This document shows, in pieces, positions 1 through 34,285 of a stretch of 34,285 nucleotides of DNA. The stretch lies in contig JAAUZL010000005.1 of the NCBI GenBank assembly GCA_014804615.1, positions 49,416 to 83,700 of the forward strand, in the 5' to 3' direction. Each line of letters opens with the position of its first letter. Within the stretch, counting starts at the first letter, position 1. Both the position numbers and the translations under genes were made by a program. This stretch comes from Lachnospiraceae bacterium (GTDB lineage: Bacteria > Bacillota > Clostridia > Lachnospirales > Lachnospiraceae). Below the pieces are notes generated by a model. It searched no databases and was not told where the DNA came from. It saw nothing but the letters and a program-made list of their open reading frames with translations.

Positions 1-2159
1 TTCATCTCGCTGGTGATCGCCTCGCTGGCTACACTGTCCGCATCCCCGCTGCCAAAAATATCATTCTTGGCCAGTACTTTCGCGATCTCCCACGCTCTCG
101 GATCCTTTTTGACATCTCCCATCGTGGTATCCGTAGTGTAAACGAAGGGAAGCTTCACCGTGGATTCTACATTGACCTCTTTGGTCAATCTAATATCTTT
201 AGAAGAAGCGCCAATCATGATCGTAAATTTTCCGGACTCTACATGCCAGTCATGGATCCTTACACTGTAGTACGCAAAGGCCCTCTTATCAAGACAGAAA
301 GTCACCGTTTTCGTCTCGCCGGGCGCAAGCTCCACTTTCTCAAAGCCCTTCAGCTCCTTTATGGGCCGGATCACTGTGCTCTCCTGGTCCGCTACATAGA
401 GCTGCACCACTTCTTTGCCCGCCACCTTGCCGGTGTTCTTGATATCGACAGACACTTCCATGCTGTCTGTATCTTTCATGGAATCCTTATCTGTGCGCAG
501 ATTAGAATATTCAAACGTGGTGTAGGAAAGTCCGTGTCCAAAGGGGAACAGCACTTCCATTTTCTTTTTATCATAATAGCGGTAGCCCACAAAAATACCC
601 TCGCGGTACTCCACCATATCCCCCTCGCCGATGTAGGAAAGATAGGACGGATTATCCTCCAGTTTCAAAGGAAATGTCTCCGGCAGTTTCGCGCTGGGAT
701 TCACTTTGCCAAACAAAATGTCGCAGACCGCGCCGCCTACCGCCTGACCGCCCAGATAAGCCTCTACAATTCCCTTGACCTCATTTACCCAGGGCATTTC
801 TACCGGCGAACCGTTGTGCAGCACAACAACCGTATTGGGCTGTACAGCCGCCACCTTGGAGATCAACTCATTCTGGCAGTTCGGCATCGCCATATGCTCT
901 CTGTCAAAACCTTCCGACTCAAAAGCATCCGGCAGCCCAGCAAAGATCACTGCCACCTTCGCCTTCTTCGCCGCCTCGACAGCCTCCGCAAGGAGCTTTT
1001 CATCTGTCTTGTCTTCCTTATCATCAAAGCCCTGTGCGTAGGTCACCTTTGCCATGCCCTCCACGGCATCCAACGCCGAAGTGATTTTATGGCTGTTAAT
1101 GTGAGAACTGCCGCCGCCCTGATAGCGGGGCTTCTGTGCATATTTCCCGATAAAGGCAATCTCATCCTGATCAGACAACGGCAGCACGCCCTCGTTTTTC
1201 AGAAGGACGATGGTCTCATGTGCCACCTGCCGCGCCACCTCATGATCCTTATCTTTATCAAACACAGCGTTTTTATCCCGATTCTCTTCATAGCGGAATA
1301 CGATATTTAAAATACGCGCCACCGCGGCATCCAATACCTTTTCCGACAGCTCTCCGCTCTGCACTGCGCCCACGATCAGCTTATCGTTGGAGCCATTTGA
1401 GGAAGGCATCTCCAGATCCAGCCCCGCCTGCAGATCCTTCACCCGGCTGTTGACCGCGCCCCAATCGCTCATCACATAGCCGTCAAATCCCCATTCTTTC
1501 CGCAAAACCTCTGTCAGATACTTGTGATTTTCCGCTGCATACGTGCCATTGATCTTATTGTAGGAGCACATCACTGTCCAAGGCTGTTCCTTCTTGATCG
1601 CGCCCTCGAAAGCAGCCAGATAAATCTCCCGGAGAGTTCTCTCATCAATACGGGAATCCCCCGACATACGCCTGGTCTCCTGGTTGTTCGCCAGAAAATG
1701 CTTGATACTGGTACCCACATTTTTACTCTGCACGCCGTGGATCAACGCCCCGGCCATCTCGGTCGCCACATAAGGATCCTCGGAATAATATTCGAAATTA
1801 CGTCCGCAGAGAGGAGATCTCTTAATGTTCACCGCAGGGCCCAGGATCACGCTCACGCCCTCCGCCTGACACTCTTCGCCCAGCGTCTCGCCCATTTTGT
1901 GCAAAAGTTCTCTGTTAAAGGAAGCCGCCGTACCACAGCCTGCCGGAAAGCATACTGCCTTGATACTCTCGTTGACGCCCAGATGATCCGCCTCCTGATC
2001 CTGCTTGCGCAGTCCGTGCGGTCCGTCCGACACCATACTTGCCGGAATCCCCAGTCGCTCCACCGCCTCCGTGTGCCAGAAATCCGCGCCGGAACACATG
2101 GAGGCCTTCTCCTCCAGTGTCATCTGCGACACAATCTCCTTGATTTTCTCCGCTGTCAT
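1..2159 (-). CDS. Glycoside hydrolase family 3 protein (beta-glucosidase type), 3' end cut by window edge
   Basis: About 719 codons are visible on the minus strand without a stop; the C-terminal end lies left of base 1. The N-terminal GH3 barrel carries the nucleophile motif GYVMSDWGAV, placing the catalytic Asp at residue 232, and the upstream substrate-binding stretch KHFLANNQE. The second GH3 domain begins near LLKNEGVLPL (about residue 310), and a fibronectin-III-like domain follows (KNTGKVAGKEVVQLYV, about residue 570 onward). This is the usual order for bacterial GH3 beta-glucosidases, which remove terminal glucose or xylose from oligosaccharides. No signal peptide is seen, so a cytoplasmic enzyme is likely. 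The ATG at 2159 has AAGGAGGG ten or so bases upstream; an in-frame ATG further up contains that site and is less likely. It could also be a beta-xylosidase or N-acetylglucosaminidase, since exact substrate cannot be read from these motifs. Confidence 0.93.
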   Translation of the reverse strand, partial: MTAEKIKEIVSQMTLEEKASMCSGADFWHTEAVERLGIPASMVSDGPHGLRKQDQEADHLGVNESIKAVCFPAGCGTAASFNRELLHKMGETLGEECQAEGVSVILGPAVNIKRSPLCGRNFEYYSEDPYVATEMAGALIHGVQSKNVGTSIKHFLANNQETRRMSGDSRIDERTLREIYLAAFEGAIKKEQPWTVMCSYNKINGTYAAENHKYLTEVLRKEWGFDGYVMSDWGAVNSRVKDLQAGLDLEMPSSNGSNDKLIVGAVQSGELSEKVLDAAVARILNIVFRYEENRDKNAVFDKDKDHEVARQVAHETIVLLKNEGVLPLSDQDEIAFIGKYAQKPRYQGGGSSHINSHKITSALDAVEGMAKVTYAQGFDDKEDKTDEKLLAEAVEAAKKAKVAVIFAGLPDAFESEGFDREHMAMPNCQNELISKVAAVQPNTVVVLHNGSPVEMPWVNEVKGIVEAYLGGQAVGGAVCDILFGKVNPSAKLPETFPLKLEDNPSYLSYIGEGDMVEYREGIFVGYRYYDKKKMEVLFPFGHGLSYTTFEYSNLRTDKDSMKDTDSMEVSVDIKNTGKVAGKEVVQLYVADQESTVIRPIKELKGFEKVELAPGETKTVTFCLDKRAFAYYSVRIHDWHVESGKFTIMIGASSKDIRLTKEVNVESTVKLPFVYTTDTTMGDVKKDPRAWEIAKVLAKNDIFGSGDADSVASEAITSEM

Positions 2160-2193
2160 TTTGTAGCCCTCCTTCATAAGACTCTATGATTCT

Positions 2194-2221
2194 AGTGTAG
2201 CACGACTGTCAGCGGGGTCAA
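2194..2221 (-). promoter_or_regulatory. Sigma-A-like promoter of the GH3 gene
   Basis: Reading the minus strand, a -35 box TTGACC (2221-2216) is followed by 16 bases and a -10 box TACACT (2199-2194). The expected start is about 25-30 bases upstream of the GH3 ribosome binding site. The gap to the preceding kinase gene has no clear hairpin terminator, so read-through from that operon is also possible. Confidence 0.6.
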
Positions 2222-2249
2222 TATTTTTTTGAGATAAATTTTAAGTTGC

Positions 2250-3482
2250 TCATCCCCTGCCGAAAACCGCCGTGACCGTGATAAATGTCCCGTCGATTTC
2301 CGCAAAGATCTCACCGTTCATTTTGTGCATAAGCTGCCTGCAGATATACAATCCCAATCCGCTGCCGCGGATATTTTCGGCATTTGCACCGCGCCAAAGG
2401 CTCTCGAAGATATGCGGAAGATCAGATTTTTCGAGCGTGCAGCCACTGTTTTTCACCGATATCAAAATACCTTCGTCATCATCGGGAAACAAAAGTTCCA
2501 CGCTTCTGCCGTCTCCATACTTCAGTGCATTTTCCATAAGATTCTGCAAAACCTCTATGCTTCTGTCCAAATCACCGAAAAGCAGCCGATTCCGATATTC
2601 ATCGACCACAAATTCCGTTTTTAACAGCGACAGTTTCTCAGTATAAAACGACGAGATGTTTTTAATCAGATCTGCCAGATAAAACTCACTGTTATTCACC
2701 TCAAGGCCTAAGAAATCCTCTCGCGAAGCGGTAATGATCTGTGTGACGTACTTCTCGATCTCGTCTGCCTTCTCGTTTATCTTCTCGGCAATTTCAATCT
2801 GTCTGTCTACATCAGAATACAGATTTTTCGACAACGCCTTTGCATATAATTTTATTGCGGAGAGCGGCGTTTTGATGTCATGCGACAACGATAATAATAA
2901 TGTTTTCTTTTCCCTTTGCAACTCCATCTCTCGCGTTTTCTGCTGCTCCATGTTTTCGCGCAGCAGATCTATCCCCCATAAAAACTTCCCGAAAAACCGG
3001 CTTTTATTTTCCTTGACGGGAAGCGTTAAATTCCCTTTGGAAAGTTCATACGGAACGTTTGTGATCCGCTCAAACGGGTGAAGAATTTTCACTCGGATAT
3101 AAAATAAGACCGCAAATACCGCCGCCGTCACCACCGCCAAAATAATATTTACCACAATAAGGATTCCCGATGAATTCGTACCGTTTTTTACTGCATAATC
3201 AAATCGATAGAGCTCTCCGCCAATTTCCCGTATCGAATAATCTGAGTCGGAATTATAAAAATCATCGCGGCACTTTTCAATATGATAAACATATTCGCAC
3301 TGGGACAAATCGACATTTTGAAGCCCATTTTCTTCTATCGCAAGCGCGATCCTGTTTATCTCCACGCGGTATGGTCTGCCGTTTTCCGGAATATTCCAGT
3401 GAAGCATGATAAGATTGGCAAAAATAAAGATCGCCGCAAACAGCACGCTCACAGCGCATACCATTTTCCCGAATGCTCTCAT
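2250..3482 (-). CDS. Sensor histidine kinase of the FtsX-transporter-linked two-component system
   Basis: The 410-residue protein has a transmembrane helix at about 7-27, an extracytoplasmic sensor of about 80 residues with two cysteines (C62, C71) that could pair, a second helix at about 107-129, and a HAMP-like linker. The HisKA dimerisation helix has the phospho-His in LSLSHDIKTPLS (H201). The HATPase_c domain has the N-box NLMENALKYG and the G2 box GSGLGLYIC; the G1 box is degenerate (VKNSGCTL rather than DNGxG). The start ATG at 3482 overlaps the regulator stop as ATGA, showing translational coupling; a start 24 bases further upstream is possible. The external loop makes it unlike BceS kinases, which have almost none. 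It probably phosphorylates the adjacent regulator in response to an envelope signal; the ligand is unknown. Confidence 0.92.
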   Translation of the reverse strand: MRAFGKMVCAVSVLFAAIFIFANLIMLHWNIPENGRPYRVEINRIALAIEENGLQNVDLSQCEYVYHIEKCRDDFYNSDSDYSIREIGGELYRFDYAVKNGTNSSGILIVVNIILAVVTAAVFAVLFYIRVKILHPFERITNVPYELSKGNLTLPVKENKSRFFGKFLWGIDLLRENMEQQKTREMELQREKKTLLLSLSHDIKTPLSAIKLYAKALSKNLYSDVDRQIEIAEKINEKADEIEKYVTQIITASREDFLGLEVNNSEFYLADLIKNISSFYTEKLSLLKTEFVVDEYRNRLLFGDLDRSIEVLQNLMENALKYGDGRSVELLFPDDDEGILISVKNSGCTLEKSDLPHIFESLWRGANAENIRGSGLGLYICRQLMHKMNGEIFAEIDGTFITVTAVFGRG

Positions 3483-4141
3483 AAATACTTGTACCCCACT
3501 CCCCAAACCGTCAAGATCCTCTTCGGCTTTTTCGGGTCTTCCTCGATTTTTTCGCGCAGCCTCTTTATGTGGACAGTCAGCGTCTGCTGTTCGGACTCGC
3601 TGTCGCTGCCCCAGACTGTATTAAAAAGATATTCTTTTGAAAGTGTCCGCCCCTTGTTTTCAATCAACAGCACAAGCAGTTCAAATTCTTTTTCCGTCAT
3701 TTCAATTTCCGCATCATTTTTTACTATCGTCTTATTGATCTTATTGATCCGCAGATCGTCATCGATCAGCTCGTCAAGCGAATACCGCCGTTTGAAAATT
3801 CCGCGTATTTTCGCCAGCATAATATCAATATCATAAGGCTTTTCCATATAGTCGTCCGCACCGAGATCCAGCCCGACAAGCTTATCGTCTTTTCCCGTTT
3901 TCGCACTGACAATGAGCACGGGCGTATTGCTTTTTGTGCGGATTTTTTCGAGAATATAAAACCCGTCTTTACCGGGCAGCATAATATCAAGCACAACAAG
4001 CCTGGCGCCGTATTTTTCATACAGCGCCAGGCCTTTTTCCGCGTTTTGAGCAACTGACACCATGTAATTCTCCGCGCGCAGAAAATCACACAGCATGTCC
4101 GCCAGCTCCTTATTATCTTCAATAATCAGAATATCGATCAA
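3479..4141 (-). CDS. OmpR/PhoB-family response regulator
   Basis: The 220-residue protein has a receiver domain (acidic pair E8/D9, phospho-acceptor D52 in VVLDIMLPG, conserved Lys in MEKPYD) and a C-terminal winged-helix DNA-binding domain ending in HIKRLREKIEEDPKKPKRILTV-type sequence and VGYKYL. I chose TTG at 4141 because GGAGG lies seven bases upstream and it gives the usual short receiver start MIDILIIED. A GTG at 4168 is in frame but lacks a good site and adds nine odd residues. It lies 31 bases after the ATPase stop and overlaps the kinase by ATGA, so it belongs to the permease-ATPase-regulator-kinase operon. It most likely controls that operon or the neighbouring transporter. Confidence 0.92.
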   Translation of the reverse strand: MIDILIIEDNKELADMLCDFLRAENYMVSVAQNAEKGLALYEKYGARLVVLDIMLPGKDGFYILEKIRTKSNTPVLIVSAKTGKDDKLVGLDLGADDYMEKPYDIDIMLAKIRGIFKRRYSLDELIDDDLRINKINKTIVKNDAEIEMTEKEFELLVLLIENKGRTLSKEYLFNTVWGSDSESEQQTLTVHIKRLREKIEEDPKKPKRILTVWGVGYKYL

Positions 4142-4172
4142 TCTTCTTCCTCCAGAAGTTCTTCTCACACTA

Positions 4173-4937
4173 CTACCAGCCCATCTCCATAAGCCATCCG
4201 TTCAGCGCTCTTTCGCGGTCACGAAGCTTTGTTTTGTCGTACTTTTCGAGCCTGTACTCGCCCTGAATATTCCCGTCAACAATGTACAAGATCCTCGTGC
4301 ACTTCGCTGCAACTTTCACATCGTGTGTGACTAACATGATCGTTGTTCCCTCGGCATTTAATTTCGCAAGCTCCTCCATCACCTCATCAGAGGAAGCGCG
4401 GTTGAGAGCACCTGTCGGCTCGTCGGCAAAAATCATTTTCGGCTTGTTTATCATGCTTCGACAGATACACGCGCGCTGCAGCTGGCCGCCCGAAACCTCG
4501 TTGATATCGTTGTCTGCAATGTCGATGATTCCCAGCTTACGCATCAGGGCATGGCCTCGCTCCGTTGTTTCACGGCGCGACTCCCTGATCTTATCTGACT
4601 GACACGCGGGAAGAAGGATATTGTCAAGGACCGAGAGGTTTTTCAGCATATACATCTGCTGAAAGATAAATCCCATTTCATCAAGGCGCAGTTTTGCCAG
4701 TTCGTTCTGCGTCATTTTTGACACGCTTTTCCCACAGAATTTTACCTCGCCCGCAGTGATCCCGTCCATTCCCGAAACGGAATACAGCAGTGTGGACTTC
4801 CCTGAACCGGACGGACCCATGACCGCTACCATCTCGCCCTCATCAACACTGAAATTTACATTTTTCAAAACATTATTCTGCCGCTTGTTTACCACATATG
4901 TTTTACAAAGATCCTGAACCTCTAATATGTTTGTCAT
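4173..4937 (-). CDS. ABC transporter ATP-binding protein (MacB/LolD/FtsE-like)
   Basis: The 254-residue ATPase has Walker A GPSGSGKST at residues 41-49, a Q-loop at Q93 (FIFQQMYML), signature VSGGQLQRACICRS near 148-161, Walker B MIFADEPTGAL with catalytic E173, and an H-loop VTHD. The EPTGALN form and Q-loop context are typical of ATPases that pair with FtsX-like permeases (MacB, LolD, BceA, VraD). These act by mechanotransmission on extracytoplasmic substrates such as peptides or lipid II-bound antibiotics. The start ATG has AAAGGAG seven bases upstream. It lies 67 bases after the permease gene on the same strand, its obvious membrane partner. The substrate is not determined by sequence. 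Confidence 0.93.
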   Translation of the reverse strand: MTNILEVQDLCKTYVVNKRQNNVLKNVNFSVDEGEMVAVMGPSGSGKSTLLYSVSGMDGITAGEVKFCGKSVSKMTQNELAKLRLDEMGFIFQQMYMLKNLSVLDNILLPACQSDKIRESRRETTERGHALMRKLGIIDIADNDINEVSGGQLQRACICRSMINKPKMIFADEPTGALNRASSDEVMEELAKLNAEGTTIMLVTHDVKVAAKCTRILYIVDGNIQGEYRLEKYDKTKLRDRERALNGWLMEMGW

Positions 4938-5004
4938 GATTTGTCTCCTTTATTTTAATCCATTACAGGCAATTTCAACAACCTTGAAGTGCTTTATAAT
5001 CGCT

Positions 5005-7353
5005 TTATTCATTATTGGAAATATCTGAGGAAGCAATCCTGCGCAGCCCCTGCGCCGAGAAAAACGCCGCCGCTGCCGTCACCGCAAGCACGATCATCGG
5101 ATAAAGCAGGTAGACCTCCACCCCGCGAATTTCGTACTCTATGCTGTAAGCGCCCATCATTCTGAAGATCGGCGTAATAATAAGCTGGGAGAGCGGTAAG
5201 GAACTCATCGCTCCCGCAAGGACCGAGACGACCAGTACGATCCCAATCCGCATCGTCTGCCACAATGTCAGCGAATTATTCTTGAAACCGATCGCTTTTA
5301 ACAGCGCGATCTCGCTTTTTTCTTTTGTAATGAAGCTCTTTACCATAAGCACCGCCACCAGCGCATTGATACCGAGAACGATACCTAGGATCAACCCCTT
5401 AAGACTGTCGAGCTGGTCGGCGACATTGCCTATCATATAGCTGATATACCCGCCGGGCGTGTAGATATTCGCGTCAGGATAGAGCTTTTGCAACAGCTCC
5501 CTTCGCTCATCGAGGACGGATTTATCCGGACTGTCCTTGTAGTTTACCTGTATACCGAAACTTCCCGCCGCGTAATCGTAATCAAGCTCTGCGTCCTGAT
5601 GAAAGCGCACGCCCTCGCCCATGTTGTTCATACTCTGATGAATCGCTGTGACTGTATAGGTTTTTGTGTCCTCGCCGACCTTAATCTCCACATCGTCACC
5701 AATCTCAGCACCAATCTGCCCTGCGGTCAGATAAGTCAACGCAACCTCATGCGGATTCTGCGGCGGTGTCCCTTCCAAATAGGTATACATATCCGTCGTC
5801 ACACCGCCCATGCCCTGGAACGAAACCGAATTTGTGCGCTTATCACCTTTTTTGACATTTGTGCGAAACATGATCTCCTGAAAAACTTCGACGTCTATCC
5901 CGTTTTCGGAAAACATCTCTCGCACCTCGGAAAACTGTTTCTCTACTTTTGACTTATTATCCTCATTGGGGTTGAACAGCAGCTCCACTGAAATAATGTG
6001 ATCGCTTTGTGCCATATTGAACATCGTGATCAGACCGTCGGAACGCAGCGTATTGATCGTATTCACGGGAATAATGACAAGCAGTGTCCCGAGGACAAAA
6101 ATCAGTATCATCGAAAGATAACTTCTGATTCCGCTGAAAATGTCATTCAACGCCATAAACGGCACGACCGGCAGATGCGATCTCCCGAGACGGAGAATCC
6201 CCTTCTTCTGAAACCGCTCGCCTGTCTCACCGCTGCGGATGGCGTCAATCGGAGAGAATTTCCGTATTTTTCGCGTACAGAAGTAACTGAAGAATACGAC
6301 CGCCATGCCCGCCAATATCGCTGCGCCGATATTTACAAGAAAATTATCTTCGCCGGAAATAATGATTTTTTGTGAAATGTTTCTTATCATCATTTGACCG
6401 AACGGGAAACTCAGTCCAAGACCGATCATCGTGCCGATCAACGCGATCGCAAAATATTTCACGGTATAGAGTCCGCGTATGGCAAAATTTTGAATACCGA
6501 TCGCCTTCATTACGCCGATCTCGCGAAACTCTTCCGCAATCGTAAATTGTATGATAAACCGCAAAATGACCATTGAAATCAGGATCAGACAAACACTCAC
6601 CACCAGCAAAACCGCGGCAATCAAAATATCCATGATAAATATCATTTTGAACATATAGCGATAGATTGTCATGATTGTGTTTGTTTCCAGTGCGTTAAAT
6701 TTGTCAAAGTAATCCGGATCGTCTGTGTGAACCTCGACCGAACTGCAGACGACATTCGCATCGTTATCAAACAGTTTCGCATCGTTATCACTCACGAGAA
6801 ACCGTGTCATACCCACCATTGCCGATCCGAAAAGAACATCCTTCGTATACCCCTTAACCGTGAATTCTTTTTCGACGCCGTTCTGGCTGATCCGTATTTT
6901 CCCGCCCTCGTGAAAGTCATTTTCCGTCGATGTAAAGATAACGTTGGTAACCCACACTTCACCGTCGTTTACGCGGGTGATCTCCTCGTTGTTTTTGTCA
7001 AAAATACGGCTTCCGCCGAGGGTTGACAGGCACAAGGTGTTGGTGTATTCAAACTTTTTGCCCTCGACCAGAACGTTTTTCGGATCGATCTGGACAAGAC
7101 GCGAAATCGTATAGTCGTATCCGTTCTCCTCTGCAAACGCCTCAAATCGCTTTATATCATCGGTGTTTGTGGAACAAAACCAGTGATCAGGCCCGTCCGC
7201 CTTGTCAAAAAAATTGTCCAGCGCGCTGCTGACGGTGATCAGATTGTTCGCGCTGCTTGCGATGAACGTTGCCGCCAGGATCACAAAGATCAGCAGGATC
7301 GCGTTCATCGTCTTCTTACGTTTCAAATCTTTTTTCAAAATTTGTAAATACAT
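5005..7353 (-). CDS. ABC transporter permease with two FtsX domains
   Basis: This 782-residue membrane protein starts with a short basic cytoplasmic tail and a transmembrane helix at about 17-35. A large external domain of about 195 residues follows, then three helices (about 237-268, 300-318, 341-360), a fifth helix at about 411-430, a second external domain of about 215 residues, and three final helices near the C-terminus. The paired coupling motifs EEFREIGVMKAIG (274-286) and EKSEIALLKAIG before each FtsX bundle are the ATPase contacts of this superfamily. This eight-helix, two-external-domain layout differs from BceB (ten helices, one loop). AAAGGAG lies seven bases before the ATG. It is the first gene of the permease-ATPase-regulator-kinase group. 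Likely roles are antimicrobial peptide removal or envelope peptide/lipid handling. Confidence 0.9.
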   Translation of the reverse strand: MYLQILKKDLKRKKTMNAILLIFVILAATFIASSANNLITVSSALDNFFDKADGPDHWFCSTNTDDIKRFEAFAEENGYDYTISRLVQIDPKNVLVEGKKFEYTNTLCLSTLGGSRIFDKNNEEITRVNDGEVWVTNVIFTSTENDFHEGGKIRISQNGVEKEFTVKGYTKDVLFGSAMVGMTRFLVSDNDAKLFDNDANVVCSSVEVHTDDPDYFDKFNALETNTIMTIYRYMFKMIFIMDILIAAVLLVVSVCLILISMVILRFIIQFTIAEEFREIGVMKAIGIQNFAIRGLYTVKYFAIALIGTMIGLGLSFPFGQMMIRNISQKIIISGEDNFLVNIGAAILAGMAVVFFSYFCTRKIRKFSPIDAIRSGETGERFQKKGILRLGRSHLPVVPFMALNDIFSGIRSYLSMILIFVLGTLLVIIPVNTINTLRSDGLITMFNMAQSDHIISVELLFNPNEDNKSKVEKQFSEVREMFSENGIDVEVFQEIMFRTNVKKGDKRTNSVSFQGMGGVTTDMYTYLEGTPPQNPHEVALTYLTAGQIGAEIGDDVEIKVGEDTKTYTVTAIHQSMNNMGEGVRFHQDAELDYDYAAGSFGIQVNYKDSPDKSVLDERRELLQKLYPDANIYTPGGYISYMIGNVADQLDSLKGLILGIVLGINALVAVLMVKSFITKEKSEIALLKAIGFKNNSLTLWQTMRIGIVLVVSVLAGAMSSLPLSQLIITPIFRMMGAYSIEYEIRGVEVYLLYPMIVLAVTAAAAFFSAQGLRRIASSDISNNE

Positions 7354-7407
7354 TCCGTCTCTCCTTTCGCTTTTTTATAGCATAAAGGAGAAATTATGAA
7401 ATAATCC

Positions 7408-8658
7408 TTAACTGCGTAAAAACCACATTTCGCAAAAGCTTCCGCCCTCCTTGCGGTTCCCGAAGCGCACCCTGCCGCCATGAGCCTGCACGATCTTCTT
7501 CACGATTTCCAGCCCGCGGATATTCGGGTTGGCATCATTTTTGCTCCTGCTCTGCAGACCGCGCAGCACCTCCTCAGAATATCCAACGCCCTTATCTTCA
7601 AACCGAATACAGCATTTTCTCTTTTCTCTCCATAAACTGATCTGCATGCTCACCGCCTCTTCCTGCCCGCTGTGCCTCATGCTGTTACCGATCAGATTTC
7701 GGAAAGCCCGGAGCAAAAGCTGCCTGTCCGCCCTCATTGTCAACTGTTCCGCCCCCTGCGCAATTTCCAATGCGATCTCCATCGTTCCTTCCGGATTGTC
7801 ATTCAAAAAAGCTGCCACGATACTCCGCAGCACCTCCGCCGGACGCACCTCTTCCTTTCTGAACGGCTGCATGGAGTACTCCAGCTGAGAGGTCAGATTC
7901 AGATCCGCTATCAGCTCCTTCATCACCAGACTCTGATGTCGAATCACAGCCGCCTGCTGCCTCGCTTCCTCCGAAAGCTCTCCATTTCGCTCCAGGGTAT
8001 CGGCATATCCCATCACCATAGACAGGGGTGTACGGATATCATGGGAAATACCCGCGATCCATTCGATGCGCGTCTGCTCCCTGTTCTTCATAAAGCGTCT
8101 GATGAAAACAGCGGTCAACACCACGATCCAGACAATATTAATAATTAAAAAATAGGCCCAAACCCACTTCACAAAATCCATCCATGAAATGGTCATCTCT
8201 ATGTTGTATTTCCACATCACATCCCGCTGCATTCCCACTACCATGATCCGGTCATCCCACACACGCAGACGCACAGGGTATCCCTTCAAATACCATCGGG
8301 TCATGCGAGCGATATCCGCCTGTGTGTAGGAATCTCCCACTTCCACAGGCTTCCCTTCACTCCATACCTCTCTGCCGTTCTCATCCAAAAGCATGGCCCA
8401 CTGGTTCTCCTCGGCAAGTTTCTCACTCATCGCTTCACTGAGCACATAGCCATCCTCGGTGGGCGTCAGCTCGTCCATAATTTCACCACCGGAGATATAC
8501 TTTGCATCTAACTTGTAAAAATGATACAGCGCAAAAGAAAAAAGGAAGAGATTCAGCATGACCGTAAAAAATGTAATGGCAACAATCATCCCCATCCCAT
8601 ATAAAATGTTTCTCGGAATTTTTTTATAACTATATTTATAGTTTGTTTTTCCTTTCAT
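7408..8658 (-). CDS. Sensor histidine kinase beside the lantibiotic-protection-type transporter
   Basis: The 416-residue protein has one transmembrane helix at about 23-46, an external segment of about 115 residues, and a second helix at about 163-188. It then goes almost directly into HisKA, with WIAGISHDIRTPLSMVMGY giving H206. There is no room for a HAMP domain. The HATPase_c domain shows the N-box NLIGNSMRHSG and G1 box EDKGVGYS; the G2 region reads NIRGLEIVKK, a reduced form of the glycine-rich loop. The ATG overlaps the regulator stop by ATGA. This organisation, divergent from a three-gene LanFEG/Cpr-like transporter, parallels the CprK kinase of clostridial cationic-peptide resistance. 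The function is inferred from context; the kinase family assignment is firm. Confidence 0.92.
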   Translation of the reverse strand: MKGKTNYKYSYKKIPRNILYGMGMIVAITFFTVMLNLFLFSFALYHFYKLDAKYISGGEIMDELTPTEDGYVLSEAMSEKLAEENQWAMLLDENGREVWSEGKPVEVGDSYTQADIARMTRWYLKGYPVRLRVWDDRIMVVGMQRDVMWKYNIEMTISWMDFVKWVWAYFLIINIVWIVVLTAVFIRRFMKNREQTRIEWIAGISHDIRTPLSMVMGYADTLERNGELSEEARQQAAVIRHQSLVMKELIADLNLTSQLEYSMQPFRKEEVRPAEVLRSIVAAFLNDNPEGTMEIALEIAQGAEQLTMRADRQLLLRAFRNLIGNSMRHSGQEEAVSMQISLWREKRKCCIRFEDKGVGYSEEVLRGLQSRSKNDANPNIRGLEIVKKIVQAHGGRVRFGNRKEGGSFCEMWFLRS

Positions 8659-9395
8659 ACCAATCTGTACCCCAGCCCTCTCACCGTCAAAAGATGCTGC
8701 GGGTGCGAGGGATCTTCCTCAATTTTTTCTCTCAGTCTGCGAATATGCACGACTAGAGTATTCTCATAACCAAAGTTACCCTCCTGCCACACGGCATCGC
8801 ACAGCGCGTCAATGGTCACGATCCGCCCTCTCTCCTGTGCCAGCTTTTGTATAATGGCGTACTCCTTCGCCGTGAGCGTAACCTCCGCATCTACACTGTC
8901 TGCTTTCGTTTCGTCTCCCCCATCCTCTCCGTCCCTGTTTCTGTACACGACACCGCTTCCCAGATCCACCAGACATGATCCCAGCGTGATCGCCTCCTCC
9001 TCGCGCACATCCTTTACACGATACACCCGCTTCAGCACTGCCGTCACACGCAGGATCAGTTCTTCCGGCAGAAAAGGTTTCGTGATATAGTCGTCTGCAC
9101 CGAGCCCCAGCCCCCGCAGTCTGCTCTCATCCTCATCCCGCGCCGAGAGAAAGATCACGGGCACCTCTGAGTTCTCCCGTAGTCTTTTCAGAAGGGAAAA
9201 ACCGTCACCGTCCGGCAGCATCACATCCAGAAGAACCAGATGCGGCGTAACTTTAGCAAACTGCGCTTCGGCCTCCCTGCAGCTTCCCGCCACGGTCACA
9301 TGAAGAAAACCCGCCCGCTGTAAAAAGCCGCTCACCATATTCCGCAGCGTCTCCTCGTCGTCTACCAGTAAAATTTTATAATCGTACAGATTCAT
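8655..9395 (-). CDS. OmpR/PhoB-family response regulator (CprR-like context)
   Basis: The 246-residue protein has a receiver domain with acidic pair D12/D13, phospho-acceptor D57 (VLLDVMLPDGDG), S85 and K106 (ITKPF), followed by a winged-helix domain ending in VRGLGYRLV. It is about 20 residues longer than usual because of an acidic, gap-like insert (RDGEDGGDETKADSVDAE) at the start of the DNA-binding domain. The start ATG at 9395 gives the standard receiver beginning YKILLVDDE. It overlaps the kinase gene by four bases and faces away from the transporter ATPase gene, with 171 bases between the two starts. The likely targets are that divergent transporter promoter and possibly its own. Confidence 0.93.
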   Translation of the reverse strand: MNLYDYKILLVDDEETLRNMVSGFLQRAGFLHVTVAGSCREAEAQFAKVTPHLVLLDVMLPDGDGFSLLKRLRENSEVPVIFLSARDEDESRLRGLGLGADDYITKPFLPEELILRVTAVLKRVYRVKDVREEEAITLGSCLVDLGSGVVYRNRDGEDGGDETKADSVDAEVTLTAKEYAIIQKLAQERGRIVTIDALCDAVWQEGNFGYENTLVVHIRRLREKIEEDPSHPQHLLTVRGLGYRLV

Positions 9396-9438
9396 TGGAA
9401 GGCTCCACTCCTTTTTCTAATCCCATTTTCTTATTTAC

Positions 9439-9467
9439 AGTATATCCCCTGCCGTTTTCTACGAAAA
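9439..9467 (-). promoter_or_regulatory. Possible promoter of the regulator-kinase pair
   Basis: On the minus strand a good -10 box TATACT (9444-9439) lies 17 bases downstream of a poor -35 box TTTTCG (9467-9462). A weak -35 with a good -10 would fit an activated promoter. The evidence is only box similarity and position in the divergent gap. Confidence 0.35.
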
Positions 9468-9480
9468 GCCTCTCAGACAA

Positions 9481-9506
9481 TTCTTAAGGTAAATGTAATC
9501 TATACT
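9481..9506 (+). promoter_or_regulatory. Possible regulated promoter of the LanFEG-like transporter
   Basis: A -10 box TATACT (9501-9506) has no acceptable -35 hexamer at 16-18 bases. Instead the motif TTCTTAAGG (9481-9489) lies at about that distance, and a related TTTTCTTATTTA sits upstream at 9426-9437. This pattern suggests activation by the divergently encoded response regulator. It is an inference from spacing, not a recognised binding site. Confidence 0.35.
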
Positions 9507-9566
9507 TCATCGATATGTAAGCCTGCTCCTTTAAGCTTAATGCATACGACAGAAAGGAGAATCTTT

Positions 9567-10487
9567 ATGGCAGCAAAAAATCTAATAGAAACACACAATC
9601 TCACCAAAGTATACAGCAAGGTACGCTGTGTCAACTCTCTCAATATGAAAGTCCCGCCCGGCGCGGTCTACGGCTTCTTAGGTCCCAACGGCGCGGGCAA
9701 GTCCACCACCCTGAAAATGATCCTCGGGCTTGCCAGACCCACAGAGGGGACAATCACACTCTTTGGCACGCCCATGAATGAGAAAAACCGCATCCGGCTC
9801 CTCACAGACACCGGATCTCTGATCGAATCGCCCAGCTACTATGGGCATTTAAGCGGCGAAGAAAATCTGCACATCATTCAGACCCTCAAAGGCTGTTCCC
9901 CGAAGGATATCGACGAGGTCCTGAAGATCGTGCGGTTAAGCGATGCCAAAAAGAAGCTTGTCGGCCACTATTCTCTGGGCATGAAACAGCGTCTGGGATT
10001 GGCTGCTGCCCTGTTAGGCTTTCCCAAGCTTCTGATCCTGGACGAACCCACCAACGGCCTGGATCCGGCAGGCATTCAGGAGATGCGTGAACTGATCTGC
10101 ACACTTCCCTCACAATACGGCATCACGGTGGTGGTCTCTTCCCACCTTCTGAGTGAGATCGACCAGATGGCCGACTATGTAGGCATTATCCGCAAGGGCG
10201 AGTTAGTCTATCAGGATACGCTGGCATCCCTGCATGCTCACGCGAAGCAGCAGATTGCTCTGCGCACGGGACAGCCCGCCACAGCTATTTCCCTTCTGCA
10301 TCAGGACGGCATCGAGGTGGAACAAGAGGAAGACTATCTGCTGTTCCCGCTAATGGATGACGCTTATATAGGCCATCTGTGCAAACGTCTGGTGGAACAA
10401 AATGTAACTTTGTACCGCATTGAAAAAAGGGAAAAGAGTCTGGAGGATATTTTCCTCTCCCTGACCGGAAAGGAGTCCAGCTTATGA
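9567..10487 (+). CDS. Lantibiotic-protection-type ABC transporter ATPase (LanF/CprA-like)
   Basis: The 306-residue protein has Walker A GPNGAGKST (39-47), signature SLGMKQRLG (136-144) and Walker B LLILDEPTNGLD (155-166). Where most ABC ATPases have the Q-loop glutamine, this has GSLIESPSYYGHL with E87. That is the E-loop known for lantibiotic immunity ATPases such as NisF/NukF. The C-terminal 80 residues are the extra domain of BcrA-type proteins. ATG 9567 is chosen over an in-frame ATG at 9540 because AAAGGAG lies just upstream of it. It overlaps the next gene by four bases. It is expected to power removal of lantibiotics, bacitracin or host cationic peptides from the membrane through the two downstream permeases. 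Confidence 0.93.
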   Translation: MAAKNLIETHNLTKVYSKVRCVNSLNMKVPPGAVYGFLGPNGAGKSTTLKMILGLARPTEGTITLFGTPMNEKNRIRLLTDTGSLIESPSYYGHLSGEENLHIIQTLKGCSPKDIDEVLKIVRLSDAKKKLVGHYSLGMKQRLGLAAALLGFPKLLILDEPTNGLDPAGIQEMRELICTLPSQYGITVVVSSHLLSEIDQMADYVGIIRKGELVYQDTLASLHAHAKQQIALRTGQPATAISLLHQDGIEVEQEEDYLLFPLMDDAYIGHLCKRLVEQNVTLYRIEKREKSLEDIFLSLTGKESSL

Positions 10488-11236
10488 AAACACTGCAATT
10501 AGAATTTTATAAGATCAAGAGAAGAAAAATCTGGCTGACCGTATTTGCCATGTTAGCCGTGCAGATGCTGTGGGGCATGTGGGCCCTCCGAAACCCCAAA
10601 GACTGGGAACTGGAGTGCGGGTGGACCGCGCTGTTATATATGGTGCCGATTGTTGACGGCGTTATGATGCCCTCCATTATGTCGGTTCTGGCCTCCCGCC
10701 TCGCCGATATCGAGCATAAGGGCAATACCTACAAGCAGCTTGAGACTTTGCGAAGTGCGGGGAGTCTCTATCACGCCAAGGCCCTCTGCGGCAGTATCAT
10801 CATTGCCGTTATGTTCGTCGTCCAATCTGCCTTTTTTATCACGCTGGGGTATTACCTCGGCTATATGGGTCATCCAGATGTGAAATATTACCTGCTCTCC
10901 TATGTATTAAAGCTGGTCAGCAACCTGTCTCTTTTCCTATTGCAGCTTTTGCTGTCCATGCTGTTTGCCAACCAGATGATTCCGCTGGTAGCCGGGCTTG
11001 GCGGCTCCATGGTCGCCCTGCTTTTGATGTTTGTGTCGCGCTACTCCTTTTTGCCTTGGGGCGGAAACTTAAGCGCCGCACTGGTCTGGATGGATTGGGA
11101 CGAGGCCACCCGAATCTGCACCTATTATTATCGCGATTATTCTCCTGCGGAGATGGCCGCTGTGGCATGTATTTTCGTCTGGGCTATTGTTTTTTATGTC
11201 GCAGGAAGAATTCTGTTCGCACGCAAAAATATATAA
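10484..11236 (+). CDS. Lantibiotic-protection-type ABC permease, first subunit (LanE/CprB-like)
   Basis: This 250-residue membrane protein begins with a short amphipathic basic segment (LEFYKIKRRKIW) typical of MutE/EpiE permeases, followed by about six transmembrane helices (about 17-33, 45-65, 102-125, 140-180 as two, 222-245). It overlaps the ATPase gene as ATGA, so the two are translationally coupled. Family placement rests on size, the N-terminal basic motif, helix count and gene order; no catalytic residues are expected. It probably pairs with the following permease to form the membrane channel of the peptide-expelling transporter. Confidence 0.85.
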   Translation: MKTLQLEFYKIKRRKIWLTVFAMLAVQMLWGMWALRNPKDWELECGWTALLYMVPIVDGVMMPSIMSVLASRLADIEHKGNTYKQLETLRSAGSLYHAKALCGSIIIAVMFVVQSAFFITLGYYLGYMGHPDVKYYLLSYVLKLVSNLSLFLLQLLLSMLFANQMIPLVAGLGGSMVALLLMFVSRYSFLPWGGNLSAALVWMDWDEATRICTYYYRDYSPAEMAAVACIFVWAIVFYVAGRILFARKNI

Positions 11237-11267
11237 GCCAGTTCATTACCATTTAAAGGAGGACATT

Positions 11268-11996
11268 ATGAATCTGCCATTACTAAAAACCATAAAAGCG
11301 GAACAATTAAAACTGAAGCGAAGCCCCGTCTGGCTGGCCTTCTTTTTCCTGCCTATAATTTCGGCTTTTTTCGGCACCAACAACTACCTGATGAATCAGG
11401 GAATCTTACAAAGTGAATGGTACAGTCTCTGGAGCCAGCACTCCCTCTTTCTCTCCTATTTCTTTATGCCGGCGCTGGTCGGCACCTACTGCTCCTACCT
11501 GTGGCGCTTAGAGCATATGCGCAACAATTGGAACGGCTTCCTCACGGCTCCCGTGCCGTTAGGCGCACTGTATCTCGGCAAGCTTTTTCATGCGGCAATC
11601 ATGATCATTGCAGGCAACACTTGGATCTTCCTGTTATACTTCCTGTGCGGCAAACTCTGCAAACTTGAGGGCGGACTGCCGAAGGAGGCAATGAGTTGGT
11701 TTCTCGGAGGGATACTCGGCGGCATGGCCGTCTGCTGCGTTCAGCTTTTTCTCTCTCTGCTCATCCGTTCCTTTGCTGTCCCCATCGGTATCGGACTGGC
11801 AGGCGGCATCGGCGGGCTTATGATCACCAACAAGGGATTGGGGCTTTTCTATCCCTACTCTCTCTACAGTATGGGAATGCGCGCCAACAATCCGTACCGG
11901 GAACTGGAGGTCGGGACCTTTGTGTCCGGCTGTATCGTGTATATTATCCTGTTTTCCTTATTGTCACTATGGAGACTGCGTCGGCGAGAGTTATAA
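11268..11996 (+). CDS. Lantibiotic-protection-type ABC permease, second subunit (LanG/CprC-like)
   Basis: The 242-residue protein starts LLKTIKAEQLKLKRSPVW, the characteristic basic N-terminal helix of these permeases, followed by about six transmembrane helices and a final LSLWRLRRREL. The start at 11268 is preceded by AAAGGAGG at the right distance; an upstream in-frame extension to 11187 overlaps the previous gene and has no site. It lies 31 bases after the first permease and ends at a hairpin. The two permeases share length and layout but little obvious sequence, as in other LanEG pairs. Confidence 0.86.
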   Translation: MNLPLLKTIKAEQLKLKRSPVWLAFFFLPIISAFFGTNNYLMNQGILQSEWYSLWSQHSLFLSYFFMPALVGTYCSYLWRLEHMRNNWNGFLTAPVPLGALYLGKLFHAAIMIIAGNTWIFLLYFLCGKLCKLEGGLPKEAMSWFLGGILGGMAVCCVQLFLSLLIRSFAVPIGIGLAGGIGGLMITNKGLGLFYPYSLYSMGMRANNPYRELEVGTFVSGCIVYIILFSLLSLWRLRRREL

Positions 11997-11997
11997 A

Positions 11998-12033
11998 AAA
12001 GGCGGGCAATCGCCGGGGTATCCCCCCGCCTTT
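11998..12033. terminator. Terminator hairpin between convergent operons
   Basis: A nine-base stem AAAGGCGGG (11998-12006) pairs with CCCGCCTTT (12025-12033). Read on the minus strand the stem runs into six Ts, an intrinsic terminator for the small acidic gene ending at 12048. On the plus strand it directly follows the permease stop but has only TTT, so it is weaker in that direction. Confidence 0.75.
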
Positions 12034-12047
12034 GCCCACCTTTTCAT

Positions 12048-12257
12048 TTATTTCTGCTTATCCAGCAATTCCTGCAGCGCCTCATCCCCCACGCTCACCC
12101 AGGCGTCCTCCTCCTCGGCGTTCAATCCCAGATACTCCCGCAGAGTCATCTCGGTATCGCTGAATCCCCACTCCTGACTGTAGTCATCGATCTCCTCAAA
12201 TTCGATCTCTCCCGCCAGATACTTCTCCTTAAACTTCTTCTCTGTATTTTCTATCAT
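12048..12257 (-). CDS. Small acidic protein of unknown function
   Basis: The 69-residue protein is rich in Glu and Asp (for example KYLAGEIEFEEIDDY) with no membrane segment or cysteine. A central tryptophan segment (EWGFSDTEMTLREYLGL) suggests a small helical fold. ATG 12257 has GGAGG five bases upstream; a GTG 12 bases earlier is part of the site and unlikely. It follows the ketopantoate-reductase-like gene by 27 bases on the same strand and ends at a terminator, so the two are probably one transcript. I recognise no named family. Confidence 0.72.
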   Translation of the reverse strand: MIENTEKKFKEKYLAGEIEFEEIDDYSQEWGFSDTEMTLREYLGLNAEEEDAWVSVGDEALQELLDKQK

Positions 12258-12284
12258 ACTTTCCTCCACCCAGTAGTTTCTTTT

Positions 12285-13205
12285 CTACTTAAGTCCATCC
12301 TCCCGCGCTTTATCAGCAATCATCCGATAGGTGGGGACAGGCACGCCGTACCGCTCTCCCATACGCACCACCTCATAGATCAAGCCATCGATTTCTGACG
12401 GCTTGCCCGCATAAACATCCCGCTGCATGGAGGTACTTGCCTCCGGGTTCAGGGCATCCAGGATCTGCAGATTGGTGGTCACGATATCTACCAGGAAGGG
12501 CACTCCCATCGCTACCGCCAGCGCATCCACCTCCCGCATCAGCTTCACAAAGGTGTCTCTGGGCTCTCCGGTCTTTTGCACATCACACGCAGAGACATGA
12601 TAGTAAAGTCCGCAGGCCGCCATAGGCGAAACATAAGCGAATTTCTGCAAAGCGTCCCGTCTGATGTTCTCAGACAACACTCCGTCAATACCGCTCTCCT
12701 CTAAATCCTTCGCTACCTCAAAGAGAGCCGGCCTCATCTCCTCCGGCTTTCTGGTGCCGTATACGATCCGGAAGATCTCTCCATTTTGCCAGATCGTACC
12801 GGGTTCCTTGATCTGTGCCGCAATATAAATACAACCGTCCGTCACCAGAATATCCGGCAGCTTCTCCTGCATTCTGCCGCCTGTTCCATATATATTCAAA
12901 ATCGGAATTACAATTGTAGTTTCTTTTGCTATTCTTTTGATAAAGGGAATGGTCTCCTCCAGAGAATACCCCTTCACGCACACAAAGATAATGTCGGGCT
13001 GTTCATCGTAATGGGCCATGTCCGTGGCTTTGATGGGAGACACTGTGTAATTGCCCTTTTTAGTCGTCTCCATTTTCAGTCCCTGCTCCTGCATCTTTTT
13101 CAGATGCTCGCCTCTGGCGATCAGCGTCACATCTTTGCCCGCTTCCGTCATATACGCGCCGATACTGCCGCCGGTGCCGCCCGCACCAATGATCAAATAT
13201 TTCAT
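12285..13205 (-). CDS. Ketopantoate reductase family protein (ApbA/PanE-like)
   Basis: The 306-residue protein has an N-terminal Rossmann domain with GAGGTGG at residues 7-13, an NADPH-type loop (ARGEHLKKM), and a C-terminal helical domain. K188 in RRDALQKFAYVSP matches the family catalytic lysine, and N104 lies near the expected substrate/cofactor asparagine. The helix around STSMQRDVYAGKPSEID corresponds to the family serine/glutamate substrate region. PanE reduces 2-dehydropantoate to pantoate for CoA synthesis, but many paralogs use other 2-keto acids. No other pantothenate gene is nearby, so the physiological substrate is open. GGGAG upstream supports the ATG at 13205. Confidence 0.9.
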   Translation of the reverse strand: MKYLIIGAGGTGGSIGAYMTEAGKDVTLIARGEHLKKMQEQGLKMETTKKGNYTVSPIKATDMAHYDEQPDIIFVCVKGYSLEETIPFIKRIAKETTIVIPILNIYGTGGRMQEKLPDILVTDGCIYIAAQIKEPGTIWQNGEIFRIVYGTRKPEEMRPALFEVAKDLEESGIDGVLSENIRRDALQKFAYVSPMAACGLYYHVSACDVQKTGEPRDTFVKLMREVDALAVAMGVPFLVDIVTTNLQILDALNPEASTSMQRDVYAGKPSEIDGLIYEVVRMGERYGVPVPTYRMIADKAREDGLK

Positions 13206-13270
13206 AGCAATCTCCCTTCCGAACGTTTCGCTGTATTCCCGATTTATCCTTGACGCTCCTGCTCCTTTCC

Positions 13271-13299
13271 ATTGTAGCGGATTCCCTTTCTGATAACAA
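13271..13299 (-). promoter_or_regulatory. Promoter of the ketopantoate-reductase-like gene
   Basis: On the minus strand TTGTTA (13299-13294), a 17-base spacer and TACAAT (13276-13271) form a good sigma-A-like promoter. It would start transcription about 60 bases before the ATG at 13205. It lies back to back with the antiporter operon promoter, with only 11 bases between the two -35 boxes. Confidence 0.6.
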
Positions 13300-13310
13300 G
13301 TAAAAACCTC

Positions 13311-13339
13311 TTGACACTTCCAAATTTTAGGTCCATAAT
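13311..13339 (+). promoter_or_regulatory. Strong sigma-A promoter of the Mrp-type antiporter operon
   Basis: TTGACA (13311-13316), exactly 17 bases, then CATAAT (13334-13339) is near consensus. Transcription would begin around 13346, giving a leader of about 85 bases before the first gene. No other comparably good promoter was noticed within the operon, consistent with a single long transcript. Confidence 0.75.
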
Positions 13340-13430
13340 ATCATCGTTCAAACAAACTCCTTTTTAATAGGAAGAAACACAACAAAAAATGGAGTGCCTG
13401 CGTACTCAATTTAGGGAATGGAGTGAAGAA

Positions 13431-13892
13431 ATGTTCGTACTGTTTTTTTTGATCTGGGTCATGTTTAACGGACAACTCACCGCAGAGATTGCCGCCTTCG
13501 GCGTAGTCATTGCAGGTGTGATGTACTGGTTTCTGTGTAAATTCTTTAACTACAAGCTGCGATATGATCTCTTTTTCTGGAGAAAAGCGCCTCTTTTGAT
13601 CCAGTATCTCTTCACGCTGATCTGGGAGATCCTGAAAGCCAATCTTACTGTCTTTAAAATGATCTACAGCGCCGAATATGAATTAGAACCTGCGGTGGTA
13701 CGTTTTAAAACGGATCTGCACTCTACTTTTGCGCGGGTGCTTTTGGCCAATTCCATCACCCTGACCCCCGGTACGATCACGGTCACTCTGACGGACAATG
13801 AATATATGGTGCACTGTCTTGACAAGGAGCTGGCGGAGGGTATCTCTTCCTCCGTATTTGTAGAGCTTTTAAGAAAAATAGAGGAGGCTTAG
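13431..13892 (+). CDS. mrpE: Mrp-type antiporter subunit E (MnhE/MbhA-like)
   Basis: The 153-residue protein has two or three N-terminal helices and a soluble C-terminal part with the MrpE hallmarks LLANSITLTPGTITV and the preceding VVRFKTDL. The ATG at 13431 has GGAG seven bases upstream. The in-frame ATG at 13389 would add 14 charged residues and has no well-spaced site. MrpE is a membrane subunit of the multi-subunit Na+(or K+)/H+ antiporter, needed for assembly. It opens the operon and is followed two bases later by subunit F. Confidence 0.93.
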   Translation: MFVLFFLIWVMFNGQLTAEIAAFGVVIAGVMYWFLCKFFNYKLRYDLFFWRKAPLLIQYLFTLIWEILKANLTVFKMIYSAEYELEPAVVRFKTDLHSTFARVLLANSITLTPGTITVTLTDNEYMVHCLDKELAEGISSSVFVELLRKIEEA

Positions 13893-13894
13893 AA

Positions 13895-14218
13895 ATGGAA
13901 ATCTATCATACTCTCTATATTACATTATTGATCATTCTTTCTTTTATGCTGCTGATCTGTCTGATCCGCGCCGTGAAAGGTCCCCGCATCGCTGACCGTC
14001 TGATGGCTGTCAACATGATGGGCACCATGGTCATGGTCATGATCTCCATTCTGGCACTGATGCTTAAGGAGGGTTATCTGGTGGATATCTGCCTGATCTA
14101 TGCAATGATCAGCTTTCTCGCCGTGGTGGTGCTCTCCAAAGTATATATCGGTATTTACGAGGAACGGCAGCACCACCTGGAGGCTGCAAAGGGAGGTGAG
14201 CCCGATGAGCGCAGTTGA
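13895..14218 (+). CDS. mrpF: Mrp-type antiporter subunit F (MnhF/MbhB-like)
   Basis: The 107-residue protein has three transmembrane helices and the family signature RAVKGPRIADRLMAVNM, with the acidic residue of the second helix and the conserved VDICLIYAMISFLAV third helix. Its hydrophilic tail overlaps the next gene by 14 bases. The ATG has GGAGG seven bases upstream. It belongs to the membrane core formed by the small subunits E, F and G. Confidence 0.93.
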   Translation: MEIYHTLYITLLIILSFMLLICLIRAVKGPRIADRLMAVNMMGTMVMVMISILALMLKEGYLVDICLIYAMISFLAVVVLSKVYIGIYEERQHHLEAAKGGEPDERS

Positions 14219-14609
14219 ATGGATCCGCTTCCTGATCGGAAGTCTGTTTTTGTTGACCGGTATGGTCATTTTCTTCACAGAGCTGTTCGGCGTCTTTCAT
14301 TTTAACTTTGTTCTAAACAGAATGCATGCCGCCGCTATGGGCGATACATTGGGTATCAGTTCCTGCCTGATCGGGTTAATGATCTTTTCGGGTGTGAATT
14401 TCACTACCCTAAAGCTGTTTTTTATCATCGTCTTTCTGTGGTTTTCTTCCCCTGTTTCCTCCCACGTGCTGTCGAGGCTGGAAGTTGCCACCAATCCTAA
14501 ACTGTCCGAACACTGCGAGATCTATGAGGACGTAGCTGTTTTGGAACAGGAGCTTGCCGCAAAGAAAGACACTGAATTTACAACGGAAAAGGAGGCGTAT
14601 AAGTCATGA
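14205..14609 (+). CDS. mrpG: Mrp-type antiporter subunit G (MnhG/MbhC-like)
   Basis: The 134-residue protein has three helices with the MnhG/PhaG motif FHFNFVLNRMHAAAMGDTLG. The family's usual RLHA segment reads RMHA here. The ATG at 14205 has GGGAGG upstream; a GTG at 14196 overlaps that site. It overlaps subunit F at its start and the next gene by ATGA at its end. The tail beyond the third helix (about residues 95-134) is charged and a little longer than usual. Confidence 0.93.
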   Translation: MSAVEWIRFLIGSLFLLTGMVIFFTELFGVFHFNFVLNRMHAAAMGDTLGISSCLIGLMIFSGVNFTTLKLFFIIVFLWFSSPVSSHVLSRLEVATNPKLSEHCEIYEDVAVLEQELAAKKDTEFTTEKEAYKS

Positions 14610-14881
14610 CCGCTTTTCAGATTATTTTGATGGGGATTTTGATCATCTGTGCAATCTCCGTCAGCTTTTCCAAAAACCTTTTAAACTCAATTCTGATCTA
14701 TATGTCCTTCAGTCTGGTCATGTCCATACTCTGGATCTGTCTGGAATCTCCGGATCTGGCTATCACGGAGGCCGCCGTTGGCGCGGGCATTACCAGCGTC
14801 CTTTTCTTTGTCATGCTGAAAAAGATTCAGGCCATTGAAATCATAGAGACAGAGAAGAAGGAGGCGTCAAAGGATGAGTAA
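14606..14881 (+). CDS. mbhD: MbhD-like subunit (separate MrpA C-terminal segment, DUF4040)
   Basis: The 91-residue, three-helix protein matches the segment that is the first C-terminal extension of MrpA in bacilli but is a separate gene (MbhD) in archaeal Mbh complexes. The marker is SPDLAITEAAVGAGITSVLFF, which holds the conserved glutamate in the membrane proposed for ion transfer. It is translationally coupled at both ends (ATGA with subunit G, eight-base overlap with the next gene). Its presence as a stand-alone gene ties the operon to the Mbh-like gene order rather than the Bacillus MrpABCDEFG order. Confidence 0.88.
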   Translation: MTAFQIILMGILIICAISVSFSKNLLNSILIYMSFSLVMSILWICLESPDLAITEAAVGAGITSVLFFVMLKKIQAIEIIETEKKEASKDE

Positions 14882-15824
14882 AAAGAGATCCGCAGAAGAA
14901 TACCAGAAAACCTTTGCCTTTCGCTTTTTCAGATGGCTTCACGGCGAGAAGGATCCTTATGTAGGCGTGGTGGAAATGCGCCCTCAGGAAGAATACCATG
15001 TGGACGAGGATGCCATCCTGCGCCATGAAAAAGAACACGATGCGATTCTGGACAGAGTATACTCAGAGGATAATATTGAACTGAAAGCTTTCCGAAGGCT
15101 GTACCATGTCACCAGTATCCTGTTTTGCCTGTTTCTGATCGCCCTGCTTCTTGTAACGGTCTCCTATCTGCCCGCCACAGGCACCATCGATCGTCCGGTC
15201 AACAACGAAGTGGCGGCGCGCTACATTGAGAACGGCCTGGAGGAAACAGGGGCAGTAAACATCGTGGCCGGTATGATCTTAGACTACAGAGCTTTTGATA
15301 CGCTGGGAGAATCCCACGTCCTGTTCGTGGCAACGATCACGGTGCTGATCCTGCTGCGTATGAATAAGAAGGGAAGCAAAGGCATTAATGACCGAATTTT
15401 TGAGCCGAAAAACGACACGATCCTGCAGCTTGTGGCTACTTTTCTGGTGCCGATCATCATCATTTTCGGCATTTATATCATTTTAAACGGCCATCTGGGC
15501 CCTGGCGGCGGTTTTTCCGGCGGCGCTGTCATCGGTGCCGGTCTGGTGCTCTACTTAAATGCCTTTGGATTTGAAAAAACAGAACGGTTTTTTACAGAAA
15601 AGACCTACAAGTGGGTGTGCTTTTTCTCCCTCTCCTTCTACTGTCTGGCTAAGAGCTACTCTTTCTACACAGGGGCAAACCAGCTCCATAGTGTAATTCC
15701 TAAGGGTACGCCCGGCGCGATCCTCTCAAGCGGCCTGATCCTGCCCCTGAACATTGCTGTGGGACTGGTGGTTGCCTGCACGATCTACGCTTTCTATGCT
15801 ATGTTCCGAAAAGGAGGATTTTAG
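14874..15824 (+). CDS. MbhE-MrpB fusion subunit
   Basis: The 316-residue protein joins three parts. A hydrophilic N-terminal extension (about residues 1-70) is rich in Glu, His and Arg. An MbhE-like segment follows, with a transmembrane helix (about 75-97) and the motif NEVAARYIENGLEETGAVNIVAGMILDYRAFDTLGE split between about 103 and 140. The MnhB domain comes next, with NGHLGPGGGFSGGAVIGAG near 204-222 and helices to the C-terminus. In Pyrococcus Mbh these are separate subunits E and F; in Bacillus MbhE is part of MrpA. GGAGG lies nine bases before the ATG. The function is structural/ion-path at the interface between small subunits and antiporter modules. Confidence 0.88.
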   Translation: MSKKRSAEEYQKTFAFRFFRWLHGEKDPYVGVVEMRPQEEYHVDEDAILRHEKEHDAILDRVYSEDNIELKAFRRLYHVTSILFCLFLIALLLVTVSYLPATGTIDRPVNNEVAARYIENGLEETGAVNIVAGMILDYRAFDTLGESHVLFVATITVLILLRMNKKGSKGINDRIFEPKNDTILQLVATFLVPIIIIFGIYIILNGHLGPGGGFSGGAVIGAGLVLYLNAFGFEKTERFFTEKTYKWVCFFSLSFYCLAKSYSFYTGANQLHSVIPKGTPGAILSSGLILPLNIAVGLVVACTIYAFYAMFRKGGF

Positions 15825-15825
15825 A

Positions 15826-16200
15826 ATGGGTCCCAATTTATTCATAAACTACGGAGAAGCCGTATCTGCCATTCTGTTTTGTATCGGCTTTACCAATCTG
15901 CTCTTGCAGAACAATCTGATCAAGAAGATCATCGGTTTAAATATCATGGACAGTGCGATTTATCTGTTCCTGGCGGAAAAAGGCTACATCGCCGGACGAG
16001 TGGCTCCCATTGTAGTGGACGGCGTGACCAGCACGGAAGCCTACATCAACCCGATTCCCAGCGGCCTTGTGCTGACCGGTATCGTGGTCTCTGTGTCGGT
16101 GACAGCGCTGATGTTGTCCCTGACGATCCGTCTTTATATGCGATACCACACACTGGATCTGGATGAGATATCCACGCTCCTGAAAAAGGAGGGTAAATAA
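15826..16200 (+). CDS. mrpC: Mrp-type antiporter subunit C (NuoK-like)
   Basis: The 124-residue protein has three helices and the MnhC/NuoK pattern, including GLNIMDSAIYLFLAEKG (membrane acidic residues), PIPSGLVLTGIVVSVSVTALMLSL and a charged tail. It starts one base after the fusion-subunit stop, with AAGGAGG upstream; the longer in-frame start at 15754 lies inside the previous gene and is rejected. MrpC corresponds to complex I NuoK and contributes to the ion channel beside the antiporter subunit. Confidence 0.93.
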   Translation: MGPNLFINYGEAVSAILFCIGFTNLLLQNNLIKKIIGLNIMDSAIYLFLAEKGYIAGRVAPIVVDGVTSTEAYINPIPSGLVLTGIVVSVSVTALMLSLTIRLYMRYHTLDLDEISTLLKKEGK

Positions 16201-16202
16201 GC

Positions 16203-17699
16203 ATGAACTTTATCTGTAATTTCCCCTTTTTCTCGATCCTTTTAAGCCTTTTTTCCGGCACGATCTGCTCTGTGCTCCCGGGAAAGGCGGCTAAGATCGT
16301 AAACCGCGTTGTGATCGCCGTGATCGGCGTTATGTCGGCAGTGCTTTTGCTTTACCTGCTTTCAACAGGGGAGTCCTTCATTTACTGGATGGGACATTTC
16401 CCTGCCCCCTGGGGCAACGAGATCCGGGCAGGCGTGCTGGAAGCGGGTATGGCCCTCTTCTTCTGCATCATCATGTATCTGTCCATGGCCGGCGGCGCCC
16501 ACAAGCTCTTCGGAGAGGTGGTTGCAACCAAACATAATTTATACTACATTCTGGTGAATCTGCTGTTAAGCTCACTGCTTGCGCTGGTATATACCAACGA
16601 TATGTTCACGGCCTATGTCTTTGTGGAGATCAACACGATCTCCGCCTGCGGCCTGATCATGATCCGGCAGGTGGGCCGTACTATCGTGGCTGCCGTGCGT
16701 TACATGATCATGAGTCTTTTAGGCTCCGGTCTGCTGCTCTTTGGCCTCTGTATCATGTATGATCTGACAGGCCACCTTCTGATGAGCAACATCAAGGAAT
16801 CGGTGAATCTGCTCGTGGCGAACGGCGAATACCAGATACCGCTTATTGTCTCCATAGCTCTGATGTGTATTGGTCTCTGTATCAAAAGCGCACTGTTCCC
16901 TTTCCATGCCTGGCTGCCGGACGCCTATGGTTACTCTACAGTATCCTCTGCAGCGATCCTCTCCAGTCTGGTTTCAAAGGGATATATCTTTTTGCTCATC
17001 AAGATCATTTACCGGGTCATCGGCTTCGATATCTTTGACAATACACGGATCATCGACGTCCTCTTTGTCTTCGGTCTGATGGGTATGATCTTCGGCTCCC
17101 TGAGTGCCATCAAGGAGAATGATATCCGCCGGATGATCGCTTTCTCATCCGTAGCGCAGATCGGTTATATTTACATGGGAATCGGTATGGGTACGCAGCT
17201 AGGTATGGTGGCCAGCGTTTTCCATATTCTGTCCCATGCGGCGACGAAATCTCTGCTGTTTATCGCTGCCATCGGGCTTACGGATGTGTCCGGCGGAAGC
17301 CGCAAATTCATTGAACTGACCGGCTCCGGATACCGCAATAAATGGGCGGGAGTCGCTTTTACGGTAGGCTCTCTCTCTATGGTAGGTGTGCCGCTCTTTT
17401 CCGGCTTTATCAGTAAGCTGCTCTTTTCCCAGGCCGCGGTTCAGATAGCGGACGACAAGATGCTGGCGGCGCTGATCGTCTTAGGGATAAGCACAGTTTT
17501 GAACGCGATCTACTTTATGAAAACGGTGATCCGCATTTACACCCCTGTGGAAGAGACTTCCTATCCCAGTGTCACTATTTGGGACAGGATACCCTATGCT
17601 GTGGTATTGGTATTTTTCATTGTGTTAAACGTCCTTCTGGGTGTAAGCTCTCAGCCGATCGTGGATATGATCGGGCAGGGGCTCTCCATGTTTTCATAG
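16203..17699 (+). CDS. Antiporter-like subunit 1 (MrpD/NuoN/MbhH type)
   Basis: The 498-residue protein has about 14 helices of the proton-conducting Proton_antipo_M family. All key polar residues are seen: E142 in helix 5 (YVFVEINTISAC), K228 in helix 7 (IKSALFPFHAWLPDAYG, with H235), K259 in helix 8 (SLVSKGY), and a lysine in the helix 12 motif FSGFISKLLFS. It directly follows subunit C, as MrpD does, making it the best MrpD/MbhH equivalent. It is expected to move H+ across the membrane against Na+ or K+. GGAGG lies ten bases upstream of the ATG. Confidence 0.93.
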   Translation: MNFICNFPFFSILLSLFSGTICSVLPGKAAKIVNRVVIAVIGVMSAVLLLYLLSTGESFIYWMGHFPAPWGNEIRAGVLEAGMALFFCIIMYLSMAGGAHKLFGEVVATKHNLYYILVNLLLSSLLALVYTNDMFTAYVFVEINTISACGLIMIRQVGRTIVAAVRYMIMSLLGSGLLLFGLCIMYDLTGHLLMSNIKESVNLLVANGEYQIPLIVSIALMCIGLCIKSALFPFHAWLPDAYGYSTVSSAAILSSLVSKGYIFLLIKIIYRVIGFDIFDNTRIIDVLFVFGLMGMIFGSLSAIKENDIRRMIAFSSVAQIGYIYMGIGMGTQLGMVASVFHILSHAATKSLLFIAAIGLTDVSGGSRKFIELTGSGYRNKWAGVAFTVGSLSMVGVPLFSGFISKLLFSQAAVQIADDKMLAALIVLGISTVLNAIYFMKTVIRIYTPVEETSYPSVTIWDRIPYAVVLVFFIVLNVLLGVSSQPIVDMIGQGLSMFS

Positions 17700-17716
17700 G
17701 CTAAGGGGGTAACGAT

Positions 17717-19204
17717 ATGTATTTGATTCTTTTATCCATATTTTTTCCGATCCTGGCAGGACTGTTTTTATTGATCTGCTATCGGACGCCTGTGGCGGGA
17801 GCCGCTAAGAGCGCTGACCGGAAAAAGCTTTTGACACTGACAGGAAGCTTCCTTATCCTCACGGCTTTGTGTGCCGCCGCTGCGGCCCTGACCGTAAAGA
17901 AAAGCTTTACTCTGTTTTATCTGACTAAGACGCTTCCGATCTATTTTCAGATCGATGAGGTAGGAAGACTCTTTGACTTGCTTGTGATCATAGTGGTGCT
18001 CTGCGCAGGCTTTTTCTCCTTCGAGTACATGAAGCACGAGGAGCGAGAGGGCCGCTACTATGGCTATTATTTGATGGTATTCGGTGTATTGAACGCCTTA
18101 TGTTTTGCGGGCAACCTGATCACCTTTTATCTGTTCTTTGAGCTTTTGACCCTGTCCTCCATGCCTCTGGTGCTGCATAACGGCTCCCGGGAGGCGATCA
18201 TGGCGGGATTGAAATATTTATTTTATTCTCTGTGCGGTGCATACGGCGCTTTATTTGGCATCTATTTCCTTGCCCGCAGCAGTGATACCCTCACCTTCAC
18301 GGCGGGCGGTGTCCGGCTGCAGACCGAGGGACAGGCTGGTTTCCTGCTGCTTGTGGCCTTTGTGATGCTTCTGGGCTTCGGCGTAAAGGCCGGCATGTTT
18401 CCCATGCACGCATGGCTGCCCACGGCGCATCCGGTGGCTCCTGCCCCGGCTTCTGCGGTGTTATCCGCGGTTATCGTCAAGGCAGGTATCCTTGCCATCG
18501 TCCGGGTGACCTGCTATATCTTCGGCATGGACTTTCTGCGGGGAACCTGGGTACAGACGGCCTGGATCATTCTGACACTGACTACCGTGTTCCTGGGCTC
18601 CATGTTAGCTTACAGAGAACCGGTTTTGAAAAAAAGACTGGCCTATTCCACGGTGAGTCAGCTCTCCTACATTCTGTTCGGTCTGGCTGTCATGGACGGC
18701 GCTGCCCTCACGGGAAGCCTTTTACATGTACTGGCCCACGGCTTCATCAAGGCCACTCTCTTTCTCTGCGCCGGTGCGATCATCTACACCACGGGCAAGA
18801 CGCGGGTGGAGGAACTCCGCGGCATCGGCAAGGAAATGCCACTCACGATGTGGTGCTACACCTTTGTCTCTCTGGGGCTGATTGGTATTCCGCCCACAGG
18901 TGGCTTTATCAGTAAATGGTATTTAGCTGTGGGTGCATTGCACAGCTCGATCCCCGTATTCTGTTTCTTAGGACCGGCTGTTTTGCTCATCAGCGCACTT
19001 CTCACCGCAGGATACCTGCTGCCGCTTACGGTTCAGGGCTTTTTCCCGGGAGCAGATTACGACTATGGCAGTCTGCAAAAAAGAGAACCCAGTCGGTTTA
19101 TGACAATACCGATCCTAATTATGACATTTTTGTCAGTTCTTATCGGCCTTTTCCCCGGCGTGGTCGTCGATTATCTGGCGAATATCGTCGGCGCCGTATT
19201 ATAA
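17717..19204 (+). CDS. Antiporter-like subunit 2 (MrpD/NuoM type)
   Basis: The 495-residue, about 14-helix proton-conducting subunit has E142 (LFFELLTLSSMP), K224 and H231 in VKAGMFPMHAWLPTAHP (second His at 238), K255 in helix 8 and the helix 12 lysine in TGGFISKWYL. The C-terminal segment FFPGADYDYGSL is nearly repeated in the next gene (FFPGRDFDYGTV), so these two are close paralogs. The full set of conserved residues argues for an active translocation module. GGGGG lies seven bases before the ATG. Confidence 0.92.
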   Translation: MYLILLSIFFPILAGLFLLICYRTPVAGAAKSADRKKLLTLTGSFLILTALCAAAAALTVKKSFTLFYLTKTLPIYFQIDEVGRLFDLLVIIVVLCAGFFSFEYMKHEEREGRYYGYYLMVFGVLNALCFAGNLITFYLFFELLTLSSMPLVLHNGSREAIMAGLKYLFYSLCGAYGALFGIYFLARSSDTLTFTAGGVRLQTEGQAGFLLLVAFVMLLGFGVKAGMFPMHAWLPTAHPVAPAPASAVLSAVIVKAGILAIVRVTCYIFGMDFLRGTWVQTAWIILTLTTVFLGSMLAYREPVLKKRLAYSTVSQLSYILFGLAVMDGAALTGSLLHVLAHGFIKATLFLCAGAIIYTTGKTRVEELRGIGKEMPLTMWCYTFVSLGLIGIPPTGGFISKWYLAVGALHSSIPVFCFLGPAVLLISALLTAGYLLPLTVQGFFPGADYDYGSLQKREPSRFMTIPILIMTFLSVLIGLFPGVVVDYLANIVGAVL

Positions 19205-19216
19205 GGAGGTGACATT

Positions 19217-20680
19217 ATGATTATTTCCGTTATCCTGATTCCTTTCATAGCCGGAGCCCTTGTGCCTGCTCTCCCTTTTCGGAAAAGGTGGCAGAAGGAA
19301 GTATTTTTAGAGACTGCGGTAGTGGTCAACAGTATTCTGGTATGGTATCTGCTCCTGCATCACTCGGACAGTACCTTCCTGCTGGCGCACTTTACGGGTA
19401 ATTTGAATATCAGCTTCCGTGTAGACGGCATGAGTATGGTTTTCGCGGGACTTGTATCTGCGCTCTGGCCTTTTGCTACGCTCTACGCCTTTGAGTACAT
19501 GACAAAAGAGGAGCATGAAAATGTATTTTTCCTCTTTTATACCGTGACATATGGCGTGACGCTGGGAATTGCCTTTGCAGCCAACCTGCTGACCATGTAT
19601 TTCTTTTACGAATTGTTGACCCTGGTGACAGTGCCTCTGGTCATGCACACGCTGACCCGCGAGGCTATCCTTGCGAGCCGCAAATACCTCTACTATTCTC
19701 TGGGCGGTGCAGCCTTTGCCTTCATCGGATTGATCATGGTGATCGTCTACGGCGGTACCACAGATTTTATTCTGGGCGGCGTTTTTGACCTTGCGAAGAT
19801 TGAGGAAAACACGAATGTTTTGCTGTTCATTTATGTGATGGCCTTCATGGGCTTCGGCGTTAAGGCGGCAGTCTGCCCCTTCAACTCCTGGCTCCCCCAA
19901 GCGGGTGTTGCGCCCACCCCTGTCACTGCCCTTCTCCATGCGGTGGCCGTGGTAAAAGCCGGCGCTTTCGCCATCCTACGGCTTACCTACTATTGCTTTG
20001 GCACGAACTTTTTAAAAGGCACCTGGGCACAGGACGTAGTCATGGCAGTGGTCATGTTCACCATCGTATACGGCTGCAGCCGGGCTGTGAAGGAGACGCA
20101 CCTGAAAAGGCGGCTGGCCTATTCCACCATCAGCAACCTCTCCTACATCCTCTTCGGCGTAGTCATCATGACTCCTCTGGGAATGGCGGCCGCATTGTCG
20201 CATCTGGTCTTTCATGCGATCATGAAGATCAGCTCCTTCTTCTGTGCAGGAGCGATCATGCACCAGACCGATCGCCATTATGTACATGAACTGGATGGTC
20301 TGGGTTATAAGATGCCCTGCATATTCGGCATTTTTACGCTTTCCTCTCTGGCACTCATGGGTGTCCCGGGACTGGCAGGCTTTATCAGCAAATGGAACCT
20401 GGCATCAGCAGCCGCAGAGAGCGGCAATCCCCTTGCCTACGGCGGCGTTGCATGCCTGCTGGTATCGGCGCTTTTGACAGCAATCTACATGCTCTCCATC
20501 GTGGTTCGTGCTTTCTTCCCCGGGAGAGATTTTGATTACGGCACAGTAGCCGAAGCCAAGGATCCCAACTGGAAGATGCTTGTGCCGCTGTTTGTATTCA
20601 GCTTGTTTATCATCCTGTTCGGCGTATATTCACAGCCGATCGTAAACTTTTTTATTAACGTGGCAATGGGAGGCGTGTGA
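19217..20680 (+). CDS. Antiporter-like subunit 3 (MrpD/NuoM type) with altered helix-7 motif
   Basis: The 487-residue protein is a close paralog of the preceding gene product. It keeps E132 (FFYELLTLVTVP), K216 in helix 7, K247 in helix 8 and the helix 12 lysine (AGFISKWNL). However, the loop after helix 7 reads CPFNSWLPQAGVAPTP, so both histidines conserved in subunits 2 and 4 are replaced (N223, G230) and the FP start is CP. An extra histidine, H241, precedes helix 8. AAGGAGG precedes the ATG. It may have a changed ion path or serve a structural role; this is inference from the substitutions. Confidence 0.92.
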   Translation: MIISVILIPFIAGALVPALPFRKRWQKEVFLETAVVVNSILVWYLLLHHSDSTFLLAHFTGNLNISFRVDGMSMVFAGLVSALWPFATLYAFEYMTKEEHENVFFLFYTVTYGVTLGIAFAANLLTMYFFYELLTLVTVPLVMHTLTREAILASRKYLYYSLGGAAFAFIGLIMVIVYGGTTDFILGGVFDLAKIEENTNVLLFIYVMAFMGFGVKAAVCPFNSWLPQAGVAPTPVTALLHAVAVVKAGAFAILRLTYYCFGTNFLKGTWAQDVVMAVVMFTIVYGCSRAVKETHLKRRLAYSTISNLSYILFGVVIMTPLGMAAALSHLVFHAIMKISSFFCAGAIMHQTDRHYVHELDGLGYKMPCIFGIFTLSSLALMGVPGLAGFISKWNLASAAAESGNPLAYGGVACLLVSALLTAIYMLSIVVRAFFPGRDFDYGTVAEAKDPNWKMLVPLFVFSLFIILFGVYSQPIVNFFINVAMGGV

Positions 20681-20682
20681 CT

Positions 20683-22806
20683 ATGAATAATTCATATGTA
20701 TTAATCGAGGGCGCGGTTTTCCTGCCAATGGCGGCGGGCCTGATCGGCTACGGAATCGGTCGTTTTAACAAAAAAACCCGCAATCTGTTTGCGGATATCA
20801 TAACATGTGTTACCTTTGTTCTCTGCGGCATCCTGCTTCTACAGGTTTTAGGTGGGACAACGACCGACGGAATGGTCACAATTCCTTACATCTGCGGTAT
20901 GGGACTGCATTTCACACTGGACGGCTTCCGCGCCATATACGGAACGATCGCCGCATTTATGTGGTTTATGACCACCCTGTTTTCCGGTGAATATTTCGGC
21001 CATTACCGAAACCGCAACCGCTATTATCTGTTTTTACTGCTGACCCTGGGTGCAACGGAAGGAATCTTCTTCTCCGCTGATTTCTATACCACTTTTATCT
21101 TTTTTGAAATCATGTCACTGGCCTCCTATGTGTGGGTGGCTCACGATGAAAAACCCGATTCTCTGCGGGCGGCAGGTACTTACCTTGCCGTAGCCGTGAT
21201 CGGCGGCCTGGTGATGCTGATGGGAATCTTCCTGCTCTATGACGCGGCAGGTACTCTCTTCTTTGCGGATTTAGCGGGCATGCCCTTTTCATCCGGGGAC
21301 GCATCTATGCAGATCTGGGCGGCGGGCTTTTGCCTCCTGTTTGGCTTCGGAGCCAAAGCGGGTGCGTTCCCGCTGCATATCTGGCTGCCGAAGGCACATC
21401 CGGTGGCTCCGGCTCCCGCCTCCGCACTGTTATCAGGTATTCTGACCAAGGCAGGTATGTACGGTATTTTGATCCTGACCTCCTACCTCTTTTTAGGGAG
21501 CGCGGCCTGGGGCGCTATGATTCTGCTTCTGGGCGTTCTCACTATGGTGGTGGGGGCTGTGCTCGCCCTGTTTTCCATTGACCTGAAGCGGACACTGGCT
21601 TGTTCCTCCGTCTCTCAGATCGGATTTATTCTGGTGGGCGTCGGCATGTCCGGCCTGTTGGGAGCAGAGAATGCGCTTGCCCTGCGCGGCAGCCTTTTAC
21701 ACATGGTAAATCATTCCCTGATCAAGCTGGCGCTGTTCATGGCTGCCGGCGTGGTCTTTATGAATGTGCACAAGCTGGATCTGAATGCAATCCAAGGCTT
21801 TGGACGGCACAAACCTCTCCTGAACTATATCTTTTTGATGGGTGCTCTGGGCATCAGCGGCGTACCGCTCTGGAACGGCTATGTCAGTAAGACATTGATC
21901 CACGAGAGCATTGTGGAATACTGTAACCTGATCCGCGAGGGAAAAGCGGCAGGACCTTTTGGCGGATCCCTGATGAGCGGTATCGAATGGATCTTCCTGA
22001 TCAGCGGCGGCCTCACAGCTGCCTACATGCTAAAGCTCTATGTCTGCCTTTTCCTGGAAAAAAATGCAGACCCCGAGGTGCAGAAAACCTATGACGATCT
22101 GCATGGCCGCTATATGAACCGAACAAGCGCCCTGGCACTCACCCTGAGCGCAACCCTGCTGCCAATAGGAGGCTTTCTCCCAAATATCGTGATGGACGGC
22201 ATCGCCGATCTGGGACAGGGATTCCTGTTTGCAGCGGATGCAGAACGTGTTTCCTACTTTTCCCTTGAAAATCTGAGAGGCAGCCTCATCTCTTTGGTCT
22301 TCGGCCTGCTGATCTACGGATTTATCGTCCGTCCTCTGCTGCGGAAGCCTTTGCCTGACGCCGCAAACATATGTTATGTAAACCGATTGCCAGCTTGGCT
22401 TGATCTGGAAAATGTAGTCTACCGTCCCGTACTGTTACAGATCCTTCCCTTTGCCTTTGGTATGATCTGCCGCTTCCTGGACAGTCTGGTAGACACCCTC
22501 GTGGTGATTCTCAGAAAGACCATCTACCGCGACGAAAAGCTGCCCCACGAACTGGCGGAAGGCACGCCTCTGACCCACCTGTGCGCCTGCATAGCCTCCG
22601 CTTTCCAAAAACTGGGCAATCTTACCATTCACAGAAAGAATCCCAGAACGCAGGACTACGAACATCGTCTGGCCCTGTTCCAGGAAGAGTGGGCCGAGAA
22701 CAGCACGATGATCTCCAGAAGTATGTCCTTCGGATTGCTGTTGTTCTGTGTCGGATTGATCCTGACCGTGGCTTATCTGTTTGTTAAGGATGTGTTTGGG
22801 CTGTAG
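20683..22806 (+). CDS. Antiporter-like subunit 4 (MrpA/NuoL type, C-terminally extended)
   Basis: The 707-residue protein has an antiporter core with E142 (FFEIMSLASYVW), K225/H232/H239 in AKAGAFPLHIWLPKAHP, K256 and the helix 12 lysine (WNGYVSKTLIHES). A tail of about 170 residues contains a helix near 540-560 (LVFGLLIYGFIV), a soluble linker, and a final helix (FGLLLFCVGLILTVAYLFV). The lateral C-terminal helices recall NuoL and the long MrpA core, but the MbhD/MbhE parts of MrpA are encoded upstream as separate genes. ATG 20683 is chosen because GGGAGG lies nine bases upstream; a GTG at 20677 is too close to that site. It is the last antiporter gene. Confidence 0.92.
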   Translation: MNNSYVLIEGAVFLPMAAGLIGYGIGRFNKKTRNLFADIITCVTFVLCGILLLQVLGGTTTDGMVTIPYICGMGLHFTLDGFRAIYGTIAAFMWFMTTLFSGEYFGHYRNRNRYYLFLLLTLGATEGIFFSADFYTTFIFFEIMSLASYVWVAHDEKPDSLRAAGTYLAVAVIGGLVMLMGIFLLYDAAGTLFFADLAGMPFSSGDASMQIWAAGFCLLFGFGAKAGAFPLHIWLPKAHPVAPAPASALLSGILTKAGMYGILILTSYLFLGSAAWGAMILLLGVLTMVVGAVLALFSIDLKRTLACSSVSQIGFILVGVGMSGLLGAENALALRGSLLHMVNHSLIKLALFMAAGVVFMNVHKLDLNAIQGFGRHKPLLNYIFLMGALGISGVPLWNGYVSKTLIHESIVEYCNLIREGKAAGPFGGSLMSGIEWIFLISGGLTAAYMLKLYVCLFLEKNADPEVQKTYDDLHGRYMNRTSALALTLSATLLPIGGFLPNIVMDGIADLGQGFLFAADAERVSYFSLENLRGSLISLVFGLLIYGFIVRPLLRKPLPDAANICYVNRLPAWLDLENVVYRPVLLQILPFAFGMICRFLDSLVDTLVVILRKTIYRDEKLPHELAEGTPLTHLCACIASAFQKLGNLTIHRKNPRTQDYEHRLALFQEEWAENSTMISRSMSFGLLLFCVGLILTVAYLFVKDVFGL

Positions 22807-22828
22807 TTCCCATAAGAAATATGCGAAA

Positions 22829-22852
22829 CAGGGAGAATGGCATTTCTCCCTG
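22829..22852 (+). other. RNA hairpin between the antiporter operon and the next gene
   Basis: CAGGGAGAA (22829-22837) pairs perfectly with TTCTCCCTG (22844-22852) around a six-base loop. No T-run follows, so it is not a classic terminator. It ends four bases before the ribosome binding site of the downstream gene and could act as a processing, stability or translation-tuning element. Confidence 0.45.
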
Positions 22853-22870
22853 AGAAGAGGAATATATCAT

Positions 22871-23212
22871 ATGGAAAAGCGAATTTTAAATTACAGAAAA
22901 TATATAGATGAACTGCTTGCACGGGATAATTTGGATTGGGAAGCGGTGATAAAAGAGCATCTGATTCAAGTTTCCTTTTTCCAGCATGAGCGGCTGATTC
23001 ACCTGATTGTGACAGTTACCTTTGCTCTTCTTGAGATAATCGCGATCGCGCTGGCAACGGTATCCTTTTCGATTGGTATCGGCCTGCTGGCAATTGCGCT
23101 GCTTGTTCTTCTGATCCCTTACATCCGGCATTATTACATTCTGGAAAACGAAGTCCAGAAGATGTACGGGCAATATGATCGGATGGTGGCGAAGCGGGAT
23201 CAGGGTCATTAA
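22871..23212 (+). CDS. Small two-helix membrane protein of unknown function
   Basis: The 113-residue protein has a charged N-terminal part (about 1-40, RILNYRKYIDELLARDNLDWE), two adjacent transmembrane helices (about 44-63 and 68-87) and a basic/acidic tail (LENEVQKMYGQYDRMVAKRD). The ATG at 22871 has AGAGGA about ten bases upstream; a longer frame from 22781 overlaps the antiporter gene and is less likely. It lies 64 bases after the antiporter operon on the same strand and before a strong terminator, so it may be co-transcribed. I recognise no named family. Confidence 0.75.
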   Translation: MEKRILNYRKYIDELLARDNLDWEAVIKEHLIQVSFFQHERLIHLIVTVTFALLEIIAIALATVSFSIGIGLLAIALLVLLIPYIRHYYILENEVQKMYGQYDRMVAKRDQGH

Positions 23213-23247
23213 CACATCCCCCTCTTGTGGTTTCTTTCAGGATACGT

Positions 23248-23282
23248 AAAAGGGAGATATTCATAATAAATATCTCCCTTTT
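23248..23282. terminator. Strong bidirectional terminator
   Basis: A perfect 13-base stem, AAAAGGGAGATAT (23248-23260) with ATATCTCCCTTTT (23270-23282), encloses a nine-base loop and ends in T-runs on both strands. It sits between convergent genes ending at 23212 (plus) and 23303 (minus) and can serve both. Confidence 0.85.
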
Positions 23283-23302
23283 CGGGAAAGTGTATCCACT
23301 GC

Positions 23303-24805
23303 TTAAAATTTGATCGGCTTTTTCATCTCTTCCGCAAGATACCGAACCGCGCCGCCATACACGTCAAGCTCCTTTGCTTCTGCCAGCATTTCTTCATATG
23401 CCTCACGCAAAAGCATCTTAATTTCGCTTCCATCTCTTTCATCTGTCGTATTGCGTGCCATCCTTACAGCTCCATCCATCTTATTGCAGACAATATTCAA
23501 TGCCGCTTTCTGCCTTTCGTCCAGGTGTGCATCTCCCAGCTTCTGGATTTCACCTTTAAGGTAAAACAGTATAATGCCCTCCTGCATCGCCAGGTCACTG
23601 TACACCTTCTCTGCCGTGCATTTGATCTCGGAATCTTTTTTCACACCCTCAATCGTCCTGGTTGTGTCCCATGACAGGTTCCGGAAAAACTCTGCCGCCT
23701 CGCCAAGCTTCTCTTTGAAATACGAAATACCGTCAAAAAGCTGTCTATGTTGCGGTGTGCGCAGGATATCCATATCGGCGGCAAACAGAATCGTTTCTAT
23801 ACGGAACACAGTGTCCTCCAGAAAATAAGCCGTCACCTCCTCCAGTGCCAGGGAATCCAACTCCTCCGCAATCTCTCGGACACCTTCCGCAATATAGCCA
23901 TAAGGCAGGCTCGGATCCGACAGTTTTTCGCCTGCTTCCATGCCCGCTTCCACTGCATCCTGAATCTTCTGCGCCGCATTTTTCCTCATATCTTGGAAAA
24001 TCAGCGCTGACAGCTCATTCAGGAAATCCACGATTTTGCCCGAACTGATCCGAGCATTCTGTGCCAGTCGGTCATATTTCTCACACAGAAGCTGAAATGC
24101 TGCACGGTGTTCTGGCATAGCTCTGGCAATCATTAGTCCCACCTGAAACGCCGTGATGCTGGCTTCAAAAGCTGCATCCTCCACAGCCTTTATAATCAGA
24201 AAACGGGCTGATATCTCATCTGTTTCCTGCGTTATTGAATTAACACGTTCCAAAACCTTTTTTAGTTCCTCCGCCATTTTCTCTGTTCTTTCGGACGCAA
24301 ACTCCCAAACCTTTGTATAAACTGTTGCCGCGTCTCCGGTAGCCCCTTTCTGCTTCCTGGTATCCGCTGCCGTCTCCTTTGCCTGTACAATCAGGCTGTT
24401 CAGTTCACGAATCATCTCATCTGTGGCTTTTGAATTCAACATTGCACTCTCCTCCTTTTTTGCTCCTGGGAAGCCTATGGCAGAATGATATTTCCTGTAT
24501 TCCGTCGGCGTCACGCCCAGATACGCTTTGAAGCTGCGGGTAAATCCTTCATGGGAATCGTAGCTGTATTTCAACGCAATGGCAATGACAGAATCCTTAG
24601 TTCCAGCAAGGTCTTCCGCAGCCAGGAAAAGCCTGCGCCTGGTTACATATCCCATGACGGTCTCTCCCATGGCCTCTCGAAAGATACGCTGGTAATGATA
24701 TTTGGAAAAATGGACGCCTTCCGCAAGCATTTCTACGGTGAGCTTCTCCTGAATCCTTTCCTCTATCATGGCTAGGGAACGGAATATTGGATCTTTATCC
24801 TTCAT
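23303..24805 (-). CDS. AraC-family regulator with a large C-terminal helical domain
   Basis: The 500-residue protein has the paired helix-turn-helix AraC DNA-binding domain at its N-terminus (about 10-107; LTVEMLAEGVHFSKYHYQRIF and the second unit ending GFTRSFKAYLGVTPTEYRKY). About 390 residues follow that look almost entirely alpha-helical and coiled-coil-like, with no recognised ligand fold. A stretch near residues 205-260 weakly recalls the methyl-accepting chemotaxis hairpin (IARAMPEHRAAFQLL, then DRLAQNA), but this is only a resemblance. N-terminal placement of the DNA-binding domain is typical of the Rob/GyrI-type subgroup, where small effectors bind C-terminally. ATG 24805 has AGGAGG six bases upstream. 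Its targets are unknown. Confidence 0.88.
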   Translation of the reverse strand: MKDKDPIFRSLAMIEERIQEKLTVEMLAEGVHFSKYHYQRIFREAMGETVMGYVTRRRLFLAAEDLAGTKDSVIAIALKYSYDSHEGFTRSFKAYLGVTPTEYRKYHSAIGFPGAKKEESAMLNSKATDEMIRELNSLIVQAKETAADTRKQKGATGDAATVYTKVWEFASERTEKMAEELKKVLERVNSITQETDEISARFLIIKAVEDAAFEASITAFQVGLMIARAMPEHRAAFQLLCEKYDRLAQNARISSGKIVDFLNELSALIFQDMRKNAAQKIQDAVEAGMEAGEKLSDPSLPYGYIAEGVREIAEELDSLALEEVTAYFLEDTVFRIETILFAADMDILRTPQHRQLFDGISYFKEKLGEAAEFFRNLSWDTTRTIEGVKKDSEIKCTAEKVYSDLAMQEGIILFYLKGEIQKLGDAHLDERQKAALNIVCNKMDGAVRMARNTTDERDGSEIKMLLREAYEEMLAEAKELDVYGGAVRYLAEEMKKPIKF

Positions 24806-25146
24806 TTTCAGCCTCCTGGTTCCTTGCAATAGAAAACTCGCATTTTTCTACTGCACATAGCTTTGCATGCAATTTGTTTCTGATATCTCCCTGGGATTAT
24901 CAACTGACAATTACAGCATACAGAAAGAAAGGGACTTTTTCTTGACGGAAAGTGCGGTATGTCATTTAAATCTATTTATTGTTTATGCAATGCCATGAAA
25001 ATAGGGGAAACTTATGAAAAAAGCTTACAAACCGGAATTTATTTGTTAGTTAAATTCAACTTTAAAATCCTATTATAATTCAGCTTATCTGGCATCGAAC
25101 CTTCTTAAGTTGACGACATTGCCCGAAACATGCTAAAGCCCATACA
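24806..25146. other. Non-coding gap upstream of the AraC-type gene
   Basis: No convincing gene was found here. It contains a ten-base palindrome TTGCATGCAA (24863-24872) upstream of the AraC-type gene, a possible operator. It also holds an A+T-rich section with a lone TATAAT (25074-25079, plus strand) that lacks a matching -35 and faces no plus-strand gene. Confidence 0.4.
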
Positions 25147-25152
25147 AAAAAA

Positions 25153-25174
25153 CGTCCCGGCTATAACCGGGACG
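25153..25174 (-). terminator. Terminator of the lipoprotein gene
   Basis: CGTCCCGG (25153-25160) pairs with CCGGGACG (25167-25174) around six bases. On the minus strand the stem runs into seven Ts. The upstream arm lies inside the last codons of the lipoprotein gene, whose stop is at 25161-25163. Confidence 0.85.
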
Positions 25175-26543
25175 AACTATTCGTAATCGTAAACTCCGCC
25201 GCCAGACGATACTTCTCCATCTCCTGTCCTGTACCTCTATTGATGGTTTTCGTAATGCGATACACCCCGTCAGGCAGGATACCATGAAAATACGTCCATT
25301 TCACACCCCAGCCGACCGAGGAATTCCCTGCCAGACTATAACCGATAGAATTAAATGCCGCATTATCAATGAGATAATCTACCTTTCTCCATTCCCCATG
25401 CCGCCATGCCTGCAACTCATAGCCATCGCCAAACATATATTCTTCATTCGTATGATTTGTAAACACCAGATGAATGCCCTTTGGTGAAGCATAGGCAGCC
25501 TCCATTGTCACCTCTTCGATAACGTCGACCTCTCCGGTATCCGTTTCCCCCAAAGATGCTGTCGAGAATTCCTCTGCAAACAGACTGTCTATGGCAAGAT
25601 AAAGTTCTTCTGTCGTTCCTGCTCCGGTTTCGCGGTAACGGACTTTATCAATATACATATACTTTCCCAGATAATCTATCGTCTGCACAAGCCGAGCATC
25701 AGAGTCAAAAATCTCCATACGATAAGTGACACTATCGTCTGTATATTGATATTCATCTTTTTCAATGTCCAGATTAATGTATTTTGTCAGAATATCTGAA
25801 AATTGGGACAAAAAAGTATCCGTATCACTTTTTATATCCTCTCCTGTTTCGGCATTGTGTACTGTCATAGAATAACTGTCGTCTATGGAAATCAAAATGT
25901 TATTGGCTTTTTCGGTTAATCCATTTTCCACCGGCTCTCCTTTGGCAGTTTTTACGGCATAGTACGCAATTCCACTAAATCCGTTTTCCGCAAGTCTATC
26001 CTCATTCCACTCCATATATATTTCATAAATTCTTCCCGATTGTAAAAAAACGGAAAAGTCCGGCGCCCCAATTTCTGCCATGCTGTAACGGCATGTTTCT
26101 AATGGATTGACTTCCCCGCTGTTTTTGCCCACATCCGCGATATCCCATGCCGTAAACCCAAGTTCATCGGGAAATTTTGCCACCGATATCGTATATGCCG
26201 ACATTTCAGAATCATCTTCCGGCAGTATAAGCGTTTCCCATGGACTGTTTTCTGCCAGTATATCCGCCCTATCGGCAATCAAACTGGTCGCTACATCTTC
26301 CGATTCTAAATAAGTCCAGTTATAGCCGCCCGAACGCAGAAATGCAGACTGCGGTTCATCCGACACGCTTTGAAGTTCCATGAGCGGCGGTTCTGTGTAT
26401 ATGACATCCGGCGCTGTACTGTTTGCCTCCGACTCCGTCAGCGGTTCGCTTATATTTTCCTCTGCTTTGCCACACCCTCCAAGAACCAATCCGGTCAATA
26501 TTTCAAATAAACCACAATATATTATAAATTTATTGTTTTGCAT
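25161..26543 (-). CDS. Putative lipoprotein with C-terminal Ig-like domain
   Basis: The 460-residue protein has a hydrophobic N-terminus ending in the lipobox LVLGGC, which places the lipid-modified cysteine at residue 24. A low-complexity acidic spacer follows. The last 120 residues (YASPKGIHLVFTNHT, YELQAWRHGEWRKV, then ILPDGVYRITKTI) look like the bacterial Ig-like domain often found at the C-terminus of BlaR1-like and secreted clostridial proteins. The middle (about 60-330) is unassigned. The ATG at 26543 has only a distant AAAGG-type site; an out-of-frame ATG lies between, so expression may be low or the start misjudged. It is monocistronic, with its own terminator. The function is unknown, likely at the outer face of the membrane. 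Confidence 0.82.
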   Translation of the reverse strand: MQNNKFIIYCGLFEILTGLVLGGCGKAEENISEPLTESEANSTAPDVIYTEPPLMELQSVSDEPQSAFLRSGGYNWTYLESEDVATSLIADRADILAENSPWETLILPEDDSEMSAYTISVAKFPDELGFTAWDIADVGKNSGEVNPLETCRYSMAEIGAPDFSVFLQSGRIYEIYMEWNEDRLAENGFSGIAYYAVKTAKGEPVENGLTEKANNILISIDDSYSMTVHNAETGEDIKSDTDTFLSQFSDILTKYINLDIEKDEYQYTDDSVTYRMEIFDSDARLVQTIDYLGKYMYIDKVRYRETGAGTTEELYLAIDSLFAEEFSTASLGETDTGEVDVIEEVTMEAAYASPKGIHLVFTNHTNEEYMFGDGYELQAWRHGEWRKVDYLIDNAAFNSIGYSLAGNSSVGWGVKWTYFHGILPDGVYRITKTINRGTGQEMEKYRLAAEFTITNSSSRL

Positions 26544-26663
26544 TTCGATACCATACCTTTCTCCTCAAAAATCATTATAAGTGTTTTTCCGGAAGAATCA
26601 AGCACTCCTTTCTCGTGGGAACATATGTTAAGATAGTAAGTTTTTGTAGAAGGATAAGATTTT

Positions 26664-27143
26664 ATGGCATATCGTAATTTTGAACCGATAATCGGTACTA
26701 TCATCAATATGGCAAGAGGAAATGACTGTTGCAGTCAAATGATGTCACTTCGTACAGAGAATGGTATTGTGAACTTCATGATAACGTCGGAAACGCGGAT
26801 TATTGACAGCAGACCGCTTCGGTCAGGACTTCGTGTAGCTGCATTTTATGACACTTCGCTTCCTGTACCGTTAATCTTTCCGCCCCAGTACAAGGCGCAG
26901 ATTATCACTGTGCTTGGCAGGGACGAACAGATAATGATAAATGAGTTTAACCGCAATCTGGTAGCCGCAGACAATTCCCTACAGCTTAATATCGCCAGAA
27001 ATACAAGCATCGAAACAATCAACGGACAGAATACTTCATGCAGTCCCGGTAATCAGACATTACTTGTCTATTATACGACGACAACAAGAAGCATTCCCCC
27101 GCAGACAACACCCAGAAGAGTCATTATGCTGTGCAGCTTGTGA
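26664..27143 (+). CDS. Hypothetical protein with two similar beta-rich halves
   Basis: The 159-residue protein shows an apparent internal repeat. The first half (about residues 35-85) has the pattern FMITSETRI, VAAFYDTSLPVPLIFPPQ, then IITVL. The second half (about 105-157) has LNIARNTSI, LVYYTTTTRSIPPQ, then VIML. Each half looks like a small beta-barrel-like unit. There is no signal peptide. An adjacent CC pair lies at about 22-23. AAGGAT about ten bases upstream supports the ATG. It is transcribed divergently from the lipoprotein gene and converges with the DUF4291 gene. I recognise no named family. Confidence 0.75.
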   Translation: MAYRNFEPIIGTIINMARGNDCCSQMMSLRTENGIVNFMITSETRIIDSRPLRSGLRVAAFYDTSLPVPLIFPPQYKAQIITVLGRDEQIMINEFNRNLVAADNSLQLNIARNTSIETINGQNTSCSPGNQTLLVYYTTTTRSIPPQTTPRRVIMLCSL

Positions 27144-27174
27144 AAACGCCAGCCTAATCCCTCGTGAAATATGG

Positions 27175-27726
27175 TTACCGGGTATCATATACTTTTTCTT
27201 CGGGTAACAATGAACTTACATCAATTCCAATGTTCTTCTGTTCCCTTAGCTGCTTTACGTAATCTGTGATGTCGGTAATATTTACTATCCACTCATTAAC
27301 ATATTTCCGTACTGCCTCGCCTCTCAATCCAAGCTGTATGGAACGATATCCTAAAGGTTGTCCGTACAAATCTCTTTCTGGATCCCATTGGCATCTAATA
27401 TCCGATTTCTTTATTCGCTCCTGCCATTCTGCATGGCTTATACCCATATCCTCACTATATGTAGATATCACAGCGTTTTGTACAATAAAATCAAACGCTT
27501 CTCTCTTCATATCAATTGCAAGAGTATGCTCTTGATTTTCTTTAGTGCCCCAGCCACAGCGATACATCATCCATAAAAAAGATGGTTTAATCCAAGTCAT
27601 CCTGTCTATTTTAAATTTCTCTCCGAATGTACCGTTTTGAACGGCCTCGGTTGCAATATCTTTATTATACGCCTGGTAAACCCTTATAGTGTCTTCCGTA
27701 TAGACTGCTCTTATTTCCTTCTCCAT
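27175..27726 (-). CDS. DUF4291 domain-containing protein
   Basis: The 183-residue protein matches the DUF4291 family over its length. The markers are IRAVYTEDTIRVYQAYNKDIA at the N-terminus (split across about residues 5-25), RMTWIKPSFLWMMYRCGWGTK (about 43-63) and a central AEWQERI segment. The C-terminal IQLGLRGEAVRKYVNEWI is also typical. No catalytic role is established for this family. It is a soluble protein, probably cytoplasmic. It stands alone on the minus strand, with 31 bases between its stop and the convergent upstream gene. Confidence 0.9.
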   Translation of the reverse strand: MEKEIRAVYTEDTIRVYQAYNKDIATEAVQNGTFGEKFKIDRMTWIKPSFLWMMYRCGWGTKENQEHTLAIDMKREAFDFIVQNAVISTYSEDMGISHAEWQERIKKSDIRCQWDPERDLYGQPLGYRSIQLGLRGEAVRKYVNEWIVNITDITDYVKQLREQKNIGIDVSSLLPEEKVYDTR

Positions 27727-27773
27727 AACCTCTTTGCCTTCTTACATCAATTTATTAATCTATAACCTTGAAA

Positions 27774-28011
27774 TCAGGCATCAACATCATCTGTAAATAA
27801 TTCAGGAACACCTTGTTCTTTCAGTGACATCCTATTTTGATGCATATTTTTCTGGGTTAATAACCTTAAAAAAGTCATATCCTCCCGCTTTATAAAAAAC
27901 CTGTATGGCTTCGTGAAGAAAACTATTGTCTGTTAGCTGTAGTTCTGCTGGAATGATAAAATTATGCTTATCCCATTCTCCATAATTAACTCTTTCAGAT
28001 ATTTCTAACAT
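27774..28011 (-). pseudogene. Probable gene remnant (59-codon open stretch plus short tail)
   Basis: On the minus strand, ATG 28011 to TAG 27832 encodes 59 residues with ordinary protein-like sequence (NYGEWDKHNFIIPAELQ, then VFYKAGGYDFFKVINPEKY). It has no start site of good quality. A second short frame begins two bases after that stop (27830-27774; MSLKEQGVPELFTDDVDA), reading like a natural C-terminus. Together they look like the end of a larger gene broken by frameshift and 5' loss. A very small intact gene is the alternative. Confidence 0.45.
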
Positions 28012-28086
28012 AGGTAATCTTCCACAACTTCCGATTGAACAAACTCCCTGTTAATTCCATGCTCCAACTTTCTCATACCCCAACAT

Positions 28087-29142
28087 CTACAAATACTTAC
28101 GCATCTGCTCCTCATTAATCTCATACTGCTCACAGATTCGCGTAATAATCTCTTGTTCCGGTATGTTCAGACTACGCAGGATACTTACTGTACTGCTGAT
28201 ACTTTGATCACTCTTTCTCTGTAACTCTTCTATCGTCTGATTCTGTGCATCTATCGTATCCTGCATCTCGTCGATCATATACTGCACCGTATTCCTGTCA
28301 AGCTCATACAGTTCTTTCGAAAACATCTCCATCACCCTTTCCACATTCAGGCAGATTCCATAGCCTTCTTCATATATTTCACGGAATTCCGGATATTCTT
28401 CAATCAGCTCTATAACAATCTCCGGTTCATCGCTCGTAAACAGGGTCAGCCATGCCTCCCTCTTGCCCCTCATGTCTCTATTGTGCTTGCTTTCCTTAAA
28501 GATGTCAAGCGGTATGAACAGGTATTTCTGCAGAAATTCCATTTTCAATCCTGTATCAGATTTCTGTTCGAAAAAATGATAACAGGTGCCGGGATACTCA
28601 TGAAATTCCGCCGGGCTCTTCTCAAACAGAACGATAGTATATACATTTTTGATGTCCCGGTAGCTGAACTTCTTTTTCCTCTCCCCTCTTACCCGCTTAT
28701 ACTGGCGCAGCAGTAAATCTGCTGAATAGCAGGCGCACCTCTGTCCCGGGAACAGATAGCCGATCTTCTGCATCTCCACATTGGCTATGCTACCGTCCTC
28801 CAACTCCACCACAATATCCATGATCAGCAGGGAACTCTCGTCCGCAATTCTGACAGAATCATTCGGCAGAACCTTCACTACTTTCACGCACTGACACAAC
28901 ATCTGAGAAAGAAAATCATTTAACCGTTCCGGTACATACTCCGGGTTCATGATCTCCTTAAAAAATCCGTCATATAAAAGTTTCAGTCCTTTTACACCGG
29001 TACAGATATTTAAAAATTCCTCTTGCTGTTCTACTTCCCAGCCTGCAAACTTCTCCTGTAACGAGCTGCTCATCGCGATTTCTGCCATCACCTCCTCCCG
29101 TTCCCTGATCATTGGAAAATATTCTTTTAATCTTTTTGCCAT
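28087..29142 (-). CDS. PD-(D/E)XK nuclease family transposase-like protein (Rpn-related)
   Basis: The 351-residue protein fits the PDDEXK_2 transposase/Rpn group. The nuclease core has D109 in LLIMDIVVELEDGSIANVEMQ and the E-x-Q motif at E123/Q125. Upstream, YDGFFKEIMN matches the family entry motif. A coiled-coil region (about 290-320, MIDEMQDTIDAQNQTIEELQ) and a short helical tail follow. Related proteins promote recombination or are relics of mobile genes scattered through clostridial genomes. AGGAGG precedes the ATG at 29142. No terminal repeats of a transposon were recognised, so whether it is still mobile is open. Confidence 0.87.
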   Translation of the reverse strand: MAKRLKEYFPMIREREEVMAEIAMSSSLQEKFAGWEVEQQEEFLNICTGVKGLKLLYDGFFKEIMNPEYVPERLNDFLSQMLCQCVKVVKVLPNDSVRIADESSLLIMDIVVELEDGSIANVEMQKIGYLFPGQRCACYSADLLLRQYKRVRGERKKKFSYRDIKNVYTIVLFEKSPAEFHEYPGTCYHFFEQKSDTGLKMEFLQKYLFIPLDIFKESKHNRDMRGKREAWLTLFTSDEPEIVIELIEEYPEFREIYEEGYGICLNVERVMEMFSKELYELDRNTVQYMIDEMQDTIDAQNQTIEELQRKSDQSISSTVSILRSLNIPEQEIITRICEQYEINEEQMRKYL

Positions 29143-29270
29143 AACTTGTCCTCCTCTTCCGTAAAAAATCGAACGAGTTCAATTGCGAGATTATGAGTAT
29201 TGGTATGCTACGCATCTATGAAAACTCGTCGCAAACTCGTAATACTGGAACTTCCGGCAGAAACCGCCGA

Positions 29271-29287
29271 TTGTGCGAAACGCACAA
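29271..29287. repeat. Inverted repeat upstream of the PD-(D/E)XK gene
   Basis: TTGTGCG (29271-29277), three bases, then CGCACAA (29281-29287) is a perfect inverted repeat about 130 bases upstream of the PD-(D/E)XK start. A second smaller inversion, CGGC/GCCG, adjoins it (about 29255-29269). It could be an operator, a short hairpin or the end of a mobile unit. Confidence 0.5.
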
Positions 29288-29364
29288 ATGATAAAACTAT
29301 AAGAATAAATCTGATATGATAATAAGTTATCGCTGTTAAAAGGATTTGTCAAGTAATATATCTC

Positions 29365-29757
29365 TCACTTTTCCAGACTCAATGTTGCAATTATATCTGC
29401 TAACCATACTTTTTCAGCCGTCTCAATATCTTGTGATAAGTGAACATACTGCCTGCTTTGCGGCAATAAACCATTTTCACTGATCGATTCAAGAAATCTC
29501 TTGGCTATTTCATGACGCTTCTTCTCAGATTTTTCAATCATCTCCTTCAGATCCGATCCACTGATATTCTTCCATTTCTCTGACCTATGCAATGCATCTA
29601 AAAGCTGCGCAATCGGAACCCAGCCTTCTTCATCCATTTCTAATTCATATTTCCACGGCGCATGACTCAAAGCGTAGGAAATTTCTTTACTCAGTTTTTC
29701 TAATATTTTTCCACCAGTTCCTAAATCTTCTGCTAAATCAGTTGAACGGAGCTTCAT
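29365..29757 (-). pseudogene. kptA: Internally deleted tRNA 2'-phosphotransferase (KptA/Tpt1)
   Basis: The 130-codon frame aligns in two blocks with KptA. Residues about 22-85 (LSKEISYALSHAPWKY, MDEEGWVPIAQLLDAL, EKKRHEI) match the N-terminal lobe. Residues about 86-120 (AKRFLESISENGLLP, QYVHLSQDIETAEKV) match the C-terminal lobe. The roughly 35 residues that normally join them, including the RxRAxxGHS and LYHGT core, are absent, and the C-terminus is also cut short. The first catalytic Arg is changed (LSH instead of LRH). KptA removes the 2'-phosphate from spliced RNA using NAD+; this copy cannot be expected to do that. The reading frame stays open, and GAGG six bases upstream supports ATG 29757. 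Confidence 0.8.
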
Positions 29758-29891
29758 AATCCACCTCATCCCACAAATAAACTATATTTTTAAATTGCAT
29801 TTTTATATAACACCACATAGATTTTGAGGATTCTCTGACCTTTCCTATAAATAGGCCGCCTAATGCAGAATAATACTATTATCAAAGATTG

Positions 29892-29920
29892 TTGACTTAA
29901 TTTTTTTAATTTTGTAGTAT
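29892..29920 (+). promoter_or_regulatory. Promoter of the transglutaminase-fold gene
   Basis: TTGACT (29892-29897), 17 bases, then TAGTAT (29915-29920) gives a plausible sigma-A promoter. Its start would fall about 35 bases before the ATG at 29963. The spacer is a T-rich tract, in keeping with the A+T-rich gene it serves. Confidence 0.6.
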
Positions 29921-29962
29921 TTAATCAACGAGTATGTATGCTAAAAAGGAGAAACAAACAAT

Positions 29963-30859
29963 ATGTATCAGCGTTATTTGGAAACCAGTATTTATACATA
30001 TGTAGGGATATATAAAGATTTCATTTTATCATTACCGGATGATATACCTTCTATAGGAATGTTAGTGTGTGATCAAATTACCCATCCGTCTATGTATTTT
30101 ACAGAACCATCTTCTTATTTAGAAGATACTTATTTTGGAAAATTTGCGTCTTACCCGAAACATCGTTTTAAAAATGAGGATGAATTATATATAACTGCTG
30201 TTTCAATGATTGCCGGTATTTTACGTTTAGATGAAACGGGATTTACAAAGAACAGAGATGTAACAAAAAGAATTACTGTATCTTGCCGACAAGCATCTGT
30301 GCTATTTAGTGCAATTTTAAAAGCAAAAGGGATTCCCTGCCGTTCAAGGGCTGGATTTATGGATTTTGGTAATACCGGTGACAGCTATATGGAACACTGG
30401 GTTAATGAATATTGGGATTTCAATGAGAGCAGATGGATTTTGGCGGATGTTGATGGTTATTATGAATATGAACAGCGATTTGGCTATAGCCAATTTGATT
30501 TACCACGTCGAAAATTTGTAACTGCTTCAGAAGCATGGCTTGGTCTAAGAAATAATACTTTAAACAAAAAGTTAGACGTTTTTTCACCAAATTCATTAGA
30601 AGGTGTCTGCGAATACTTATTTATGGATTTTCATGCATTGCTGAACAATGAAATCTTTTATTCTTATCAACCCCTATATCTTCGCAATGGGCTGCAAACA
30701 CTGAACGAGGATGAATTGTGTGAACTTGACCATTTAGCAGAATTACTGGCAGAGCCTGATAAAAATATGGAACAAATAGAACACTTGCGGGCTACAAATG
30801 AAAAGTTTTCTGTTTTAACAAATAATACACAAAACATCTACTATGATACATTTAAATAA
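29963..30859 (+). CDS. Transglutaminase-like domain protein
   Basis: The 298-residue protein has the transglutaminase/protease-like triad. C108 lies in VSCRQASVLFSAILKAKGIP, followed by CRSRAGF. H145 lies in MEHWVNEYWDF, and an Asp (D162 or D164) in ILADVDGYY. No signal peptide or membrane helix is seen, so a cytoplasmic role is likely; such proteins act as peptidases, amidases or amide-forming enzymes. The C-terminal 120 residues are unassigned. AAAGGAG lies 11 bases upstream of the ATG. The gene is visibly richer in A+T than the Mrp operon and the surface-protein gene, hinting at acquisition. It ends at a hairpin shared with the convergent surface-protein gene. Confidence 0.85.
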   Translation: MYQRYLETSIYTYVGIYKDFILSLPDDIPSIGMLVCDQITHPSMYFTEPSSYLEDTYFGKFASYPKHRFKNEDELYITAVSMIAGILRLDETGFTKNRDVTKRITVSCRQASVLFSAILKAKGIPCRSRAGFMDFGNTGDSYMEHWVNEYWDFNESRWILADVDGYYEYEQRFGYSQFDLPRRKFVTASEAWLGLRNNTLNKKLDVFSPNSLEGVCEYLFMDFHALLNNEIFYSYQPLYLRNGLQTLNEDELCELDHLAELLAEPDKNMEQIEHLRATNEKFSVLTNNTQNIYYDTFK

Positions 30860-30902
30860 CATGTTAACTATTATATGGAATTAAAAAGATTTATACAAAA
30901 CA

Positions 30903-30943
30903 AAATGAAGTATCATACTGTCAAAGAACATGATACTTCATTT
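30903..30943. terminator. Bidirectional terminator hairpin
   Basis: A 14-base perfect stem, AAATGAAGTATCAT (30903-30916) with ATGATACTTCATTT (30930-30943), encloses a 13-base loop. It sits between convergent genes ending at 30859 (plus) and 30968 (minus). The plus side is followed by CGTTTTAAAT; the minus side by TTG, so the plus direction is the better terminator. Confidence 0.75.
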
Positions 30944-30967
30944 CGTTTTAAATAAATTTATGACAAG

Positions 30968-33900
30968 TTATTCTTCCTTTTCTATTTCTTCTACCTCTTC
31001 CTCTTTCCTCGTCTTCCGCCTTTTCTTCTTTTTCCTGATCAAAAGAATGACCACCAGAAGTAATACCACACCACCAACCACGATATAAACGATGTAATCC
31101 ATGATGCCCTTCTCTGTCACAATGACCGCAATCTTCACACTGCCGCCCTCTACGGAGAACAGATGATAAATTCCCATCAGCTCTGTCTCTGCCTTATGCC
31201 ATCCGGCAGCATCCTGCACATAAATCTCAACGCCCTCTGTCTGACCCTGCGGCGCCTGATAACGAACCTGATGGGATAATGCGCCGTCATCAGGAATATC
31301 TATCTGCCAACACTCTGTCAACTCTTGCGGTTCTTTCGAAAATGAATCTGCCAGCATCACTTGCACACTATCCGTTCCCAGCTTATCAACAGTCAGCTCA
31401 TCCTCCTGAGCAAACATGCCGTCCACCAGCAGAGAAGATTGACCATTCTCCCGCAGCCAACTCCCGGCTAGTGTGGTCAAGTATCTCACATATTCCACCG
31501 TCACGTCTTCGTCCAGTCTGACATTCACCAGTTCCTTATTATCCCAGTCCGCGTAAAATCCTTCTTTCACTGGGATATTCGGATATTTTTCCAGCTCCAC
31601 GCTGCCGCCGTAAGCGCACTCTTCAACTCCGACTTCCTCCTCGTCCGCATAGAAAGTGATCTTCATCCGGCGGAAGTTGGCGGGAATCCCTTCGATCTGC
31701 AACAGGGTCTCATAGCTTGTAGGCTCCGCCTTACCGCTGTAGCTGATGCGGTCAATGCCTGCAATTTCATCTGAAACAAAGTAATTGCCTACAATCTCAG
31801 CCTCATCGGCTGTCTTTCCCGCAATGGCCCCCGAGAACGCAGATGCTTCTTTCACCTTCACCATCGCACAACAACTCTCGATGCCATTGCCGTATCCGGC
31901 GATACCCGCCACATACTCTCCACCCAACACGGTACACTTTGCATAGCTCTGCTTGATATGCGACAGAGACTGCCCTGCAATACCACCCACATAATCTCCG
32001 GTGGTACTTTCAATTCTGCCATAGTTCTCGCAGCGCAGCACCATTCCCATCTCCTGCAGACCGCAGACGCCGCCCGCATAACTCTTCTGTGCCTTGACAT
32101 TGGCCTGATTTATATTCTGTCTCAGCACGCATTTGGTGAGGAAGGTAGAATTCGCTCTGGCCTCATCAAACCCTGTGACATCGCTCTCCAAGTCAAAATC
32201 GTACTCGATCGCCATGGTGCCAACGATACCGGATACATTCAGATCCGCCTCGACGATGCCGTTATTTGTACAGTTCGCCACGGTGGCGTCTATACTCTCC
32301 TCCGCATTTTCCTGGGATTCATCCTCATAAATATTGGAATAATCCATATCCAGCACACCGTCCAGAGCATCCGTATACAACAGCATGATCTCACTGAACT
32401 CATCGTTAATATCGGAGAGATCGTCTCCCAAAAGATCCCCGGAAGAGGACATCTCATCATTTAAATATCCCATATTTTCGGAGATATTTTTTAGGTTGGA
32501 ATTAAGGCTCCCGGTAGCAGAACGGTAATCTCCGCCCAACTGCGGAAAGGCAATATCCGATTTCTCATTCAGAGTCGTCAGGATATCCCTGGTCTCATTG
32601 CCCATATCCTCCAGATTCTCTGCCGCATTCTTCGCGGAAGAGACTGCTGCCTGCAGCTCCTTCCTCGCGTCATCCGTCATCTCGTCCGCGTGGTTAGCTG
32701 CGATATCCGACATAATCTTCAGATATTTTTGCATGTCGGCAGTATAGTCCTCTCCATGGGCCGCTTTATACTGTTCATCTGCATAGTCGCTGGCAGCCGT
32801 CGCCACTGTAGAGGCATTGTCTTGCATATTCTGGGCAGCTTTTTCCTGCACCTGACGGTCCGCCTCTGCTTGTGGGCTGTCGTCCGAAAGGGGAAACTCT
32901 CTGTCCTCAGTATCGCTGTGATGCACCCAGCCGATAATCCCTATATATGCCCCTGGCACATCATCATGATAGGGATCTTCCCAATTTGTAACTACTCCCG
33001 ACTCCGTCACCGGATACAAATCATACTCGTAGGTAGTATCCTCCGAGCGCGCCACATCTATATAATAATTCTCATAAGCCTCCGTCGCCTTCGCCACATT
33101 CTCTGCATGCTCTTTCCCGGCTTCCTCGATGGCCTTCTTCGCCTGATCGTAAGCCTCCTTCTCCTCCGGCGTCATATAACGGTAAAGATCCATGTCCTTT
33201 ACCATATCCTCCAGCTTCTTAGCAGCGTCCTTCACATCTCCCGCCGCGTCCGTGGCGTGGTCTATCACACCACCATCCTTCGCCGTCTCATCCAGCACAT
33301 AGTCAAAACGGCTCACAGCTTCATTGACGGAGTCCATCATGCTGTCCGTCCACTCCACCGTTCTGTCCGCCAGGAAATGGGTATCATCAAGCGCCCTGTC
33401 CGCAAAATCACGAATCACCGACAGCCGGTTGGAGAGTACATCTGACCGGTCTCCCGCATCGTCCAGCATCTTACCCACCTGATCATGCAAGATGTCAATG
33501 TGATCTGAGAGCTGCCGCACAATATCCTCCGACAGGTCTATCGCGATGTAAGGCTCCGCCTGCCCAACGATACCGCCCACATCCTTACGACCATAGATCT
33601 TACCTTTATTGGCACAGGCATACACATACCCGGATTGACGGCCGACAATACCGCCCACGTTATAACCTACATGCTCGTAACCAATGGTTCCCTCATTTAC
33701 ACAGGACTGCACAATACCCGTAGAAAGTCCCGCAATACCACCTGTGTCCACAGTATTTTCAGTGGTCGAAAGCTTATCGCTCTTCTCATCCCCCTCACTG
33801 CCAAGAGAACCCAAAATACCTGCCGCATACTGATCCAAATTGATATCGTCCAACGACATTGTCTTATCTTCATTGGAAATATTTACGTCAGCACGATTGA

Positions 33901-34285
33901 GGCATCCCACAACATTTCCTACGTTATCACCGGTGATACCGCCCGTGTAGTGCGCGCCCGTGATGGTGCCATTGGCCTCACTGTCCATCAACACACCGCT
34001 GATCTCATTGTATCCCACGATACCGCCCACATAGTCATTGGCCTCCACCGTACCGTCAAATACACAGTTTAACAGGATACCACTGTTATCCCCTACTATA
34101 CCTCCCACTACCATCTGCTTCCCGGTGGGTCTGATCGTACCCTCCACCCGCAGATTAGCGATAACCGCTGTTTTTTGTGTCTCATTGAACAATCCCACAT
34201 AGGAAATCGGCTTGCGCACCGTAAATCCGCTGATCGTGTGACCCTGCCCGTTGAAATAGCCGCCGAAGGTCGGTATGGAGACAAA
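30968..34285 (-). CDS. Large GLUG-repeat surface protein with helical insertion, N-terminus beyond window
   Basis: At least 1105 residues are open to the right edge; the start lies outside. A GTG at 34219 is in frame, but the coding continues upstream through FGGYFNGQGHTISGF, a typical GLUG/beta-helix beginning. GLUG-like repeats (YVGGIVGYN, YTGGITGDN, NVGGIVGRQ, DVGGIVGQA) fill about residues 15-230. A long helical, heptad-like region follows, with a middle insert, to about 640. GLUG repeats then resume (YAGGVCGLQ, YVGGIAGQS, YVAGIAGYG). A beta-rich unit with an InlB/Flg_new-like FYADEEEVGVEE segment comes next. The last 44 residues are a transmembrane helix (VYIVVGGVVLLLVVILLI) and a Lys/Arg- then Glu-rich tail. 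It is anchored by a helix, not by LPxTG. Adhesion or glycan contact is a guess. Confidence 0.88.
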   Translation of the reverse strand, partial: FVSIPTFGGYFNGQGHTISGFTVRKPISYVGLFNETQKTAVIANLRVEGTIRPTGKQMVVGGIVGDNSGILLNCVFDGTVEANDYVGGIVGYNEISGVLMDSEANGTITGAHYTGGITGDNVGNVVGCLNRADVNISNEDKTMSLDDINLDQYAAGILGSLGSEGDEKSDKLSTTENTVDTGGIAGLSTGIVQSCVNEGTIGYEHVGYNVGGIVGRQSGYVYACANKGKIYGRKDVGGIVGQAEPYIAIDLSEDIVRQLSDHIDILHDQVGKMLDDAGDRSDVLSNRLSVIRDFADRALDDTHFLADRTVEWTDSMMDSVNEAVSRFDYVLDETAKDGGVIDHATDAAGDVKDAAKKLEDMVKDMDLYRYMTPEEKEAYDQAKKAIEEAGKEHAENVAKATEAYENYYIDVARSEDTTYEYDLYPVTESGVVTNWEDPYHDDVPGAYIGIIGWVHHSDTEDREFPLSDDSPQAEADRQVQEKAAQNMQDNASTVATAASDYADEQYKAAHGEDYTADMQKYLKIMSDIAANHADEMTDDARKELQAAVSSAKNAAENLEDMGNETRDILTTLNEKSDIAFPQLGGDYRSATGSLNSNLKNISENMGYLNDEMSSSGDLLGDDLSDINDEFSEIMLLYTDALDGVLDMDYSNIYEDESQENAEESIDATVANCTNNGIVEADLNVSGIVGTMAIEYDFDLESDVTGFDEARANSTFLTKCVLRQNINQANVKAQKSYAGGVCGLQEMGMVLRCENYGRIESTTGDYVGGIAGQSLSHIKQSYAKCTVLGGEYVAGIAGYGNGIESCCAMVKVKEASAFSGAIAGKTADEAEIVGNYFVSDEIAGIDRISYSGKAEPTSYETLLQIEGIPANFRRMKITFYADEEEVGVEECAYGGSVELEKYPNIPVKEGFYADWDNKELVNVRLDEDVTVEYVRYLTTLAGSWLRENGQSSLLVDGMFAQEDELTVDKLGTDSVQVMLADSFSKEPQELTECWQIDIPDDGALSHQVRYQAPQGQTEGVEIYVQDAAGWHKAETELMGIYHLFSVEGGSVKIAVIVTEKGIMDYIVYIVVGGVVLLLVVILLIRKKKKRRKTRKEEEVEEIEKEE

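Follow-up and report, generated by a model that had tools for sequence, protein, structure and literature searches.

The ten adjoining plus-strand genes at positions 13431-22806 of the window (the whole stretch of 34,285 nucleotides of Lachnospiraceae DNA that was analysed) probably encode one stand-alone Group 3 Mrp-type cation/proton antiporter that would work by the mechanism proposed below. Judged from sequence, it would most likely be an electrogenic Na+/H+ antiporter that serves pH or Na+ homeostasis. The first-pass annotation had described a stand-alone complex of Mrp/Mbh type, possibly an antiporter, in which four subunits are antiporter-like, and both the gene content and the loci of relatives support the reading as a stand-alone antiporter of this make-up.

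The gene cluster and its place among known systems

Open reading frames and Pfam matches gave the order MnhE, F, G, MbhD, MbhE+MnhB fusion, MnhC and D1-D4, with overlaps of at most 23 bases and gaps of at most 17 bases between genes (Table 1). This confirmed the packed arrangement, the gene order and the four antiporter-like subunits claimed in the annotation, and the catalytic genes said to be absent from the set were indeed not found among the Pfam-assigned genes. The promoter-like site upstream is a consensus match alone, of a kind that occurred 19 times in the 12 kb scanned against 12.2 expected. An eleventh ORF of 113 amino acids downstream of D4 was considered as an extra subunit and rejected; it had no match in the Pfam search and no relative among 120 related loci, and it is therefore probably outside the complex. 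The operon had been said to end in a terminator. It could do so at the strong hairpin listed in Table 1, but this candidate sits past the eleventh ORF and not directly after D4. The terminator scan near the hairpin gave only a shorter terminator-like site on the minus strand, and the whole window had no match in Rfam.

Table 1 Features of the antiporter cluster and its flanks (positions in the window).
Feature	Position	Strand	Evidence and remarks
Promoter-like site TTGACA-17-CATAAT, 5' of operon	13311..13339	+	11/12 consensus matches
MnhE/MrpE	13431..13892 (start 13389 possible)	+	PF01899, E 3.5e-31
MrpF	13895..14218	+	PF04066; D34 aligned with conserved MrpF Asp
MnhG/MrpG	14196..14609	+	PF03334
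MbhD	14606..14881	+	PF13244; E55 = P. furiosus MbhD E69 (6cfw_D and 6u8y_D alignments)
MbhE+MnhB fusion, N-terminal extension	14874..15824	+	PF20501 and PF04039
MnhC/MrpC	15826..16200	+	PF00420
D1, antiporter-like subunit, 498 aa	16203..17699	+	PF00361
D2, antiporter-like subunit, 495 aa	17717..19204	+	PF00361; Ser at TM8 switch position
D3, antiporter-like subunit, 487 aa	19217..20680	+	PF00361; TM8 His = H241
D4, antiporter-like subunit, 709 aa	20677..22806	+	PF00361; long C-terminal extension
Small ORF, 113 aa, 3' of D4	22871..23212	+	no Pfam match
14-pair hairpin, possible terminator	23248..23282	+	fold of 23213-23300, z -3.27

By the definition given in the available text of PMC8415708 (no mrpA; mrpD-like genes, sometimes several), the sequence of the cluster fits Group 3 Mrp. 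The MrpB, C, E, F and G domains all gave Pfam hits above the cut-off in a single cluster, multiple mrpD-like genes are present, MbhD and MbhE lie on ORFs separate from the antiporter-like ones, and no sequence in the host genome matched TIGR00940, the test used for mrpA, with an E value of 1e-100 or lower. The cation-path residues are also present, save that a His of MnhC is replaced by Tyr and that the counterpart of MrpA Glu687 is inexact. The fused mrpA of Group 1/2 Mrp, which joins an antiporter-like domain to MbhD/E domains, is lacking in the cluster, and the NuoB-like and NuoH-like subunits of Mbh, Mbs, complex I and Hyf number 0 in the host genome. Membership would be less clear under the wording of PMC5703873, which, in the text available, describes Group 3 as having every subunit present in irregular order, with mrpA in some clusters, and which already notes the mrp clusters of anaerobes as unusual.

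The stand-alone Mrp of P. furiosus (mrpEFGBB'CD, assigned to Group 3 in the available part of PMC8415708) likewise has the order EFG-MbhD/E-B-C-D, no mrpA and no catalytic subunits. It has one antiporter-like subunit against four here, and its fusion joins MbhD to MbhE whereas ours joins MbhE to MnhB; its use of Na+ and its importance under acidification come from deletion strains reported in the same source. MBS of P. furiosus (6u8y) is the best solved sequence match for D1 (MbsH, 6u8y_H), C, MbhD and the MbhE+MnhB fusion, and it has this same fusion (PMC8415708, available text). Its MbsH' carries an extra TM15-HL-TM16 (PMC7684303, available text), and it combines two antiporter-like subunits with a redox module that is absent here. 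All seven domain types are also found in Mrp of Groups 1 and 2 (Bacillus and its relatives), the TM8 His of MrpA is matched in D3, and the predicted fold of D4 best matches MrpA. These antiporters have a fused mrpA and two antiporter-like subunits, whereas the present cluster is unfused, has four such subunits and an MbhD-type Glu position, and has its TM8 His on one subunit and its long C-terminal part on another. In cyanobacteria, Group 3 Mrp also has more than one mrpD-like subunit, but it has two mrpD in another gene order, with mrpC/mrpB duplicated in some (PMC5703873, available text). The subunit numbers given in the annotation for complex I (three) and Mbh (one) agree with the available text of PMC7684303, which counts three proton-pumping subunits in complex I, two in MBS and one in MBH. 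Hydrogenase-4 has the TM8 His on HyfD and the long C-terminal part on HyfB; it is redox-driven, whereas no redox part was found here. The same difference separates the present cluster from the redox-driven complex I with increased pumping that Chadwick reportedly described in 2018, in which a duplicated NuoM is said to be a fourth antiporter-like subunit. In the literature searched, which was mostly open-access, we recognised no report of a stand-alone cluster that has as many as three or four mrpD-like genes, and no prior description of the ten-gene complex was found.

Relatives of the cluster and the ancestry of its subunits

Genome contigs were scanned with aligned MbhE+MnhB sequences, which brought out at least 562 relatives, and the best 80, most of them from Lachnospiraceae or its genera, were taken. 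Among these best 80 of at least 562, 69 loci extend to D4, all with D1-D4 in the same order, and in the remaining 11 the contig edge comes before D4. The exact order E-F-G-MbhD-MbhE_B-C-D1-D2-D3-D4 is found in 66 of the 80 loci; among the 69 that reach D4, two are without E at a contig edge, and in one (L127) the MbhE_B and C ORFs occur as two pairs, through either splitting or doubling. Catalytic or redox genes occur in none of the 80 loci, the screen taking any ORF with E. coli NuoB, CD, E, F, H, I or HyfA, C, G, H, I as its best hit at E 1e-4, and with more than 5 kb visible upstream in 51 of the 69 loci and at least 2 kb downstream in 54. The annotation had proposed a survey of gene order in relatives and had named catalytic genes in their operons as evidence against its reading; the survey gave one D1-D4 order and no such gene, a uniformity that describes this best-80 group.

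In a sample of 291 genomes of the class, the MbhE+MnhB protein had a match in 39, and 40 loci from 37 of these were read. Six loci have four D genes (the third being partly masked and fragmented in L049) and one is cut by a contig end. Another 12 have three D genes (D1 of L042 is in two pieces), 13 have one or two, with NuoE- and NuoF-like genes nearby in two of these, and eight contain Mbh-, Mbs- or Hyf-type catalytic genes. No catalytic hit fell in the four-unit or three-unit loci among these 40.

Two trees were computed for the antiporter-like subunits, a quick one of 101 sequences, from which sequences of 420 amino acids or fewer or with masked runs, and loci not chosen, were left out, and a careful one of 53 sequences. 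The careful tree has a D1-type clade (100/99), a D4-type clade (100/99) and a clade in which D2 and D3 join the middle subunit of the three-unit stand-alone loci (100/100). D2 and D3 are sisters in the careful tree (89/91) and unresolved in the quick tree, and the deep branches, including the placement of MrpA, are weak. With moderate support, the clade of D2, D3 and the three-unit middle subunit thus makes the four-unit form look like a three-unit form with a doubled middle subunit. The idea that three subunits had replaced a hydrogenase module, put forward in the annotation, finds no support in this tree. A second four-unit form, in L049 and L050, has a different extra subunit, which is long-branched in L050 (the L049 copy was left out), and L055 and L059 have two D4-type subunits instead. 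A topology that puts D3 and its relatives into a single clade together with MrpA, NuoL and HyfD was rejected (AU p 0.019), for a group that was chosen after the trait and has long branches, and D3 as an MrpA by descent was dropped on this test.

Residues of the proposed proton and cation paths

The residue alignment bore out the claim that all four subunits retain the helix 5 Glu and the helix 7, 8 and 12 Lys. The TM5 Glu, TM7 Lys, TM8 Lys and TM12 Lys are E142/K228/K259/K405 in D1, E142/K224/K255/K400 in D2, E132/K216/K247/K392 in D3 and E144/K227/K258/K405 in D4. Residues were counted in the window and in 76, 71, 73 and 67 of the 80 loci for D1-D4, sequences of 450 amino acids or fewer or lost at contig ends being dropped. 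Across the resulting 77 D1, 72 D2, 74 D3 and 68 D4 sequences, no change was seen in the TM5 Glu, the TM7 Lys, the His and Lys of TM10, or the TM12 Lys. The TM8 Lys never varies in D1, D2 or D4 and is present in 69 of 74 D3 sequences, the other five having Asn.

At the TM8 position of NuoL H254 and of the corresponding residue in MrpA, His is found in 74/74 D3 sequences and Ser in 77/77 D1, 72/72 D2 and 68/68 D4 sequences. This confinement of the TM8 histidine to D3 is a new observation. According to the available text of PMC9568556, this histidine has been proposed as a proton switch driving Na+ transfer in MrpA and complex I, and it is absent in MrpD. PMC4938563, in its available part, counts it as specific to MrpA/NuoL; mutation had an effect in MrpA but little in NuoL, where the His-to-Ala mutant was nearly like the control. 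Four TM8 residues are highlighted there, and D3 retains two of them, His and Val. Because the common clade was rejected, a switch role shared by D3 and MrpA/NuoL would rest on one residue and its motif. Among the three-unit loci of the class sample, 10 of 12 have the TM8 His in one subunit (the middle one where the locus is intact), and L055 and L059 have it in none. Each of the six four-unit class loci has one subunit with this residue, which is the third subunit in L035, L036, L037 and L039; in L049, whose broken third subunit is unreadable, and in L050 it is the second. The first-pass annotation mentioned neither the switch histidine of D3 alone nor that this type of antiporter already has a name, Group 3 Mrp.

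As judged from alignment, the sodium-path residues are mostly kept, namely MrpF D34, MbhD E55, MbhE E146, MnhB H207 and F214, and MnhC N39 and D42, with roles taken from the available text of PMC9568556 and PMC7419157. In the fusion, E146 is aligned with the TM21 Glu of MrpA, and H207 and F214 with the His and the GGGF Phe of MrpB. MnhC N39 and D42 correspond to MbhG N34 and D37, and Y46 stands at the place of H41, so that this His is replaced. Glu687 of MrpA has no exact counterpart, the MbhD-type Glu being four residues off in the alignment.

The predicted structure of D4 (47 sequences, pLDDT 85.2, pTM 0.82) has helices at 530-555 and 577-615 and shorter helices, among them putative horizontal helices, followed by a last TM, and it breaks the C-terminal segment at low confidence. 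A Foldseek search with this model ranked MrpA first (integrative model, TM 0.73; 7qru_A, 0.70). From the TM12 Lys to the last TM, the segment has a median length of 290 (range 255-327) over 68 sequences (window and 80-locus set), and of 302.5 in the six four-unit class loci; it measures 203 in NuoL and 255 in HyfB. In the 12 three-unit loci the median is 260, with a range of 186-301 that overlaps the four-unit range. Segment length was therefore discarded as proof that D4 spans four subunits, since it is a trend with overlapping ranges.

Proposed mechanism, alternatives and meaning

We infer the assembly, the order of subunits in the particle, the proton route, the ion, its direction, the stoichiometry and the role as follows. 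E, F, G, MnhB, MbhD, MbhE and C would form the cation path, most likely for Na+, and the coupling site, and D1-D4 would form a row of four proton-conducting units, with D1 beside MnhC, D4 farthest away and the C-terminal helix of D4 possibly clamping the row. The TM12 Lys of the D subunits would be the entry point for protons, from which Lys-His-Lys groups would lead them on to the pairs of TM5 Glu and TM7 Lys. The TM8 histidine may make D3 a switch like MrpA, which directs protons either down the row or into the cytosol; the resulting change of charge would reach D1 and the Glu of MbhD/MbhE, and Na+ would be moved the opposite way. The host genome has an RnfC gene (the one Rnf gene searched), and the ion site of its F-type ATPase c subunit reads GQAVAETTG, which we take to be a Na+-type motif. 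Such an antiporter would probably let the cell exchange a Na+ gradient (Rnf, Na+-type ATP synthase) for one of protons, in the service of pH or Na+ homeostasis. A fuller version of this scheme, with all four proton-conducting subunits in one particle, the D3 His as the single switch, at least three H+ per cation (against about two proposed for Mrp) and more than one origin by addition of a unit to a three-unit ancestor, is put forward tentatively, as possible but rather doubtful.

Every subunit has a counterpart in Mbh, Mbs or complex I, Mbh-, Mbs- or Hyf-like catalytic genes accompany eight of the 40 class loci, and genomes with a three-unit locus contain NuoB-like genes in 6 of 12 cases and NuoH-like genes in 3 of 12, all of which would suit a redox pump of which the ten genes supply the membrane arm, the electron-handling part being of unknown kind or having its genes elsewhere. 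We nevertheless regard such a pump as very improbable. The host genome (3.63 Mb, 98.76% complete), in which D1-D4 are the only PF00361 matches, has no match to the NuoB-like PF01058 or the NuoH-like PF00146, each of which was detected in 11 of 14 control genomes, and neither of these two families occurs in any of the seven class genomes with a four-unit (six) or cut (one) locus. In a draw of 200 genomes of the same family, a strong match to the marker gene of the cluster (E at most 1.1e-79) was found in 40, the host genome included, and a weak one in five. NuoB-like genes occur in 21 of the 200 and are not commoner with the cluster (2/40 against 19/160; Fisher p 0.26, both scans being taken, from their genome labels, to cover the same 200 genomes), and in the two cluster genomes that have one it lies on another contig than the cluster. 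The redox partner encoded elsewhere, which the annotation had offered as a second reading, is thus disfavoured, and a stand-alone complex is the likelier because the same D1-D4 order is seen in 69 of the 80 loci and none of the 80 has catalytic genes.

The four antiporter-like subunits might also not all belong to one complex, D2 and D3 (or D4) being alternatives that form different two- or three-subunit Mrp complexes. This is consistent with the sister relation of D2 and D3 in the careful tree, with the 12 of 40 class loci that have three D genes, and with a D4 segment whose greater length in four-unit loci is an overlapping trend (medians 290 against 260). We consider it unlikely, however, as the genes form a single cluster in fixed order, the four copies are kept in all 69 loci reaching D4, and each D has its own fixed TM8 residue pattern. 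A cation/proton antiporter for K+ or Ca2+ in place of Na+ seems decidedly unlikely: members of Group 3 are little studied and the available text of PMC5703873 reports one Mrp as a Ca2+ exchanger, but most of the residues that line up with Na+ sites in MBH and Bacillus-type Mrp are retained.

With a stand-alone antiporter as the preferred reading, the cluster bears on the long-standing question of how many protons move per antiporter-like unit and why complex I has three. One bacterial class holds complexes of one, two, three and four units with no redox part in their loci, and in these complexes the subunit with the switch histidine is not the one with the long C-terminal part. The idea of one unit per proton would be directly testable in them, unit by unit. 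Nothing on the role of the cluster in these relatives of gut bacteria was found in the literature searched. Its marker gene is strongly matched in about one fifth of the sampled genomes of the family (40/200), which are relatives of gut bacteria, and a stand-alone Mrp with four proton units could help to show what the extra units do.

Genes flanking the operon

A small ORF lies 3' of D4, the fourth antiporter-like subunit gene, and is preceded by a stable hairpin. Pfam searches returned no match for this ORF or for the 1083-aa ORF, and no relative of the small ORF was found in the 120 related loci. The middle region of the AraC-type protein weakly resembles MCP signalling domains (match below cut-off).

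Features around the 3' end of the operon and beyond
Feature	Coordinates	Remark
Stable hairpin	22829-22852	without T run
Small ORF	22871-23212	encodes hydrophobic stretch
AraC-type HTH protein	23303-24829	convergent with operon
ORF, 1083 aa	30968-34219	minus strand

Variants among class-sample loci

Two three-unit loci (L055 and L059) have two D4-type subunits, and the TM8 His, the proposed proton-switch residue, is absent from every subunit. In L042, also three-unit, the D1 gene is split into two pieces (10518-11900, L042 coordinates). L049 and L050 represent a second four-unit form, in which the second-place subunit carries the TM8 His and the third is the extra one. NuoE- and NuoF-like genes lie within 10 kb of two Mrp-like loci, L062 and L063, each of which contains one or two D genes.
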